Below are positions 1 through 60,715 of a stretch of DNA of 60,715 nucleotides, piece by piece. How positions within the stretch are numbered: the stretch's first letter is position 1; every line of letters begins with the position of its first letter. Made by a program: the position numbers and the translations under genes. Source of the DNA: Verrucomicrobiota bacterium (GTDB lineage: Bacteria > Verrucomicrobiota > Verrucomicrobiia > Limisphaerales > JACDHS01). The stretch spans positions 1 to 60,715 of the forward strand of contig JACDHS010000010.1 of NCBI GenBank assembly GCA_013820875.1. The letters run 5' to 3'. The notes below the pieces were generated by a model. The model searched no databases. It was not told the DNA's origin and saw only the letters and a list, made by a program, of their open reading frames with translations.

Positions 1-367
1 TTGGGCGCAAGGCTGACGGAATGCCAGGCTGGCTGACCATCTGGCGTGGCTGGCAGCGACTCATTTGGATGTGCGAAGGATTAGAAAGCCTTAAGGTAAA
101 CTAAAAAGATGTGGGTAATGACAAGGTCTCCAACCCCAACGGAGCTCCCACACGGGGCTGCGTAATCTTTCTGGAGTTGAAAACACCGAGAAACCGTCAA
201 AAATCTTTTGCAAATGTTTTAAATACAACAGAATGGACATGCGTCGAACTGGCGCATGAGGGCACAAATTGTGCGCTCAAAAAAAGAGCAGATGCAGTTT
301 AGTATGCAGTTCTCCCAAATAACATTGCTGCAGTCGGATGGATCGGACCGTTTGTTGACCTAAACAA
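1..367. other. Intergenic lead-in, no supported gene
   Basis: I see no convincing gene here. A 63-codon open frame at 111-302 has no recognisable domain, no clear ribosome binding site and an unremarkable composition, so it is not called. The stretch probably carries the promoter of the efflux operon that starts at 368, but no confident -35/-10 pair could be picked. Confidence 0.4.
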
Positions 368-2071
368 ATGGGCGCGATCCAATTACATCGTTGTGTTAAA
401 ATCTGCTGTACGGTCGTTGCAGCGCTGCTTCTCGTTTCCTGCTCCAGCAAGCATTACCGGGCCTCCGCTGATAAAGAAACGGCCGCTGTGTTGGCCCAGA
501 AAACACCTTTGGTGCAGAACATGGACACCAATTTCACGGTGGAAGCCCAGGGGAAAAGCGCGCTCGACGATCTCCCCCTGTTTGAGAAGACGGAAGAATA
601 CTTCGGGCCTGACGCAGATTTGGAGATGAACGCCAGGGTCATCTCGCTGGAAAAAGCTCTAAACCTGGCGGTGAAACAAAGCCATACCTACCAGAACCGG
701 AAGGAAGATCTTTATGTCAGGGCTCTTCGGTTGACGCTGGAACGTCATGAATACGCTCCCCTTTTCTCCGGCAGGTCCAGAGGACGCACCTCACGTTCGA
801 CCACCCAGGTTCGTGGCGGCGTGGACCAGATCGTGGAGCGCGACGTGACGGGTGACCAGAATGCGGGGTTGCGAATGTTGAGCCGGGCTGGAACCCGTCT
901 CGCCACCGATTTCAGCACCGATTTCCTGCGCTTTATCACCGGCGATCCCCGGTTAACCAGTTCCTCAGCGCTGGTCGGCACGTTGTCGCAACCGTTGTTG
1001 CGCGGGTCGGGCGCAAGGATTGCCGCCGAAAGATTGACGCAAGCGGAACGCAGTTTTCTCTATTCGATGCGCGATTTCACCAGGTATCGCAAGGAGTTCT
1101 CGGTGGACATTGCTTCCAGCTATTACAACGTGTTGCAAAACCGCGATGCGGTGCGGAACAGTTGGCGCGGTTACCAGAATTTCAAAGCCAACGTGGAACG
1201 CGAACGGGCCTTTGCCGAAGTGGGACTTCGCGCCCGGGCGCAGTTGGAACAATTGCGGCAGGCTGAGTTGAGCGCAGAATCCAAATGGATCAATGCCGTC
1301 CGTGTTTATCGCCAAAGCCTCGATAAATTCAAGATCGATATTGGCCTGCCGGTGGAAGCAGACATCGTCCTGGATGACTCGGAGTTGAACAAACTCGAAG
1401 TGGTGGATCCTCAACTGGCGCTGGACGAAGCCCTTGAGGTGGCGTTGATCAGCCGTCTTGACCTGGAAACGGACCGGGACGAATTGATCGATGCCGAGCG
1501 TCACATCTCGGTGGCGAAAAATGCTTTTCTGCCGCAACTGGATGCGGTCGGTTCGGCGAACGTTTCGGGCAACGGAAGGGGCGGCTTATCCACTCCGCAA
1601 TGGGATCGTTACCGTTGGAATGCCGGTGTGGATCTCGATCTGCCGTTGAATCGCAAGGCTCAACGCAACAGTTATCGGGAAGCGATCATCCGACACGAAC
1701 GCGCCCAGCGCAAACTGGCCCTGGCGGTGGACAACATTAAACTGCAACTGGCGGATGACTGGCGTAATCTCGAACAGGCAAAACGGAACTATGAGATCAG
1801 TGAAGTCGGCGTTGCAATCGCCGCGGGCCGTGTGGAAGAACAGGATCTTCGCCAGAAGCTGGGCCGCGGCACAGCCCGCGACATGGTGGATGCCCAGAAC
1901 GATTTGATAGATTCCAAAAACCAGCGCACGAGCGCGCTCGTCAGTCACACCGTGGCGCGGCTCAGGTTCTGGCGTGACATCGGCATTTTGATCATCAAAG
2001 AGAATGGTGAATGGGATGATGTAAACCGGGACGATGTCGTCAAACAGGAGAATGAATTCAGTGATAACTAA
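368..2071 (+). CDS. TolC-family outer-membrane efflux lipoprotein
   Basis: Probable outer-membrane channel of a tripartite efflux pump. The 567-aa product starts with a basic n-region, a hydrophobic stretch and a lipobox (LLLVSCSS), with lipidated Cys at residue 25, so it is likely anchored in the outer membrane. The rest is the long helical, Gln/Arg/Ala-rich pattern of TolC/NodT family proteins, with two related halves (about 110-330 and 350-540). The membrane-fusion adaptor follows with a short overlap, then the ABC ATPase and permease, so all four are probably co-transcribed. The substrate cannot be read from sequence. The family call is strong; a specific name such as TolC or OprM is not justified. 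Confidence 0.85.
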   Translation: MGAIQLHRCVKICCTVVAALLLVSCSSKHYRASADKETAAVLAQKTPLVQNMDTNFTVEAQGKSALDDLPLFEKTEEYFGPDADLEMNARVISLEKALNLAVKQSHTYQNRKEDLYVRALRLTLERHEYAPLFSGRSRGRTSRSTTQVRGGVDQIVERDVTGDQNAGLRMLSRAGTRLATDFSTDFLRFITGDPRLTSSSALVGTLSQPLLRGSGARIAAERLTQAERSFLYSMRDFTRYRKEFSVDIASSYYNVLQNRDAVRNSWRGYQNFKANVERERAFAEVGLRARAQLEQLRQAELSAESKWINAVRVYRQSLDKFKIDIGLPVEADIVLDDSELNKLEVVDPQLALDEALEVALISRLDLETDRDELIDAERHISVAKNAFLPQLDAVGSANVSGNGRGGLSTPQWDRYRWNAGVDLDLPLNRKAQRNSYREAIIRHERAQRKLALAVDNIKLQLADDWRNLEQAKRNYEISEVGVAIAAGRVEEQDLRQKLGRGTARDMVDAQNDLIDSKNQRTSALVSHTVARLRFWRDIGILIIKENGEWDDVNRDDVVKQENEFSDN

Positions 2072-3929
2072 AGTGTTCCATTTTTTGCGCAGACAACCGC
2101 GCTGGCGCTTAACCGTCGCAGTGCTGGCGCTCGCTGTGGCCGGCTATTGGATTTTTGGCGGAAGCCCAAAGGCGATGAATGAAATCACCTTTGAGGTTAA
2201 GCGAGGGCCCATGGACATCATCGTGCTGGAAGGCGGCAGCATCGAAGCGCTGCAATCGCAGGAAATTCGCTCGGAAGTAAAAGGCAGCAGCACAAAGATT
2301 TTGAAGATCGTTGAGGAAGGTTACCAGGTCACAGAGGAAGATGTGCAGTCGGGCAAGGTGCTGGTGGAACTCGACAGCGCGGACATCCAGTCGCGCATGA
2401 CGCAGCAGGAAATTCAGTTTCAATCCTCAATCGCCTCGCTTACGGAAGCGAGACAAAGCTACGAAATCCAGCGCAACCAGAACACGAGCACCATCAAGGC
2501 GGCTGAACAAAAGGCGCAGTTTGCAAAAATGGATTTTGAAAAGTTCATGGGTGATCAGGCGTTCAATGAAATCGTCGTTACACTAAAACTCGACAAACTC
2601 GAAGCCGCCGCCAGCAAGATCGTGTCGGGCGAAGACGTTGAACGGATCATGCTCACAGCCATGGAAACCAACGAGCTGTGGATGGCGGAAGAATATCTCA
2701 ACAGGGAGGAAACGGACAAAACGGCACTGCGACCGGCCGTCATTTCGACGCCCAATCGCCCCACCCCTGCCCGGCGCATTTTGGATTTCACCAGGTATGC
2801 CAATGCGGAAATGCTGGGGGACGGCTCCGCGATGCAGCAATTGCGCAAACTCACAGACGAAAAGCAAACGGCGGAACAGCAGCGAAGTTTGTCCAGGACC
2901 AAGCTGGCGGGAACGCGTCTGCTATTTGAAAGAGGTTTCGTCACCCAGACCGAACTCGATACGGAAGAAATCACGGCAAAGAACAACGAACTGAAGGTGG
3001 CCACCACAGTTACTGCTTATAATCTGTTCATCAAATATGAATTTCAAAAGCAGGCGCAGGAATTGGTGTCCAAATATGAGGAGGCCTTGCGCGGCTTGGA
3101 ACGGGAAAAGAAGGAGGGCATCTCGAAACTGGCACAGTCCAGGGCGCGGTTGAAAGGCGCGGAAGGACGTTACAACATTGAAGCGAACCAACGCCGGGAT
3201 TGGCTTGCCCAACTTGAAAAATGCCAGCTCAGAGCTCAGAAGCCAGGACTGGTGGTTTATGGCGGCGGATCGTCCGACGGTTATTACAGCAACAACGAAC
3301 AGATCCGGGAAGGCGCCGCGGTGCGCGAGCGACAACCGATCATCACCATCCCTGACATGACGCGCATGGGGGTGCGGGTGAAGGTGCATGAATCCTATAT
3401 CCAAAAAATACACAGGGGCTTGCCCGCAAAGATCCAGGTGGACGCATTTCCAAACCGCAAATTAATGGGCGAAGTGACAAAGGTCGCCCTGTTGCCCGAC
3501 TCACAAAATCGTTGGACCAATCCGGACCTCAAAGTGTACCAGACAATGGTCACCATCGTGGGAACACACGATTGGTTGAAACCGGGGATGAGCGCGAAAG
3601 TTGAGATCCTCGTGAAACAATTGGACGATGTCCTCTATGTCCCCTTGCAGGCTGTGTCAGAACTCGCCGGTAAACACTTTTGTTATGTCGCTGGTATTCG
3701 GGTGGAAATGCGGGAAGTGGAGATCGGCGATTTCAATGATGAGTTTATCGAAATTAAAAAAGGGTTGAACGAAGGCGAAAATGTCCTGCTGCGCGCTCCC
3801 AGCCAAAGCTCCGCCCAGGGCAAGAGCAAAAAGAAAAACGAACGCCCTGCTGAAAGCGATCCACTCCCCGCCCCCGTCCAGGAAGACACCCCTGATTCTG
3901 CCGGAAAAAGCACCAAACCAGCGGCCTGA
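2034..3929 (+). CDS. HlyD/MacA-type periplasmic adaptor of an ABC efflux pump
   Basis: Membrane-fusion protein expected to bridge the inner-membrane permease (4609-5943) and the TolC-like channel (368-2071). One N-terminal transmembrane helix lies at about residues 21-42, followed by a lipoyl-like half-motif (GGSIEALQSQEIRSEVKG), a long coiled-coil hairpin (about 110-400), a beta-barrel segment with the usual KPGMSAKVEI motif, and a Lys/Pro-rich C-terminal tail. At 631 aa it is much longer than the roughly 370-400 aa of MacA; the extra length is mainly in the hairpin region. The start may be the ATG at 2034 or the in-frame ATG at 2052; an AGGAG lies at 2046-2050, too close to 2052 to decide. 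It overlaps the upstream gene in either case. Confidence 0.85.
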   Translation: MSSNRRMNSVITKVFHFLRRQPRWRLTVAVLALAVAGYWIFGGSPKAMNEITFEVKRGPMDIIVLEGGSIEALQSQEIRSEVKGSSTKILKIVEEGYQVTEEDVQSGKVLVELDSADIQSRMTQQEIQFQSSIASLTEARQSYEIQRNQNTSTIKAAEQKAQFAKMDFEKFMGDQAFNEIVVTLKLDKLEAAASKIVSGEDVERIMLTAMETNELWMAEEYLNREETDKTALRPAVISTPNRPTPARRILDFTRYANAEMLGDGSAMQQLRKLTDEKQTAEQQRSLSRTKLAGTRLLFERGFVTQTELDTEEITAKNNELKVATTVTAYNLFIKYEFQKQAQELVSKYEEALRGLEREKKEGISKLAQSRARLKGAEGRYNIEANQRRDWLAQLEKCQLRAQKPGLVVYGGGSSDGYYSNNEQIREGAAVRERQPIITIPDMTRMGVRVKVHESYIQKIHRGLPAKIQVDAFPNRKLMGEVTKVALLPDSQNRWTNPDLKVYQTMVTIVGTHDWLKPGMSAKVEILVKQLDDVLYVPLQAVSELAGKHFCYVAGIRVEMREVEIGDFNDEFIEIKKGLNEGENVLLRAPSQSSAQGKSKKKNERPAESDPLPAPVQEDTPDSAGKSTKPAA

Positions 3930-3932
3930 CCT

Positions 3933-4622
3933 ATGTCCGCTTCAACCATCGTAAAACTTCAGGACGTTCGGAAGACCTACCAGATGGGCTCTGTGAGCGT
4001 GGAGGTGTTGCGCGGAATTTCTCTCGAATTTTTAACCGGTGAATACATTGCGATCATGGGTCCATCCGGTTGCGGCAAATCCACAATGCTGAATTTGTTG
4101 GGCTGCCTGGATCGTCCGACCACCGGCCAATATCTGCTCGATGGCAAAGATGTTTCACAACTGGAAGACGACGCCTTGTCGGCCATCCGCGGCGCCAAGC
4201 TCGGTTTCATATTTCAATCTTATAATTTGATCCAGCAATTGTCGGTGATCGAAAACATCGAGGTGCCGCTTTATTACCAGGGGCGTCCTGAAGAGGAGAG
4301 CCGTGAAACCGCGGTGGAGCTCGCGAAGATGGTCGGTTTGGAAAGCCGGCTCAATCACAAGCCATTCGAACTTTCCGGGGGACAACAACAGCGGGTCGGA
4401 ATCGCGCGCGCATTGGCGAATGATCCATTGGTCATTCTGGCTGACGAACCCACCGGCAATCTCGATTCCTCTTCCGGCAAAGACATCCTGAATATTTTTG
4501 CAAACCTGCATGAGCGCGGGAAGACCATCATCATGGTGACGCACGACCCGGGAATTGCGCAACTAACGACGCGCGTGGTGCGATTCTGTGACGGCGAAGT
4601 GGAGAGCGATGTCCGACGTTAA
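3933..4622 (+). CDS. ABC transporter ATP-binding protein, MacB/LolD type
   Basis: Cytoplasmic nucleotide-binding subunit that powers the adjacent FtsX-type permease. All diagnostic motifs are present: Walker A GPSGCGKST (about residues 42-50), the Q-loop around FIFQSYNLI, signature LSGGQQQRVGIARAL, Walker B VILADEPTGNLD and the switch His in MVTHDP. At 229 aa it is the normal length for this family (MacB N-domain, LolD, FtsE). It starts three bases after the adaptor stop, and its end overlaps the permease start, consistent with translational coupling. In MacB the ATPase and permease are fused; here they are separate genes, as in many non-enterobacterial pumps. Confidence 0.93.
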   Translation: MSASTIVKLQDVRKTYQMGSVSVEVLRGISLEFLTGEYIAIMGPSGCGKSTMLNLLGCLDRPTTGQYLLDGKDVSQLEDDALSAIRGAKLGFIFQSYNLIQQLSVIENIEVPLYYQGRPEEESRETAVELAKMVGLESRLNHKPFELSGGQQQRVGIARALANDPLVILADEPTGNLDSSSGKDILNIFANLHERGKTIIMVTHDPGIAQLTTRVVRFCDGEVESDVRR

Positions 4623-5943
4623 AAAAGATATTAAAAACCTGCGGCGGGAGTTTCAGTTCTCCGGCCAGCGGCTCAACCGATCCATGCGCCTGGCGCTTAA
4701 AAGCCTTTGGCTGCATCGGTTGCGTTCACTTCTGACGATGCTCGGAATCGTGTTCGGCGTCTGCTCGGTGATAGCGATGTTGGCGATCGGCGAAGGGGCG
4801 AGTTCTGAAGCGCAGGATCAGATTAAAAATCTTGGCAGTCTCAACATCATCCTGCGGAGCGCAAAACCTCCGGAAGAGCAGAAGGTTTCCAATACCCAAC
4901 AGAATCTGGTGCTGGATTATGGATTGACCCACCTGGATCTTCGGCGCATTGAGAACACGATTCCCGGGGTCAGCAGCGTCGTTCCCTCCCGGCTCATCCG
5001 TGAATATGTCTGGAACGCCACGCACCGGGTTGATTGCGAGATCGTCGGCACGTTGCCCGCCTATCCCGAGATTCGCAACCAGCGCGTAGCATTGGGTCGC
5101 TTCTTTACATTCCGCGAGTCCGAAACAGGGGCAAACGTCTGCGTGTTGAGCGGGGGCATGGCGAGGATGTTGTTTCCCACGGAATCGCCGCTCGGCAAAG
5201 ACGTGCGGGTCTCGCAAGATTATTACCGGGTGATCGGTGTCATGGAAGCCGGGGCACAACTGCCGGGAGATGCCACCGCACAGCAAGGTTCATCCTCCAT
5301 TCCTGTGCAGCGGATGTTTATTCCCCTTGCAGCGGCAAGGATGCAGTTCGGTGAAACGTTGATCAAACGTCGCGCCGGCAGTTTCGAGGCGGAACGAGTG
5401 CCCCTCCATGAAATCACCGTAAAAGCAGAGGATCGCAATGCGGTCGCCAATGTCTCCCTCGCCATCAAAGACCTGTTGACCAGGAATCATAAAAAGAAAG
5501 ATTACGAAATGATTGTCCCACTCGAGTTGTTGAAACAAGCCGAGCGAACAAAACAGATTTTCAACATTGTCCTGGGATCGATTGCGGCGATTTCTCTTCT
5601 CGTCGGCGGCATCGGCATCATGAACATCATGCTGGCCAATGTGACGGAACGCACCCGTGAGATTGGAATTCGACGCGCCCTCGGCGCGCGGCGTCGCGAC
5701 ATTGTCACTCAATTCCTGGTGGAAGCCGTGATGTTGTCAGGCACAGGAGGCCTCGTGGGAGTCATGCTCGGAATCACCCTGCCCTTCCTGGTCACCCATT
5801 TTGCGGGAATGAAAACCATCGTGACATTCTGGTCGCCGATGATTGCCTTTAGCATTTCAGCAGTGATCGGAATCGTTTTCGGCCTCTATCCAGCGATGCG
5901 AGCCGCTGAAATGGATCCTGTCGAGGCGCTGCGCCACAATTAA
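4609..5943 (+). CDS. MacB-like ABC transporter permease (FtsX family)
   Basis: Inner-membrane permease of the tripartite pump. One transmembrane helix near the N-terminus (LRSLLTMLGIVFGVCSVIAMLAIG) is followed by a large periplasmic MacB_PCD domain (about 65-280) and three C-terminal helices with the FtsX signature GGIGIMNIMLANVTERTREIG-like segment. The preferred start is ATG 4609, preceded by GGAGAG at 4601-4606; an upstream in-frame ATG at 4588 lacks a comparable site. The gene overlaps the ATPase gene by 14 bases. Such systems use ATP hydrolysis to drive a mechanotransmission cycle rather than classical substrate translocation through the membrane. The exported substrate is unknown. Confidence 0.92.
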   Translation: MSDVKKDIKNLRREFQFSGQRLNRSMRLALKSLWLHRLRSLLTMLGIVFGVCSVIAMLAIGEGASSEAQDQIKNLGSLNIILRSAKPPEEQKVSNTQQNLVLDYGLTHLDLRRIENTIPGVSSVVPSRLIREYVWNATHRVDCEIVGTLPAYPEIRNQRVALGRFFTFRESETGANVCVLSGGMARMLFPTESPLGKDVRVSQDYYRVIGVMEAGAQLPGDATAQQGSSSIPVQRMFIPLAAARMQFGETLIKRRAGSFEAERVPLHEITVKAEDRNAVANVSLAIKDLLTRNHKKKDYEMIVPLELLKQAERTKQIFNIVLGSIAAISLLVGGIGIMNIMLANVTERTREIGIRRALGARRRDIVTQFLVEAVMLSGTGGLVGVMLGITLPFLVTHFAGMKTIVTFWSPMIAFSISAVIGIVFGLYPAMRAAEMDPVEALRHN

Positions 5944-6080
5944 GAGGGAATGAGGGCAACTCTTCGGTGTAAAGAAGGCAAACCTCTTCCTCGGGGAGAT
6001 TACCCGCCAAAGGCTAAGAGTTTTTCCGTCTTAAATATTCCATTTCGCGGTGCAGAACCCTATTCTTTCCCGCAATTCCC

Positions 6081-8534
6081 GTGCCCAAGGAAAACAAGAA
6101 CGATGCGATAAGCAACACGGAAGACGCCCCATTGCCGTCGAGCGTCCGCCCACCGTCGTTGCCGGTTTCTGTGGGGGAAGCCTATCGAAACCTGCTTGAG
6201 ACCATTCCGTCAACAACCCTGCTGGTGCATGAGGAAAAGATTCTCCACATCAACTGCGCAGGCCTGAAGCTTTACGGATTCAGCGCTTCCCATCAGGCTT
6301 CAGGAGCAAATTTCCTGGATTTATTTGTCAGCAACGAACGAACTGCTTTGCTCGAAAAAATCCAGTCACTCACCCTGAAAAGTCCCGCGCTTCACGGAGT
6401 CGCAGTCACCAACCTGCGCCCGGACGGAACCATTCTCCACGGTGCATTATCCGCTTCCATGGTAACGATCGATGAGAAGGAAATGCTGCAGGTGGTCATT
6501 CTCGACCAGAATAATGTCGTCCTGCAGCGCCTCGGACGAAGCTTGAGTTCGGCGAACACAGAGCAGGAAGCCGCGCGTGTTATCATGGAAGCGGCGACGG
6601 AACTATTTAGCTGGGACGCCTGCACCATTGATCTTTACCAGCCAGAACGCGATGCACTGGTCCCGGTCCTCGTCGTTGATACAATCAAAGACAGCAAGAC
6701 AGTCATCATCAATGATCCAGGGCCTCGTCCATCCCCCATGGCACGAAGAGTCCTGCAGAATGGGGCGGAGTTGCTTTTACGCACTCCGGAGCAACTTGCC
6801 AGCACCGATGGACTTCGCTTTGGGAATGCCTCCCGGCTTTCGGCTTCACTGATGAACGTGCCGATCCGGCATGGCGAGAGAACTATCGGTATCTTCTCAA
6901 TCCAAAGCTATGAACCGGATGCTTACGATCGACAGGATCTGCGTGTCCTGGAATCGCTGGCCGATTATTGCGGTGGCGCGCTGGAACGGATCCGCGCTGA
7001 AAGCGATCTGCGGAATTCAGAAAACCGGTTTTATTCTCTATGGGAGAACTCCGTCGATGGCATGCGCCTGACGGACGCAAACGGAACGATCCTCGCCGTC
7101 AACGAAGCCTATTGCAACCTGGTCGGCATGCGACGGGAAGAACTGGAAGGCGAACCATTCACTGTCACCTACTCGCAAACTGAAAAGTTGGATGAGTTTT
7201 TAAAGAAGTACCAGCTCCGGTTCAAAAAACGCATCGTGCAAAAGCAGGCCACTCGGCGGATGAAGTTTCGCACGGGTGGAATCGTTGACCTTGAGGATAC
7301 CAATTCGTTCATCGACTCGCAGGACGGCAAGCCGCTGCTGCTCTCTTTGTTCCGGGACATCACCGCGCAGAAACGTCTCGAAGAAGAATTGCGGCAATCG
7401 CAGAAGATGGAATCGATCGGTCAATTAGCCGGCGGCATTGCGCATGATTTCAACAATATCCTGACCGTCATCAACGGACATGCGTCCCTGCTCCTGATGG
7501 ACGAAACACATTCGTCCGATACTCGCGAATCCATCGAACAAATCGGGCGTTCCGCCGAACGCGCCGCCAACCTGACCCGCCAACTGCTCGCCTTCAGCCG
7601 CAAACAAATGATGCAGGCCCGAAAGCTTGATCTGAACGAGGTGGTTGGCGACATGACCAAGATTTTGCAACGGGTTCTTGGCGAGGACATTTGTTTGCGC
7701 GTCAGTTTTGGTTCCACCTCGCCAATCGTTTACGCTGATCCGGGAATGATGGAACAAATCCTTCTCAATCTCGCGGTCAACTCGCGCGACTCGATGCCAA
7801 ACGGCGGCAGTTTATCCGTTGCAACCCTCACCACTTCCGTGGATCACTCTCACCCCGCCAAACCTGCGGAGCTTCCGCCCGGGCCATTTGCCTGCTTGCG
7901 TGTGCATGATACCGGATGCGGCATTCCAGAAGATTTGTTGACGAAGATTTTTGAGCCATTTTTTACGACTAAAGATGTTGGCAAAGGAACAGGACTCGGG
8001 TTGGCCACTGTTTACGGAATCGTGAAACAGCACCGCGGTTTTCTTCAGGTGAGCAGTGAAGTGAATCGTGGAACAACATTTGAAATTTACCTGCCGAATG
8101 CCGACGGCTCGGCGGATAAGAGCAAAGTGGCGGATGACGGACGCATGCGCGGCGGCATGGAAACCATTCTCCTGGTTGAAGACGAAGATGGTGTCCGCAC
8201 CCTCGCTGCTTCCCTTCTGAAACGCCTCGGCTACCGGGTAATAGAGGCCAACTCCGGTGTCTCAGCGCTGGAACTTTGGCAGGTGCAAAGTCAATCCATT
8301 GATCTCGTGCTGACCGATATCGTCATGCCTGATGGTTTATCCGGACGTGAACTCGCAGACCGGTTGAAAGCCGATAAACCCGAAATGGAAGTGATTTTCA
8401 CAAGCGGCTATCCACGAGATGAAGTTGCCGACCAGGGCTTCTTCCGTGAAGGCTTCAACTTCCTGCAAAAGCCTTACCAACCCCACGCCCTCGCCCAACT
8501 CGTCCGGCAATGTCTCGATAACCAGACTTTGTGA
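6081..8534 (+). CDS. Hybrid sensor histidine kinase (PAS-GAF-PAS-HisKA-HATPase-REC)
   Basis: Soluble sensory kinase with a GTG start and no transmembrane segment, so it probably senses a cytoplasmic signal. Order of parts over 817 aa: PAS (about 35-150), GAF (about 160-300), PAS (about 310-430), HisKA with H-box [11 protein letters not shown] and phospho-acceptor His455, HATPase with N-box [15 protein letters not shown]1 DTGCGIP, F-box FEPFFTTK and G2 GKGTGLGL, then a receiver domain with acidic pair VEDED, phospho-acceptor Asp746 (VLTDIVMPD) and Lys in FLQKPY. No output regulator lies next to it, so signal may pass to an unlinked protein or be buffered internally. It is preceded by about 137 non-coding bases after the efflux operon; a functional link to that operon is only a possibility. 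Confidence 0.93.
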
Positions 8535-8565
8535 CGGACAGGTGGAAGCTCGCACTCTCCGAGGT

Positions 8566-8837
8566 TCACTTCATCGCCGCTTCCAAAAACGCGAGCACAT
8601 CTTTGCCCCACATATCCCCGAAACAGCCACACGGGCGGCATCCACATCCGACCGTTGGCGCAACCAGGAGACGGCCGCAATGATGTCATCGGTTTCGGAC
8701 TGCGCGGCTTCTTGTCGTTTTCTCTTTTCCTCCCCGGCCGCTGTTCCGTCAATGGTTCTATCCGGAATAAAGACCACGTAGTTTTTTTCAATATACAACG
8801 TAACCAAACCATTAAATCGTGAGGGAATAGGAAACAT
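8566..8837 (-). pseudogene. Remnant of a tandem alpha/beta hydrolase copy
   Basis: This segment translates to a stretch resembling the middle of the hydrolase just upstream (8842-9660): YVVFIPDRT aligns with YVLFLPGRP, and AAVSWLRQRSDVDAARVAVSG aligns with SAVRWLKTQSFVDVNQIFMSG. Right after this GxSxG start, reading in another frame gives FGDMWGKDVLAFLEAAMK and a stop at 8566-8568, matching the paralogue's C-terminal motif MWGEDVLEFMKE. The nucleophile-to-histidine part is therefore deleted with a frameshift, and the N-terminal third is missing too. It is best read as a decayed tandem duplicate. The frame that stays open past the junction ends in unrelated residues. Confidence 0.75.
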
Positions 8838-8841
8838 CGGA

Positions 8842-9660
8842 TCATTGAGAGGGCTTATTGCATTCTTTCATGAATTCAAGAACATCTTCTCCCCACATCT
8901 CCGGTGCATTGAAAGCGAAACTATTGCCTTCTGCATGCGCCCTGCCGAATGCCGGGAATATCTTGGCACGGTTGGGCTTCCCCTGTGTCGCAACTTCCGG
9001 ACCAAGGATAATGGATGGATGGAGACTAAAATCATTTTGCGGTTGGATGAGGAAGATCGGTCTTTTCTGGTTTTTTACGGCGCGAAGGAGCGCCTCTTCC
9101 AGGACCGGACGCTTTTCCCAAAGCAAGGCTGCTGGCGAGAACGCGATGTGGCCCCGAATCCCCAAATCTTTTTCCGCCAATAACACCGTTTGGATGGCTC
9201 CTGAAGAGTGGCCCGACATGAAAATCTGGTTCACATCCACAAACGATTGCGTTTTTAACCACCTGACTGCGGATTGGATATTCTCATTATGACCTTCAAA
9301 GGCGGCAAGCAACTGTTTATCCGTTAGCTCGGGAGGAGGACGTGAGACGATATTCGAAGGCTTCTTCACCTCAGCAGGAGGATTCAAAATGGGGCGGCCA
9401 GGCAGGAAGAGAACATAACCATTCGTCAAATAAAACTTCGCAAGCTTAAGAAACGGAGCGGCATCCCCTGTCTCAAGCGACGGTTTGGGGGTCGCCTGGT
9501 TATAAATCATCACCGGAAACGGGCCACTGCCCGGCGGCTTATAGTAGCAGGCGCTACGCACCACGTCCTTGTCCATGAAATACATGCCTTCTGCTTCTTG
9601 CCCTTTTGAGGAAAGCACCAAAAGCAAAACGAAGATTACTACCATTCGGTTTAAAGCCAT
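8842..9660 (-). CDS. Secreted dienelactone-hydrolase-like alpha/beta hydrolase
   Basis: Predicted exported serine hydrolase. From ATG 9660 it begins MALNRMVVIFVLLLVLSSKG, a signal peptide; an upstream in-frame ATG at 9690 would bury it behind ten residues. The nucleophile elbow is GHSSG, with Ser in the centre of IFMSGHSSGAIQ, and a late His lies in GRAHAEGNSF, giving two members of the catalytic triad. The acid is probably in PQNDFSLHPS. An AVRWLK helix before the elbow is typical of the dienelactone hydrolase/prolyl oligopeptidase-like clan. The substrate is not predictable. It faces the halogenase-like gene at 9931 divergently, so they may share a control region, and it is followed by the remnant of a second copy. 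Confidence 0.8.
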   Translation of the reverse strand: MALNRMVVIFVLLLVLSSKGQEAEGMYFMDKDVVRSACYYKPPGSGPFPVMIYNQATPKPSLETGDAAPFLKLAKFYLTNGYVLFLPGRPILNPPAEVKKPSNIVSRPPPELTDKQLLAAFEGHNENIQSAVRWLKTQSFVDVNQIFMSGHSSGAIQTVLLAEKDLGIRGHIAFSPAALLWEKRPVLEEALLRAVKNQKRPIFLIQPQNDFSLHPSIILGPEVATQGKPNRAKIFPAFGRAHAEGNSFAFNAPEMWGEDVLEFMKECNKPSQ

Positions 9661-9930
9661 GGAACCTGGATATTCATCGTTGCACTGCAAGTAGTTTGAT
9701 TAAAATGGATGTCCATTGACGATTTACGCGCCCGCAGGAGAAAGGACAGACGCAAGCCGCAACAATCGTGCCATCCGCATTCCTGGGAACACCAAAACAA
9801 GGACCGGGGGGAGCGATTAAAAGTGGGTGAGATTGGCGTAGGAAACGGAGCGCGGCGCAACTGCAGAGCGGTTCGTTTATAACCAAACTGCGCGCTTGTT
9901 CCCAACCTTCAAATCACGTTTCATTTCTTC

Positions 9931-11187
9931 GTGTCTGACAATGTTTACGACGCAATAGTTATTGGCGGAGGTCCGGGTGGCAGTTCAGCAGCGACTTTTC
10001 TTGCGAAAGCTGGAAAACACGTTCTCGTCCTGGAAAAGGAAGTGTTCCCGCGCTTCCATATTGGTGAATCTCTTCTTCCCTATAACCAAAGCATCTTTGC
10101 CGAAATGGGTGTTCTGCCCGAACTTCAAAAAAACTGCGCTATCAAAAAATACGGCGCGCAATTTCACATCGGCAACGGCTCAAAATCCATCGCGCTCGTT
10201 TTCAAAAATGGAAAGTTCACCCGGCAAACCGAAGCCTTCCAGGTGGAGCGCGCCACGTTTGATCACATTTTACTGAAGCACACAGAAACCTCTGGAGCGG
10301 AGGTACGCCAGGGCTGGACGGTCGGCAATGTCACACAAACTTCAGACCTGGTCTCAATTGAAGCCAAAGATTCGACCGGCAAAACGCATCCATTCAAAAC
10401 GCAATATCTCATCGATGCAAGTGGACGCGGCAACCTTACCGGCAACCAGGAAGGATTGCGCGAATTTCATCCCCGCCTGCGAAAGTTGGCTGTGTTCGGC
10501 CATTTCTCCGGCGTCAAACTGGATCCCGGAACCAAGGGCGGGGACACGGTGGTTGTTCGTCTCGGCAATAAATGGTTTTGGATCATTCCCCTGTCACCAG
10601 ACAAAATCTCAGTCGGCTGCGTGATGGATAAAGAGGAATTCATCAACGCAAAGAAACCTGCGCCGGAAATTTTCTCCGAAATCTGGCAAAGCAGCGGCGT
10701 CCTGCGGGAACGCATGCAGGATGCAACGTTGCTGAGCGAAATCATGACCACCACCGATTTCTCATACCGCAACAAGCGGTTGACCGGAGATCGGTTGTTC
10801 CGCGTAGGCGACGCGGCCGGCTTCATGGATCCCGTCTTTTCCTCCGGCATCTTCATTGCAATGCATTCAGGCAAACTGGCTGCGAACACCGTTGTCGAAC
10901 TGCTCAACGGCAACCCCAACCGCTCCCGGCTCCTGAAGCAATATGAAGCCCGGGTAAATCGCGCGATGGATTTCTATTGGGAGATGGTGGAAGGATTCTA
11001 CACGACCTCATTCATGGAATTATTCATGCACCCGCGGGAAAAATGGGATATCCCCTCCGCAGTGGTCGGAGTTCTGGCCGGGGAACTCGAAGGCGGCTGG
11101 AAGATTTCCTGGCGCATGCGCCTCTTTTTCTGGATGGCTAAAATGCAAAGGATTTTGCCGATCGCACCGAAGCTGAAGTTTGATTAA
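9931..11187 (+). CDS. FAD-dependent oxidoreductase, flavin halogenase-like
   Basis: Flavoprotein of the tryptophan-halogenase/geranylgeranyl-reductase superfamily, starting at a GTG. It has the Rossmann dinucleotide motif GGGPGGSSAA (residues 12-21), the FPRFHIGESLLP segment (39-50) of flavin-dependent halogenases, and NKWFWIIPL, which matches the WxWxIP motif thought to separate halogenases from related monooxygenases. A Lys pair in AIKKYGAQF (72-73) sits where the catalytic lysine of halogenases is expected. The second FAD-binding motif GDAAGFMDPVFSSG is intact. At 418 aa it is at the short end for halogenases. Halogenase activity is inferred; a reductase or hydroxylase on a non-polar substrate remains possible. 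Confidence 0.75.
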   Translation: MSDNVYDAIVIGGGPGGSSAATFLAKAGKHVLVLEKEVFPRFHIGESLLPYNQSIFAEMGVLPELQKNCAIKKYGAQFHIGNGSKSIALVFKNGKFTRQTEAFQVERATFDHILLKHTETSGAEVRQGWTVGNVTQTSDLVSIEAKDSTGKTHPFKTQYLIDASGRGNLTGNQEGLREFHPRLRKLAVFGHFSGVKLDPGTKGGDTVVVRLGNKWFWIIPLSPDKISVGCVMDKEEFINAKKPAPEIFSEIWQSSGVLRERMQDATLLSEIMTTTDFSYRNKRLTGDRLFRVGDAAGFMDPVFSSGIFIAMHSGKLAANTVVELLNGNPNRSRLLKQYEARVNRAMDFYWEMVEGFYTTSFMELFMHPREKWDIPSAVVGVLAGELEGGWKISWRMRLFFWMAKMQRILPIAPKLKFD

Positions 11188-11421
11188 ACTGGAGAGAACA
11201 GCCATGGACCCAGTGGAAAGCAGACGTAACGATCTCTCAAAACAGGGGCCAAACCGCCCGTGAAACACGCCATATCAAGCGAAGATGCGGGTTCCGCCGA
11301 TAAAGAAGAAGCTGCCTGCCCCGAAAACACGATCTCCCCTGCCCTTGCGCAGTTCCGATTGCTGTGTTAAGCGTCTCCCCAAGCGGAGGCAAACATTTTC
11401 TCCGGGAAGATAAAATCGACT

Positions 11422-12288
11422 ATGAAATCAAAGATTGTGGCAATGCTTGCGATCGCCCTGGCGTCCCAGGCAATCGCACAAGATACAAAGACAGAAACCC
11501 AACCAGCCGCGCCAGCCGCTGCCAAGACTGATGCGCAAATACGCGAAGAAGTCAGTTACGCAGTCGGAATGGATTTTGGCTATCGCTTGAAACGCGCAGA
11601 GTACGAATTCGACCTCGACACACTGGCCAAGGCGATGAAAGACGTCCTGAGCGGTGGCACAACCAGGTTGAACGATCAACAAGCGCAAGCCGCGATCCAG
11701 GAATGGCAGACGAAACAGCAAGCCGTTATGGAAGAAAAACGGCAGACGGAAGGTGTCGGAAATCTGAAGCAGGCAGAAGAGTTTCTCGTTGCGAACGAGA
11801 AGAAGCCCGGTGTAAAGCAGCACGATCCGAAGCTGCAATATGAAGTGATCGAAGCTGGTGCTGGCGATTCTCCGACCGCAAAAGACACCGTCACGGTGCA
11901 TTACCGCGGAACACTTCTCGACGGCACTGAATTCGATAGTTCCTACAAACGCAATCAACCGGCCGAATTTCCGTTGAATGGCGTGATCAGAGGTTGGACC
12001 GAAGGTCTGCAACTGATGAAGCCAGGCGCCAAGTATAAGTTCTACATCCACCCTGACTGGGCCTACGGCGCGCAAGGTCGTCCCGGCATTCCGGCAAACG
12101 CATTGCTCACTTTTGAAGTGGAACTTCTCGAAGTGAAGAAAGCTCCGGAAGAAGCCGTCAGCGCCGTCAGCGGCGAAATCATCAAAGTGCCCAGCGCGGA
12201 AGAGTTGAAGAAAGGCGCCAAGATCGAAGTGCTGAAGGAAGAGGATGTCAGGAGATTGACGAATGAGGCGGCGAATCCGAAGAAATAA
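11422..12288 (+). CDS. FKBP-type peptidyl-prolyl cis-trans isomerase, exported
   Basis: Protein-folding catalyst of the cell envelope. A signal peptide (MKSKIVAMLAIALASQAIAQ) is followed by an N-terminal helical dimerisation domain of the FkpA/Mip type (about 35-125) and one FKBP domain (about 150-235), recognised by VTVHYRGTLLDGTEFDSS, the NGVIRGWTEGLQLM segment and the conserved YGAQGRPGIPANALLTFEVELL end. Active-site aromatic positions Y, F, D, W and F are all present. A charged 45-residue tail of unknown purpose follows the domain. The gene stands alone and is followed 30 bases later by a strong intrinsic terminator. Confidence 0.93.
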   Translation: MKSKIVAMLAIALASQAIAQDTKTETQPAAPAAAKTDAQIREEVSYAVGMDFGYRLKRAEYEFDLDTLAKAMKDVLSGGTTRLNDQQAQAAIQEWQTKQQAVMEEKRQTEGVGNLKQAEEFLVANEKKPGVKQHDPKLQYEVIEAGAGDSPTAKDTVTVHYRGTLLDGTEFDSSYKRNQPAEFPLNGVIRGWTEGLQLMKPGAKYKFYIHPDWAYGAQGRPGIPANALLTFEVELLEVKKAPEEAVSAVSGEIIKVPSAEELKKGAKIEVLKEEDVRRLTNEAANPKK

Positions 12289-12300
12289 GAGTTCCTCCCT

Positions 12301-12368
12301 GTAATTGTATAAAAGCAAAAGGCGGCCTAAAAAGGCCGCCTTTCTGTTTCCAGCGAAGGAAATCGGGA
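12301..12368 (+). repeat. Left copy of about 70-bp direct repeat flanking the CRISPR-Cas island
   Basis: This segment contains a terminator hairpin, but similarity to 25490-25561 extends well past the stem on both sides. Both begin GTAATT, continue through AGCAAAAGGCGGCCT, and end with the shared TTTCCAGCGAAGGAA and TCGGGA. They differ mainly by loop length and single bases. The two copies lie in the same orientation about 13.2 kb apart and bracket the CRISPR array and all cas genes. Confidence 0.8.
12318..12343 (+). terminator. Rho-independent terminator after FKBP gene
   Basis: An inverted repeat AAAGGCGGCC / GGCCGCCTTT closes on a short A-rich loop and runs into T-rich sequence (TTTCTGTTT). 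It lies 30 bases after the prolyl isomerase stop. Because it is symmetric with an A-tract before it, it could also stop transcription coming from the right. Confidence 0.85.
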
Positions 12369-12414
12369 ATTCCAGACAACCTCCCTTTTACGGTGTGAGT
12401 GATGCTCCAAAAAA

Positions 12415-12457
12415 CGGTGGGGTTTTGCGTAACCGCATAAGCGGTTCGTCGACCAAT
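12415..12457 (+). repeat. REP-like palindromic element, left copy
   Basis: A 43-bp unit starting CGGTGGGGTTTTGCG with an internal AACCGC / GCGGTT hairpin. The reverse complement of 25311-25353 matches 40 of its 43 bases, and a weaker direct copy lies at 25084-25131. The copies sit just inside the terminator repeats on either side of the CRISPR-Cas island. Confidence 0.75.
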
Positions 12458-12484
12458 CGGTGGGGTTTGGAGGTGCTTCCGCAC

Positions 12485-12540
12485 TTCTCCCCTTCTCCCT
12501 TTCTCCCTTTCTCCCTTTCTCCCCTTCACCCCTTCACCCC
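12485..12540 (+). repeat. Pyrimidine-rich short tandem repeat
   Basis: A low-complexity stretch of repeated CTCCCTTT followed by CCCCTTCA units, nearly pure pyrimidine on the plus strand. No gene is evident in it. It could form triplex or slipped structures and is a likely site of length variation. Confidence 0.7.
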
Positions 12541-12667
12541 GGGACAGGCAAGATGCGCTGTCCTACTTTATTTGCGGCTCCGCCGCGCTATGTCTCTGCG
12601 TTAACTGCCCTTTTTAGTCCCTTACCAAAAAAATCTTGTGCAAAAAGCACATAAAGAGCAACCACAG

Positions 12668-12691
12668 CGGACCATCCCCACGTGTGTGGGG
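12668..12691 (-). CRISPR. Isolated partial CRISPR repeat
   Basis: The 24 bases from CGGACCATCC to GTGTGGGG are identical to the first 24 bases of the 29-bp array repeat; the last five (AGAAC) are replaced. It lies about 750 bp from the array, on the side far from the leader. The bases between it and the array are occupied by a 41-bp hairpin array and a MITE-like hairpin. Confidence 0.8.
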
Positions 12692-12782
12692 TGTGATTTT
12701 AAAACGGGTGAGAATCTGTGTTCCCAACCTGAAACTTCAAACCTGAAATCCCAAACTCCTCTTCCCCAGCCACTTACAGCAG

Positions 12783-13150
12783 CGGAAGACCCGTATCTCA
12801 CGCGATTTCCAAAGTTGCGGAGTCGTGAGATACGTTTCTCACGCCATTTTCATTCCTGCGGAGACGTGAGTTACGTTCTTTCGACATTTTCATTCTTGCA
12901 GGAACGTCAGATACGTTTCTCACCACTTTTTACTTCCGGCGGACACGTCAGATATATTTCTCACCACGTTTCGATTCTTGCGGAGACGTCAGATATATTT
13001 CTCACCACGTTTCAATTCCTGCGGACACGTCAGATATATTTCCCACCACGTTTCAATTCTTGCGGACACGTCGGATACGTTTCCCACCATCTTTTAAGAA
13101 TTGCGAGGACGTGAGAAACGTATCTCACGACTCCGCAACTTTGAAAATGA
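12783..13150 (+). repeat. Tandem array of about nine 41-bp hairpin units
   Basis: Units begin at about 12783, 12824, 12865, 12905, 12946, 12987, 13028, 13069 and 13110, giving steps of 41, 41, 40, 41, 41, 41, 41 and 41 bases. The common plan is CGTSAGATAYRTTTCTCAC, then a T-rich stretch, then TTGCGGAGA/TGCGGACA. The outer units contain a GTGAGA...TCTCAC stem; central units have lost part of it. The array is bounded by a perfect 34-bp inverted repeat, 12810-12843 against 13110-13143. A frame that happens to be open across it is not regarded as a gene. Confidence 0.85.
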
Positions 13151-13280
13151 CGAGAGAAACGCGTTTTCCTACCTCGCTGCACGCTCCGAAACGAGGATTT
13201 TCTGGTGAGGACATTCATGCGGCGATTGCCGCGATTTGTCCCAAGGCCAAACGGGCCGCAATCCCTCAGCCCAGGCCATC

Positions 13281-13441
13281 GGCCCACTGCCATTTAGTTA
13301 AGCAAAACGGACTATGAAAGTAACGGAATGAAGGCAAAAATCAGGGCAAACCGGCAGGTTTGCCCCACCAAGGTGGGGCGGAGTTGCCGCTCCGCCCTGA
13401 CTTCTGCCTTTGTTTAGACCTTAACTAAATGGCAGTGGGCC
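13281..13441. mobile_element. MITE-like hairpin abutting the oldest CRISPR repeat
   Basis: A perfect 22-bp terminal inverted repeat, GGCCCACTGCCATTTAGTTA.. at 13281-13302 and its reverse complement at 13420-13441, encloses about 117 bp. A second, inner inverted pair is present (AAGGCAAAAATCAGGGC against GCCCTGACTTCTGCCTT), plus smaller GC-rich hairpins. There is no coding capacity, so it would be non-autonomous. It ends two bases before the first array repeat. The inner ends resemble those of the hairpin at 25141-25297. Confidence 0.7.
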
Positions 13442-13443
13442 AT

Positions 13444-16400
13444 CGGACCATCCCCACGCGGGTGGGGAGAACTCTTCATCGCAGAAAAAGGAAGCGCTCT
13501 CATTCGGACCATCTCCACGTGTGTGGGGAGAACTATTGGGCACTCCGACCGCAACGCAACGGGCCGCTGGTTCTCGGACCATCCCCACATGTGTGGGGAG
13601 AACAGATCTACCCAATTCCCGAATAGACCAACCAACGGACCATCCCCACGTGTGTGGGGAGAACTCGTTAAATTTATGTCCGCCCCTGTCTGGTCCCGGA
13701 CCATCCCCACGTGTGTGGGGAGAACCGCACCTCGCCCGCATCCCGGAAACGCACAACCGGACCATCCCCACGTGTGTGGGGAGAACCGCTTGCGCTGTGA
13801 TGATGTTCAACCGTGCGTCGGACCATCCCCACGTGTGTGGGGAGAACTGAATAAATCGAAGCAGGCGGATGTGACGAACCGGACCATCCCCACGTGTGTG
13901 GGGAGAACGCTTACATCCTTGCTGTGGGTTTCATTAAAACCGGACCATCCCCACGTGTGTGGGGAGAACGCCCGCAACGCCGTCGCCACATCGGTGGACC
14001 GCGGACCATCCCCACGTGTGTGGGGAGAACTTTATCCCGCAACGTCACTCCCGGATCCGCTCCGGACCATCCCCACGTGTGTGGGGAGAACAACCAGAGC
14101 GAGGGATGACGCCCTTCCCTTCACGGACCATCCCCACGTGTGTGGGGAGAACCGTTCCTTCGCGCTCCCCCATCGGCATCCATTCGGACCATCCCCACGT
14201 GTGTGGGGAGAACGCTCACTTCATTTATCGGCGTCGTCGTGTTCTCGGACCATCCCCACGTGTGTGGGGAGAACTAATTCGGTCAGGTTCATTTCGGTTT
14301 GAAATACGGACCATCCCCACGTGTGTGGGGAGAACATGTTTTATTGTGTGTTGTGGAATTAGTTTTTCGGACCATCCCCACGTGTGTGGGGAGAACGCTT
14401 TCTGCCCGGCAATATCTGCGCCGTAATACGGACCATCCCCACGTGTGTGGGGAGAACATTTTTTCACAGTCGCGCAAATGGTTTGGACGCGGACCATCCC
14501 CACGTGTGTGGGGAGAACTGAAAAGCTCTTTACTATCCCCGCCGCATCGCCGGACCATCCCCACGTGTGTGGGGAGAACTCGTCAGGCACCGGGGTTTCG
14601 TGGCCGTAGTCCGGACCATCCCCACGTGTGTGGGGAGAACCGCTGGCATTCCAGGTCTGGCGTTGGGAACCACGGACCATCCCCACGTGTGTGGGGAGAA
14701 CGTTTTTTAGGGGCGGAACATTGTCCCCATACGCGGACCATCCCCACGTGTGTGGGGAGAACTTTGCCGGACAGCTTGCAATGAGATTTGCCGCCGGACC
14801 ATCCCCACGTGTGTGGGGAGAACATTCAGTGTTTCGTTGAACGCAAGCACAAAAACGGACCATCCCCACGTGTGTGGGGAGAACTACCAAGGATTTTTGC
14901 CGAAAATTCGTTCATTCGGACCATCCCCACGTGTGTGGGGAGAACTAAAAAGGCAGCGGAAAAGGCTCACAGCAGTCCGGACCATCCCCACGTGTGTGGG
15001 GAGAACTTTTAGAGTGACTGTTTGCATTGCTGATGACCCGGACCATCCCCACGTGTGTGGGGAGAACATCCGCAATGTGAACGGATTCATTTTTTGCATC
15101 GGACCATCCCCACGTGTGTGGGGAGAACCCAAACCTCGGTGCATACATTGTCCTTGTTGTCGGACCATCCCCACGTGTGTGGGGAGAACCCCATTTCGAG
15201 TCATACCCCAAGCTGGTAAGTCCGGACCATCCCCACGTGTGTGGGGAGAACTTTAGCCAATTCCATTTCGCGCAAAGTGCGGCCGGACCATCCCCACGTG
15301 TGTGGGGAGAACCTGCCTGCCGTCAAGCAGTGCTGCGAATTGTTCGGACCATCCCCACGTGTGTGGGGAGAACCTTCCGCGAATATCTGCGCCGCTCTTG
15401 ATTCGCGGACCATCCCCACGTGTGTGGGGAGAACTTCTTCACTATCAGCAATCGGGAAGCGCCTTGCGGACCATCCCCACGTGTGTGGGGAGAACGATAC
15501 TCATCCATCTTTAAGTCGCCTTTCCATCGGACCATCCCCACGTGTGTGGGGAGAACTTCGAATGACGCTTGCGCTTCCAGAAGTTCGCCGGACCATCCCC
15601 ACGTGTGTGGGGAGAACTGTTTTGCCGCAGTTGAGATACCGACCACCCGCGGACCATCCCCACGTGTGTGGGGAGAACCGCGCAACATCACGCGGCAAGG
15701 ATTGCGGACGCGGACCATCCCCACGTGTGTGGGGAGAACTGCTTTGCGCGTAGTCCGCTCAATCGGGATTTCGGACCATCCCCACGTGTGTGGGGAGAAC
15801 TCACCAGGCGGCTTAAAAGAAGCCACATCCCCCGGACCATCCCCACGTGTGTGGGGAGAACTCCTCGCTCCCCATCAACCGACGCGCATAAATCGGACCA
15901 TCCCCACGTGTGTGGGGAGAACTCCACAAGGCTTTGATACACCTCAACGAGCGGCGGACCATCCCCACGTGTGTGGGGAGAACTCCTGAAAAGTTACGCC
16001 CAATTTCTCGAACGACGGACCATCCCCACGTGTGTGGGGAGAACAAATACGCGGTAGTTGCCCGTATTTATGAAGACGGACCATCCCCACGTGTGTGGGG
16101 AGAACAATTCAATTGGTGAGTTGTCAGGAAAACACGCCGGACCATCCCCACGTGTGTGGGGAGAACTGCATCACGCTCCGAATCAAAATCCACGGAAACG
16201 GACCATCCCCACGTGTGTGGGGAGAACAAAACCACGCCGGACAAAGTTTATTCAAACGGCGGACCATCCCCACGTGTGTGGGGAGAACTGGACATCATCC
16301 AGGGCGATGCAATGCAGTTGCGGACCATCCCCACGTGTGTGGGGAGAACAAGCGGCTTCACTGCAGCGATGGTGAGAGGGTCGGACCATCCCCACGTGTG

Positions 16401-16593
16401 TGGGGAGAACGTTTGAGATTACGATCTCACGAAACCGCAGCGCGGACCATCCCCACGTGTGTGGGGAGAACTTCGTGAGATCGTAATCTCAAACTCCGCA
16501 GCGCGGACCATCCCCACGTGTGTGGGGAGAACCAAACAATGAACGGAACACCGCTCAACTGGGCCGGACCATCCCCACGTGTGTGGGGAGAAC
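13444..16593 (-). CRISPR. Type I-E CRISPR array, 52 repeats and 51 spacers
   Basis: The repeat is 29 bp. On the minus strand it reads GTTCTCCCCACACACGTGGG followed by GATGGTCCG, closely matching the type I-E pattern, so crRNAs are made from the minus strand with the leader at 16594. Spacers are 32 nt except for one of 41 nt (13534-13574) and one of 33 nt (15190-15222). Repeats are identical through most of the array; the three furthest from the leader vary (13444 has CGCGGG, 13505 has ATCTCC, 13575 has ACATGT), as expected for the old end. Spacers at 16411-16442 and 16472-16503 are related to one another. Frames open through the array are artefacts of the repeats. Confidence 0.99.
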
Positions 16594-16642
16594 CCTGCAT
16601 TATCAACAGGTTACAACTGGAATTTAGTGGAAAAACCGGAAA
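16594..16642 (-). promoter_or_regulatory. CRISPR leader
   Basis: Only 49 bp separate the cas2 stop codon from the first repeat. Read on the minus strand the segment is AT-rich and ends with TTGTAACCTGTTGATAATGC just before the repeat. GATAAT, preceded by TGTT, could be a -10 element. This is shorter than the usual 60-100 bp leader, so adaptation or promoter sequences may extend into the end of cas2. No clear IHF-type site was seen. Confidence 0.65.
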
Positions 16643-16942
16643 TCAGAAAGGCTGGTTTTCGGGGGAAACCCATTCTTCGGCCACCAGCCAAAGACCGCTC
16701 AGAAGCGTGTCCTGACGATCAGGATTGCCCCATCGCTCGATCCGAAACCCCTGGCAGTTCGGTTCGCTGGTGATGATCAACAGGCTCATATCCTCCGCGT
16801 TACGCTTTACATATTCGAGCACTTTGTCGCGGGTGCGCCGATTGACCGTGCCCACAAAGACGTTCGGTTTCGGTTCGACAAACCAGCGCTTAAGCATGCC
16901 CCGGATGGCGGGCGGCGTGTCGTTGGCAAGGATAACGGTCAT
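16643..16942 (-). CDS. cas2: CRISPR-associated endoribonuclease-like Cas2, type I-E
   Basis: Structural partner of Cas1 in spacer integration. The 99-aa product starts MTVILANDTPPAIRGMLKRW and has the features of the I-E (CasE-type) Cas2 branch: the VFVGTVNRRTRDKVLEYV segment and a C-terminal GNPDRQ..GLWL region. Its start overlaps the cas1 stop by four bases (ATGA), so the two are translationally coupled. It is the last cas gene and lies next to the leader, the standard place for the adaptation module. Confidence 0.96.
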   Translation of the reverse strand: MTVILANDTPPAIRGMLKRWFVEPKPNVFVGTVNRRTRDKVLEYVKRNAEDMSLLIITSEPNCQGFRIERWGNPDRQDTLLSGLWLVAEEWVSPENQPF

Positions 16943-17826
16943 GCGATGGCAGAGGGTGGACGCGCGCCAGCCTGGGTCGGCGCGGCTTCGTCGGTTTGAA
17001 AGAGTGCCGCAAGATCTTTGGGCATGCGCTGGAGAATCCGTTCCGCTTCAATGCGTTCTTTAAGCAGTTTGCGGACAAGTTCCCCCTCATTTTTGGGATC
17101 CTGCCGGACGGCCAGGAAAGCCGCCGGTATGCTGGTCAAATGTTTGTAAAGATCGGCGACATCATAGACGAATGGCAACGTGCCGGCGTCATGAACGAAT
17201 CCGAGGGACGGGATATAGCCAAGGGAACAGATGACCGCCGAGCAAAGAGCGTAAAGACTGGCGTTGGCGCTGGAGAGCGCGCGGTTGATGTCATCGGCGG
17301 TGTCCCAGTTCTGGCGATCGTAATTGCGACCTTTCCAGGTGACGCCGTGTTGCAGTCCGAATTGGGTGTAGAGCGCGCGGACGCGAAGCCCTTCCATGCC
17401 GCGCATTTCCTTGACGGATTTACCGTCCACATCCACGTCCGGAAAACGCATTCGGAACATGGCGCGGGCGATTTGAGTGCGGCGACGTTTATCCGCCCAG
17501 GCTTCCGCGTGGAGCCGGGGCATGTCGTTGGTATGATTCGGGGTAAGGCCGAAGGCGTAGAACCGCATGGATTCCTCACCCGTCCAGCAAATGGGAGTGT
17601 TGGATTCCGCGCAGGCTTTGATGGCGGCATGAGTAATGGTGGTGCCGGGACCGAGGATAAGCGCGGAAACGGTGGCGACAGGAATGCGGCAAAGCAGGCC
17701 GTTGGCGCCGATCCATTTCACGCTGGAATCATCGACTTCGAGCCGCCCATGCTCGAGGTAAAGCGGCGTCCAACGATCCCTGGCAGGCGCGAGAGTTTCC
17801 AGCGGCGGACGTTCAAACAAGTCCAT
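16939..17826 (-). CDS. cas1: CRISPR-associated integrase Cas1, type I-E
   Basis: Integrase that inserts new spacers at the leader end. The 295 aa contain the metal-binding triad expected for Cas1e: Glu145 in MRGMEGLRVRALY, His212 in GFVHDAGTLPF and Asp225 in YDVADLYKHL. The N-terminal beta domain includes LEVDDSSVKW and GPGTTITHAA. Its length matches the E. coli protein (about 305 aa). It follows cas5 by six bases and overlaps cas2. The intact triad suggests active adaptation, which fits the uniform repeats near the leader. Confidence 0.97.
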   Translation of the reverse strand: MDLFERPPLETLAPARDRWTPLYLEHGRLEVDDSSVKWIGANGLLCRIPVATVSALILGPGTTITHAAIKACAESNTPICWTGEESMRFYAFGLTPNHTNDMPRLHAEAWADKRRRTQIARAMFRMRFPDVDVDGKSVKEMRGMEGLRVRALYTQFGLQHGVTWKGRNYDRQNWDTADDINRALSSANASLYALCSAVICSLGYIPSLGFVHDAGTLPFVYDVADLYKHLTSIPAAFLAVRQDPKNEGELVRKLLKERIEAERILQRMPKDLAALFQTDEAAPTQAGARPPSAIA

Positions 17827-17832
17827 TTCGAT

Positions 17833-18549
17833 TTACGATGGGGGATTTGCGATTGACGATTTGGGGATGCGGCGGATCCAGCGAGGGGCGTGTCGTTCGC
17901 CGATCGGACGACCGAAGCCGATGGGTGCATCCTCCATGGTGTCGGCTCCGGATTCGGAAGGAGCGACTTCCAGCACATGATCGAATTGTTGCAGCGATTC
18001 ATTCCCGGTGTAACCGGTGCAAATGAGCAATCCACGCCAGACATTCTCCCGCGTGCCGACAGCCCCGGCCAGCAAGGGTGTGGCAGGCAGGCAGGATTTG
18101 CGTCCCAGCCAGACGCCCCAGCGAGGGTTGCGCAATCCGGAGGCAACTTCTTCCAGCAACGCGGCCGGTCCCTCGATCAACACACCGAAACGGGCGTCGA
18201 GGAGGTAGTGGCGATAGGTTTGAACCGTCGCGTCCTTGTCCACTTTCCCGCTGGCACGACGAATCCCTGTGACCGTGTGGTAATCCTCCATGCGATGGAT
18301 TGGAAGTTCCTTTCCCCGAAAATCCCCGCGAGGCAAGGTCATGGTGGTCATGCGCAATACCGCGAAACGGGCGAGTTGGCTCGCTTCATTTTCAGCGTGT
18401 TTATCAATCCCCACAGCAGCAGCGATCAAACCAAGCACCCCGCTGCGGGTCGGGTGGAGCGCGGTGGTGCGCCGTTCGAAACGGGAAGCATAGCCCCATG
18501 ATTGCATGGGACCATCGAGCAATAATGCGAGGCAGGCTTCAGATGACAT
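17833..18549 (-). CDS. cas5: Cascade subunit Cas5e (CasD)
   Basis: Cascade subunit that caps the 5-prime handle of the crRNA. From ATG 18549 the product is 238 aa and begins MSSEACLALLLDGPMQSWG, the conserved Cas5 start with the LxGPMQSWG motif. A glycine-rich loop GVWLGRKSCLPATPLLAG is near the middle. The start codon overlaps the cas7 stop in an 11-base ATG...TGA arrangement; a longer frame from 18588 would add 13 residues not found in the family. It lies between cas7 and cas1. Confidence 0.93.
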   Translation of the reverse strand: MSSEACLALLLDGPMQSWGYASRFERRTTALHPTRSGVLGLIAAAVGIDKHAENEASQLARFAVLRMTTMTLPRGDFRGKELPIHRMEDYHTVTGIRRASGKVDKDATVQTYRHYLLDARFGVLIEGPAALLEEVASGLRNPRWGVWLGRKSCLPATPLLAGAVGTRENVWRGLLICTGYTGNESLQQFDHVLEVAPSESGADTMEDAPIGFGRPIGERHAPRWIRRIPKSSIANPPS

Positions 18550-19603
18550 GTTTGGTGAGCGCCTCACAAAAGGCTTTGAGGTTGACATCCGGGATGGCGA
18601 CTTCGGTATCGCAAGCGATGTCCCAGGTCGTCTTCATGGCTTCGTGATGTTGCTTCATTTTGGCAACGGATTCATCCAGGAGGCCTGCCTTGGGGCGAAC
18701 CGGTTCTTCGAAGGCGTTGATCAGTTGTACCGGTTGCCCGGCTGATTTGTAGATACCAAGCACGTAGCTGGGACGGGTGTTCGCGTTCATGGAATTCCTG
18801 CGAGCGCCGGGAACTGCTTCCAGGGTGGCACGGATGAATGATTCGACCACCTGGCGGAGTTCTTCCGGGGAAAGTTTTCCGAGATGGTCGTCGTCCGCCA
18901 GGAGATCGAGGTTCAGGGCGGCGTAACGATAATAGACCGCAGAAGAGAATTCCAACGTCCCGATCATGCCTGCGCCAGCATCGTCCCCTTTGGGTTTGCA
19001 ATCATCCACGGCGGAAAAGAAATCGAGGTCGTTATCGGCTTTGTGTGTGGACAAGGCGTGGCTGAACATGGCAGCACCCTCCAACGTGAGCGAAGGGAGG
19101 CTGGCAACCATGCGACCAAACAAAGCGATGTCCGCGCCATCGAGCAACCCGGCGTTTTTGCAGAACTTATCGAGGTTTTTTTCGTAGTCTTTGGATTTGG
19201 GATTGGCCTTCAGCAGTTCAGCAACCTGTTGAGCGATGGAATCAATTTCGGAAGGGGCAAGAAATGTAAGAGTGCCGACCTTGCTGTCGTCCGACTTGTC
19301 GAGTTTGGCGAGTTTGTCCGCAATATTTTTGGCGTGATCCCCGGCGACTTTCTCATCACTCACACCATGTTTCTTGAGGGCTTCTGCCAAAGGAGCGACA
19401 ATCAGTTTGGTGCGTTGTCCGCCAAACCGGGCACAAGGAAGATTGTCCTGTCCAAATTCGCGGATGGCTCGCTTAAACGACTGGCTGGAGATGCGAGCCC
19501 GGTTGATGCCGCCGAAAACAGCGGACTTGGGTGATCCCACATCATCGCGGTTCAGGCACGAGACAGGGAAGGATTGAAGAATGTGCAGTTCGATCAGTTT
19601 CAT
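18539..19603 (-). CDS. cas7: Cascade backbone subunit Cas7e (CasC)
   Basis: Forms the helical backbone of Cascade along the crRNA, normally in six copies. The 354-aa protein opens with MKLIELHILQSFPVSCLNRD and NRARISSQSFKRAIR, the family's hallmark N-terminus; E. coli CasC has 363 aa. Other recognisable parts are MFSHALSTHKADNDLDFFSAVDD and the C-terminal GAGMIGTLEFSSAVYYRYA region. It is separated from cas6e by about 39 bases, the largest gap in the operon, so an internal ribosome entry or processing point may lie there. Confidence 0.96.
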   Translation of the reverse strand: MKLIELHILQSFPVSCLNRDDVGSPKSAVFGGINRARISSQSFKRAIREFGQDNLPCARFGGQRTKLIVAPLAEALKKHGVSDEKVAGDHAKNIADKLAKLDKSDDSKVGTLTFLAPSEIDSIAQQVAELLKANPKSKDYEKNLDKFCKNAGLLDGADIALFGRMVASLPSLTLEGAAMFSHALSTHKADNDLDFFSAVDDCKPKGDDAGAGMIGTLEFSSAVYYRYAALNLDLLADDDHLGKLSPEELRQVVESFIRATLEAVPGARRNSMNANTRPSYVLGIYKSAGQPVQLINAFEEPVRPKAGLLDESVAKMKQHHEAMKTTWDIACDTEVAIPDVNLKAFCEALTKHVI

Positions 19604-19642
19604 TTTTATTCTGTATTTTGATGGTTTTGTTTTTGAGAGCTT

Positions 19643-20317
19643 TTACAAAGGAGACAAAGCGAGGAGTCCGAATCCGAACGCCTTTGCGGAACCGATGCCA
19701 AGCGCGACGGTGGCGCGTAATTGCACCGGGTTGTTGACAGTCAACTCGCCTGAAAAATCAACGGCAGTGTGAGTGCCGTGCGCGCCGGCTTTGTGGAAAT
19801 ATTCACGGCCACGCGGCACTATGCGGAGTGAATCGGGGTTGATGCTGAACCCTCCGGCCTCTGCTTTGCGCTGCATCCAGGCAACGAGATCCTCACGGCT
19901 GGTGAGTGGAACCCGCTGTCCATTCTTCTTGCGCGAACCATCCGGATTCGTCACGCGCATCTTCCTGGTGGGATTCGCCAGCACGCTGAAGCGGTAATGT
20001 TCACGCGCAAAGAAATCGTCGGGAATTGCTTTCGAGCCGAAGCAATCTGTGGGGCACCAATCAGGTTTGGAAGGGGTGGAGCGGGAAACAATCAACACGC
20101 GGAACGCCTCTTCTTTGCGATCCACCCGGATCAGGAAATCGCGTGTTTGCCCATCGCGCCCGCCGAATGCCTGCCAGACGCGTTGATGCCAATCGTAAGT
20201 GTCACGAATGCGAAGGAGCCGAACAGCATCCTCGTAGTCAACGAGGATTTGGGTGAGATGAAGCGTTGAGGCATCAACGCCGGCTACCGCCGAGGGAGTC
20301 AGTGTGTTCATGCTCAT
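19643..20317 (-). CDS. cas6e: CRISPR RNA endonuclease Cas6e (CasE)
   Basis: Cuts the pre-crRNA at the base of the repeat hairpin and stays bound to it. The 224-aa product ends with the glycine-rich loop GIGSAKAFGFGLLAL typical of Cas6e, and the N-terminal YDWHQRVWQAFGG carries the likely catalytic His44. Its start overlaps the cse2 stop by four bases. Its position between cse2 and cas7, not after cas5 as in E. coli, is noteworthy. The palindromic repeat (CCCCAC...GTGGGG) is a suitable substrate. Confidence 0.93.
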   Translation of the reverse strand: MSMNTLTPSAVAGVDASTLHLTQILVDYEDAVRLLRIRDTYDWHQRVWQAFGGRDGQTRDFLIRVDRKEEAFRVLIVSRSTPSKPDWCPTDCFGSKAIPDDFFAREHYRFSVLANPTRKMRVTNPDGSRKKNGQRVPLTSREDLVAWMQRKAEAGGFSINPDSLRIVPRGREYFHKAGAHGTHTAVDFSGELTVNNPVQLRATVALGIGSAKAFGFGLLALSPL

Positions 20318-20862
20318 GCGACCTGTTTGTTAAGTTGTTCAATGGCGCTGTCATTCAAACCTGCATGCCAAAAGGATCTGGCCCAACGGACGCGAATATC
20401 ATCGGCGTACCACGGCCAATTCCATAGATCGGCAAAGAGGCTTTCGTAATTCACTCCTGAGCCTTTGCTGGAGGCAAGGCGAACCCAGGCACGGAGTTGG
20501 CCCACCACATCGTCGCGAGTGCCGCAGGCGATGAGGCGGCGAAAACGTTTTTCGTAACTGTCCGGCAACGTTCCATCCGATGAGTCTGCGAGTGCGATTT
20601 GGCGGCAGGTATCGCCGAAGTTCCTTCCGTTGGATTCTTCGGGATGCGTGGCGAAGAGCGCGGCAACATCTACGAAGACCGATTCGCCCGGTTGACCGAT
20701 GTCTCCCCCGATGCCAGCCACGACGGGCCAGGCATCCATGACGGTGGAGGATGAGAGACCACGGCGGAGCGCGGCCATTTTGCCCCGGTCATCGCGGAGG
20801 CGGCGCAGGGCGCCGACGAAGGTCGCGGCGCGATCCTTCGGAGATGATTTGTTGTTGCTCAT
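20314..20862 (-). CDS. cse2: Cascade small subunit Cse2 (CasB)
   Basis: Small helical subunit, normally two copies along the belly of Cascade, which stabilises the R-loop. The 182-aa protein contains RGKMAALRRGLSSSTVMDAW and a final RVRWARSFWHAG segment typical of the family; E. coli CasB has 160 aa. It overlaps cse1 and cas6e by four bases each, indicating a tightly coupled operon. Confidence 0.92.
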   Translation of the reverse strand: MSNNKSSPKDRAATFVGALRRLRDDRGKMAALRRGLSSSTVMDAWPVVAGIGGDIGQPGESVFVDVAALFATHPEESNGRNFGDTCRQIALADSSDGTLPDSYEKRFRRLIACGTRDDVVGQLRAWVRLASSKGSGVNYESLFADLWNWPWYADDIRVRWARSFWHAGLNDSAIEQLNKQVA

Positions 20863-22340
20863 GATTTTTTTCTGGCGGGTTTAGCTGTCTTTGGTGTGAA
20901 CGAGAGTCGGCGCAATCCGAGTGCGAACGCCTGGATCTGGCGCGGGGTCTGGCGGGGGCAAACCTGCTCGTAAGCGTCGCGGGCGGCTTGTTGAGCGGTG
21001 CGGCCCCAATCAGATCCGGGGAGTTGGTCAGGCGGAGTATGCTGTTTGGCAATAGCGAACAGGGCGGAAAGGTTTTGCTCAATGCGCGTCCAGAAGTGTT
21101 GGCGGGCGGCATCGTAAGAAGGAGATGCCACTTTCAATTCGCTGGCATAGGCTTTGACCGCCTGGATGAGAATGCCTTCGATCTCCTCTGCATAGCGAAC
21201 GCCTCCTTCGTATGCCATTCGCCCGAGATCGGTCAGCATTCCAGCGGGGAGGGAATAACTGGCTTCAACGAGGTCTTCGATTTTAGCTTTGTCAGTGACC
21301 AAAGCGCCCAGCCATAGGGCCGTGTCCTGTTCATCGCGCAGATTACAAAGGGAAAGCGGTCCCGAGATTTGGTCCGCCGCTGCACGACGTTTAACCGCAA
21401 CAGCGTGGAGTTGACGCCAAAAGCTGCGGCCAGTGGAAGCCGGGAGCACACCCAACTCATCATCCTTTCTTTTCACGATGGTGGCGGTTGGTTCGCGAAA
21501 CGCCGGAAAGATCGGATAGTCGAGCCCGTTGGAGAGAATGATGGAAACGCCATCGTCGTTCAGACGAACAGCCCGACTCACCGGCACTAATCTTCCGAGA
21601 TAGGTTTGCGTGGCGTTTTTCACTGCGGGGGCATCTTCAATCTGTGCGACCGGCATTTCCCAAATCGGTTTTCCCCAGCCGTTTCCAGGCAAATCTTGAA
21701 TGAGGTCTTTGGTAACTAAATTCAAACGAAGGGTTTGGCGGAGAGTTGAACCAAGAATGAATGTGTGAATCATGCTGGAGGGAGTGCATGGAGCGTGATT
21801 GCTCGAACCTTTGCCGGGCGTCTCCTTGCCGTTCCAACGAGCCACTCCAATACGACCACCGGGAGAGAAGCATTGGAACGTCAATAAATTCAACGCAGCC
21901 CGTGCGTAAACCAGCAGTCGTTGTTCTCCCGCGCGATTGTCGAACAGGGTAGAGTTGTTTCCGGTAGCGAGCGCAAGATCGAGTTTAGTGGCGGGATTTC
22001 CTTCGTCAGAATCTTTGCCTGGTTGAAGCATCGGAAGTTGCAGGAATCTTGACTCTTTGCCAAACAATTCAAATGCGCAGTGCCACTTTGCGAGGTAATC
22101 ACGAACACTGGGCTGGATCTGTGGTTCGCACGTTTCCCATGCATCAGAATCCGCTGGTCCGTCGAGCGCCGCTTGAGTGATACAGAGCAAAAGGCGCATG
22201 AGAGCGATTCGCTCGTGCGGTTTCACGGCGAGGTCACGAATCTCATGCGCATTCGCAAAGAGATCGCTCAAGCTGAACAGGTCGCGCGTGCCATTTTCCC
22301 GCAGCGCGGGAATCCATGGTTCAATAGTCAAATTCATCAT
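20859..22340 (-). CDS. cse1: Cascade large subunit Cse1 (CasA)
   Basis: Large Cascade subunit that recognises the PAM and recruits Cas3. The open frame extends to 22736, but the extra 132 codons are Trp/Cys/Arg-rich and lie antiphase within cas3. The true start is one of the adjacent ATGs at 22340 and 22337, giving MNLTIEPWIPAL, the conserved Cse1 beginning. The resulting 492-493 aa fits the family (E. coli 502). ARAALNLLTFQCFSPGGRIG and the four-helix C-terminal part (EEIEGILIQAVKAY, FWTRIEQNL) are recognisable. The start overlaps the end of cas3 by about 20 bases. Confidence 0.94.
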   Translation of the reverse strand: MMNLTIEPWIPALRENGTRDLFSLSDLFANAHEIRDLAVKPHERIALMRLLLCITQAALDGPADSDAWETCEPQIQPSVRDYLAKWHCAFELFGKESRFLQLPMLQPGKDSDEGNPATKLDLALATGNNSTLFDNRAGEQRLLVYARAALNLLTFQCFSPGGRIGVARWNGKETPGKGSSNHAPCTPSSMIHTFILGSTLRQTLRLNLVTKDLIQDLPGNGWGKPIWEMPVAQIEDAPAVKNATQTYLGRLVPVSRAVRLNDDGVSIILSNGLDYPIFPAFREPTATIVKRKDDELGVLPASTGRSFWRQLHAVAVKRRAAADQISGPLSLCNLRDEQDTALWLGALVTDKAKIEDLVEASYSLPAGMLTDLGRMAYEGGVRYAEEIEGILIQAVKAYASELKVASPSYDAARQHFWTRIEQNLSALFAIAKQHTPPDQLPGSDWGRTAQQAARDAYEQVCPRQTPRQIQAFALGLRRLSFTPKTAKPARKKS

Positions 22341-24924
22341 CGTCGTCGTCGATCCGTTTAGGAGTTGGTTTGGGTGGGCGTTCCGCAAAGACGCCCTGGT
22401 GTTGGTGGTAAAAAATGTCAGAAGGGATTTCGCCAAAGCTGCACCGGCCATCGTCCTGCACGCAAGCAAACGTTGCACGAGCGTGCAGATGTTCGGTGAG
22501 CCATCGCGGATGCGGCGCATCGCCAGGCACCATCCAGCGCGGCATTCGCACCATCCAGCGATGCAGAAAGCGGGCGGCGTTCCGTCGCCACTCGAATTGA
22601 GATACGGTGATGGAGGTTTCATCCAGTGCTTGCAGCACCCAGCCTTCCGCTTGCTGCTGAAGGGACGCGATGAGTACCACATCCACGGTGGGCTGCCCTT
22701 TCCGGCGGGTAAGCGCCTTGTCATCCTCCACGTCAACCATGGGAAGTCCGAAGACCCGCATCACAGCTTCGGCGTTTCCTTGCAGCGTTTGCTTTTCCTT
22801 CTCCAACTCTTCGTGCAGTTCGCGCCAGATGGCTGGCTCGTTTGCGGACGGCTCCGCATACGTGGCTTCGAGAAGCGGGCGAATTTCCCCAGGAAGCTGC
22901 AAGGTGCTGCGCCCGGCAACGACCGAGGCGGCACGCAACAACACATACGGCGCGTAAACCCGTGCGCTACGGCCAAGGGCCTTCTTTAAACCGGGCAGCG
23001 TTGAGGCATGTTGCCAGTCCGGCAAACGGATCCAGAATTCCGGTGTGTCCGTGGCGCGGATGGGGCGTTCATGCCGCCAGAGACGTCCCATGCGTTGCAG
23101 GAGCATATCGGTGGGAGCGAGATCGGAGACGATGAAATCCAGGTCAATATCAACGCTTTGTTCAACTACTTGCGTGGCGATGAGAATACTGCCCGGACCA
23201 TCCTGTGGACGTTCTTTTCCCAATCGTTCGAGCCAATATTCCTCAAGCTTTTCACGATGGGCGAAGGGGAATCGACTGTGCAGCAGTCCAATCTCAACGG
23301 CGCTTTCGCGCATCGAATTACGCACATTACGGAATGCTTCCTGCGCTTCGATCACAGTGTTGCGAATCCAGAGCACATGCTGGCCCGATTCGGCGCGTTC
23401 AACGAGAGCTTCGATGGTTTCATGCTCGGTGATGGTCTCGGCCCGCATTGTGATTGTTTTTGACTGGTTCCATTCCGGACAGAGATGGCGAACCGACTGG
23501 CTGGCATCGGATACTGTGACCAGTGGGTAGTGATCCGGTGCGTTACCTTCAGGGACACCGGCTGCGGCGAGCAATTCGGATCGACGAGCGGCGGTTAACG
23601 TCGCACTGAGAATGATGACCGAACAACCGAGGTTGATCAGTTCGCGAACGAGTGCCGTGACCAACGTGCCGGTGTAAACGTCGTAGGAATGGATTTCATC
23701 CAGTATGACGACTTTTCCCGCGAGTGCGAAACGCCGGACAAAGAAATGTTTGATGACAACGATTCCTTGAAGCGCCTGATCAATCGTGCCAACTCCGTAA
23801 GGAGCAAGAAGCGCCTGCTTGGAGGAGGCAAACCATGAACGTCCTTCCCGAATGTGTCCCGCCAGTTCACCGTCTGTATCCGTGTCATCTGCCGAAGAAT
23901 GAAGGCGCAGATCAAAGTCATCTTCCAGCCATGCGTTCCCATGGGCGAGACGCAACCGGGCGGAATCAGCAAGGGTGTTGTGCAGAAACCGCCTGATGCG
24001 CTGGTGAATCCTGTTGCTTGTCACCTGGGTTGGAAGCGCGAAGTAAATTCCATGATGTTGCCCGCTGGCGATCAGCAACTGTGCGGCGTGCAGTGCGGCC
24101 TCCGTTTTGCCGCATCCCATCGGGCCTTCAATCAGAATCAGCCGGGAAGTAGCGGCAACCTCTGCAACGGCAGCTTGCAGGGGATTCGCCGAAAAGAGAC
24201 TGGACGACTCGGAAGCAAACGCCTCGGAGAAGGTTGTGTTGCGAAGCGTCCCACCGGGCCAGCCAATCTCTTGGAGAGCGGCAAGGGCCAGTCGTCGGCT
24301 CTGTTCCAGTGGAACGCCTTTCACGGGTGAAAAGAATGTTTCGTTCGAACCAATCCAGTCTGCAACGGTGATTAACCCGGCGAAAAGCCAAAGGTCAGAG
24401 TGATATAGACCATAACGTGTATCTGGCGCAGCAACCGGAAGAGGGCCGAAACATTCAATCAGTTCTTCAGTGGTGCGTTTGCGGTTCTCTTCGGCCCACG
24501 CAAATTGGAACTCGGTATTCGACAATGAAGCGTTTCTGCCTTTGACCCTTCCATGGTGAGATCCGGCAGCAACTGCCCACAGTTGTGCTCCGCGAGGTTT
24601 GAGAAGTTTTTGCAGGAACACCTGGCTGATCAAGGCGTGATCCGACAACTGCCGGTGTGAGGAAGCAAACGGAGCTTCTTCCAAAACTTGTGAGTCGAGA
24701 TTGCTTGTGTTGACCCACGAGGCGCACTTCGCTTGGAAACCCAGGGTAATCTTTCCGATGTCATGCAACGCGGCGAGAGTGATCACTCCTTCCGGCAGCA
24801 TCCGTTTTACATTCTCCGGAAGGGCACTCGCTAAAGCCCCGGCCACAGCCCCAACATTCAAGCAATGATCCCGAACGGAAATGCCCGGTGTTCCATCGTC
24901 CTGTGTCTTGGCCCAAAAATTCAT
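22321..24924 (-). CDS. cas3: CRISPR nuclease-helicase Cas3, type I-E
   Basis: Degrades target DNA after Cascade binding. The 867-aa protein has an N-terminal HD nuclease domain with His20 and the His54-Asp55 pair in LAALHDIGK. A superfamily 2 helicase follows, with Walker A EGPMGCGKTEAAL (about residue 266), DEIH box VVILDEIHSYD (about 408), motif III SATLTAARR and motif VI QRMGRLWRHERP (about 615). Both domains are on one chain and no key motif is missing, so interference should be possible. It is the first gene of the cas operon and is preceded by about 690 bp without genes, where the operon promoter must lie. Confidence 0.96.
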   Translation of the reverse strand: MNFWAKTQDDGTPGISVRDHCLNVGAVAGALASALPENVKRMLPEGVITLAALHDIGKITLGFQAKCASWVNTSNLDSQVLEEAPFASSHRQLSDHALISQVFLQKLLKPRGAQLWAVAAGSHHGRVKGRNASLSNTEFQFAWAEENRKRTTEELIECFGPLPVAAPDTRYGLYHSDLWLFAGLITVADWIGSNETFFSPVKGVPLEQSRRLALAALQEIGWPGGTLRNTTFSEAFASESSSLFSANPLQAAVAEVAATSRLILIEGPMGCGKTEAALHAAQLLIASGQHHGIYFALPTQVTSNRIHQRIRRFLHNTLADSARLRLAHGNAWLEDDFDLRLHSSADDTDTDGELAGHIREGRSWFASSKQALLAPYGVGTIDQALQGIVVIKHFFVRRFALAGKVVILDEIHSYDVYTGTLVTALVRELINLGCSVIILSATLTAARRSELLAAAGVPEGNAPDHYPLVTVSDASQSVRHLCPEWNQSKTITMRAETITEHETIEALVERAESGQHVLWIRNTVIEAQEAFRNVRNSMRESAVEIGLLHSRFPFAHREKLEEYWLERLGKERPQDGPGSILIATQVVEQSVDIDLDFIVSDLAPTDMLLQRMGRLWRHERPIRATDTPEFWIRLPDWQHASTLPGLKKALGRSARVYAPYVLLRAASVVAGRSTLQLPGEIRPLLEATYAEPSANEPAIWRELHEELEKEKQTLQGNAEAVMRVFGLPMVDVEDDKALTRRKGQPTVDVVLIASLQQQAEGWVLQALDETSITVSQFEWRRNAARFLHRWMVRMPRWMVPGDAPHPRWLTEHLHARATFACVQDDGRCSFGEIPSDIFYHQHQGVFAERPPKPTPKRIDDDDDEFDY

Positions 24925-25080
24925 GTAATGCTGTTGTTCCCCATGGAAATACTGATGCCTGAAACAGGAGTTATGGAGAACGTTGACAATCTATTCAACT
25001 GGATTGTTTTCAAAGATTCGATTTGGGGCGCATCTCACTTTCTTGCAAGTCTCAGTTGTTAATCCGAACTGGAATATCAT
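24925..25080 (-). promoter_or_regulatory. Probable cas operon promoter region
   Basis: This is the gene-free DNA directly upstream of cas3. On the minus strand, TTGAAT and CATAAC are separated by 17 bases in the sequence before cas3, a plausible but weak promoter. A short imperfect palindrome, CAATC...GATTG, overlaps the -35 position and could be an operator. The outer part includes a 30-base element, TTTGGGGCGCATCTCA..., that recurs at 55265. Confidence 0.35.
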
Positions 25081-25083
25081 GGG

Positions 25084-25131
25084 CGGTGGGGCGTTGCATA
25101 ACAGCGCAAGGCGGTTCGTCGCAGTTCAAGT
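25084..25131 (+). repeat. Diverged REP-like element
   Basis: Shares CGGTGGGG, an internal GCATAAC stretch and GGCGGTTCGTCG with the element at 12415-12457 and is in the same orientation. The hairpin arms have drifted. Confidence 0.55.
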
Positions 25132-25140
25132 TCTGGTTTG

Positions 25141-25297
25141 TTGACCCCTAACCTTTGCCTTCCGTAATTCCTCGCCAACTCGGCACGTGCGTGTTCCTAC
25201 TTCAAAGCTGATGACAACCGGCCATAAATTCCCAAACAACAACACGCACGCACCAAACGTCACGACGAATTGCGGAAGGCAGAAGTCAGGGTTTTGA
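25141..25297. mobile_element. MITE-like long hairpin upstream of cas3
   Basis: Imperfect terminal inverted repeats: CCTTTGCCTTCCGTAATTCC near 25151 pairs with GAATTGCGGAAGGCAGAAG near 25267, and inner arms GTGCGTGTT and AACACGCAC also pair. It has no coding capacity. Its AAGGCAGAAGTCAGGG end is shared with the hairpin at 13281-13441, so both flanks of the CRISPR-Cas island carry related elements. Confidence 0.6.
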
Positions 25298-25310
25298 CAA
25301 AACAGAACAA

Positions 25311-25353
25311 ATTGGCCGACGAACCGCTCACGCGGTTACGCAAAACCCCACCG
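25311..25353 (-). repeat. REP-like palindromic element, right copy
   Basis: Reverse complement of the 12415-12457 element with 3 mismatches in 43 bases. It places a near-perfect inverted repeat on each side of the CRISPR-Cas island, about 12.9 kb apart. Confidence 0.75.
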
Positions 25354-25489
25354 GGGTTTGGATTAGGCTGGCGCCTCTGCACCATCTCCAAAAGCTCTCT
25401 CCACAACTTCGCCTGTTTCCGGATCTTTCGCGTCCTGCTGTTCGGGGGCAGACCGGCTTGTTCGATATGTGCCAAGTGCAACTGCTACC

Positions 25490-25561
25490 GTAATTCTTTA
25501 AAGCAAAAGGCGGCCTCAAAAAAAAGGCCGCCTTTCTGTTTTCCAGCGAAGGAACTCGGGA
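25490..25561 (+). repeat. Right copy of about 70-bp direct repeat flanking the CRISPR-Cas island
   Basis: Counterpart of 12301-12368 in the same orientation, including GTAATT, AGCAAAAGGCGGCCT, the stem, TTTCCAGCGAAGGAA and TCGGGA. The loop is longer (eight A) and a few bases differ. Similarity outside the hairpin shows a common origin, not just convergent terminators. Confidence 0.8.
25506..25535 (-). terminator. Rho-independent terminator after the Gld-type operon
   Basis: Inverted repeat AAAGGCGGCCT / AGGCCGCCTTT around an A-rich loop. It lies about 80 bases beyond the stop of the DUF4340-like gene. Read on the minus strand the stem is followed by TTTGCTTT, so it can end that operon; in the other direction it is followed by CTGTTTT. 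Confidence 0.75.
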
Positions 25562-25616
25562 CTGGAAAGTCCCGCTAACTGGCAGGCTTTCCAGTCTGCC
25601 ACTACATCAACTGGAG

Positions 25617-26825
25617 TTACGGGAGATCAGAGCCGAACGCCGCGTTTCCAAAGGAAGGCAGGTCATCATCGTCAGCATCGGCCGTTTCGTTTTCATCTTT
25701 CGGATTCACCATCAGTTCTGAACGGTTTTTCAACAACTGATCCAAGCTCCCGGAAGGCATCGTGTAGGTCCACTTGGCCAGGGCCTGCTCCTGCTTGAGT
25801 TTATCCTGAAGTTTCTGCTGCTTGTCCTGAAACTCTTTATCGAGCTTTTCTTTGTCTTCAGACTTTTCATCGGTTGCGGCAGTCCGTTCCTTCGTTAGAT
25901 CGCCAGAAACAGAGATGCGAACGTAGTAATGTGCGTCCGGCGTTTTATTGCCAACGCTGAAGGCATATTTTAATCCGTCCAGGGTGTCGATCGTCAGGAG
26001 AGTTGGTTTATCCAGGCCGGTTTGTTCCGGAGCTTTGTCCACCACCACGTCTGTGAAGTTCGGATAGGAAAGCGCGTTCGCGAGGCTCGAAACCTTATTG
26101 GTGTCGAAGTTTTCTTCCGCTGTCTGATCGGCAAACGACCATGGGCCATTTTCCTTTTCGCGTGACACCGTCCATGAATTGGTTGCTTCCAGCGATTGCA
26201 CGGAAATGGATTTCACTTTCTCCACTTTCAAGAAGTCTTTGTTCAACCAGCTTGCAGGTCTCGGTTCCACCGTGGTGAGCGGATCAGTAATGACCGCCAC
26301 CGTTTCAGAGTTCGGAGCGACCATCACGTAGCGACCATCCGCATGCCCGCCATCATCACCGAAAGGAGAGGGTTGCTGCGATTTGCGCATGTGCTTTGCG
26401 CCAAGCCAGAGACTTTTGATTTCTTTGCCTCCATCACCCTTCAACTCAACCACGGTTGCTGCAAAAGGTTGACCCGGCTCTGCCAATTCCAGGCGGTGAC
26501 GTTGCGAAGCTCCGACTTTCATGGTCTGCACAACCTTCAACTCCTGCGCGTTGCGGACAAAGTGGCTGATCTGCTCGAAGTTGGCCGGATAATTCCCGCG
26601 CTCTTTCACGGTCCATATCTCCCCCACTTTGACGAGGTTCACTTCGTTGGCGCCTTGCTTGATCACGACGTGTGAAACGTCATTCACATTGAAGTCGCCG
26701 AGCAACTTCTGCCCTGCCCTCGCACTCCCCTGGTAAGAGGCGTTATTCTTGTTGTAAACAGCCAGGCCAATCCCGCCGATAACAACGACGAGCACCAATA
26801 GAACAATAAATTGTTTTCGGTTCAT
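25617..26825 (-). CDS. DUF4340-like membrane-anchored protein
   Basis: Last gene of a four-gene ABC-type operon. The 402-aa product has one N-terminal transmembrane helix (FIVLLVLVVVIGGIGLAVY) and then beta-rich repeats of the kind grouped as DUF4340: VVIKQGANEVNLVKVGEIWTV, then LTTVEPRPASWLNKDFLKVEKVKSISVQ. A charged coiled-coil stretch (about 300-345, Lys/Asp/Gln-rich) and an acidic tail follow. It starts 13 bases after the GldG-like gene. In similar operons the protein is extracytoplasmic and of unknown role. The family call rests on neighbour context and pattern, so confidence is moderate. Confidence 0.75.
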   Translation of the reverse strand: MNRKQFIVLLVLVVVIGGIGLAVYNKNNASYQGSARAGQKLLGDFNVNDVSHVVIKQGANEVNLVKVGEIWTVKERGNYPANFEQISHFVRNAQELKVVQTMKVGASQRHRLELAEPGQPFAATVVELKGDGGKEIKSLWLGAKHMRKSQQPSPFGDDGGHADGRYVMVAPNSETVAVITDPLTTVEPRPASWLNKDFLKVEKVKSISVQSLEATNSWTVSREKENGPWSFADQTAEENFDTNKVSSLANALSYPNFTDVVVDKAPEQTGLDKPTLLTIDTLDGLKYAFSVGNKTPDAHYYVRISVSGDLTKERTAATDEKSEDKEKLDKEFQDKQQKLQDKLKQEQALAKWTYTMPSGSLDQLLKNRSELMVNPKDENETADADDDDLPSFGNAAFGSDLP

Positions 26826-26838
26826 TTTTCCAAACTCC

Positions 26839-28734
26839 TTATTTTGCGGCAGTGCGCTTGCGTTTCACCACTGCCAGAATGATTCCTGAGAAGGCGACAA
26901 TGATTGGCATCGCAAGGATGTTTATCCATTTCAACCGCGTTTGCAGCGACTCAACTTCACGTCGCAAACTCTTCTTCAGTTCTTTTAGTTCCTTGCTCGT
27001 CGCCACTTCTTTTTTACGGAAGTTCTCCAACTCAGCCTGTTGTTCCGGCGACATAATGAAGCGTTGCTCCTTCGATTTCGATTGTTGCAACTCGTTCAGT
27101 TTGCGTTGGGTTTCGTCCAGGCTGGCTTGCAACTCTTTGAGCCGGGTGCGGAATTTCTCCTGGGCTTCCGATTCCATCTTGCGCACCAGGGTGAACGGAC
27201 GGTTCATGGTCGCGCGACTTCGGACGGCGATCAGGTTGCTGTCACCGGACAATTGCTCGGCAGCGCCTTGCGCAAATGGAAGATTGCCGTTGGGCAACAT
27301 GACCATTCGTTGACCGAGAAAGTTTTGAACCCGCGCTGCGACTGGATCCTGGAGGAAATCGGCATCCGCCACGAGAATCACGGCAGTCTCTTCCTTCGAT
27401 TCTTTCAAGGAATTATCGGACGCTTGTTTCTTCTCTTTTTCTTCATCCTCACCGTCTTCGTGGTCGTGCGCGTCAGAGGCATTTGGTTTTCCCTCGGGAA
27501 AGGCGGTTTTGAATTTTCCCGTCAAACGAATGGCAATCGGATATTCCGTTCCGCTGGATTGGAAATCTTTCGCGATCGAATCGCCCGGCATCGATGCAAG
27601 GAAGGCATCCACCAACTGCGAGTTCTTTGTGCTGCTGAACAGAACGGTCTTCTTCAAACCATCTTTCGGTGCGCCCTGGAAGGTGCCCGCGAAAGGCAGA
27701 AGCAGACTGTCAATCTGGCCGCTTAGAGCATCGTCCTTGTTCGCGCCTTCCTCAGTGAAGTTCAGCACGGCAAGCGCATCTCCCTCCTGCAGGGGGGTCT
27801 TGAAGTTCATATCGGCAACAACTTTCGTTGTGTCGAATTCCACGCCCCATGCAGCAAACAACCTGTCCAGCGTGGAACTGCTCGGGCCGCCACCCATCAT
27901 TGGGTTCTGGCCTTGTTGATCGAAGTAACAAAGCGGATCCACAAACGCGATGAGCTTGCCGCCGCGCATGATGAATTGATCAATGGCGTATTCGGTGAGT
28001 GCCGTGATCTCCTTTGGATGGATCAGGACGAGAACTTTGATGTCGTCATCAATTTTGTCCGTCGTCATGTAGAGTTGTTTCACATTGAAATCGCGTTGCA
28101 GTTCGCTGACCAATACCCAGGGATCGGCAGGTTGCTGCCCGAAACGACTCATCGCCTGAGGCTGGCCGAACGCCTGTAACGGCGTCATCACACCCAGCGT
28201 CGGGCGCTCCGGATTCATTACCTGGGAGATGGCGCGGGAAATGTCGTATTCCAACAGACGTTCACGATCGGGAATGAGAAATGGAATCGCCACTTTCTCG
28301 TTCAACATGTTAATCGACAACCCGAGGTAAACCTTGTCTCCGCCGGGGCGAACCATCTGACCTTCGACACCGTCGAGGTTCGCCGAATCTTCCGCATCGG
28401 AATCGGGTTTCGGATCGTATCTCTCGATCTTGATTTTGCCTTTCGACACCTCGCGATATTCTTCGAGCAAATCTTCGACGCGCCTGGCATAGACCTTAAG
28501 CGCCGGCGGGGCCTCCTTTTCGTCACGCGTGACGTAGAAGCGAACGATGATCTCCGTGTCGAGTTTCGACAGGATGGCGCGTGTCCCGTCCGAAAGGGTG
28601 TAGGCCTTCTCCGCAGTAAGATCGGCACGAATCTTCGCGCGACCGGCGATGAAGTTGAATGCGACAATTGCAACGAACAGCAGGGCGACGCCGCCAACTG
28701 AGTAGAGCAGGGATTCGAAATTATTCTTTTTCAT
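26839..28734 (-). CDS. GldG-like ABC auxiliary protein
   Basis: Extracytoplasmic auxiliary component of an ABC-2-type transporter. The 631 aa begin with a transmembrane helix (VALLFVAIVAFNFIAG), followed by the GldG/ABC_transp_aux signature ADLTAEKAYTLSDGTRAILSKLDTEIIVRFYVTRDE, a long periplasmic domain including DQFIMRGGKLIAFVDPL, a coiled coil (about 535-600) and a C-terminal helix (ILAMPIIVAFSGIILAV) followed by KRKR. The length and two-helix layout suit the family. In Bacteroidota GldG serves gliding motility; in Verrucomicrobiota and Planctomycetota such operons occur without gliding, so the role here is open. Confidence 0.88.
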   Translation of the reverse strand: MKKNNFESLLYSVGGVALLFVAIVAFNFIAGRAKIRADLTAEKAYTLSDGTRAILSKLDTEIIVRFYVTRDEKEAPPALKVYARRVEDLLEEYREVSKGKIKIERYDPKPDSDAEDSANLDGVEGQMVRPGGDKVYLGLSINMLNEKVAIPFLIPDRERLLEYDISRAISQVMNPERPTLGVMTPLQAFGQPQAMSRFGQQPADPWVLVSELQRDFNVKQLYMTTDKIDDDIKVLVLIHPKEITALTEYAIDQFIMRGGKLIAFVDPLCYFDQQGQNPMMGGGPSSSTLDRLFAAWGVEFDTTKVVADMNFKTPLQEGDALAVLNFTEEGANKDDALSGQIDSLLLPFAGTFQGAPKDGLKKTVLFSSTKNSQLVDAFLASMPGDSIAKDFQSSGTEYPIAIRLTGKFKTAFPEGKPNASDAHDHEDGEDEEKEKKQASDNSLKESKEETAVILVADADFLQDPVAARVQNFLGQRMVMLPNGNLPFAQGAAEQLSGDSNLIAVRSRATMNRPFTLVRKMESEAQEKFRTRLKELQASLDETQRKLNELQQSKSKEQRFIMSPEQQAELENFRKKEVATSKELKELKKSLRREVESLQTRLKWINILAMPIIVAFSGIILAVVKRKRTAAK

Positions 28735-28752
28735 GAGTATTGCTCCTTTCTA

Positions 28753-29508
28753 TTAACCAGCACGATGGCTTCGCAGAATGACGCCCGTCGTGAACAGGGA
28801 AAAAATGATGATCGATAAAAAGAAGATGATGCTGCGCGAATCCAGCACACCTTTTTCAAACCCGCTGAAGTGAGTCAGGACGCTGAAGTTGCCGACGAGG
28901 TCCGCCAGCCACCCTCCTGCACCAAGCACATCAAGGATGAAGGTCGATACCGCTGGCAAGCCCGCCAGGATCAGCATGAAGCACAACACCACGGAAATGA
29001 TGAAGCTCACCACCTGGTTGCGGGTCATCGCCGAAGTGATGCAACTCAACGCCAGGTAAGCGCCGCCCATCAGAAAACTGCCGATGTAGGCAGTGAGGAT
29101 GATGCCGTTGTCCGGATTGCCGAGGTAATTCACCGTTATGACAATGGGGAACGTCAGGATGAGTGTAAGCGCCAGAAACAACCAGGACGCCACAAACTTT
29201 CCAACAATCGCCTGCCACGGGGTGATCGGCATGGTGAACAAAAGTTCCAGCGTGCCGAGGCGCCGCTCTTCTGACCAGAGCCGCATTCCAATGGCCGGCA
29301 CCAGGAATAAGTAGAGCCACGGATGCCAACTGAAGAACGGCCGTTCCAACGATGCCTGGCCGAGCTCAAAAAAACCGCCCAGCATGAACGTCAAAAAGCC
29401 GGTCAGAAATAAGAAGATAACAATAAAGACGTAAGCAATCGGCGAAGTGAAATAACTCTTCAGCTCACGTTTAACAATAGTTCGAACATTACTAAAAGCA
29501 TTACTCAT
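28753..29508 (-). CDS. ABC-2 type permease, GldF-like
   Basis: Integral membrane subunit with about six helices in 251 aa. The start VRTIVKRELKSYFTSPIAYVFIVIFLFLTGF is characteristic of GldF/NosY-type permeases, as is the EERRLGTLELLFTMPITPWQ segment between helices two and three. Its start overlaps the ATPase gene end by four bases, and it is followed after 18 bases by the GldG-like gene. It presumably forms the transporter core with the ATPase at 29505-30470. Confidence 0.9.
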   Translation of the reverse strand: MSNAFSNVRTIVKRELKSYFTSPIAYVFIVIFLFLTGFLTFMLGGFFELGQASLERPFFSWHPWLYLFLVPAIGMRLWSEERRLGTLELLFTMPITPWQAIVGKFVASWLFLALTLILTFPIVITVNYLGNPDNGIILTAYIGSFLMGGAYLALSCITSAMTRNQVVSFIISVVLCFMLILAGLPAVSTFILDVLGAGGWLADLVGNFSVLTHFSGFEKGVLDSRSIIFFLSIIIFSLFTTGVILRSHRAG

Positions 29509-30470
29509 TTCCGTTCCTCCTTCACAGTCTCAGGCAGCGTGATGCTGCGGAACACTTCATCCAAACGACCTTCCTCCGTATGTAATTCCTCCAGGCGCCA
29601 TTTCTCGCGTTGCGCCACTTCCGCAACCTGCCGCGCGAGTTCGCCGCTGACCGTATCGGGCCGGGGAAAAACGCGGGCGAGAACGCGGGAAGAACCTTCT
29701 TTCAAAATCGCAGTGCGTTTCGCGACAGAAATCTGCGCGAGCTTCTGGCTGAGTTCCGCTGATGTCACCCCGCCGACTGTCAACGTCACGGCGCCGGCGA
29801 TGTCTGATTTCTGTTTCAGTTCTGCCGGTGTGCCGTTGGCAACGACTTGTCCACGATCGATAATCATGGCGCGCGAACAAACGGCTTCGACTTCTTCGAG
29901 GATGTGCGTTGAAAAAATGATCGCTTTCTTCTCGCCCATGCGACGAATCAGCGTGCGGACTTCGTGTTTTTGATTCGGGTCCAACCCATCGGTCGGTTCG
30001 TCCAGGATCAACACATCCGGATCGTGAATGATGGATTGCGCGAAACAGGTCCGGTGCCGGTAACCTTTGGAAAGAGTATCCACACTTTGGTAGAGCACAC
30101 TTTCGAGGAAGCACATTTCGACCACGCGATGAATGGCTTTCTTTCTTTGGTCACCGCGCATCCCCCGCAGTTCCGCGACGAAATCGAGGAAGCCATAAAC
30201 CGTCATGTCAGTGTAGGCCGGAGCGTTTTCGGGGAGGTAACCAACGAGCCGTTTGGCTGCGATCGGATTCTCCGCTATATCGAAACCGCCCACGGTGACT
30301 TTACCGGCAGTCGGTGGGATGAAGCCTGTTATCATGCGCATCGAAGTGGATTTGCCTGCGCCATTGGGTCCAAGGAACCCGAGAACCTCGCCCCGCTCTA
30401 CTGTGAAGGAGATTCCATTCACAGCCACTTTAGGGCCAAACGTTTTTTTTAAGTTTTCAACTTTGATCAT
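29505..30470 (-). CDS. ABC transporter ATP-binding protein, GldA-like
   Basis: First gene of the Gld-type operon. It has Walker A GPNGAGKSTSM (about residues 35-45), the family signature in the unusual form LSKGYRHRTCFAQ in place of LSGGQ (normal for GldA/NatA-type ATPases), Walker B DVLILDEPTDGLDPNQ and the switch His in STHILEE. A C-terminal extension of about 100 residues follows the core, giving 321 aa. The spacing to the permease (four-base overlap) shows coupling. It faces the LolB-like gene divergently across about 175 bp. Confidence 0.92.
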   Translation of the reverse strand: MIKVENLKKTFGPKVAVNGISFTVERGEVLGFLGPNGAGKSTSMRMITGFIPPTAGKVTVGGFDIAENPIAAKRLVGYLPENAPAYTDMTVYGFLDFVAELRGMRGDQRKKAIHRVVEMCFLESVLYQSVDTLSKGYRHRTCFAQSIIHDPDVLILDEPTDGLDPNQKHEVRTLIRRMGEKKAIIFSTHILEEVEAVCSRAMIIDRGQVVANGTPAELKQKSDIAGAVTLTVGGVTSAELSQKLAQISVAKRTAILKEGSSRVLARVFPRPDTVSGELARQVAEVAQREKWRLEELHTEEGRLDEVFRSITLPETVKEERK

Positions 30471-30646
30471 TCCGTCACTCCAAAATTGCGGCTCTCGCCG
30501 CGTGCGTCACTGTGGACGTCCGTTAAACCAAACAAACAAAACTTTAGCAACTTACGGAACACCGCTGTTCTACAACGGCTGTCAAGCCGTTCCCGCATTT
30601 TTGACATTTCACTGGAAAAATGTTCAAAAAAAAATGACGTTCCGCC

Positions 30647-31150
30647 ATGCAACATCTGCTCCGACTGACGCGCCATCATGCCTCTCTGTTACAGGCACTA
30701 ATCCTTTTTCTCGCCGTCGGACTCCTGCTTTCTGCAACGGCCTGCCGGACTATCGCGCCATTTGAGAGGGTGGACTTTACTAGAGCCGGCTGGAAAATCA
30801 AATCCGGACAAGCAGTTTGGAAGGTAAATCGGAATGCCCCAGAAATCGCCGGCGACCTGTTGTTTGCCTCTCAGAATCAAAGCAGGACGGTCCTGCAAAT
30901 GACAAAAAATCCATTTCCAATGGTAATCGCCCAGTTGCAGGCCAATAGCTGGCAGATCGAATTCCCAACAGAGAACCGAACTTACTCCGGGCGCGGCAAC
31001 CCGCCGAAACGTCTCGCATGGCTCCATTTGGCGAAGGCGTTGCAGGGCGGTCCTGTCCCTGAACCGTGGACGTTTCAAAAGACAGACGATACAAGCTGGC
31101 GATTCGAGAACTTGAAAACTGGCGAATTGATTGAAGGGTTTCTGGAGTGA
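30647..31150 (+). CDS. LolB-like outer-membrane lipoprotein
   Basis: Small lipoprotein, first gene of an export/lipid cassette. The N-terminus (LILFLAVGLLLSATAC) ends in a lipobox with Cys at about residue 33. The mature part is beta-rich (GWKIKSGQAVWKVN, DLLFASQNQSRTVLQM, FPMVIAQLQANSWQIEF). Small lipoproteins of this kind, described as LolB-like or DUF3261, accompany MMPL exporters and LolA in aryl-polyene-type clusters, and that context guides the call. Its end overlaps the MMPL gene start (GTGA). Sequence similarity alone would not name it; an unassigned lipoprotein is the cautious alternative. Confidence 0.65.
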   Translation: MQHLLRLTRHHASLLQALILFLAVGLLLSATACRTIAPFERVDFTRAGWKIKSGQAVWKVNRNAPEIAGDLLFASQNQSRTVLQMTKNPFPMVIAQLQANSWQIEFPTENRTYSGRGNPPKRLAWLHLAKALQGGPVPEPWTFQKTDDTSWRFENLKTGELIEGFLE

Positions 31151-33561
31151 CCCGCTTTTCTCGTCATTGGCTCTGGCTGCTGCTGCTGATTCCTATCGGA
31201 CTCGGACTCACCCGATTGCGCTTCGATGTCGAAGTATTGAATCTGCTCCCGAAAAATTCACCAGTGGTTCGCGGGCTGATGTTGTATCAGCAAAATTTTT
31301 CCAACGGACAGGAACTGCTGCTCACAATTAAATCCGAAGACCCCGATCAAACCGAAGAAGCGGCGCGGACAATTGCCATGGAACTTCGCGCTGCCACCAA
31401 CCTCGCATCGCAAGTGAACTGGCAACCACCCTGGGTTGAAAGTCCGGGGCAAGGCGCTGAACTGGTCGCTTATCTTTGGCTGAACCAACCTCCCGAAGTT
31501 TTCGGGCAACTGACCAACCGGCTTTCCGGCGATGAACTTACGAACACGATCCTCGAAGCACGGGAGCAAATAACGACTTCACTGTCGCCTGAAACCATCG
31601 CCCTGCGCGGTTATGATCCACTTGATCTCATGCGATTGCCGGAGAACGTCAGCGCTGGCGCGCAATCGTTCGGAGGCGGCAGCGAGTTCTTCGCCTCACA
31701 GGATGGAACTTTTCGCATTGTGTTTGTGCAACCTGCCTACGAACTGAGCGGTTACCGGGAGGCGGATGCATGGCTGAAATTGGTTCAGGAGATTGTCACG
31801 AAGGCCGTCAATGCACTCGATTCTCCGGAAGAAATAACACTGAGTTACACCGGCCATCCCGCCTTCGTAACGGAGATCGCGAGCGGGATGCAAAGTGACA
31901 TGACCGTTTCCGTTCTCGGCACCATGGTTATCATTGCGATTCTTTTCTGGATCGCGCACCGCCGATTCCGTCCCCTGCTCTGGCTCCTTGTCTTGCTCGG
32001 CCTTGTCCTGGGTGGAACCCTCTCGTTCGGCGGCCTGTTCTTTGGGACACTGAATGTAGTCAGCCTGGGATTCGCGGCGATTCTCCTGGGCCTGTCTGTT
32101 GATTACGGTCTGATCCTGTACCAGGAAGCGCGCGCCTCAAAGGAACCGATTCCAAAAGTGCGCCGCACCGTGGCCCCGAGCATTTTGTGGTCTGCCGTCA
32201 CGACGGCCGGAGCCTTCGCCATCTTGAACTTCAGCGGACTCCCCGGACTCGGGCAACTGGGTTCATTGGTAGCCATCGGAGTGCTGCTGTCGGCCACTGT
32301 AATGCTGTTTGCTTATCTGCCACCGCTTCGCGCTACTCTGTCGAGCGATGGCAATCGGGGAGCAATTCCTCAACCCGCGGGAGATGACAACGAGAAAACT
32401 TCCAGTCGAAAACGTGGAATCGAATTCCTGATCGCAACTCTCGCGTTGCTTATCATCTCGGTGGGCATTCTGTTTTACGGCGGCCCCACCTTTGATCAAT
32501 CTCCCGAAGCATTGCGCCCGAAGAACAGTCCGGCCTACGGCACCCTGGAAAAGATAAAAGCTGAACTCGGCCAAACCCAGGAACCGCTTTGGATAGTTGT
32601 CTCTGGAAAGAGCGAATCCGAAGTGGCATCCCGTCTCCTGCAGGCAGAAACATTTCTCCAAACCGCTGCAGAAAACAAACTCATCACGAGCTACACACTG
32701 GCGACGCCGCTTTGGCCCAGGGCAAATCATCAGATACAAAACCGGGAGAGCGCCCAACAAATCATCCAGAACAAAACGAACCTCTATGCCGCTGTCCTCG
32801 GACAAGGTTTCACCCGTGAATCTTTGCACCTGACGGAAAACATTTTGAACACGTGGCAATCCGCCCTGCGCAGCACAAATATATTCTGGCCCACCAACGA
32901 CGCGAGCCGTTGGACGATGAACCAGATATCCTCGCATCGGAACAACACATTTTTCGCACTCGGCCTGGTTTACCCGGTCACGGATGGCCCGGGTTCTGAG
33001 TTTGCAAACAGTCAACGCCTCCTTGAGCAATGGCCGGACGAATTGATTCGCAACGACGTCATCCTGTCCGGCTGGACGGTCCTGGGTGCGGCGATGTTTG
33101 ACCTGGTGGAACACGATTTACCGCGAGTCATCCTGCCGATGTTTGTGCTGCTGGTGGTCGCCCTTTGGCTGGCGTTTCGCTCTTTCAAGGCGGTGTTCTT
33201 GAGCTTTGCCGCATTGTTTTTCGCCGGACTGTGTCTCTTTGCCCTGATGTCGCTCACGGATCAGTCGTGGAATTTGATGAATATGATGGCGATTCCGCTG
33301 CTGCTTGGTTCAGCGGTGGATTACAGCATCCACATCCAACACGCCATGCATCGGCATCGGGGCGATATCCTTGCAGTCCGGCGCAGTGTCGGACGCGCCC
33401 TGCTCCTTTGCGGCGGCACAACCATCGCCGGGTTCGGTTCCCTGGCTTTTTCATCCAATGCAGGAATGGCGAGCCTCGGTCTGATCTGCGCCATTGGCAT
33501 TGCTATGAATGTCATTACCGCCGTTTATTTCCTGCCGAGATGGTGGCGGGCGATCCATTGA
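31147..33561 (+). CDS. MMPL/RND-family exporter
   Basis: Large inner-membrane transporter, 804 aa, GTG start. It has the duplicated RND plan: one N-terminal helix, a periplasmic loop, five to six helices (about 260-400), then a second set after a loop (about 420-640 and 650-800). Both halves carry the MMPL-type GLSVDYGLILYQEA and GSAVDYSIHIQHAMH segments with the conserved Asp-Tyr pair used in proton coupling. MMPL proteins export lipids and polyketide-like products; here the neighbours are a LolB-like lipoprotein, a lipid A-type acyltransferase, LolA and a FabZ-like dehydratase. It is followed by 342 bp holding a hairpin array. Confidence 0.9.
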   Translation: MTRFSRHWLWLLLLIPIGLGLTRLRFDVEVLNLLPKNSPVVRGLMLYQQNFSNGQELLLTIKSEDPDQTEEAARTIAMELRAATNLASQVNWQPPWVESPGQGAELVAYLWLNQPPEVFGQLTNRLSGDELTNTILEAREQITTSLSPETIALRGYDPLDLMRLPENVSAGAQSFGGGSEFFASQDGTFRIVFVQPAYELSGYREADAWLKLVQEIVTKAVNALDSPEEITLSYTGHPAFVTEIASGMQSDMTVSVLGTMVIIAILFWIAHRRFRPLLWLLVLLGLVLGGTLSFGGLFFGTLNVVSLGFAAILLGLSVDYGLILYQEARASKEPIPKVRRTVAPSILWSAVTTAGAFAILNFSGLPGLGQLGSLVAIGVLLSATVMLFAYLPPLRATLSSDGNRGAIPQPAGDDNEKTSSRKRGIEFLIATLALLIISVGILFYGGPTFDQSPEALRPKNSPAYGTLEKIKAELGQTQEPLWIVVSGKSESEVASRLLQAETFLQTAAENKLITSYTLATPLWPRANHQIQNRESAQQIIQNKTNLYAAVLGQGFTRESLHLTENILNTWQSALRSTNIFWPTNDASRWTMNQISSHRNNTFFALGLVYPVTDGPGSEFANSQRLLEQWPDELIRNDVILSGWTVLGAAMFDLVEHDLPRVILPMFVLLVVALWLAFRSFKAVFLSFAALFFAGLCLFALMSLTDQSWNLMNMMAIPLLLGSAVDYSIHIQHAMHRHRGDILAVRRSVGRALLLCGGTTIAGFGSLAFSSNAGMASLGLICAIGIAMNVITAVYFLPRWWRAIH

Positions 33562-33599
33562 TTGTGCTCATAAACATGGATTCAGCAATTTTCGCCATC

Positions 33600-33820
33600 C
33601 GAAGCGCCTCCGAGCCAAATAAATATCTTTTTTCTCCGTCCGAGGCGCTTCGGAACCAGATAAAAGATATTTTTGGACGTTCCGTGCGTGCGGAAGCCTC
33701 ATAAAAGATGTTTTTTGGCGTTCAATACGTGTTGAAACCCGATAAAAGATCTCTTTCGACGTTCACAACGTGATGAAACCCCATAAAAGATGTTTTTCGA
33801 CGTTCTTACAGGTCTGTTTG
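33600..33820 (+). repeat. Tandem array of five 41-bp units with covarying hairpins
   Basis: The motif ATAAA(A)GAT recurs at 33619, 33660, 33701, 33742 and 33783, exactly 41 bases apart each time. Between copies lies a 16-base hairpin: TCCGAGGCGCTTCGGA (33639-33654), TTCCGTGCGTGCGGAA (33680-33695), TTCAATACGTGTTGAA (33721-33736) and TTCACAACGTGATGAA (33762-33777), also 41 bases apart. Stem bases change in pairs, for example G-C, C-G and A-T at the fourth pair. The first unit is also flanked by GAAGCGCCTC / GAGGCGCTTC. The array fills most of the gap between the exporter and acyltransferase genes; no gene is seen in it. Confidence 0.85.
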
Positions 33821-33903
33821 CCTTTAAAAGGGGGCGAACAGAACCCTGAACGACTCCGCACCTATATTATTACACAGTTTGCCATGCTTTCTCGCTGACC
33901 CGA

Positions 33904-34806
33904 ATGAAAGCTTCTGCCCTTTATCGCTCTGAATTATGGAAGGCCGGTTTATCTGCTGCCCGGAAGCTTCCTGCGCCAATTAGCGGCGGTCTCGCCCGTC
34001 TGTTCGGCGCGGGATATTATGCTTTCTCGAACAACCGACCAGAAATCGTCATCGAAAACCTTCTGCCCGCCGTAAATGGCGACTACGTCCGCGCAGAAAA
34101 ACTCACCCGGGAACTGTTCCAAAATTTTGCGCAGAAGCTCGTTGACCTTTGGCGCTATGAAAGCGGCATTCCGATCGAACATTTGTTTCGATATCGGAGC
34201 GGATTGGAAGTCTTTGAAACGGCTAAACAGGAAAAGCGCGGGATCCTGATTGTAACTCCCCATCTCGGCAACTGGGAATTCGGCGCACCCATTCTGGCCA
34301 AACGCGGAATCAGGTTGCTCGTCATCACGATGGAGGAACCCGATCCGCGCCTGACCGAAATGCGCAAAGCGTCCCGCGAACGCTGGGGCATCGAGACCCT
34401 CGTCATAGGCAGCAATCCGTTTGCGTTTATCGAAGTGATCCGGCGACTCGAGGCCGGTGAAGTGGTTGCGCTCCTCGTGGATCGTCCGCATCCAGCCAAC
34501 TCTGTCATCGTCGAACTTTTTGGAAAACCTTTTGCCGCCTCAGTCGCACCGGCGGAACTGGCGCGCGCCACCGGTTGCAAGATTGTTCCCGTTTACCTGC
34601 CGCGCATCGCGGACGGTTATGCCGCGCATACTTTGCCTGAGATTGAGTACGAACGCGCCGCGCTACGTCCAATGGAAGCCCGGCAAGCGCTCGCGCAAAA
34701 AATCATGCGTGCGTTCGAACCGGTCATACGCGAACATTTAAGTCAATGGTACCATTTCGTCCCAATCTGGAACCGGGAAGAGTCGCCGCTGAAACAGGCG
34801 AAGTGA
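33904..34806 (+). CDS. LpxL/HtrB-type lysophospholipid acyltransferase
   Basis: Membrane-associated acyltransferase of the lipid A biosynthesis family. It has the catalytic motif HLGNWE, with His120 and Glu125 in an HX4E arrangement, in the context LIVTPHLGNWEFGAPILAKRG. Further conserved blocks are VDRPHPANSVIVELFGKPFAASVAPAELAR and the C-terminal QWYHFVPIW. The 300-aa length is typical. In a cluster with an MMPL exporter, LolA and a dehydratase it may acylate a lipid or polyketide-type product instead of lipid A; this is inference. Its stop overlaps the preferred start of the next gene (TGATG). Confidence 0.88.
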   Translation: MKASALYRSELWKAGLSAARKLPAPISGGLARLFGAGYYAFSNNRPEIVIENLLPAVNGDYVRAEKLTRELFQNFAQKLVDLWRYESGIPIEHLFRYRSGLEVFETAKQEKRGILIVTPHLGNWEFGAPILAKRGIRLLVITMEEPDPRLTEMRKASRERWGIETLVIGSNPFAFIEVIRRLEAGEVVALLVDRPHPANSVIVELFGKPFAASVAPAELARATGCKIVPVYLPRIADGYAAHTLPEIEYERAALRPMEARQALAQKIMRAFEPVIREHLSQWYHFVPIWNREESPLKQAK

Positions 34807-35573
34807 TGCTGACATGCCCCAGGGGTGGGAACAGCCTGGTCCCACACGTTTCAAGTAGCTTTGTGGGGACAAGTTGTCCCCGCCCCTATGCGCGACCTCT
34901 TCGATTCGCCTTTTGGATTCTGCTATTCCTGGCCCTATTGTTCACCACTCGGACCGAAGCCCAGGATTCCCAGCAACAACTCATCTCCAATTGGCTGGAG
35001 AAACAGGCCACCATAAAAACGTGGTCCGCCGACTTCACCCAAACCCGCACGTTGAAATCTTTTGCGCAGCCATTGGTTTCCACCGGCCAGCTTTGGTTCG
35101 CCGCTCCCAAACAATTCCGCTGGGAACTAGGCCAGCAAACCATCGCCGTCCGCCAACCGGAACAGATGCTGGTCATTTATCCAAAACTGAAGCGTGTGGA
35201 AAAATATCCGCTGGTTGGAAATCAAATGGGACAATGGCGCGACTCGTTGTCGCTGCTGGAAGCTGGTTTTCCACGCAGTCGCAAAGAGTTGGATGACCAA
35301 TTCAGAATTCGATCCATCGAGGCGAAAAACGGTGTCGCAGAAATTTCCATGGAACCCAAAGCCGCCGGCGCCCGACGCATGATGCCACAAATCAAGATTG
35401 CTTTCTCTACCGATGACTTCCAGTTACGCGCCACTGAACTGCATTTCGCCGATGGCTCCATCATGCGCAACGATTTCAAAAACCCGGTGGTGAACGAGAA
35501 GATTGATCCCGTTTTATTTGATCCGGCGATTCCAGCAGATTTCAAAGTCATCGAACCGCTTAAACAAAAATGA
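34806..35573 (+). CDS. LolA-like outer-membrane lipoprotein carrier protein
   Basis: Periplasmic carrier of the LolA fold. Recognisable parts are WSADFTQTRTLKSFAQPLVSTGQLWFAAPKQFRWE, the VIYPKLKRVEKYPL strand and the NPVVNEKIDPVLF end. Helix FAFWILLFLALLFTTRTEAQ looks like a signal peptide, but from ATG 34806 it is preceded by about 35 residues encoded by two small palindromes; a GTG near 34862 would shorten this. An even longer frame from 34746 overlaps the acyltransferase and is less likely. The end overlaps the dehydratase start by four bases (ATGA). In aryl-polyene-type loci LolA homologues accompany MMPL exporters. Confidence 0.8.
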   Translation: MLTCPRGGNSLVPHVSSSFVGTSCPRPYARPLRFAFWILLFLALLFTTRTEAQDSQQQLISNWLEKQATIKTWSADFTQTRTLKSFAQPLVSTGQLWFAAPKQFRWELGQQTIAVRQPEQMLVIYPKLKRVEKYPLVGNQMGQWRDSLSLLEAGFPRSRKELDDQFRIRSIEAKNGVAEISMEPKAAGARRMMPQIKIAFSTDDFQLRATELHFADGSIMRNDFKNPVVNEKIDPVLFDPAIPADFKVIEPLKQK

Positions 35574-36007
35574 GTGACTCACTCTCTCACGCGCTCGCCT
35601 CTCTCCCACACGGGCCCGAGTTTCGATTTGTGGATCGCCTCGTCGCGTTGAAACCCGGCAAAACGGGCACAGGCGAATACCTGGTGCGTGGCAACGAAAG
35701 TTTCCTGGCCGGCCATTTCCCGGGCCAACCCTTGTTTCCGGGGGTGTTGCTGGTGGAAGCAGCGGCGCAACTCGGCGGAACCGTCGCCCAAACGGATCCC
35801 ACTATCCCGCCTCTTGCGAACCTGAAGCTGACCGCCATGCGCAATGTAAAGATCTTCGGTTCGGCTAAACCGGGCGAGACGCTCCGAATCGAAGCCGAAA
35901 TCAACGGTCGCCTCGCAAACCTTGTAAACGTCCGCGTTAAAGTTTTTGTGAGGGAAACGCTCGTAATGGGGGGCGAACTCACGCTGAGTGGTGATTTGCC
36001 GTTGTGA
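35570..36007 (+). CDS. FabZ-like 3-hydroxyacyl-ACP dehydratase
   Basis: Hotdog-fold dehydratase of fatty-acid or polyketide-type biosynthesis. The active-site block GHFPGQPLFPGVLLVEAAAQ is complete, with catalytic His49 and Glu63. At 145 aa it matches FabZ. It is coupled to the LolA-like gene by an ATGA overlap and closes the five-gene cassette that starts at 30647. No ketosynthase, ketoreductase or ACP gene lies in the window, so it either works with enzymes encoded elsewhere or modifies an acyl-ACP made by housekeeping fatty acid synthesis. Confidence 0.9.
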   Translation: MSDSLSHALASLPHGPEFRFVDRLVALKPGKTGTGEYLVRGNESFLAGHFPGQPLFPGVLLVEAAAQLGGTVAQTDPTIPPLANLKLTAMRNVKIFGSAKPGETLRIEAEINGRLANLVNVRVKVFVRETLVMGGELTLSGDLPL

Positions 36008-36112
36008 GACCTTGTCGGCGAAGTCTCACAATTGAGTTTTATCGAAAAAGCGGATTTCTGGAGCAAACTCATCTTTTGCCAAAGCCAACGATTCTGGTAA
36101 TCCTAAGAACGG

Positions 36113-37285
36113 ATGAATTTCGTCGTCGAACGCAGCTTGCTCCGCGATCTTTACTACAAAGCCGCGGAAGGTGAACGCATTTCAGAAGCCGATGCCCTTC
36201 GGCTCTTCGAATCGAAGGATCTCAATACTATCGGCGCGATCGCCGACGTCGTGCGGCAACGGAAGAATGAAAATCGCGCGAGCTACATCATCAATCGCTA
36301 CATCAATTATTCAAACTACTGCATCCTGAGCTGCCAGTTCTGCGCGTTTTCACGCAAGAAGCGTGACAAGGATGGATTCGAATTAAGCGTCGAACAGATT
36401 GTGGAAAAAGCCCGCGAGGCCCTCGCGCTCGGCATCACGGAACTTCACATCGTCGGCGGACTCCATCCTTCCCTGCCCTTCAGCTATTACACCGACATGC
36501 TCCGTGCGTTGAAACAACTCGATCCACGGCTGCAACTGAAGTGCTTCACTGCAATTGAAATTCTGCATCTTGCCTGGCTCGCTAAAAAGTCGGCGCGGGA
36601 AACGCTCGTTGAGTTGAAGAGCGCCGGACTCGATTCCCTGACCGGTGGTGGCGCGGAAATTTTCCGTAAGGAAGTCCGTTCCGAAATCGCCAAAGGCAAA
36701 GAGTCAGCCGAGGAATATCTCGATGTTCATCGCACCTGGCATCAACTCGGCGGTCGCAGCACTTGCACGATGTTGTTCGGTCACGTCGAGACGCTCGCCG
36801 ATCGCGTCGATCATTTGCGTTACCTCCGGATGTTGCAGGATGAAACCCATGGATTCACCGGCTTCATTGCCCTGCCCTTTCAACCGGACAATAATTTTAT
36901 GCAGGTAAGAAATGTGCCGAGCGGTTTCGATGCCCTGCGCACGATTGCCATCAGTCGCATCTACCTCGATAACATCGATCACATCACCGCGTATTGGGTG
37001 GGCATGGGAATGAAACTCGCGCAAGTCGCCCTGAGCTACGGCGCGGACGACATCCACGGCACAATCATCGAGGAACACATCTTCCACATGGCCGGGGCCA
37101 AATCGCCCCAACTCCAAACCGAAGCCGAAATGGTCAAAGCCATCCGTGAAGCTGGCAGAACGCCTGTGCAACGGAATACGTTTTATGAACCGTTGAAGGT
37201 GTGGGAACCGCTGCAGGCTACGGCAGAGACGGCAGGCAGTTCGACGAAGTCGAGTTTGCTGGAAGGTAATTTGGCGACGGCGTAG
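36113..37285 (+). CDS. mqnE: Aminofutalosine synthase (radical SAM, menaquinone pathway)
   Basis: Radical SAM enzyme of the futalosine route to menaquinone, which joins the MqnA product to SAM. The iron-sulfur cluster motif is CX3CX2C at Cys70, Cys74 and Cys77 (YCILSCQFCAF). The HIVGGLHPSLPFSYY segment and TGGGAEIFRKEVR favour MqnE over the related MqnC; FIALPFQPDNN and ADDIHGTIIEEHIFHMAGA are also conserved. Length (390 aa) is normal, with an extra, poorly conserved C-terminal tail of about 25 residues (TAETAGSSTKSS). It is about 105 bases from the dehydratase, so it is probably a separate unit. Its presence implies a futalosine pathway in this organism. Confidence 0.9.
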   Translation: MNFVVERSLLRDLYYKAAEGERISEADALRLFESKDLNTIGAIADVVRQRKNENRASYIINRYINYSNYCILSCQFCAFSRKKRDKDGFELSVEQIVEKAREALALGITELHIVGGLHPSLPFSYYTDMLRALKQLDPRLQLKCFTAIEILHLAWLAKKSARETLVELKSAGLDSLTGGGAEIFRKEVRSEIAKGKESAEEYLDVHRTWHQLGGRSTCTMLFGHVETLADRVDHLRYLRMLQDETHGFTGFIALPFQPDNNFMQVRNVPSGFDALRTIAISRIYLDNIDHITAYWVGMGMKLAQVALSYGADDIHGTIIEEHIFHMAGAKSPQLQTEAEMVKAIREAGRTPVQRNTFYEPLKVWEPLQATAETAGSSTKSSLLEGNLATA

Positions 37286-37318
37286 CTCAGGCCCGGCTTT
37301 CTCAGCACAGAGGGGCAC

Positions 37319-37443
37319 GGAGCGCGGCTGTGCGAAGCATCAGCCGCAGCGGGTACGGCTGTGAATTGCAGCGTTCAGATTTCCCAAACCGCATGAACAT
37401 CTCACGCGCTGCGGCTGATCCTTCGGACACAGCCGCGCTCCGC
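37319..37443. repeat. Long inverted repeat (REP/MITE-like)
   Basis: GGAGCGCGGCTGTGCGAAGC.. at 37319-37351 pairs with ..GGACACAGCCGCGCTCC at 37409-37443, with two extra bases and one mismatch over about 33-35 bp. The core is about 57 bp and non-coding. The arms contain CAGCCGCAGCG / CGCTGCGGCTG. It lies between the convergent mqnE and TPR-protein genes and could act as a bidirectional terminator. Confidence 0.7.
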
Positions 37444-37502
37444 TTTGCGGCTCCGCCGCACGATGTATTCGAATGGTTTTCAAATCTTGGAGAGATACGG
37501 GC

Positions 37503-39362
37503 TTATCTTACTGACAGATTGGCAATCTCCCGCTCTGCCTCCGCAAAGCCAGGCCGTAATATCAGCGCGGTCTGAAAAAACCCGTACGCAGCATTGAAAT
37601 CACCGAGGTTCGCCAGTGCCAGTCCGAGATTGAAATATGCGCCTGCGTCCTCCGGTTGCACTCGGGTCACTTCTCGAAAATGACGCGCAGCAGTTTCCAT
37701 ATCGCCGAATTGCGCAGCGATGATTCCAAGGTTGCTGTGGGCATCGGCATTGTTTGCGTTGATTTCAATAACCGCTAAAAATTGTAACCGGGCTGCCTCG
37801 ATCTCTCCTTCGTTCCGGTAAAGATTGCCCAGATTGTAATGCGCCTGCTCAAACTGTGGATCTGCTGTGAGCGCTTCCTGAAATAGACGCTTTGCTTCCA
37901 TGAGGTTTCCCTCCTGTGCAAAAATTGTTCCAAGATTGCATAGTGGATCCGCGTAATTCCTGCGAATGCGGACAGCTTCGGAAAAATGAAATTTCGATTT
38001 ATCCATGTCTCCGCGCCCCATGTATTCGAGCCCGAGAGTATTGTGCGCGATGTAATTCTCTTTGGTGACAGATAAGGCATGTTGAAACAGCGTTTCGGAA
38101 TCGCGCCATAGCTTCGCCTGTCCGTGGGTTAGAAATGCCAAAAGAACGGCAACAGCAGCACCTGCCATAAAAACCGGTTTTCGGAATTTCATTTTGGTCC
38201 GTGCATGAATCGCCCAAATCACCGCAACAAAAATTCCCACCACGGGAACGTAGGCGTAACGATCCGCCATCGCCTGTTCACCCACTTGCACAATGCCAAT
38301 CACCGGCACCAGCATTCCGAGAAACCAGAACCATCCCACCGCGACAAACGGATGCTTTTTCAAAATTCGCACGCCGAATACCGTGATGCCAAGCAGCAAG
38401 AGAAAGGCAGCGACGACCAGCCAAACATTCCACGTCTGATACGGATAAAAGATGGCGAGATCGGTCGGCCAAAAAGTTTTCTCCAGGTAACGCACATACG
38501 AGATGATCGTGTTCCCAATCCGATGTTCTAAAGAATACTTTTCAATCGACTGCACCGCTCCCCCGCTCTTTTGCGTCAGAACGGTAATCAAGCAGGCAAC
38601 AATGCTGAGCGCGAAGAATGGCAGTTTCTCAATAATCAAAGGGGAAATCTTCCCGACGTTCTCCTTGCCCGCTTTCTCGACTGTGAACCATGCACCTCGT
38701 TTGAACGGCCACACATCCAGAAGCAGCAACACAAAGGGAAACGTGACGAGCATTGGTTTGCTCATCAGGCTCAGCGCGAACGCAATCAGCGCGAGAGAAT
38801 AGGCAGCCGGAGCGCCAGGAGTTTTCCAACCCGCACCACTTTGACGATGCACAAACCGGATGTAAAACCACAGGCTCAGCAACCCGAAGAAAGTGCTGAG
38901 AACGTCTTTGCGTTCCGATATCCAGGCGACCGATTCCACATGCAATGGATGGAGAGCAAAGAGCCAGGCGACCAAAGCGCATCGCCAAAACGCGCCGGTC
39001 ATCCGGCGGAAACACGCGAAGAGCAGAAGACTGTTCAGGGCATGCAAAAGGATATTGGTAAAATGATGTCCACCAGCGCGCAACCCATGCATTTCACAGT
39101 CGAGCATGTGCGACATCCATGTGAGCGGATGCCAGTTGCCTGAATGACTTTCCGTGAACGCCCACTTCACATTGGGCCATGTGAATCCTTCGCTGACGCG
39201 CGGGTTTTCAGTGACGTAATGTGGGTCATCGAAATTAATGAAGTCGCTTTTCAGCAATGGCGAAAAAACAACCAGGATGGCAAACGTCAATAGAAAGCCA
39301 AAAGCGACAGGCGCAAATCTACCCAAAGAAAGCTTTTCACTGGCATTGGCACGGGCGTTCAT
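37503..39362 (-). CDS. PMT-like multi-spanning membrane protein with TPR repeats
   Basis: About ten transmembrane helices (residues 20-400) followed by about five tetratricopeptide repeats (about 415-610). The N-terminal half resembles the glycosyltransferase-like, TMTC-type proteins with signatures INFDDPHYVTENPRVSEG and NWHPLTWMSHMLDCEMHGL plus ALHPLHVESVAWISERKDVLS; acidic and histidine positions facing the outside suggest a lipid-linked sugar transferase, but activity is unproven. TPR motifs are clear (ADAHSNLGIIAAQFGDMETAARHF). ATG 39362 is preferred; a TTG at 39407 would add 15 residues. Such proteins are numerous in Verrucomicrobiota and Planctomycetota. It is divergent from sufS. Confidence 0.8.
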   Translation of the reverse strand: MNARANASEKLSLGRFAPVAFGFLLTFAILVVFSPLLKSDFINFDDPHYVTENPRVSEGFTWPNVKWAFTESHSGNWHPLTWMSHMLDCEMHGLRAGGHHFTNILLHALNSLLLFACFRRMTGAFWRCALVAWLFALHPLHVESVAWISERKDVLSTFFGLLSLWFYIRFVHRQSGAGWKTPGAPAAYSLALIAFALSLMSKPMLVTFPFVLLLLDVWPFKRGAWFTVEKAGKENVGKISPLIIEKLPFFALSIVACLITVLTQKSGGAVQSIEKYSLEHRIGNTIISYVRYLEKTFWPTDLAIFYPYQTWNVWLVVAAFLLLLGITVFGVRILKKHPFVAVGWFWFLGMLVPVIGIVQVGEQAMADRYAYVPVVGIFVAVIWAIHARTKMKFRKPVFMAGAAVAVLLAFLTHGQAKLWRDSETLFQHALSVTKENYIAHNTLGLEYMGRGDMDKSKFHFSEAVRIRRNYADPLCNLGTIFAQEGNLMEAKRLFQEALTADPQFEQAHYNLGNLYRNEGEIEAARLQFLAVIEINANNADAHSNLGIIAAQFGDMETAARHFREVTRVQPEDAGAYFNLGLALANLGDFNAAYGFFQTALILRPGFAEAEREIANLSVR

Positions 39363-39440
39363 GGGGCTGTAGATTCGTTCGGGGAGAATACGACCCTGCC
39401 CGAACAAAACCCAATCGAAAATGAGACGTCAGCGCGAGAC

Positions 39441-40658
39441 ATGTTCGAACATCTAAAAAAAGACTTCCCGATCCTGTCGCAAGAAATTCACGGGCGACCG
39501 CTCGTTTACCTGGACAGCGCTGCGACCACTCAGAAACCGCAGGCGGTCATCGATTCCATCATCCATTTTTATCAGCACGATAACAGCAACGTCCATCGCG
39601 GAGTCCACGAGTTAAGCAATCGTGCAACGGTCGCTTTCGAAAATGCACGGCAAACCGTCGCCACCTTCATTTCTGCCCGTCACAGTTCGGAAATTGTTTT
39701 CACCCGTGGCACCACTGAAAGCATCAACCTGGTTGCCCACACCTGGGGGGCGAAAAACATAAAGACTGGCGACACCATTCTCCTTACCGAGATGGAGCAC
39801 CACAGCAATATCGTGCCGTGGCAACTTTTGGCGGAGCGCACGGGGGCTAATATTCAGTATGTTCCGGTAACACCAGACGGGGTGCTCGACCTGGCGGCTT
39901 TCAAACTCGCGTTACGCAAGAATGTAAAACTCTTCGCCGTCACGCATATTTCCAACACACTCGGGACAATCAATTCCATAAAGGAACTGTGCGCATTGGC
40001 GCGTCGATCGGGGATTACCACCCTGATAGATGCCGCACAAAGCGCGGGACACCTGCCGCTGAACGTTCAAGAGATCGGCTGTGATTTCCTCGCGTTCTCC
40101 GGTCACAAAATGTGCGGCCCTACTGGCATCGGGGTGCTCTACGGACGTCGCGAACTCCTGGAGGAAATGCCGCCGTTCCATGGCGGCGGCGATATGATCG
40201 CAGAAGTCGATTTCTTCAAAAGCACATGGAAACAACCACCGCACCGGTTTGAAGCAGGAACACCGCACATCTCCGGAGCAATCGGACTGGCCGCAGCGAT
40301 GAATTACCTGGATGCCGTCGGGCGCGATAAGATTGCCGGGCACGATGCACAGCTTGGAATTTACGCTTACGAAAAGTTAACTCTTCTAAAAGGGATTCGC
40401 CTCTTCGGTCCTCCTGTTGGCCGTAGTGGCGTCGTGAGTTTTATGCTCGACGGTATTCATTCCCACGATGTCGTCACAATGGCGAATGAACAGGGCATCG
40501 CTTTGCGCGGCGGCAATCATTGCAATCAACCGCTAATGAAAAAACTCGGGGTGGATTCAACCATCCGCGCGAGCTTTTATTTCTACAGCACCACTAGCGA
40601 AATTGATCTCCTGGTTGAAACAGTGCGCGACATCCAGAAACTCTTCGGCGTTTCATGA
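39441..40658 (+). CDS. sufS: Cysteine desulfurase, SufS type
   Basis: PLP enzyme that moves sulfur from cysteine to a persulfide for Fe-S cluster assembly. The 405-aa protein has the group II desulfurase start FPILSQEIHGRPLVYLDSAATTQKP, the PLP lysine Lys223 in FSGHKMCGPTG, and the active-site cysteine Cys361 in RGGNHCNQPLM. Cofactor contacts TRGTTESINLVAH and THISNTLGTIN are present. No sufE, sufU or other suf gene is next to it, so the rest of the system must be elsewhere. Confidence 0.94.
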   Translation: MFEHLKKDFPILSQEIHGRPLVYLDSAATTQKPQAVIDSIIHFYQHDNSNVHRGVHELSNRATVAFENARQTVATFISARHSSEIVFTRGTTESINLVAHTWGAKNIKTGDTILLTEMEHHSNIVPWQLLAERTGANIQYVPVTPDGVLDLAAFKLALRKNVKLFAVTHISNTLGTINSIKELCALARRSGITTLIDAAQSAGHLPLNVQEIGCDFLAFSGHKMCGPTGIGVLYGRRELLEEMPPFHGGGDMIAEVDFFKSTWKQPPHRFEAGTPHISGAIGLAAAMNYLDAVGRDKIAGHDAQLGIYAYEKLTLLKGIRLFGPPVGRSGVVSFMLDGIHSHDVVTMANEQGIALRGGNHCNQPLMKKLGVDSTIRASFYFYSTTSEIDLLVETVRDIQKLFGVS

Positions 40659-41011
40659 TTAGGCACGCAGGTGTCTGATTTCGAAAAAAACTTTGAATAT
40701 TTCTCGAATCTGATTCTTCAAAAGCCCTTCGTCTCAAGAGAGCGAAACTCTTTTCTCAAATATTCCACAGGATTTCCGTGATATGCTGGGCTTATCTGGA
40801 CACTTCATCCAGAAGCAAGACACCACTCGGCTGTTAGACCTTTTTATTCACCCCTACTCACTTCGTTGGCATCACCGCTGCTGAAATAAGGCTAGGAAAT
40901 TGTCCCAAGACCGTCTAAAGGATTAACGGTCAGTACCGGTAGGGGATACGCCGGTACTTTTTCTGAAACAAGGAGGTCGGCATAAATACCCGGCTAAAAA
41001 AATTTAAAACG
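40659..41011 (+). promoter_or_regulatory. Structured leader region before the GH9 gene
   Basis: This 353-bp gap contains two consecutive hairpins in the last 100 bases: GACCGT...ACGGTC (about 40909-40931) and AGTACCGG / CCGGTACT (40932-40958), the second followed by TTTTTCT, so it resembles an attenuator or terminator. Strong Shine-Dalgarno AAGGAGG follows at 40970-40976, but the ATG is 35 bases further on. The part nearer sufS has an AT-rich GAATATTT...AAATATTC pair. No known riboswitch was recognised. Confidence 0.5.
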
Positions 41012-44000
41012 ATGTATAAAATACAGAACAGAACTAATTTATTCCGTACCTTTCTGGTCGGAATGCTCCTGGTTGTTCTCGCTTTCTCTGGAGTAAATGC
41101 CCAGACAGATTTGCGAATCACGGATGAAAATCCGATGGCCATGCCCGCTGTCGGATCTTATGGCTTGCGCGTTCTTTCACCCACCATGCTGGAGCTGACT
41201 TTGATTCACACGAAAGCGAAAGAAGCGTCCACCGTCTCCCAATGGAATTTCGTATCAAACGGCTCGTTTGCCGCGCCTTCGACTTCGCAATTTGTCGTCA
41301 CCGCCAATGGTCAAACCATTGGAGTCCAGGCAGTCGGATTCAAGCGCCGCCCGCTCTATGCTCCGTTGAACTACCGCGACCTGCGTATCTCCAGCCAGAT
41401 TTATCTGCGCCTGAGTTCGGCGATCGCCGATGGACAAACCGTCACCGTAAAAAATCCGAGCGGCAATTTGTGGAGCGCAGTTAACGATTACACCACCACG
41501 GCTGACCCGTTGCGTTTCAATCCGGCGATTCACGTCAATGGCGAAGGTTACATGCCGAACAACGTCAAAAAGGCGATGGTCGGTTATTACCTCGGCAACA
41601 TGGGCGAGATGAGCATTCCTGTTGGCGGCGGTTTTCGCATCGTCGCCGTCAGCAATGGCGCTGTGGTCCACACCGGCGCGCTGACTCTCCGCAGGGATGT
41701 TGGCTATTCCTATACACCGACACCTTATCAGCAGGTTTATGAGGCCGATTTCTCCGCATTCAAAACTCCGGGTGAATATCGTCTCCAGGTTCCCGGCATG
41801 GGCGCATCTTTCGCCTTTATGATTGATGAAGGTATTGCAGCGACCTTCGCTCGCGGCTATGGACTGGGCCTCTATCATCAACGGTGCGGTCACGCGAATG
41901 ATTATCCACACAGCCGCCACCAAAAAGGCGCGTGCCATCGCAAGCTTGTGCTGGTGCCTGACATGACGTTCACCGCCGTCAACAACACCCTTGCAAGTGT
42001 CACTGGAGATTTCGCCAATTCTCAAACTGGTGCGCCGCAATTAAAAGATGTGAACTCCAGCTTGTATCCGTTCATTAACAAGACCGCCTTCGACGCGTCA
42101 GGCGGTCACCATGATGCCGGCGATTACAGCAGATACACCATTAACGTCGCGCAGCTCGCGCATTCCCTGATGTTCGCGGTGGATTCCTTCCAGGGCGTGG
42201 CTGCATTGGACAATTTAGGTTTGCCGGAAAGTGGCGACGGCATCAGCGACGTCATGCAAACCGCGAAGTGGGAACTCGATTTCCTCGCGAGATTGCAGGA
42301 TGCAGACGGCGGCTTTTACTTCCTCGTGTATCCGAAGAATCGTCGTTACGAAGACAATGTTTCACTCACCGGAACTGATCTCGGTGATGATCTGGTTGTT
42401 TTCCCGAAAACCACCGCAGCGACCGCAGCATCGGTAGCGGCGCTGGCCCAGGCTGCCTCGTCACCGAAATTCAAAGCAGCGTTTCCAAATGAAGCAGCCG
42501 ACTATCTCGCCAAAGCGAAGAAAGGCTGGCAATTCCTCGAAAACGCCTGGGCCAAGTACGGCCGCGCTGGTGCTTACCAAAAGATTACACATTACGGAAA
42601 CGAGTTTCGCGATCGCGATGAAATTGCATGGGCTGCCTGTGAAATGTTCCTCGCTACCGGCGAAGCCAAGTATCACACGGAATTGACCAGCCGTTTTGAT
42701 CCGGCTGATCCGAATACCCGCCGCTGGTCCTGGTGGCGCTTGTTTGAAGGCTACGGTTGCGCCGTTCGCAGCTATGCCTTCGCTGCCCGCAGCGGACGCT
42801 TGCCGGCAAACTCTTTGAACGCTGCTTACCTCGCCAAGTGCGAAGCGGAAATCATCGCAGCCGGTGATGACCAGGTGAAATACGTGAAAGACAGCGCCTA
42901 TGCGAATCCGTTCCCGACCTGGAACAAGCCCTACCGCTCGGCTGGCTGGTTCATGTCCGTTGAGCAGACCTACGATCTCGCCACAGCTTATCAGTTGAGC
43001 CCCAAACAGGATTACATCGATGCAACCATCGGCGCGATTAACTACGAAGCGGGTTGTAATCCGTTGAACATGGGTTTCATGACCGGTGTCGGTTGGAAGC
43101 GCCAGCGTGAAACGGTCAATCAATACGCCGCTAATGATCGTCGCGTGCTGCCTCCGAGCGGCATTCCGATCGGCAGTGTCTGGCCCGGCACACCCAACAT
43201 CTGGCAATACGGCAGTGAACTGAATTCCCTCGTCTTCCCGACCGACAGCACAAGCTCGAATGACATGTTTGCTCCATACGAGAAATGGACCGACACATTC
43301 CATGTAGCCACTGAAATGGTAAACCCACAGCAGGCACGCGGTCTCGGTGCGACTGCATGGTTGATGGCGCAAACACCGAAGAAAACCCAGGCATGGAAAT
43401 CCGCGACTGCCACCATCACCGGTTTACCGGCCTCAGTTGCAGCCAATCAAAAGATCACGATCGGTTTGTCTGCCCCAGGTGTTGACCTCAGCAATGCAAC
43501 GATCGTCTGGGAAGCTCGCGACCAGGAACCTACTCCGGGTGCACAGTTCACCTTTGCAGCGAAGAACACTGGCCCACAGTGGGTGGAAGCGGAAGCGTTG
43601 TTGCCGGATGGACGCCGCGTCTTTGCGAAAGCAGATTTCAATGCGACCACCGCCACGGACACCGCGCCGAACTCATTTCTATCCGCCCGTTTGGCCGTCT
43701 CCCAGGACATGGTCGCGCTGTATCATCTGGATAACAGCCTCGCCGATGCAGTCGGCAAACAGAGTGCCTTGAGCAAAACCGCCAATGCGGCTTTCGACAA
43801 CAGCAATCTCGGCTGGATGCAGGATCGTTCGGGCGCAAATCTGCATTTCTTTGATGTGGGCGATCAGGCCAGCGTCGCGATTCCCTTCGCCGACACCTGG
43901 GCCAACGACACCCAGGCGATCGTGGTGGACGCCATGATCTATGTGAACGCGTTCAAAGGTTTCAACAAAGCCAACGCAACGATCCTTTCACTGGAACGAA

Positions 44001-46429
44001 ATTGGAACGCATTCATGGAATTGCGCGAAGACATGTATGCCGGCCCGGTGTTCCGTTTGGGTAGCGCGAACACGATTGGCAGCGCGCAGGTAACTCCTGC
44101 CTTGACGAAAAACGTCTGGCATCACCTGCGCATGCGCATTGATAAGAGCGGTTACACTGTAAGAATTAATGGCCAGACGCTCGCCACAATCGCCAGCTCT
44201 GACCTGAACAACTGGTCGGCAAACGGTCCGGCCACCTTGAAGTTCGGCAACTTTGATGGCTGGATTGATGAAGTGGTCGTTCGTCATGTGCGGACCAGCT
44301 ACCCTGATGACGGCGGCGGCAGCACTCCTAGCAACACACCTCCAACTGTTGCGTTGACCAGTCCGGGCAATGGCGCTTCGTTCACCGCTGGCAACAGCAT
44401 CACACTCAATGCCACCGCTGCTGACACAGATGGTTCCATCAGCAAAGTAGAGTTCTTCCAGGGCTCAACCAAGTTGGGCGAAGATACCACCAGCCCCTAC
44501 AGCTTCACATGGAACTCTGTTCCCGCTGGTAATTACAGCTTAACGGCCAAAGCGACAGACAATGCCGGAGCAACCACCACATCCAGCGCAGCCTCAATCA
44601 CGGTTGCTGCCGCAACGATCGTGGCTACCCCGGTGTTCACACCAAACGGCGGCACTCACACCGATTCCGTCACCGTCACACTGAGCACCGCCACCAGCGG
44701 AGCCACCATTCGTTACACCACCAACGGCAGCACCCCGACCGCTACGTCGCAGGCTTACTCAGCTCCGTTCACTTTGACCAGCACCAGCACTGTGAAATCG
44801 ATCGCGATCCTGAATGGAACGAGCAGCGCTGTCGCCAGTGCCAGCTTCACGATCACCACCGGCGGTTCAGGTGGCGGAACTCCCGTCACCGGAACACAAG
44901 CCATCTTCGTGAAATCAGACACAACGACCCGTGGCACATGGAAAGGTGTTTATGGCGCGGAAGGTTTCAACGTGATCAACGAAACAGTTCAGTATCCCAG
45001 CTATTCGCAGGTGACCGTGACCGGCAAAGCTGATTGGACATGGCAATGGTCCACCACCGATGTGAAAGGTTTGCAAAAAGCCAGCAGCAGCACCGACCGC
45101 ATTCTTGCTCTCTGGTATTCAGCCAGCAGCTTCACGGTTGACGTGAACATCACCGACGGCAAAGCGCATCGTATGTCGCTCTACTTTGTGGACTGGGACA
45201 ACCTCGGTCGTGCGCAAACAGTTGAAGTGCTTGATGCGAATACTGGCGCAGTGTTGAACTCGCAAACCATGTCTGCATTCAGCAGCGGCAAATATCTTTC
45301 CTGGGATGTTGCCGGAAAAGTTAAAGTTCGAATCACGCGCACAGCAGGTTCCAACGCGGTGTTGAACGGCATGTTCTTCGATGCAGCCGCCCTGACGAAC
45401 CAGCCTCCGGTCAACCAGGCGCCAACAGTTGCCGTGACAAGCCCAAGCAACGGTGCTTCGTTTGTCGCCGGTGCGAACATCACTCTGTCAGCGAACGCAA
45501 CTGATGCCGATGGAACCATAAGCAAAGTCGAATTCTTTGCCGGTGCGACCAAACTAGGCGAAAAGACCAGCAGCCCATATAGCTTCACCTGGAGCAACGT
45601 TTCTGCTGGAACGCACAGTTTGACCGCCCGCGCCACGGACAATGCCGGTGCAACAACCACGTCCGCCGCAGTATCCATCAGCGTCACCAATCCTGTGGTG
45701 GTGGGCAATAAAGCAATGTTCCTGAAGGCTGACATCACGACACGCGGCAACTGGAAAGGTGTTTACGGGGATGACGGTTACAATATCATCAGCGACACAG
45801 TCAAAGCACCAACGTATGGCAAGGCGATACCAAGTGGTAAAACCAACTGGGTTTGGCAGGAGTCCACCAGCGATATCAACGGCTTGCAGAAGGCAAACTC
45901 CGACGATCGCATTCTCTCTGCCTGGTGTGCAGAGAACAGCTTCAACGTGGACGTCAACATCACCGATGGCCAAATGCATCGCCTGGCACTTTACTTCTGT
46001 GACTGGGACAAACGGGGTCGCGTGCAAACCATTGAAATCCTCGATGGAACAACCGGTGTAGTGATAAACAGACGGACCATCAAGAACTTCTCCACCGGAC
46101 GTTATCTGACCTACAATATTTCAGGCAACGTCCGGGTTCGCGTGACCCGCATCGGCCCGTCTAATGCCATCATGAACGGCCTCTTCTTCGATGGTCCATC
46201 AACCAAACTAACCACACTGACCACTCCCACGGCTGAAAGCCTTACCGGCAGCGAGTTCACCGTGGACCTCAATGGCGAAATCGGAAACACCTACGTGGTG
46301 CAACGTTCCAACGATCTGACCAACTGGCAGGCCATCAGCACGAATCTCCTTGCGGAAACCTCCTTCCAGGTCGTAGACAAGAACGCCACCGCCAAAGCCT
46401 GTTTCTATCGCGCGATTCCAATCGAATAA
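41012..46429 (+). CDS. Secreted multidomain GH9 glycoside hydrolase
   Basis: Large exported enzyme likely acting on cellulose or related beta-glucans. Signal peptide about 1-30 (ending GVNAQ), N-terminal Ig-like domain of the CelD type (about 35-270), GH9 catalytic domain (about 280-780) with GGHHDAGD (Asp368 and Asp371, nucleophile/base region) and candidate acid Glu768 in HVATEMVNP. Then an Ig-like domain (about 790-890), LamG-type (about 900-1095), bacterial Ig (about 1108-1200), chitobiase C-terminal-like (about 1202-1285), an unnamed 160-residue module (1297-1462), second Ig (1469-1560), second copy of the module (1567-1727) and a terminal domain ending KACFYRAIPIE. The start may be further upstream (see leader). 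No sorting signal such as PEP-CTERM was seen. Confidence 0.9.
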   Translation: MYKIQNRTNLFRTFLVGMLLVVLAFSGVNAQTDLRITDENPMAMPAVGSYGLRVLSPTMLELTLIHTKAKEASTVSQWNFVSNGSFAAPSTSQFVVTANGQTIGVQAVGFKRRPLYAPLNYRDLRISSQIYLRLSSAIADGQTVTVKNPSGNLWSAVNDYTTTADPLRFNPAIHVNGEGYMPNNVKKAMVGYYLGNMGEMSIPVGGGFRIVAVSNGAVVHTGALTLRRDVGYSYTPTPYQQVYEADFSAFKTPGEYRLQVPGMGASFAFMIDEGIAATFARGYGLGLYHQRCGHANDYPHSRHQKGACHRKLVLVPDMTFTAVNNTLASVTGDFANSQTGAPQLKDVNSSLYPFINKTAFDASGGHHDAGDYSRYTINVAQLAHSLMFAVDSFQGVAALDNLGLPESGDGISDVMQTAKWELDFLARLQDADGGFYFLVYPKNRRYEDNVSLTGTDLGDDLVVFPKTTAATAASVAALAQAASSPKFKAAFPNEAADYLAKAKKGWQFLENAWAKYGRAGAYQKITHYGNEFRDRDEIAWAACEMFLATGEAKYHTELTSRFDPADPNTRRWSWWRLFEGYGCAVRSYAFAARSGRLPANSLNAAYLAKCEAEIIAAGDDQVKYVKDSAYANPFPTWNKPYRSAGWFMSVEQTYDLATAYQLSPKQDYIDATIGAINYEAGCNPLNMGFMTGVGWKRQRETVNQYAANDRRVLPPSGIPIGSVWPGTPNIWQYGSELNSLVFPTDSTSSNDMFAPYEKWTDTFHVATEMVNPQQARGLGATAWLMAQTPKKTQAWKSATATITGLPASVAANQKITIGLSAPGVDLSNATIVWEARDQEPTPGAQFTFAAKNTGPQWVEAEALLPDGRRVFAKADFNATTATDTAPNSFLSARLAVSQDMVALYHLDNSLADAVGKQSALSKTANAAFDNSNLGWMQDRSGANLHFFDVGDQASVAIPFADTWANDTQAIVVDAMIYVNAFKGFNKANATILSLERNWNAFMELREDMYAGPVFRLGSANTIGSAQVTPALTKNVWHHLRMRIDKSGYTVRINGQTLATIASSDLNNWSANGPATLKFGNFDGWIDEVVVRHVRTSYPDDGGGSTPSNTPPTVALTSPGNGASFTAGNSITLNATAADTDGSISKVEFFQGSTKLGEDTTSPYSFTWNSVPAGNYSLTAKATDNAGATTTSSAASITVAAATIVATPVFTPNGGTHTDSVTVTLSTATSGATIRYTTNGSTPTATSQAYSAPFTLTSTSTVKSIAILNGTSSAVASASFTITTGGSGGGTPVTGTQAIFVKSDTTTRGTWKGVYGAEGFNVINETVQYPSYSQVTVTGKADWTWQWSTTDVKGLQKASSSTDRILALWYSASSFTVDVNITDGKAHRMSLYFVDWDNLGRAQTVEVLDANTGAVLNSQTMSAFSSGKYLSWDVAGKVKVRITRTAGSNAVLNGMFFDAAALTNQPPVNQAPTVAVTSPSNGASFVAGANITLSANATDADGTISKVEFFAGATKLGEKTSSPYSFTWSNVSAGTHSLTARATDNAGATTTSAAVSISVTNPVVVGNKAMFLKADITTRGNWKGVYGDDGYNIISDTVKAPTYGKAIPSGKTNWVWQESTSDINGLQKANSDDRILSAWCAENSFNVDVNITDGQMHRLALYFCDWDKRGRVQTIEILDGTTGVVINRRTIKNFSTGRYLTYNISGNVRVRVTRIGPSNAIMNGLFFDGPSTKLTTLTTPTAESLTGSEFTVDLNGEIGNTYVVQRSNDLTNWQAISTNLLAETSFQVVDKNATAKACFYRAIPIE

Positions 46430-46632
46430 ATGTGATATATTGCGGCGATCTATCTGGAACCGGAGGCTGGCGTGCGCTTCTGCAAGGAGGGTGAATTGTT
46501 CCGCGGACCATCCGCAGGTCGTGTCCATCCGGTTCCATCTGTGGTTTCAACTGCTTTTTCCAGGTTTATGCGGGCAGTCATAAACTCGCGGTCCAAGTGG
46601 AAATCCGATTCCACCAGCCTTTTGGGTACCTT

Positions 46633-46835
46633 TACCGAGTCCCGATCCGAACGGATTGCCTCTCGGTTACGCTAACCGAGTCCCGATCCGAACGGATTGC
46701 CTCTCGGTTACGCTAACCGAGTCCCGATCCGGACGGATTGCCTCTCGGTTACGCTAACCGAGTCCCGATCCGGACGGATTGCCTCTCGGTTACGCTAACC
46801 GAGTCCCGATCCGGACGGATTGCCTCTCGGTTACG
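46633..46835 (+). repeat. Five near-identical 41-bp palindromic tandem units
   Basis: ACCGAGTCCCGATCC recurs at 46634, 46675, 46716, 46757 and 46798, exactly 41 bases apart. Each unit folds as TAACCGAG ... ATCCG.ACGGAT ... CTCGGTTA with a CGC linker. The first two copies carry AACGGAT and the last three GACGGAT, otherwise they are nearly identical, indicating recent amplification. The surrounding gap (46430-46993), between the convergent GH9 and feoB genes, shows no gene. Confidence 0.95.
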
Positions 46836-46993
46836 TGCGAAAAAAGCGTAATTTTTCCAATTTGGGTCGTTGCAACCTGTAATGGAGAGGTGATCAGAGG
46901 GAACCCCACTGGCTTTAGCCGAGGGGGTTCAATTGAGCGGCGCTCAAGTTCCGAAGGGGCAGTCAAATCTTTGCCAAAGAACTGGCAGAGCGT

Positions 46994-49294
46994 CTAAAAC
47001 CCGAGAAGCTTGCCACCCTGATAGGTCACAAAAGCGAATCCCCAGGCGAGCACACCCATGTAAACCCATTGGAAGATCGGCCATTTCCAGGAATTTGTTT
47101 CGCGTCGGACAATCGCCACGGTGCTGACGCATTGCAGCGCAAAGACGTAGAACACCATTAAACTGATGCCGACCAGCGGTGTGAAAATGGAGCTGCCATC
47201 GGCGTGTTTTTGTTGGCGCAAGGTTTCGGCAAGATTGGCAACCCCTTTTTCGTCATCCTCGAACTTACCCACGTTGTAAACGGTGGACATGGTGCTGACG
47301 AACACTTCCCGCGCGGCAAACGAACTGATCAGGCCTATGCCGATTTTCCAATCGAATCCGAGCGGCTTAATGAGCGGTTCCAGGGCGCGACCGAAGCGAC
47401 CGGCAAAACTGCGACGCAATTTTTCACCGGCTTCTTCCTTGGAGATTTCAGTTTCCAGTTCTTCCCGGCTTTTCAACAAGGCATCGGGTTCGGTGAATAC
47501 AGACGAAGCCTCGGTACTCAGCGCCGCCCGTTTGGCAGCATATTCCTCTTCGATCTCATGACTCTTCGGATACGTGGCAAGGAACCAAAGCACAATGGAA
47601 ATGCCGAGAATAACTGTCCCGGCGCGGCGAAGGAAAATCTTGGCGCGTTCCCACATGTGACGAACCATCACTTTGGGCACCGGCTTTTTGTAAGGCGGCA
47701 GTTCCATCACCAGGAACGGTGGTTCGCCGCGCAGCAATGTCTTTTTGAAAATCCACGCCATCCCGAGCGCGACAACGATGCCAAGCAGATACATCGCAAG
47801 CATCACCAACCCCTTGAGCCCGATAAACCCGTAAACCCGCTCCGGAATACAGGCCGCAATCAGCACCGTGTAAACCGGCAACCGCGCGGAACAACTCATC
47901 AGCGGCGCAACCAAAATGGTGACTAACCGATCCTTGGGACTTTCAATCGTGCGCGTGGCCATGATGCCGGGAATGGCGCAACCAAACGAACTGAGCATCG
48001 GAATAAAACTTTTCCCATGCAACCCCACCCGGCTCATTAAACGATCCATCAGGAACGCAGCACGAGCCATGTAACCGGTGTCTTCCAGCAAGGAAATGAA
48101 CAGGAACAAGAGACAGATTTGCGGGAGGAAAATGATCACGGCGCCCACGCCCGCGATGATTCCATCCACGACCAAACTGTTCAGAGCTCCTTCGGGTATC
48201 AGGTCGCCGACGGTGTTGCCCAGCCAATCAAGCGCGCCTTCAATCCAACCCATCGGATATTCTGCAAAAGTAAAAATCCCCTGGAACATCAGTCCCATGA
48301 TCGCAACAAAGATAAACATCCCACCGATTTTATGGGTGAGCACACGATCCAGTTTGTCGCTGAACGAGTCGCCTAGCATCTCTTTCTCGGTCGTGACCGC
48401 CATCTGAATGGCAGACGCCCGCGCATAACGCGCTTCAATCGCCGCACTGCGCCAATCCACTCCTGCAGCTTCGAGACGTTTGCGGGCTTCCTGGATATGG
48501 TTGGTAACAGCGACTGGATAATGTTCTCGACTGGAGGAAGCCACCGCCCGTTCGTCGCTTAAAATCAGCAAGGCCTCAGCGGAAGCCTGGGTTTTGCGTT
48601 CGTTAAAAGTCTTTTCCAACAACCCGGCGAGATCCTGGGCTTCTTTGCCGAATTTCTCCGACAGTTCACAAAACTGGCGCGGAATCATCCGCCGGTTTTC
48701 CTGGATGGTGGCAACAATTTTCTGGCGAAGCTCGGGCACTCCCAGCGAAGCACTGGCAACGATCGCAACAACCGGAACCCCAAGCGCAGCCGACAATTGT
48801 TCGGTATCAATGGAGTGACCATTTTCTTCGGCCACATCCATCATGTTCAACGCGACGATGGTGGGATAACCGAGTTCAATGACCTGGGTGGCGTAGTAAA
48901 GATTTCGTTGCAGGTTCGAGGCATCCACCACCACAACCACAGCGGCGGGAGCAGGAACTTCCGGCAACCGATGAAACAGAATGTCCCTCGAAACCTGTTC
49001 ATCCAATGATTGCGGGCTGAGACTGTAAGTCCCCGGCAAATCGATGATGTTGATCTTCAGGTCGGAAGTTCCGCCAAGCAGCTTGCCTTCCTTCCGTTCC
49101 ACCGTGACGCCAGCGTAGTTGCCAACCTTCGCCCGCAACCCGGTGAGAACGTTGAACAGAGTGGTTTTGCCGCAATTGGGATTGCCGGTGAGCGCGACGT
49201 AGAGCTCGCGATTGCGGACGCTGGACCGGGAGTCATTCAATGGAGAACGTTGGACGCCGCGGCTCAGGGGTGGTTCGGATTCGGCAGCTTTCAT
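46994..49294 (-). CDS. feoB: Ferrous iron transporter FeoB
   Basis: Inner-membrane Fe(II) transporter with an N-terminal G domain. Motifs: G1 GNPNCGKTT (residues 37-45), G2 NYAGVTVE, G3 DLPGTYSL, G4 NMMD. Gate and pore segments follow, with conserved LSSFGCAIPGIMATR and LMSCSARLPVYTVLI containing the invariant cysteines, and about ten helices in 766 aa. It is downstream of two feoA genes. A charged insertion near residues 580-640 (EEYAAKRAALSTEAS..) separates the Gate repeats. No FeoC is evident. Iron supply by FeoB suggests at least micro-oxic growth phases. Confidence 0.96.
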   Translation of the reverse strand: MKAAESEPPLSRGVQRSPLNDSRSSVRNRELYVALTGNPNCGKTTLFNVLTGLRAKVGNYAGVTVERKEGKLLGGTSDLKINIIDLPGTYSLSPQSLDEQVSRDILFHRLPEVPAPAAVVVVVDASNLQRNLYYATQVIELGYPTIVALNMMDVAEENGHSIDTEQLSAALGVPVVAIVASASLGVPELRQKIVATIQENRRMIPRQFCELSEKFGKEAQDLAGLLEKTFNERKTQASAEALLILSDERAVASSSREHYPVAVTNHIQEARKRLEAAGVDWRSAAIEARYARASAIQMAVTTEKEMLGDSFSDKLDRVLTHKIGGMFIFVAIMGLMFQGIFTFAEYPMGWIEGALDWLGNTVGDLIPEGALNSLVVDGIIAGVGAVIIFLPQICLLFLFISLLEDTGYMARAAFLMDRLMSRVGLHGKSFIPMLSSFGCAIPGIMATRTIESPKDRLVTILVAPLMSCSARLPVYTVLIAACIPERVYGFIGLKGLVMLAMYLLGIVVALGMAWIFKKTLLRGEPPFLVMELPPYKKPVPKVMVRHMWERAKIFLRRAGTVILGISIVLWFLATYPKSHEIEEEYAAKRAALSTEASSVFTEPDALLKSREELETEISKEEAGEKLRRSFAGRFGRALEPLIKPLGFDWKIGIGLISSFAAREVFVSTMSTVYNVGKFEDDEKGVANLAETLRQQKHADGSSIFTPLVGISLMVFYVFALQCVSTVAIVRRETNSWKWPIFQWVYMGVLAWGFAFVTYQGGKLLGF

Positions 49295-49327
49295 TTCTGG
49301 GCGGACAAAGTAGCTCAGGAAACCTCG

Positions 49328-49570
49328 TTATGCATGTGGACGAACCATGATTTGTTCAGCTTCATGCTTGCGAATGGTTAAATTATATCCGCGCACTTTG
49401 ATTTCAACAGGATCTCCGAGTGGCGCGAAGCGGACCAGTTGAACGGGTGTGCCGACGAGCAAGCCCATTTCAAGCAAACGCCCACGATGTTCCGCTGGAA
49501 TTTTGATTTCCGTGACGGTTCCGATCCGTCCAAGCACTAAAGAAGTAAGCGGTTGACTGTCCCCTCCCAT
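49328..49570 (-). CDS. feoA: FeoA-family iron transport protein
   Basis: Small SH3-like cytoplasmic protein thought to modulate FeoB. From ATG 49570 it has 80 aa: MGGDSQPLTSLVLGRIGTVTEIK, then RGRLLEMGLLVGTPVQLVRFAPLGDPVEIKVRGYNLTIRKHEAE, the full FeoA pattern. A longer frame reaching 49711 runs through the neighbouring gene and has a non-family N-terminus, so it is not used. The gene starts two bases after the stop of the other FeoA gene and ends 33 bases before feoB. Confidence 0.9.
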   Translation of the reverse strand: MGGDSQPLTSLVLGRIGTVTEIKIPAEHRGRLLEMGLLVGTPVQLVRFAPLGDPVEIKVRGYNLTIRKHEAEQIMVRPHA

Positions 49571-49572
49571 AA

Positions 49573-49854
49573 TTATGCAACCAATTGTTTGGGAATCGGT
49601 TCGACCCAGATGTGGTCGGCCAGTTGTGAATGAAGGCCGATCCGGGACTGGCAAACCTGGCAGATATAATGGCTCTGCCGGCTGATCAACTTGATGCATT
49701 GGTCTTCGCAAAAACCCATTTCACGAAGGCGAACAGTCACTTCAGGTGAGGTGGACAATTGCCTGATGCGAACAGCCGTGCCAACCGTGACGCGACTCAA
49801 AGGGCACAGTAGCGGCTTTGAACACTCGCTGGCTGTTGGACTACAATTACTCAC
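49573..49854 (-). CDS. Second FeoA-domain protein
   Basis: A 93-aa protein with one FeoA domain: VGTAVRIRQLSTSPEVTVRLREMGFCEDQCIKLI. It differs from its neighbour in having cysteines at CEDQC and a YICQVCQSRIG pair (CX2C), which could bind iron or zinc; a further Cys cluster lies near the N-terminus. It is the first gene of the feo operon. A sensing or metal-relay function is inference; the fold call is firm. Confidence 0.82.
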   Translation of the reverse strand: MSNCSPTASECSKPLLCPLSRVTVGTAVRIRQLSTSPEVTVRLREMGFCEDQCIKLISRQSHYICQVCQSRIGLHSQLADHIWVEPIPKQLVA

Positions 49855-50063
49855 GTCAGCGGCAAGTTATTGGAATTGAGACTGAGTTGCAAGAGGGTTT
49901 CAGTCGAAAGTTGAATCCGGATCAGAAAAAATACCTATATCTTTTCCATTCGGAGGGAGCTATAAAGCGTTATCCCAAAGACAGCTATGCAGACACAACA
50001 TCTTTGCCCAATCCTTTTGTATTTTGCGTTTTCCCCCTGACTCACGCTGTAACTAAACACCCA

Positions 50064-52292
50064 ATGAAAAAAACACTAATAAACCTCCTAAAGAAAACCT
50101 GCCTCATAGCTGCGCTCCTGTGCAGCGGCAGCTTTGCCCAAAACGCTAATGCACAAGAATTTCGCGCCCTCTGGGTGGATGCCTGGGGAGCCGGCTTCTT
50201 GAACGCGAGCCAGGTCACGACCCTGGTGAATCATTGCCGCACTTATAACTTCAATGCTGTCGTCGTGCAGATGCGCCGCCGCGGTGATGCTTTCTACATG
50301 CCGCAGGCCCCAAACGGTGACCCGCGCACCACCGTAATCGCCTCTGGTTACGACGCCCTGCAGGAATTGATCAATCAATGCAATACGGGCACGCCGAAAA
50401 TCGAAGTCCATTGCTGGGCGGTTACACAACTGATCTGGAGCGGCACCACGGCCCCGTCGCAATCGGGTCACGTGTATAATTTGCATCCGGGTTACCTGAC
50501 GCGAAACTCCACTGGGGCGACCCTCATTGGAGAAGGTTACTATCTGGATCCCGGGCATCCCGATGCAGCGATGTGGAACTACAACATGGCGAAGGATGTC
50601 GTGAGCCGTTACAACATCAACGGCTTCCATTGGGATTACATTCGTTATCCGCAACAGAATTCCGGGTACAATCCAACCGCCATCGCTCGTTACAACGCCG
50701 AGTTTGGACTGACCGGTCAACCGTCAGCCAGCAACACCCAGTTTTCCAACTGGCGCCGCCGCCAGATTACCGATTTCCTGCGCTGGTCCAGCGCCGATCT
50801 GCTCGCCATCAAACCCAACCTCGTGATTTCCACCTCTGTGTTTGCGAGCCGATCCGATGCCTTCACCCATCGCCTCCAGGATTGGGCTGCATGGAACAAC
50901 GAAGGCATTCTCGATATCTGTATGCCGATGAACTACACGGCCGACAACTCCACGTTTAACTCCCGCGTGACCGATGCCTTCAACAATCAAGGGGTGCGCC
51001 GCGTTTACATGGGCCAGGGCGCCTACTTGAACACGAAGGAAAATACTGTCGTGCAGATGAATTACGTGCGTAACAAGCCGCTTCTCGGTGGCCAGCTCTA
51101 CAGCTATCGCATTCCCAACAGCGGCACGGTCACTCAAACGACCACGTTGAACTACATCAAAAATAATTTCCAACCCACCTGGCAAAACACCCCGACTCTG
51201 CCTTGGAAAACCAATCCAACAAAAGGCGTCGTCAAAGGCACTGTTACCCGGCAGGACACCGGTGCGGCGGTTTACAATGCCACCATTACCATCAACACCA
51301 GTCCATCCCGCACCCAGAAAACGACTGTGCATGGCAAATATGCTTTGTTTGAGTTACCCACCGGTTCCTACACAGTCACAGCAAGCGCAACTGGCCTGAA
51401 CAACGCGACAGGCAATATTCTGGTCGAAGCAGGAACGATTAAAACCGTCAATCTCGTCATGTCCTCAGGCGGTGGAGGCGGCGGGACCGATGTGATCGTT
51501 GATAATCCGGCTGCCACCGTGAGCGGCTCATGGAGCACCGCGACAAGCGCCACGGATAAATATGGCGCGGACTATCGTTTCAAATCACAAGGAACCGGAT
51601 CCGCCTACCTGCAGTTCACGCCGAATCTTTCATCCGCCGGTGATTACCAGGTTTTTGAATGGCATTCACAGGGCAGCAATCGCAGCGGCGGCGCTCCCCA
51701 TGTCGTCAGTTACAACGGGCCAACCACCACGGTCAATGTGAACCAAAAAGTAAACGGCGGTCAATGGAACCTCCTCGGCACCTTCAACATGCTGGCGGGC
51801 ACCGGCAACTATGTCCGCATCACCGATGGTTTCTCTGACGGCGGCCAGGTGGCCATTGCGGATGCCATCCGATTCGTCAAAGTTCCACCCGTAATCATCA
51901 TGGATAATCCTTCGGCCAGCATCGTGGGCTCATGGACCCTCGCCACGAGTGCCACCGATAAATTTGGTTCCGATTATCGCTACAAAGGACAGGGAACCGG
52001 ATCGGCCTACTTGCAATACACGCCCAACATCCAAACCGCTGGAAGTTACGCTGTGTATGAATGGCATTCACAGGGCAGCAACCGGACAACCGGTGCCCCA
52101 ATCGTGGTTAACTACAGCGGCGGTTCTCAAACCGTTTCTTTAAACCAACAAATCAACGGCGGGCAATGGAACCTCGTCGGCACTTACAATTTTGCCACAG
52201 GCACAAGCGGCAATATTCGTATCACGGACAACTTCAGCACCGGCAGTGTTGTGATCGCTGATGCAATCCGCATGGTGTTTGTTTCTCCGTAA
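50064..52292 (+). CDS. Secreted GHL10 (DUF187)-like glycoside hydrolase with golvesin-like domains
   Basis: The start is ATG 50064, which opens a signal peptide (MKKTLINLLKKTCLIAALLC ... NANAQ); the frame extends upstream to 49818 without a sensible N-terminus. Residues about 35-375 form the hydrolase-like barrel with EFRALWVDAWGAGF, VVVQMRRRGDAFY and GFHWDYIRYP, as in DUF187/GHL10 proteins. A carboxypeptidase-regulatory-like domain follows (about 390-465), then two homologous golvesin-type domains (about 475-605 and 610-742), each with DKYGADYRF/DKFGSDYRY, YLQ.TPN and EWHSQGSNR. Substrate unknown, probably a complex polysaccharide or peptidoglycan-like glycan. It ends 20 bases before a strong terminator. 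Confidence 0.85.
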   Translation: MKKTLINLLKKTCLIAALLCSGSFAQNANAQEFRALWVDAWGAGFLNASQVTTLVNHCRTYNFNAVVVQMRRRGDAFYMPQAPNGDPRTTVIASGYDALQELINQCNTGTPKIEVHCWAVTQLIWSGTTAPSQSGHVYNLHPGYLTRNSTGATLIGEGYYLDPGHPDAAMWNYNMAKDVVSRYNINGFHWDYIRYPQQNSGYNPTAIARYNAEFGLTGQPSASNTQFSNWRRRQITDFLRWSSADLLAIKPNLVISTSVFASRSDAFTHRLQDWAAWNNEGILDICMPMNYTADNSTFNSRVTDAFNNQGVRRVYMGQGAYLNTKENTVVQMNYVRNKPLLGGQLYSYRIPNSGTVTQTTTLNYIKNNFQPTWQNTPTLPWKTNPTKGVVKGTVTRQDTGAAVYNATITINTSPSRTQKTTVHGKYALFELPTGSYTVTASATGLNNATGNILVEAGTIKTVNLVMSSGGGGGGTDVIVDNPAATVSGSWSTATSATDKYGADYRFKSQGTGSAYLQFTPNLSSAGDYQVFEWHSQGSNRSGGAPHVVSYNGPTTTVNVNQKVNGGQWNLLGTFNMLAGTGNYVRITDGFSDGGQVAIADAIRFVKVPPVIIMDNPSASIVGSWTLATSATDKFGSDYRYKGQGTGSAYLQYTPNIQTAGSYAVYEWHSQGSNRTTGAPIVVNYSGGSQTVSLNQQINGGQWNLVGTYNFATGTSGNIRITDNFSTGSVVIADAIRMVFVSP

Positions 52293-52311
52293 TTCGCTAC
52301 CGTTTACATCA

Positions 52312-52344
52312 ATCCCGCCGGGGCAACTCGGCGGGATTTTTTTC
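52312..52344 (+). terminator. Rho-independent terminator after the GHL10-like gene
   Basis: A stem ATCCCGCCG / CGGCGGGAT around GGGCAACT is followed by seven T. It lies 20 bases after the stop codon, a textbook position. Confidence 0.93.
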
Positions 52345-52437
52345 AGTTCTTGAAACCCCAACCAAGCCGGGCCTATTTTACTCCCCAACCATTGTTGTAT
52401 TCCATTTCAGCGCCCTGGTGAATGCAATGTGGCACTT

Positions 52438-53847
52438 ATGAAACGATTCCTTGCTCGCTGTGCAGCTTTTCTATTTCTCCTCGTTGTTGCAACCGACGCT
52501 CACGCGCAAAAAATTAAAGCCGGTGTCGGACAACAAGACATCACTCCACCGATCGGCTATCGCATGGCAGGCTATTTTAACGAACGACTTTCCACCGGCG
52601 TACACGATCCGCTCTGGGCGAAAGCCATTATTCTGGATGACGGCAAACAAAAACTTGCCATGGTCTTCTGCGATCTCGTCGGCATCTCCTTGAATATCTC
52701 CGCCAACGCCCGCGCAATCGCCAGCCAGCGCACCGGAATTCCAGTGGCCAACATTTTCATTTCGGCAACACACAGTCACACGGCTCCTTTGTTTGAAGGA
52801 GCCATCCGCAACTATCTGCACGACGAAGCGGTGAAGGAGTTCGGCAAAGATCCACGTGAAGAAGTGGATTATCCCAAAGTCCTGATCGGCCAGATCGTCG
52901 AGGCGATTGTGGAGGCAAATGGCAAATTGAAAACTGCCGAACTGCAAACGGGCATCGGGACACGAGACGACATTTCGTTCAACCGACGCTTTCATATGAA
53001 GAACGGCACTGTCGCTTTCAATCCCGGACAACTAAACACGAACATTGTAAAGCCAGCCGGACCGATCGATCCAGACGTCGGCATTCTCTTTTTGCGCGAT
53101 CCAAAGAAGAAACAGGCGATCGGAGGTTTGACGGTGTTCGCGATGCACGCGGACTGCGTCGGCGGAACAGATTTCAGCGCTGATTACCCATTCTACCTTG
53201 AGACACGATTGAAGCAGGCGCTCGGCACCAACTACCTCTCGGCGTTTGCCGCCGGAGCTTCCGGGGACATCAACCAGATCAACGTCAAAACCAAGGATCC
53301 TTTCAAAGGATTCGAGGCAGCCGAGAAATATGGACGCGCCCTGGGCGAATCGGTACTGAGAGAGATGCCATCCTTGAAGACGGTCAAAAAACCGTCGTTC
53401 GCTGTGAAAACTGAAACCATCCTGGCGCCAATCCAGGAAGTGACACCAGAACGACTGGCGTCGGCGAAGGAAAAGATGTCGAAGCTTACTGACTCGTCGG
53501 CAAGTTTCTTCCTCAAGGTCGAAGCCGTCAAAGCGATTGATCTCGCGGAAAAAGGACCGCGCTGGCCGATGGAAGTCCAGGTGTTTCGCCTTGATGCGGA
53601 CACCGCACTGGTCGGTTTGCCGTGCGAAGTCTTTGTGGAACTGGGCCTCGCCATTAAAAAAGCTTCACCATTCAAAAAGACGCTGGTGATGTCCATCTGC
53701 AACGATCGCCCCAGCTATGTTCCCACCCAAAAAGCTTTCAGCGAAGGCAGTTACGAGGTGACCAATGCCCGGGTAAAACCGGAGACCGGCGAAATGCTGG
53801 TCGAAACTGCGGTAAAGCTGCTGGCCGCTCTTGACCTAAAAAATTAA
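52438..53847 (+). CDS. Neutral/alkaline ceramidase-like secreted hydrolase
   Basis: Exported protein with a signal peptide (MKRFLARCAAFLFLLVVATDAHA) and the N-terminal domain of the neutral/alkaline non-lysosomal ceramidase family: VGQQDITPPIGYRMAGYFNE, ARAIASQRTGIPVANIFISATHSHTAP (with the metal-binding HSH) and FAAGASGDINQIN. ATG 52438 is chosen; a GTG at 52429 is in frame three codons earlier. At 469 aa it is much shorter than full ceramidases (about 650-700 aa) and lacks most of the C-terminal domain, as do many such proteins in Planctomycetota and Verrucomicrobiota, where the substrate is unknown. It converges with the next gene with no spacing. Confidence 0.85.
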   Translation: MKRFLARCAAFLFLLVVATDAHAQKIKAGVGQQDITPPIGYRMAGYFNERLSTGVHDPLWAKAIILDDGKQKLAMVFCDLVGISLNISANARAIASQRTGIPVANIFISATHSHTAPLFEGAIRNYLHDEAVKEFGKDPREEVDYPKVLIGQIVEAIVEANGKLKTAELQTGIGTRDDISFNRRFHMKNGTVAFNPGQLNTNIVKPAGPIDPDVGILFLRDPKKKQAIGGLTVFAMHADCVGGTDFSADYPFYLETRLKQALGTNYLSAFAAGASGDINQINVKTKDPFKGFEAAEKYGRALGESVLREMPSLKTVKKPSFAVKTETILAPIQEVTPERLASAKEKMSKLTDSSASFFLKVEAVKAIDLAEKGPRWPMEVQVFRLDADTALVGLPCEVFVELGLAIKKASPFKKTLVMSICNDRPSYVPTQKAFSEGSYEVTNARVKPETGEMLVETAVKLLAALDLKN

Positions 53848-54762
53848 CTACAGCGTCCTCACGATCACCACCGTGCTCCTCACACTTTCACCCCCATTGT
53901 TGACAGCCGAAAGCGCCACCTCCACCTCCGCGTTACCCGGCAACTCTTCCATCAACATGTCCAAATCCGCCGTGCTGCCTACGAAAACCATCTCCGCATC
54001 CACACCGACCACCCGTTTCCAACCGCGATAATGTTCCGCACGCGCTGTCGGCGGCCATTTCACGGAAATCGCATTCGTTCCGATCAGCACCGCAGTGACG
54101 CCGGTGGGTGCATCCGGCGTCGGTTTGGCTCCCACTTTGTTAAACCCAAATTCCACCCAGCGCGAATCGAGCGGAGCGAGTTTCAATCGAAGCGCGCTGG
54201 ACAACTCGCGCAGAATATAACGCACTTCCTCCGCCCTCTCCGCGCGTTCTTCCAGCGATCGTTGCAAAACCGCTTTCTTCTTGTTCACAGTAGTGTTCGC
54301 CGTGACCAAAGCTGTTTCCAGAGCTGCGGTCTTCGCTGCAACCAGGTGGGGTTCATCGGCGCCAAGATCAGGATTCGCCGCCAAATGACTGCCCAACTTG
54401 GTCAACATCAGCACCAGGCTGTTCACCTTGCCGGGAACCTTCAGCGATCCCGAAAAACCAAAGGCATCCCAGGCCTGCGAATAGGTTGGAGTCAGCGTTG
54501 GCCTCATCAGTTCGCGAACTGTCCGAACATGGTTCCGGGCTTTCTTGATTGCCAGCCGCCGGGCAGCGGTGGCGTTTTTGAGATCGAGCCTCGCCTGCTC
54601 GTAAATTGAGTCGCTGGCGACCAACGCCGTTCTCTTCATTTGCATGCTGACTGCCATGCCGACGGGAAGGTTAAGCGCCGCCTCATACTTAGTGACACCC
54701 GGAATGGCCAACGCGATCTGCGGAATCAACTTCACCGGCGAACTTGTGATTGTATTTTTCAT
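53848..54762 (-). CDS. Helical protein with C-terminal fibronectin III-like domain
   Basis: A 304-aa protein not recognised by family. It has no clear signal peptide. Residues about 40-200 are Ala/Arg/Glu-rich and probably helical, including two similar stretches (LKNATAARRLAIKKARNHVR and LQRSLEERAERAEEVRYILREL). Residues about 215-304 (DAPTGVTAVLIGTNAISVKWPPTARAEHYRGWKRV ... ALSAVNNGGES) match a fibronectin type III pattern. Proteins of this shape occur in soil Verrucomicrobiota and Acidobacteriota; their function is not known to me. Its stop abuts the ceramidase-like stop, and the upstream side is a 1.1-kb gene-free region. Confidence 0.7.
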   Translation of the reverse strand: MKNTITSSPVKLIPQIALAIPGVTKYEAALNLPVGMAVSMQMKRTALVASDSIYEQARLDLKNATAARRLAIKKARNHVRTVRELMRPTLTPTYSQAWDAFGFSGSLKVPGKVNSLVLMLTKLGSHLAANPDLGADEPHLVAAKTAALETALVTANTTVNKKKAVLQRSLEERAERAEEVRYILRELSSALRLKLAPLDSRWVEFGFNKVGAKPTPDAPTGVTAVLIGTNAISVKWPPTARAEHYRGWKRVVGVDAEMVFVGSTADLDMLMEELPGNAEVEVALSAVNNGGESVRSTVVIVRTL

Positions 54763-54888
54763 AATAACCTACAAAAGCGATCATCGGGAGCGGCAAAAAG
54801 TCTCCTTCCTGCCCCATCCCTCTCCGAGCCCGCGGAAAATGGCAGTTTTACGAAAACATGACCATCTTTTTCCAGTCAAACAATTGCC

Positions 54889-55270
54889 TTTCCCAGTATC
54901 TGTAAATATTTCACAGAGAATTGCTGTGCCATTACCTGCAATTGCTAAATGTTTCACAGCAAACTTCTGACATTTCCCAGTTGCGCTGAGTAAGTGTAAG
55001 GCGAATTACTAGGCGCTACTCGTAATAGTGAATGTTGTGTAGCAACCTGGCTATCGACACCGGTAACGGTGAGCATTTTATGATGAACTACTTGCCTTTA
55101 CAGGTAATTCTTTAGAATTTCACAATAACATACATAGCTTTACTGGTAACTGTGAGCCTATTGTGGCGCACTACCCGCTGCCACTGAGAACGCTATAAGT
55201 TTTGCAATGGAACGGTTAGTCATTCCTCGTAACGATGGACGTTTTATTGTGAAAATAGGACCACTTTGGG
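54889..55270 (+). repeat. Degenerate region with about 41-42 bp periodicity
   Basis: GTAAY anchors recur at 55022, 55063, 55104, 55146 and 55229, spaced 41, 41, 42 and 83 bases. TTTCCCAG at 54889 and 54973 is spaced 84, and TAAAT.TTTCACAG occurs at about 54903 and 54946. GGTGAGC/TGTGAGC follows some anchors. Units are too diverged to align confidently over their full length, but the spacing matches the other arrays of the window. There is no gene here. Confidence 0.5.
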
Positions 55271-55884
55271 GCGCATCTCAGTTTCCTGGAAGACATTTCG
55301 GGTGAGATGAACTGGCACCGGGACGGTGCCAGAACTCGCAGCCGAGGACGGCTACGCTACGTTGCGCCTGTCCGCAAAACGGATATTCCTACGATGAACG
55401 TTAAAACGGCAGTTGGATGTTAACGCAAAGGCCCAAAGTTCACGAAGGCAATGGATTCTCTCTTTTTGGACTGCAAACTGTTCCACCCGGAAGGTGAGAA
55501 TCCGATAAAGCTAAAAAGGCTGGTGTTTCCTCAGCTCATCACACGTAAGTCTTCACCCGATCAACGCTGGCTTTGCGTCTTCAGGAAAGACCACACGGAG
55601 AAATCAAATGGGTGACTGAGCAAATCGCCGCATTCAGCAAATCCAGCCTCAATTAGTACAAATAGCTTCCTGGGGTGCGCTCAACGCGTTCGTGCAAACT
55701 CAATATAATAATCGGGGATCGCGTATTTTTGATATTCATCGGCACTCTAATGAATACCCCCTTTATAATATATTTCTATTGACACATTTCGTCTCAACTA
55801 CAATTGTCGCAACTGCTTACCCCGGAAGAGACGAACGCCGATGTTCGTCATCGTGGTGCTCTGGAATGACGAAATACTGGCCGT
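55271..55884. other. Gene-free region before the unknown three-gene cluster
   Basis: Contains a small hairpin TGGCACCGGGACGGTGCCA at about 55313-55332 and otherwise nothing recognisable. A TTGACA at 55779-55784, 17 bases from AATTGT at 55802, is a candidate promoter for the gene at 55885. Open frames here are short and lack support. Confidence 0.4.
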
Positions 55885-58800
55885 ATGATCAAAACTAACT
55901 TTTACCCGCTGAGAACGATCGTTGGACCATCGATCCGAATAAATGGAATCACCAGCTATCCTAGGGATCCAGGCCCCCTGACAATCGAGGTTAAGAGCCG
56001 TCGTGACCAGAGCGATGCTGTGGTTGATAATGTTTATTCCAAGTTTCTCCCGGACATTGTCCAAAATGGTGTTCTATACCGCCCAGTAAATGGCATGAAC
56101 ACAATGCCTGTCGCCGACAGCAATCTATTGTCCTTCGGCAACATTGGCGCAGCCGGATTGCTTAATGCCTTCAGGAATCCACCTGATCTTCCGTTCCCCG
56201 ATACCGAGCCTTTGTGGTCCATTTTTGGCTACGACGAAAAGAACCTTTTCGAAATGGTGCTAGACTCACCTTCCAACGGCCCAAAGGTTAACCCCTTTTG
56301 GTCGAACCAGGACAAAGATTATTCCTTTTTGATACTGCTAGACCGGTTGGCTCCCGTTGGAGGGATCTGTTTTCAGGGCTATCCGTTTGTTTCCAGCAGG
56401 ATTGAGAACACAGCCGAAGGATTAACGGTTGGGAATTTCGGATTGCCGAAGGAAATCCGACTAACTCCGCTTCCAGCCTTCAACGGCGGGTCTTTGGATG
56501 CACATTTGGGGTTCGAACGGAGTCAATTCATCGATTCCGAGTTCGCATATACCCGGCAGGAAATGATTTCGCATAGCGGTTTGAATTACCTGACCATCGA
56601 TCCGGTCAAAACCAATTTATTTCTGCTCACGCTGACGGACCTCCCTTTTATCCCGAGAATCATTGATCTCGATGCACGTGCAGACCAGGCAGACAATCCG
56701 TTGCTGGTGAAAGGGTTCAAGGGATTCGCGATGCCTTACCTGTATTTCTTTGAATATAAAGAACAGACAAAGCGGCATGCACGGCTGCACTCGGGGTTGC
56801 TTGGAGTGAAGCCCTCTTACCCTCATCGACCTAAGATCGATGGAGACAGCACACGCGAGGATGTTCTTCGGAGGGCATTTCCCGAATATGAGTTTTACTT
56901 TTTGAAAGAAGGGAAAAAGGACGCCGACAGTTCAAGCGCAAAAACCATCAAAGAACTTCAAGCTGAATTGGTCGGTCTCAAAGCAGCACTGAAGAGCAAA
57001 GCTAAAAATAAGGAGAAAATCAAAAAGCGAATTCAAGAGCTCACGCAAAAACTGAAAAAACTTCAAAAGAAGAGCCAAGGCGCGGAGAAAAATGCAAACC
57101 AGGAAGGCGGATACATTCTTTACACTGCTCACAGCGCACTTGGCCAACGCAGAGAGTTTCAGATTTCTTACGCAGACCTCGGTTATCCTCAAGAATTATC
57201 AAACGTGCCACCCTTGAGGAGCGGCAAGCTGATTTCGGAATGTTTTATTTCCGATTTATTGCAGCCTGACGAGAGCGTCACGCTTTACCTACAACAAGGT
57301 GAAGAGCTCGAACGATGTATCGCTGGATTGAAAGCACTCTTTCTTATGCTGCCTGAGGACATCGAGTCAGGCGGGTTGGCTGAATGGTTTGCGAACTTCT
57401 CAGGAATGGCGTTGGGCAACAACCCCTTGACGGAACAAGAGAGAACCTTGCTAGAGGACGCTCTCGCGGTGATGTTTCGGCTTCCTGTCGAAACGAATTT
57501 CTGCGAGAGCATCGGCGTTAAGATTTTTGAAATTGATCCCGTTGAAGGAGTCTCGCCAGCGTCAGTAGATTTCCATTCGAAGTACGCCCACTTGCTTGCC
57601 GATGTAACGATCGACACGTTTGAGGAAGTGATCTTTTCACAGTTGCTGAAAGGAATACCTTTTCGCAGGACTTCGTCAGCCAAGTACTTCGCAATTGAAT
57701 TAACAAACAAAGGCCAGAAGAACGGCCAGGTTGCCATTCATTCACTTCACCTGGTTCGGTCAGCGCATGTCTCTGTTCAGCCCAGGGCAGCAAAAACACA
57801 GCAAGTGAAGGCGATGCACTACCGCATTATTGGGCCTGAACTGGCTGATGACTTCGCAAAGCTCGGGAATGAGGGATTCAATTTCAGCATTGATCGGGTT
57901 GTTGCGGGGCAAACAAAGAATGTAATGTACTCTGCTATTAGCTTGTTGGATTTGCTGCATACCGGCGGGGCAAGAATCCATTCAAACGCCAGAAGGAGAG
58001 CTGCAGAATTTGAAATGATCGAAAATTTTAGAGAGTTGCCGCAAAAAGATTTTGGACAAGCACAGAACTACCAAATCAAAAAGTTCAGCAACGATGATTT
58101 CTCCAGATCAAACGAAGATAATCGTGTAACTCAAGGGTGGAAAAGAAGCGAGAGTGGCGATGGAGTTTCATGGAATTCACCTAAATATAGACCGCAAGAT
58201 TTCCCAAGTTCGATCAACGAAAGTGCATTCGAGAGTTATGGAACCATCGAAAATCGGATTCATAGTACATCATTATTTCCTGATACGACGAACATTGACT
58301 GGGCAACAGTTTCTGCCTTAGGAAATATGCTCAAGGTCATTACTGACCCGACACAGGGCCTCCAAACCGTTATAAATCAGTTTAATAGTGGAGGCATTAA
58401 CGACCTAAGATCATTCATAGATTCTTTAATTCCTGACGGCTTATTAATACAAAGCTACAGGGCAGCAACCGTCGCAAATAGCAATAGGGAACAATTAGTC
58501 AAAGATTTCGAAAAAATTTGGAAGGGTATTAGCACCTCTGCAAATAGCTTACGGGTTACTGGAATTGTCTCATCATCTCAATCGCCAGTTGGAATATCTG
58601 CAATTGCAGGAGATACTCTTGGCGATGTTATCAGGTCTCTTGATAATTTATTTAAAATGGGTTCTGACTTAACTAGTCTTTTGACTCAATCTGATACTCA
58701 ATCTGATACTCAATCTGATACTCAATTTGATATTGCTAAGATAGGGGAAATTATTGAGGGCTTTGGTGGTATGCTGGATCTGCTAATTACTATCGGTTCC

Positions 58801-59325
58801 ATTGCCACCTCTGCAATACCTGGATCTCCCACATCCGTTGCTCAAGTAGTTCCTTTTTTGAATGGTTTGACGCTGGGAATCACTACGGGAGTTGGTGTAA
58901 ATGTGAGTTCTGGCCCTAATTTGATTCTACCGTCATTTCAGATGAACGCGAATTCTGGTTCGAGTGGCTCGATCAACAAAAGCGCTACAAAATCAGGGTA
59001 TTCATACAACCAGTTTCTAAACGTCGGATATGACAATTCACTTTTCGGCGGTAGCGAAATAAAAAGAATTCTTTCACGCAGAGAACTCTCAAATAGAGAT
59101 AATGAAAGGGTCCGTGGTGCTGAAGTAATGTGGCAAAACCAAATACAAGATATAATTACAGGTAGCATACCATTGAATTTAACATTTCCTGCAACTGCGA
59201 CGAAACAGCATTTTCGCACAGCTGATGAATCTCTGAGAGTAAGGTTCAACAGCGGATTCTCGCCGTCAATACAGGTAGATTTTTGGTTTGAACTCACAGA
59301 GGAGACCATCCGAGATGATTATTGA
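55885..59325 (+). CDS. Large protein of unknown function with coiled coil
   Basis: A 1146-aa protein I cannot assign to a family. There is no signal peptide. Residues 1-340 look like mixed alpha/beta with many Pro/Asn/Asp and aromatic positions. A strongly charged coiled coil spans about 352-405 (ELQAELVGLKAALKSKAKNK and on). The C-terminal third is Ser/Asn/Asp-rich, with a short SDTQ tandem repeat at about 935-950 (12-bp DNA repeat at 58684-58731) and a hydrophobic, Gly/Thr-rich stretch at about 962-1012 that could enter a membrane. Base composition drops towards AT from about 58000. It overlaps the next gene, suggesting an operon. A secreted, surface or injected protein is conceivable; nothing proves it. 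Confidence 0.8.
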   Translation: MIKTNFYPLRTIVGPSIRINGITSYPRDPGPLTIEVKSRRDQSDAVVDNVYSKFLPDIVQNGVLYRPVNGMNTMPVADSNLLSFGNIGAAGLLNAFRNPPDLPFPDTEPLWSIFGYDEKNLFEMVLDSPSNGPKVNPFWSNQDKDYSFLILLDRLAPVGGICFQGYPFVSSRIENTAEGLTVGNFGLPKEIRLTPLPAFNGGSLDAHLGFERSQFIDSEFAYTRQEMISHSGLNYLTIDPVKTNLFLLTLTDLPFIPRIIDLDARADQADNPLLVKGFKGFAMPYLYFFEYKEQTKRHARLHSGLLGVKPSYPHRPKIDGDSTREDVLRRAFPEYEFYFLKEGKKDADSSSAKTIKELQAELVGLKAALKSKAKNKEKIKKRIQELTQKLKKLQKKSQGAEKNANQEGGYILYTAHSALGQRREFQISYADLGYPQELSNVPPLRSGKLISECFISDLLQPDESVTLYLQQGEELERCIAGLKALFLMLPEDIESGGLAEWFANFSGMALGNNPLTEQERTLLEDALAVMFRLPVETNFCESIGVKIFEIDPVEGVSPASVDFHSKYAHLLADVTIDTFEEVIFSQLLKGIPFRRTSSAKYFAIELTNKGQKNGQVAIHSLHLVRSAHVSVQPRAAKTQQVKAMHYRIIGPELADDFAKLGNEGFNFSIDRVVAGQTKNVMYSAISLLDLLHTGGARIHSNARRRAAEFEMIENFRELPQKDFGQAQNYQIKKFSNDDFSRSNEDNRVTQGWKRSESGDGVSWNSPKYRPQDFPSSINESAFESYGTIENRIHSTSLFPDTTNIDWATVSALGNMLKVITDPTQGLQTVINQFNSGGINDLRSFIDSLIPDGLLIQSYRAATVANSNREQLVKDFEKIWKGISTSANSLRVTGIVSSSQSPVGISAIAGDTLGDVIRSLDNLFKMGSDLTSLLTQSDTQSDTQSDTQFDIAKIGEIIEGFGGMLDLLITIGSIATSAIPGSPTSVAQVVPFLNGLTLGITTGVGVNVSSGPNLILPSFQMNANSGSSGSINKSATKSGYSYNQFLNVGYDNSLFGGSEIKRILSRRELSNRDNERVRGAEVMWQNQIQDIITGSIPLNLTFPATATKQHFRTADESLRVRFNSGFSPSIQVDFWFELTEETIRDDY

Positions 59326-60376
59326 TAGAATACAACTTGCAGGCCGGGATGCTTATTTTCAGGCACCAAACAATCCCGGGACAGTTAACCTTGCTCCGGC
59401 GGCGCAACTTGCCGTGCCGGTCACGGTTCGTACCGCCCCGTTGAAGAAGGGCCAACAGGTTGAGATTTCAGGTTTACAACTTCTAATTGAGGGCGACGAC
59501 CTTAGGCCGATGTTCCAGTTTCAGTTGGATGCCAATGGCAAACCGGCGCCTTTATTTCGCATTTCGGTGATGAAGGAAATGTTTTCCGGCCTGTTCGCTG
59601 ACCCTTTTCGACACCGGGTTTACAACGTTGCCGGCGCGCTGGATTTCAATGAAGGTACTTTGAGCAACGGCCGAATATTGGAGGTGGAGGGGATTCCCAC
59701 CATTTGTTCTGTGGGGAAAGAAGAATGCAAATGGGTTAGCAGAATATATGTTCTAGCAGAACCGATTTCGATCGATTCCGTGGCATGGGAGCTTGCATCC
59801 TCGAAACTCACAGCACCCGATAGCTTCAGCTACAGAATCGATGTTGATTGTTTCGACGCCAGCAACAATCCTGTTGGCATAATCAGCACGGGAGCGAATC
59901 TCATTAAGGCAGATAAACCCCGTTTTGTAGAACAGCAACTCGATGGAGTGGCCTCCTTTCAGGTTACATTTCGGGCAATAGTGAACCAGGACTCTTTTGT
60001 CACCGAGCGGCATCTTCCTACCTTCAATGAAAAAACAGGCAGGCCCTTGCTGAGAGCCATCAACGTCCTGGAGATGCTGGACAATTCGGTTGGCAGCGCC
60101 CGGTGTGTTTACGACATCCATTCCTTAACCGAACTGAAAAGCCTTTGCAGCGATTTTCAATTGTTTGAGGCGCCTGGACCGGAAATAAAACGGCTGACGT
60201 CTACTTTAAATTTGATCGCTGTATTGGTAAATAGCCCCAATCAGGTTATTACTAACAATGACATCTACCATGCCAACAGCCGATTTGAGTTTGTAGAACT
60301 TGAATTGATGCAAGATGTATTTACGAGGTTTGATGCGAAAAGAAATGGTGAAATTCTAGTAAGAACAAATGGATGA
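59315..60376 (+). CDS. Protein of unknown function, partner of the 1146-aa protein
   Basis: From ATG 59315 (MIIDRIQLAGRDAYFQAP) it has 353 aa; an upstream ATG at 59288 would add nine residues from within the previous gene. No signal peptide or membrane helix. The pattern is beta-rich with alternating hydrophobic residues (LAVPVTVRTAPLKKGQQVEISGLQLLIEG; SFQVTFRAIVNQD), suggesting a beta-sandwich. I do not recognise the family. The 11-base overlap with the gene before and 46-base gap to the one after indicate a co-expressed set. Confidence 0.8.
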   Translation: MIIDRIQLAGRDAYFQAPNNPGTVNLAPAAQLAVPVTVRTAPLKKGQQVEISGLQLLIEGDDLRPMFQFQLDANGKPAPLFRISVMKEMFSGLFADPFRHRVYNVAGALDFNEGTLSNGRILEVEGIPTICSVGKEECKWVSRIYVLAEPISIDSVAWELASSKLTAPDSFSYRIDVDCFDASNNPVGIISTGANLIKADKPRFVEQQLDGVASFQVTFRAIVNQDSFVTERHLPTFNEKTGRPLLRAINVLEMLDNSVGSARCVYDIHSLTELKSLCSDFQLFEAPGPEIKRLTSTLNLIAVLVNSPNQVITNNDIYHANSRFEFVELELMQDVFTRFDAKRNGEILVRTNG

Positions 60377-60422
60377 TATGCCCATTTCTCAACAAATAAT
60401 TACTCAATATTAAAACCAATTA

Positions 60423-60715
60423 ATGTCCCAGGACGATAATTCATCATCCAATTCACTTTTAATACGTATTAGAGAAAGAGTGGATTCTAAATGTAGGTGG
60501 ACCTTCAATACTGACCCTACGGTTAGTTACCTTGTTCCTCCATATGATACTTGTGAGCCGGTGGTAAAACCATTTGATGAACCTGCAGATACTGCTAAAC
60601 CTCCACATATAGATACAGGCCGACCTGAACCTGAAAATATTCCTGCTGGTGACCAAAGAGCAGCAGCACCAAAACCTGCCACAGCCATAGATACAGGCAG
60701 ACCTGAACCTGAAAA
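60423..60715 (+). CDS. Start of a Pro/Glu-rich repeat protein, cut by window end
   Basis: An open frame from ATG 60423 continues to the window edge (97 complete codons). It begins MSQDDNSSSNSLLIRIRERV, then a low-complexity region in which IDTGRPEPEN appears and recurs 34 codons later as IDTGRPEPE, with Pro, Ala and Lys between. Such repeats usually form extended linkers or stalks. Being 46 bases after the previous gene in the same direction, it is probably the third gene of the unknown operon. What follows the linker cannot be seen. Confidence 0.65.
   Translation, partial: MSQDDNSSSNSLLIRIRERVDSKCRWTFNTDPTVSYLVPPYDTCEPVVKPFDEPADTAKPPHIDTGRPEPENIPAGDQRAAAPKPATAIDTGRPEPE

Follow-up and report, generated by a model that had tools for sequence, protein, structure and literature searches.

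A palindromic 41-bp tandem array in a Verrucomicrobiota genome as a probable member of a composite, MITE-like class of intergenic repeats

Described repeat systems and the 41- to 43-bp arrays

Bacterial minisatellites are usually treated family by family, and their unit lengths are idiosyncratic. The BOX elements of pneumococcus and S. suis, with their layout boxA-boxB(n)-boxC, form hairpins, occur in several variants in one genus, and are viewed as non-autonomous mobile DNA; the published models of the pneumococcal elements found nothing in three nasopharyngeal species outside the streptococci (PMC3049150). BrickBuilt of Porphyromonas gingivalis is one family of 19 copies that consists of 23-nt repeats and has ends matching IS5-family elements (PMC4596501). 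GTAG/CGTC REPs and BIMEs with RAYT are short dispersed palindromes and clusters thereof, known from bacteria including a Verrucomicrobium, O. terrae (PMC3733652).

Here we describe a tandem array at 33.6 kb of a DNA stretch of 60,715 nucleotides (the window) from a Verrucomicrobiota bacterium, together with related arrays of its genome. The arrays resemble BOX in layout, as dispersed composite repeats that, in families examined in depth, have fixed ends and variable tandem middle modules (PMC3049150). In contrast to BOX, about 20 families share one module length here, many of them with half-period dyads, and the terminal units are often inverted modules. With BrickBuilt, they share the arrangement of an intergenic minisatellite within a leader and a tail with inverted ends (PMC4596501), but the modules measure 41–43 bp and belong to many families. 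Like REPs and BIMEs, they are short dispersed palindromes that occur in clusters (PMC3733652), whereas their strict head-to-tail period of 41–43 bp and the lack of a clear RAYT association set them apart. CRISPR arrays are comparably regular, with partly palindromic repeats, and a 43-bp family of the genome likewise has one distinct terminal unit; however, the whole 41- to 43-bp unit repeats here, with no unique spacers between repeats, and the genuine CRISPR-like array of the window (14242-16532, repeat CGGACCATCCCCACGTGTGTGGGGAGAAC) has a period of 61 bp. Roughly fifty arrays per million bases sampled, in about 20 families, have a length that is locked to 41–43 bp, or about four helical turns, and this is likewise the case in a sister genus with which no common array sequence was found. 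With this length lock, ideas on how bacterial minisatellites arise and become homogenised can be put to the test.

Anatomy and stem pairing of the 33.6-kb array

Direct reading of the sequence delimits four head-to-tail 41-bp units at 33638-33801, and Tandem Repeats Finder (TRF) gave a period of 41 for this array. Both agree exactly with the earlier note on this DNA, which had described four 16-base hairpins recurring every 41 bases: the 16-mers TCCGAGGCGCTTCGGA (33639), TTCCGTGCGTGCGGAA (33680), TTCAATACGTGTTGAA (33721), and TTCACAACGTGATGAA (33762) are spaced by exactly 41 bp. All four units are on the plus strand. Unit 1 (33638-33678) contains the hairpin TCCGA-GGCGCT-TCGGA at 33639-33654, unit 2 (33679-33719) the hairpin TTCCG-TGCGTG-CGGAA at 33680-33695, unit 3 (33720-33760) the hairpin TTCAA-TACGTG-TTGAA at 33721-33736, and unit 4 (33761-33801) the hairpin TTCA-CAACGTGA-TGAA at 33762-33777, in which the fifth pair, C-A, is unpaired. 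A weaker second dyad, AAAAGATNTTTTT, is found in each unit at an offset of about 20 bp, which is about half a period; in unit 3, it is AAAGATCTCTTT at 33745-33756. A diverged unit 0 (approximately 33597-33637) lies on the minus strand, an orientation based on minus-strand matches of 33621-33672, and through its palindrome forms a 13-bp stem with unit 1 that spans 33598-33654. The array is closed by a terminal imperfect hairpin, CAGGTCTGTTTGCC...GGCGAACAGAACCCTG, at 33809-33848 (no strand assigned). The inverted unit 0, the closing hairpin, and the second dyads had been absent from the earlier note and are added here.

In the outer 5-bp stems of the four units, 19 of 20 cells are Watson-Crick pairs. 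Counted from the outside, pair 2 is C-G or T-A, pair 4 is G-C, C-G, A-T, and A-T across units 1–4, and pair 5 is A-T, G-C, and A-T before the mismatch of unit 4, with both-side changes at all three pairs, exactly as had been described. The true arm pairing was the best among 24 permutations (p=0.04, the smallest value attainable with four units). A covariation analysis was carried out with the 11 distinct units of the 33.6-kb array and two sister arrays of the same genome, in which 92.7% of the cells are paired. Its score of 0.335 was well above the controls, which gave 0.098 for shuffled units (0/500) and did not exceed 0.116 for slid partners; as the units are related, these figures are not true p-values.

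Across the gapless arrays sampled, variable dyad positions were paired in 281 of 480 cells, with 271 expected from shuffling. As within-array compensation is thus hardly above chance, we rejected compensatory evolution within arrays as a genome-wide process, and the 33.6-kb array stands out by its strong compensation. The view that paired changes imply selection on structure is therefore not supported, and the symmetry may stem from module origin or from copying. Quasi-palindrome correction is a known templated mutation process, and the 33.6-kb array may be old and diverged, with each module re-symmetrised, for example, in this way. Compensatory change at 33.6 kb is not sufficient on its own to demonstrate that an RNA is under selection, and selection at the RNA level is only weakly indicated by compensatory changes in one tandem array.

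Arrays of the same period in the genome and its relatives

The unit family of the 33.6-kb array recurs twice more in the genome, in an array of 6 units on contig C19 and in one of 7.5 units on contig C71. Unit identity is 0.97 within the C19 array, 0.84 within the C71 array, and 0.80 between these two, while the 33.6-kb units show an identity of 0.72, a divergence as large as that between arrays. The three copies share no flanks outside the arrays, and in comparison to BOX, the A-B(n)-C layout with boxA/boxC-like ends is therefore shown in other families of this genome and not in the 33.6-kb one.

A TRF census at periods of 25–70 bp, with the CRISPR-like array excluded, covered 972 kb, or 17% of the assembly. 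The period was 41 bp in 30 arrays, 42 bp in 15, and 43 bp in 6, which together account for 51 of the 52 arrays; the single exception, with two copies of 33 bp, overlaps a called gene. The arrays form 20 BLAST-linked groups that are unlinked to each other by BLAST. Despite 76% of the bases being called as coding by our simple home-made gene caller, all 51 arrays of period 41–43 are intergenic, and as a period of 41 is also out of frame between units, a coding origin was rejected. Several contigs start or stop inside arrays, from which it follows that the assembly breaks at arrays. The window itself contains two further 41-bp arrays, both without strand assignment. One of them, at 12784-13170 (12816-13089 by TRF), has inverted ends of about 60 bp containing GTTGCGGAGTCGTGAGATACGTTTCTCACG, and the other, at 46634-46835, comprises 4.9 copies with 99% matches and carries the dyad CTCGGTTACGCTAACCGAG and a weaker ATCCGGACGGAT per unit. 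A REP-like piece at 13238-13284, which also occurs at the RAYT-like locus L185, lies near the 12.8-kb array.

The spacings between neighbouring dyad axes round to 20, 21, or 22 bp in 178 of 228 cases, and many families are chains of dyads at half-period spacing (20.5, 21, or 21.5 bp). Of 26 representative units, 11 exceeded shuffles in dyad symmetry of the full unit (p<0.05; mean z 2.2), and a handful fell below the shuffled mean. As some units thus have no symmetry, the period is the general trait and symmetry a common one. AAAAA occurs in 14 of the 26 representative units (1.9 expected), and CGTC/GACG in 13 (6.7 expected). A single sequence motif common to all families was rejected, as only A-tracts and ACGT/ACGTC are enriched. 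Judged by the AAAAA and ACGTC that they have in common, the families may be related to each other and have diverged.

Two families were examined in depth, and both are composite interspersed repeats with fixed ends around 0 to about 9 tandem modules. In the L106 family, 17 matches to the right end revealed that the left part and the long right part are both fixed, with a variable number of modules between them; the L199 copy has no internal module at all. At L193, L202-L204, and L207, two module subtypes of this family alternate, resulting in a higher-order period of 82–83 bp. In the 43-bp family, for which 27 matches to the end were obtained, one end is fixed, nearly all full copies share the distinctive last unit GACGGCAAGTTGGCCAACC, and the number of units beyond this terminal unit varies. 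Inverted repeats at the array edges were above the 95% level of the null in 22 of 41 arrays and reached 60 bp at 12.8 kb; where the units themselves are symmetric, such inverted ends are partly automatic.

In 223 kb from a sister genus of the same family, there were 8 arrays with a period of 41 or 42, and the comparison of the arrays of our genome with the sister-genus genome gave one marginal 26-bp match only. A further 706 kb, drawn from about 25 other families of the order, contained zero 41- to 43-bp arrays. As far as can be judged from these comparisons, it is the period and not the sequence that is common to the genome and its sister genus. The unit family recurs within the same genome, but neither the 33.6-kb array nor the L106 element found a match in about 320 genomes of the order, with scoring confined to the two best candidates of each genome, and a pattern search in 58 relatives gave only scattered matches with 1–3 mismatches.

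Operon context and competing explanations

In agreement with the earlier description, the 33.6-kb array is flanked by an MMPL-family exporter gene upstream (31147-33561, plus strand) and a lipid A acyltransferase (LpxL)-like gene downstream (33904-34806, plus strand), which form its context and lie outside the element. Many other families of the order retain the gene succession up167-MMPL-LpxL-LolA(-FabZ) of this operon, and the MMPL-LpxL gaps of relatives mostly measure tens to about 150 bp, with no TRF array at the junction. That synteny is kept without the array indicates that the latter is a lineage-specific insertion. One MMPL relative (L021 in genome G054) contains one in-frame TGA. The genes around arrays of the census are divergent in 10, co-directional in 16, and convergent in 5 cases, which equals the expectation from intergenic bases; array positions are thus random with respect to gene orientation. 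A small gene family of unknown type, with 4 of 8 members near arrays in comparison to 1.4 expected, was considered as a recurrent neighbour and was not convincing.

The array had been thought to govern mRNA processing or differential expression. Such an RNA element in the MMPL-LpxL transcript, with hairpins under selection and with control over the processing or stability of the mRNA or over differential expression, is in line with the compensated stems, with the strong hairpins at either end of the array, and with the folding of the sense strand at this locus, which surpasses that of shuffles (z -5.0) and that of the antisense strand (z -2.6). However, arrays genome-wide have fold z-scores of -6.0 in sense and -5.4 in antisense (about -5.5 on both strands; control -1.2), sense is the more stable of the two strands in 6 of 16 cases, and there is no excess of G-T over A-C mismatches at dyad positions (54/64). 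Strong folding on either strand, together with A-C mismatches being as frequent as G-T, speaks for a symmetry at the DNA level, and the lack of an orientation preference, of a strand bias, and of a G·T excess does not favour a role as RNA in the operon. As syntenic operons of relatives also lack the array, as no terminator- or promoter-like site was found at it, and as a scan of the window with Rfam covariance models at gathering thresholds gave no match, we regard the proposed regulatory role as very unlikely. That the arrays are REP clusters of the BIME type, spread by Y1/HUH REP-associated transposases, appears highly improbable to us. The genome has seven Y1_Tnp matches, the units are palindromic and dispersed, and other REP-like repeats surround the RAYT-like genes, but the arrays do not track the Y1 genes: they are absent from six of the seven loci and thus do not flank RAYT genes in the manner of REPtrons, and the array at the remaining locus, L185, is about 1 kb away from the gene. 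Moreover, repeats common to RAYT loci and the genome are mostly elements of about 100 bp outside arrays, and the relatives G022 and G025 have Y1_Tnp genes and no 41- to 43-bp arrays in the stretches sampled. The three strong Y1/RAYT-like transposase genes, at L184, L185, and L186, lie amid dispersed REP-like repeats of about 100 bp that are mostly separate from the arrays.

A host-functional DNA lattice, in which the arrays are platforms for a putative lineage-specific nucleoid or segregation protein, would explain that the period is kept while the sequence drifts, as the protein would read dyads every two helical turns. It is consistent with a period of about 4 x 10.5 bp in about 20 families and in a sister genus without common array sequence, with dyads every 20.5–21.5 bp, with the intergenic position throughout, and with the frequent AAAAA. 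We nevertheless consider it unlikely, since there is no common binding motif past A-tracts and ACGT/ACGTC, some families have composite mobile-element ends, the module number is zero in L199, and some units lack dyads. It is conceivable, if rather doubtful, that a lineage-specific length-measuring machinery, either a lattice or a recombinase, builds or maintains 41- to 43-bp arrays of any sequence with dyads every two turns. The conservation of module length without that of sequence points to such a measuring device, and if it exists, module length would be inherited across genera and module sequence replaced. All array families may also be of common descent, with their sequence similarity since lost.

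Probably, the 33.6-kb array belongs to a composite, MITE-like class of intergenic repeats with a putative mobilising factor, and the reading that we prefer is that of an element resembling mobile DNA, of the BOX or MITE-with-minisatellite kind, and not that of an operon regulator. The core of this class would be a variable number of 41- to 43-bp modules, many with two palindromes about two helical turns apart. Copies may spread by non-autonomous transposition or by recombination through the inverted ends, and slippage or unequal exchange would add, remove, and homogenise modules. The module length and the dyads could mirror how a symmetric DNA-binding protein contacts one face of the helix, and candidate readers of two dyads so spaced are a symmetric recombinase or transposase or an architectural protein. 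In this lineage, the array would have entered the junction of MMPL and LpxL with no dedicated role in the operon, and its hairpins may affect the transcript incidentally. Its compensated changes would then originate from arm-to-arm copying within palindromes, i.e., quasi-palindrome correction, or from symmetry retained for protein binding, and not from RNA folding.

Short tandem repeats are also present in the window, with four copies of ACTCAATCTGAT at 58684-58732 and seven copies of CTTCTCCC at 12484-12540.

What the first reader, a model, noticed from the sequence alone, without database searches (positions are those of the whole stretch)
55885..60715. Three-gene cluster of unknown function with AT-rich composition
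A 1146-aa protein with a coiled coil, SDTQ repeats and a hydrophobic Gly-rich segment, a 353-aa beta-rich protein and a Pro/Glu repeat protein are adjacent and overlapping or closely spaced. None resembles a family I know. GC content falls well below the rest of the window after about 58000. The layout would suit a surface or effector system gained by transfer.
Basis: partly seen in the sequence, partly recalled or inferred. Interest (0 to 1): 0.6.

Follow-up and report, generated by a model that had tools for sequence, protein, structure and literature searches.

The report
Conserved gene pair, swappable third gene
A rare block of two conserved genes of unknown family, followed by a third gene that differs completely between the two bacteria known to carry the block, looks like a delivery pair with an exchangeable effector, though the function is inferred and untested.

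Summary
The three genes are real. The window is one whole contig (C160). It ends inside a 78-bp repeat of gene 3, and the gene very probably continues at the start of contig C123, the only other place in the genome with that repeat. Families, PDB sequences, phages, plasmids, viral contigs and the same order or phylum gave no relative of the two large proteins. One hit changes the picture: a Bacteroidales MAG contig, L006, carries both, 54% identical, in the same order and with the same 11-nt gene overlap. Both proteins are under strong purifying selection. At the same position L006 has a third gene without significant similarity to the window's. Both third genes have a low-complexity N-terminal linker and a C-terminal globular part. 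The L006 one carries an ADP-ribosyltransferase-like motif that no profile confirmed. Residues 781-1020 of the large protein, including the hydrophobic segment, also vary. Best reading: two conserved carrier/binding proteins with an interchangeable cargo effector, moved between phyla. It works like a polymorphic toxin but shares no known carrier. The effector role is inferred, and immunity is not shown. P1 structure prediction failed.

The parts
55885..59325 (+). P1, 1146-aa large conserved protein (carrier/delivery component, inferred)
   Evidence: ORF; 54% identical to L006:241-3345; purifying selection
56425..56784 (+). P1 residues 181-300, highly conserved block
   Evidence: 92 of 120 aligned residues identical to L006
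56926..57105 (+). P1 residues 348-407, coiled coil, an insertion mostly absent from the L006 protein
57505..58044 (+). P1 residues 541-720, highly conserved block
   Evidence: 128 of 180 identical; codon positions 0.78/0.88/0.32
58225..58944 (+). P1 residues 781-1020, variable low-GC region including the SDTQ repeat and the hydrophobic segment
   Evidence: 51 of 182 aligned residues identical and 58 residues without counterpart in L006; GC
58684..58732 (+). 12-bp tandem repeat encoding SDTQ
58741..58893 (+). hydrophobic, Gly-containing segment, P1 residues 953-1003
58945..59322 (+). P1 residues 1021-1146, conserved C-terminal block
   Evidence: 78 of 125 identical
59315..60376 (+). P2, 353-aa beta-rich conserved protein, 11-nt overlap with P1
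   Evidence: 54% identical to L006:3335-4348
59594..60088 (+). P2 residues 94-258, jelly-roll/carbohydrate-binding-like beta sandwich (low-confidence model)
60423..60715 (+). P3 N-terminal part (third gene, cargo/effector inferred), cut by the contig end; very probably continues at C123 (L004) 1-801
60606..60715 (+). 78-bp repeat of P3 (26-aa unit AIDTGRPEPENIPAGDQRAAAPKPAT), shared with the start of C123

Best explanation
A horizontally moved operon of two conserved proteins (P1, P2) plus an interchangeable third gene. Shown: P1 and P2 are conserved as a unit between two phyla with an identical 11-nt overlap; the third gene differs; P1 has a variable hydrophobic region between conserved ends. 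Inferred: P1 and P2 assemble into a delivery or binding complex, with P2 contributing a carbohydrate-binding-like beta sandwich. P1's variable Gly-containing hydrophobic segment contacts the cargo or a membrane. P3 is the cargo: an N-terminal docking tail, a flexible linker and a C-terminal effector domain, which is ADP-ribosyltransferase-like in L006 and of unknown type in the window. None of the proteins has an obvious signal peptide, so release would be by lysis or an unrecognised route.
For: P1 and P2 are each 54% identical between the window and L006 in the same order. Fourfold-degenerate third positions are near random (37 of 142 identical) while second positions are 74% identical. The 11-nt overlap is the same in both. 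The third gene lies on the same strand, 46 nt and 11 nt after P2, without significant similarity between the two loci (best score 21 bits over low-complexity sequence). Both third genes have a low-complexity first part and a more ordered last part. L006's third protein has a hydrophobic segment peaking at residue 244 and a single GxGVYxS...A..Y match, the only hit of that recalled motif in 247,178 six-frame residues. P2 matches jelly-roll/CBM-type folds at Z 6-7.
Against: Only two loci are known, so 'interchangeable' rests on one comparison and the third genes could be unrelated neighbours. No family library recognises an enzyme in either third protein. No secretion route was identified, and no phage-type sheath was found in 2 of 2 genomes. 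L006 has no gene after gene 3 that could be immunity: 280 nt end in an IS66-like fragment. The window's candidate partner gene (L004:816-1223) has a relative in G060 that is not next to a recognisable toxin. The P2 model is poor (pLDDT 43.7) and its Z values are within the tool's background. The P1 model is unusable (27.2). The two halves of P3 are joined only by the shared repeat and reading frame.
Confidence: 0.45

Rival explanations
1. A surface or extracellular structural assembly (adhesin, sheath or matrix-like): P1 and P2 form a glycan-binding structure and the third gene is a variable surface-exposed tail, not a toxin.
For: P2 region 94-258 resembles CBM/F5/8-type jelly rolls, Z 6-7; Pro-rich repeats in gene 3; genomic neighbours are exported GHL10/Golvesin_C and ceramidase-like proteins.
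Against: No obvious signal peptide: maximum 12-residue hydropathy in the first 40 residues is -0.07 to 1.35 in the 7 cluster proteins, against 2.11 and 2.72 in two neighbouring exported controls. The third proteins share no detectable homology.
Confidence: 0.22
2. An intracellular defence-type system: conserved sensor proteins P1 and P2 with an exchangeable effector (gene 3) acting in the producing cell.
For: No obvious signal peptides; variable effector with a constant core; transfer between phyla; no immunity gene visible in L006.
Against: PADLOC matches are weak and confined to the coiled coil of P1 or to low-complexity sequence; no NTPase, sensor or nuclease domain found; the CRISPR array is 40 kb away in the window.
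Confidence: 0.15
3. Genes 1 and 2 are a real conserved pair of unknown function; gene 3 is an unrelated neighbour in each genome and the operon is a two-gene unit.
For: Only two loci; third genes not homologous.
Against: Same strand and close spacing in both (46 and 11 nt), same overall layout of linker plus C-terminal domain.
Confidence: 0.15

Closest known systems
Polymorphic toxin systems (Zhang et al. 2012, PMC3482391; 12 passages seen)
   Same: A conserved part with an exchangeable C-terminal effector; ART-type toxin domains (Tox-ART-PARP, HYE1, HYD1, HYD2) are listed there.
   Different: Here the conserved part is two separate proteins outside all listed trafficking modules; no RHS or other listed repeat domain, no processing peptidase, immunity not shown.
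ABC/Tc toxin complexes (PMC11067744; only the start of the abstract in a search listing seen)
   Same: A multi-component particle that packages different cytotoxic cargos.
   Different: No RHS or Tc domains in P1, P2 or gene 3 (Pfam).
Streptomyces umbrella toxin particles (PMC11062931, abstract and section list seen; PMC13274773, listing only)
   Same: Polymorphic toxin carried with lectin-type binding components.
   Different: Umbrella loci are reported across Actinobacteria and centre on a repeat-containing toxin protein; no such protein was recognised here.
F5/8 type C / CBM-like jelly-roll domains
   Same: P2 residues 94-258 align at Z 6-7.
   Different: Low-confidence model, about 10% identity, within the tool's background range.

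Membership tests
Polymorphic toxin system | Variable C-terminal toxin domain behind a conserved delivery module | tested here: inconclusive
   Third genes differ between the two loci while P1 and P2 are conserved, but no toxin family was matched
Polymorphic toxin system | Adjacent immunity gene | tested here: inconclusive
   Window side: 135-aa gene 14 nt after gene 3, with a relative in G060 not next to a recognisable toxin. L006: none before the IS66-like fragment
Polymorphic toxin system | Known trafficking or repeat module (RHS, WXG, LXG, TcdB/TcaC, PVC and so on) | tested here: not met
   No such Pfam or NCBIfam family at E up to 10 in P1, P2 or gene 3
Tc/ABC toxin complex | RHS/Tc domains | tested here: not met
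Extracellular contractile injection system | Phage-type tail sheath in the genome | tested here: not met
   PF04984: 0 of 2 genomes (G000, G705); the control rings in 3 of 14 genomes. Completeness of G705 is not given
ADP-ribosyltransferase toxin (L006 gene 3) | Match to an ART profile | tested here: inconclusive
   No ART match in Pfam, NCBIfam, PHROGs or PADLOC, no PDB sequence match; recalled PARP-like motif present
Galactose-binding-like/CBM fold (P2) | Fold match clearly above background | tested here: inconclusive
   Best Z 7.1, rmsd 3.2 over 122 residues, on a model with mean pLDDT 43.7
DUF7823 (L004:816-1223) | Score above Pfam gathering cut-off 27 bits | tested here: not met
   19.9 bits, E 0.0012

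The most novel reading that the evidence does not exclude
P1 and P2 are the founding members of a previously undescribed two-protein delivery particle, unrelated in sequence to known toxin carriers, that moves between phyla and swaps cargo by replacing both the third gene and the matching variable region of P1.
Probability: 0.3. Interest if true: 0.8.

Novelty: new variant of a known kind. Interest (0 to 1): 0.52.

Why it matters
If the reading holds, it adds a delivery pair with no recognised relative to the list of bacterial protein-delivery modules. The paired variable regions (P1 781-1020 and gene 3) would make carrier-cargo matching directly testable. Even without a function, two protein families without a match in Pfam, NCBIfam, PHROGs, PADLOC and PDB sequences but kept as a unit across phyla are a clear target for structure work.

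Tried and rejected
Families: nothing beyond coiled-coil or chance-level matches for P1, P2 and gene 3. PDB sequences: none at a meaningful E-value. Plasmids and phages by tblastn: no relative. One E = 7 hit of the L006 effector region (H2) was opened and is a stretch with no listed gene between recombinase and EAL-domain genes; treated as chance. Viral contigs: 8 scans, no relative. Genome contigs: P1 scan, 0 relatives among 26 pattern matches; P2 scan, 1 of 44. These scans need exact 7- to 8-residue matches, so members may have been missed and the true number may be larger.

Whole genomes besides the ones holding the cassette: P1 0 of 386 in the phylum; P2 0 of 319 in the order; P1 profile 0 of 394 in the phylum of G705, 0 of 294 in its order, 0 of 1 in the family of G000. 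G705 is the only genome held of its family.

Homology between P1 and P2 was suspected by eye and not supported. Weak matches of the gene-3 C-terminal part in three other genomes (14-16 bits) were inspected and look like chance; one is a Vsr-like endonuclease frame by eye (recalled). Structure of P1: unusable. Structure of P2: only the middle is usable; the PDB and viral searches gave generic jelly rolls. Sheath search negative. Flank comparison for an insertion repeat: nothing beyond short chance matches. Literature: 6 searches; none of the listings names this system, and 'DUF7823' is in 0 papers.

Full report
What is there. At its right end lie P1 (55885-59325, 1146 aa), P2 (ATG 59315 to 60376, 353 aa) and the start of a third gene, P3 (60423 to the contig end). 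P3 runs into a 78-bp repeat. A DNA search of the genome finds that repeat in only one other place, the first 159 bases of contig C123. There the same reading frame opens at base 1 and runs to 801. So P3 very probably continues on C123 with at least three repeat units (the number is unresolved) and a C-terminal domain of about 155 residues. A 135-aa gene follows 14 nt later (L004:816-1223). Flanks on both contigs hold paralogous GHL10/Golvesin_C proteins, with 74% DNA identity over 1.2 kb. This fits one chromosomal neighbourhood but does not prove it.

GC falls from about 55000, not 58000, and is lowest over 58001-59000. Within P1 the first 700 residues are 0.481 GC and residues 701-1060 are 0.405. 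The coiled coil (348-407) and SDTQ repeats are real.

Relatives. P1, P2 and gene 3 have no meaningful family match. They have no relative in PDB sequences, plasmids, phages or viral contigs (P1 20, 33, 76, 103; P2 37; gene 3 49). P1 was absent from 386 other genomes of the phylum and P2 from 319 others of the order. One scan of 84,980 species genomes with P2 found a single locus, L006, a 6,036-bp contig of a Bacteroidales MAG. It holds a 1034-aa P1 homologue (241-3345), a 337-aa P2 homologue (3335-4348) and a 465-aa third gene (4360-5757). P1 and P2 are each 54% identical. The overlap between genes 1 and 2 is 11 nt in both loci. Codon positions 1/2/3 are identical at 0.62/0.74/0.34 for P1 and 0.60/0.75/0.37 for P2; fourfold third positions at identical residues agree in 37 of 142 (P1) and 20 of 48 (P2). 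The pair is therefore old, and selected at the protein level. L006's genome belongs to a different phylum by the handles drawn (the listed genomes are new handles) and by its record title. P1 profile searches found no further member in 394 and 294 genomes of that phylum and order. Together with the GC shift this supports transfer. Caveat: L006 is a short contig of a MAG and could be misbinned.

Conserved and variable parts. Identity along P1: 181-300 92 of 120; 541-720 128 of 180; 1021-1146 78 of 125; but 781-1020 only 51 of 182 aligned, with 58 residues lacking a counterpart. The coiled coil lies in an insertion largely absent from L006. The variable region holds the hydrophobic segment (953-1003). 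The third genes show no significant similarity (best score 21 bits over linker-like sequence). Both begin with a low-complexity stretch (72-75% disorder-promoting residues in the compared pieces) and end in a part with 32-33% hydrophobic residues. The L006 third protein also has a hydrophobic stretch, 19-residue mean 1.77 peaking at residue 244. Its last 165 residues contain GRGVYGSPQREIAETY, which I recall as like the G-x-G-[VI]-Y...A..Y part of PARP/ART folds. The recalled pattern hits nowhere else in 247,178 six-frame residues of nine sequences at hand. No profile library or PDB sequence supports ART, and no relative turned up in 177 other genomes of that phylum. So ART stays a lead. For the window's own gene-3 domain I have no fold idea.

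Structure. With two-row alignments the models are weak: P2 mean pLDDT 43.7, best around residues 171-190 and 211-220; P1 27.2, only the coiled coil confident. The P2 middle aligns to jelly-roll domains: a xanthanase module, IBDV VP2, APC10, F5/8C and CBM modules, Z 6-7.1. The tool warns that Z under 8 may be background. I take it as a beta sandwich, possibly glycan-binding.

Mechanism. Shown: an operon-like pair conserved between phyla with an exchanged third gene. Inferred: P1/P2 carry or dock gene 3's product; the linker lets the C-terminal domain be threaded or presented; the variable region of P1 matches the cargo or meets a membrane. The seven cluster proteins lack an N-terminal hydrophobic stretch comparable to two neighbouring exported proteins, and no phage-type sheath is found in 2 of 2 genomes, so the route out of the cell, if any, is unknown. 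Immunity: the 135-aa gene after P3 has a weak DUF7823 match below cut-off. Its relative in G060 (32% identity, E 1.7e-15; 2 of 239 other genomes matched at E up to 0.01) stands near a DUF1353 gene and no recognised toxin. L006 shows no gene between gene 3 and an IS66-like fragment (E 0.03, below cut-off). Absence of immunity would fit a target other than kin, or a defence role; neither is shown.

Comparison. In logic it resembles polymorphic toxins (PMC3482391, passages seen), where ART toxins of several clades are listed, and multi-component particles such as ABC toxins (PMC11067744, listing only) and umbrella particles (PMC11062931, abstract and section list). It fails the tests for their carriers that I could run, so I do not file it as a member of any. 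The six paper searches show no description of it in their listings.

Verdict. A real, rare, transferred gene set with two orphan but strongly conserved proteins and an exchanged third gene. The carrier-cargo reading is the best supported at 0.45; the main weakness is that only two loci are known.

Noticed in passing
window 14242-16532: Large CRISPR-like array with a repeat ending CGGACCATCCCCACGTGTGTGGGGAGAAC and a 61-bp period; the repeat looks like type I-E by recall.
   Followed up: no
window 46634-46835: 41-bp tandem repeat, 4.9 copies, 99% matches.
   Followed up: no
window 49818-52292 and L004:2329-5202: Two paralogous GHL10/Golvesin_C proteins lie on either side of the cluster, one on each contig.
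   Followed up: partly
L004:816-1223: 135-aa gene after gene 3, weak DUF7823 match; a 32% identical relative lies in G060 near a DUF1353 gene.
   Followed up: partly
L004:12308-12567: 43-bp tandem repeat, 6.1 copies.
   Followed up: no
L006:5895-6035 (minus strand): IS66-like transposase end right after the Bacteroidales cassette, below the Pfam cut-off.
   Followed up: partly
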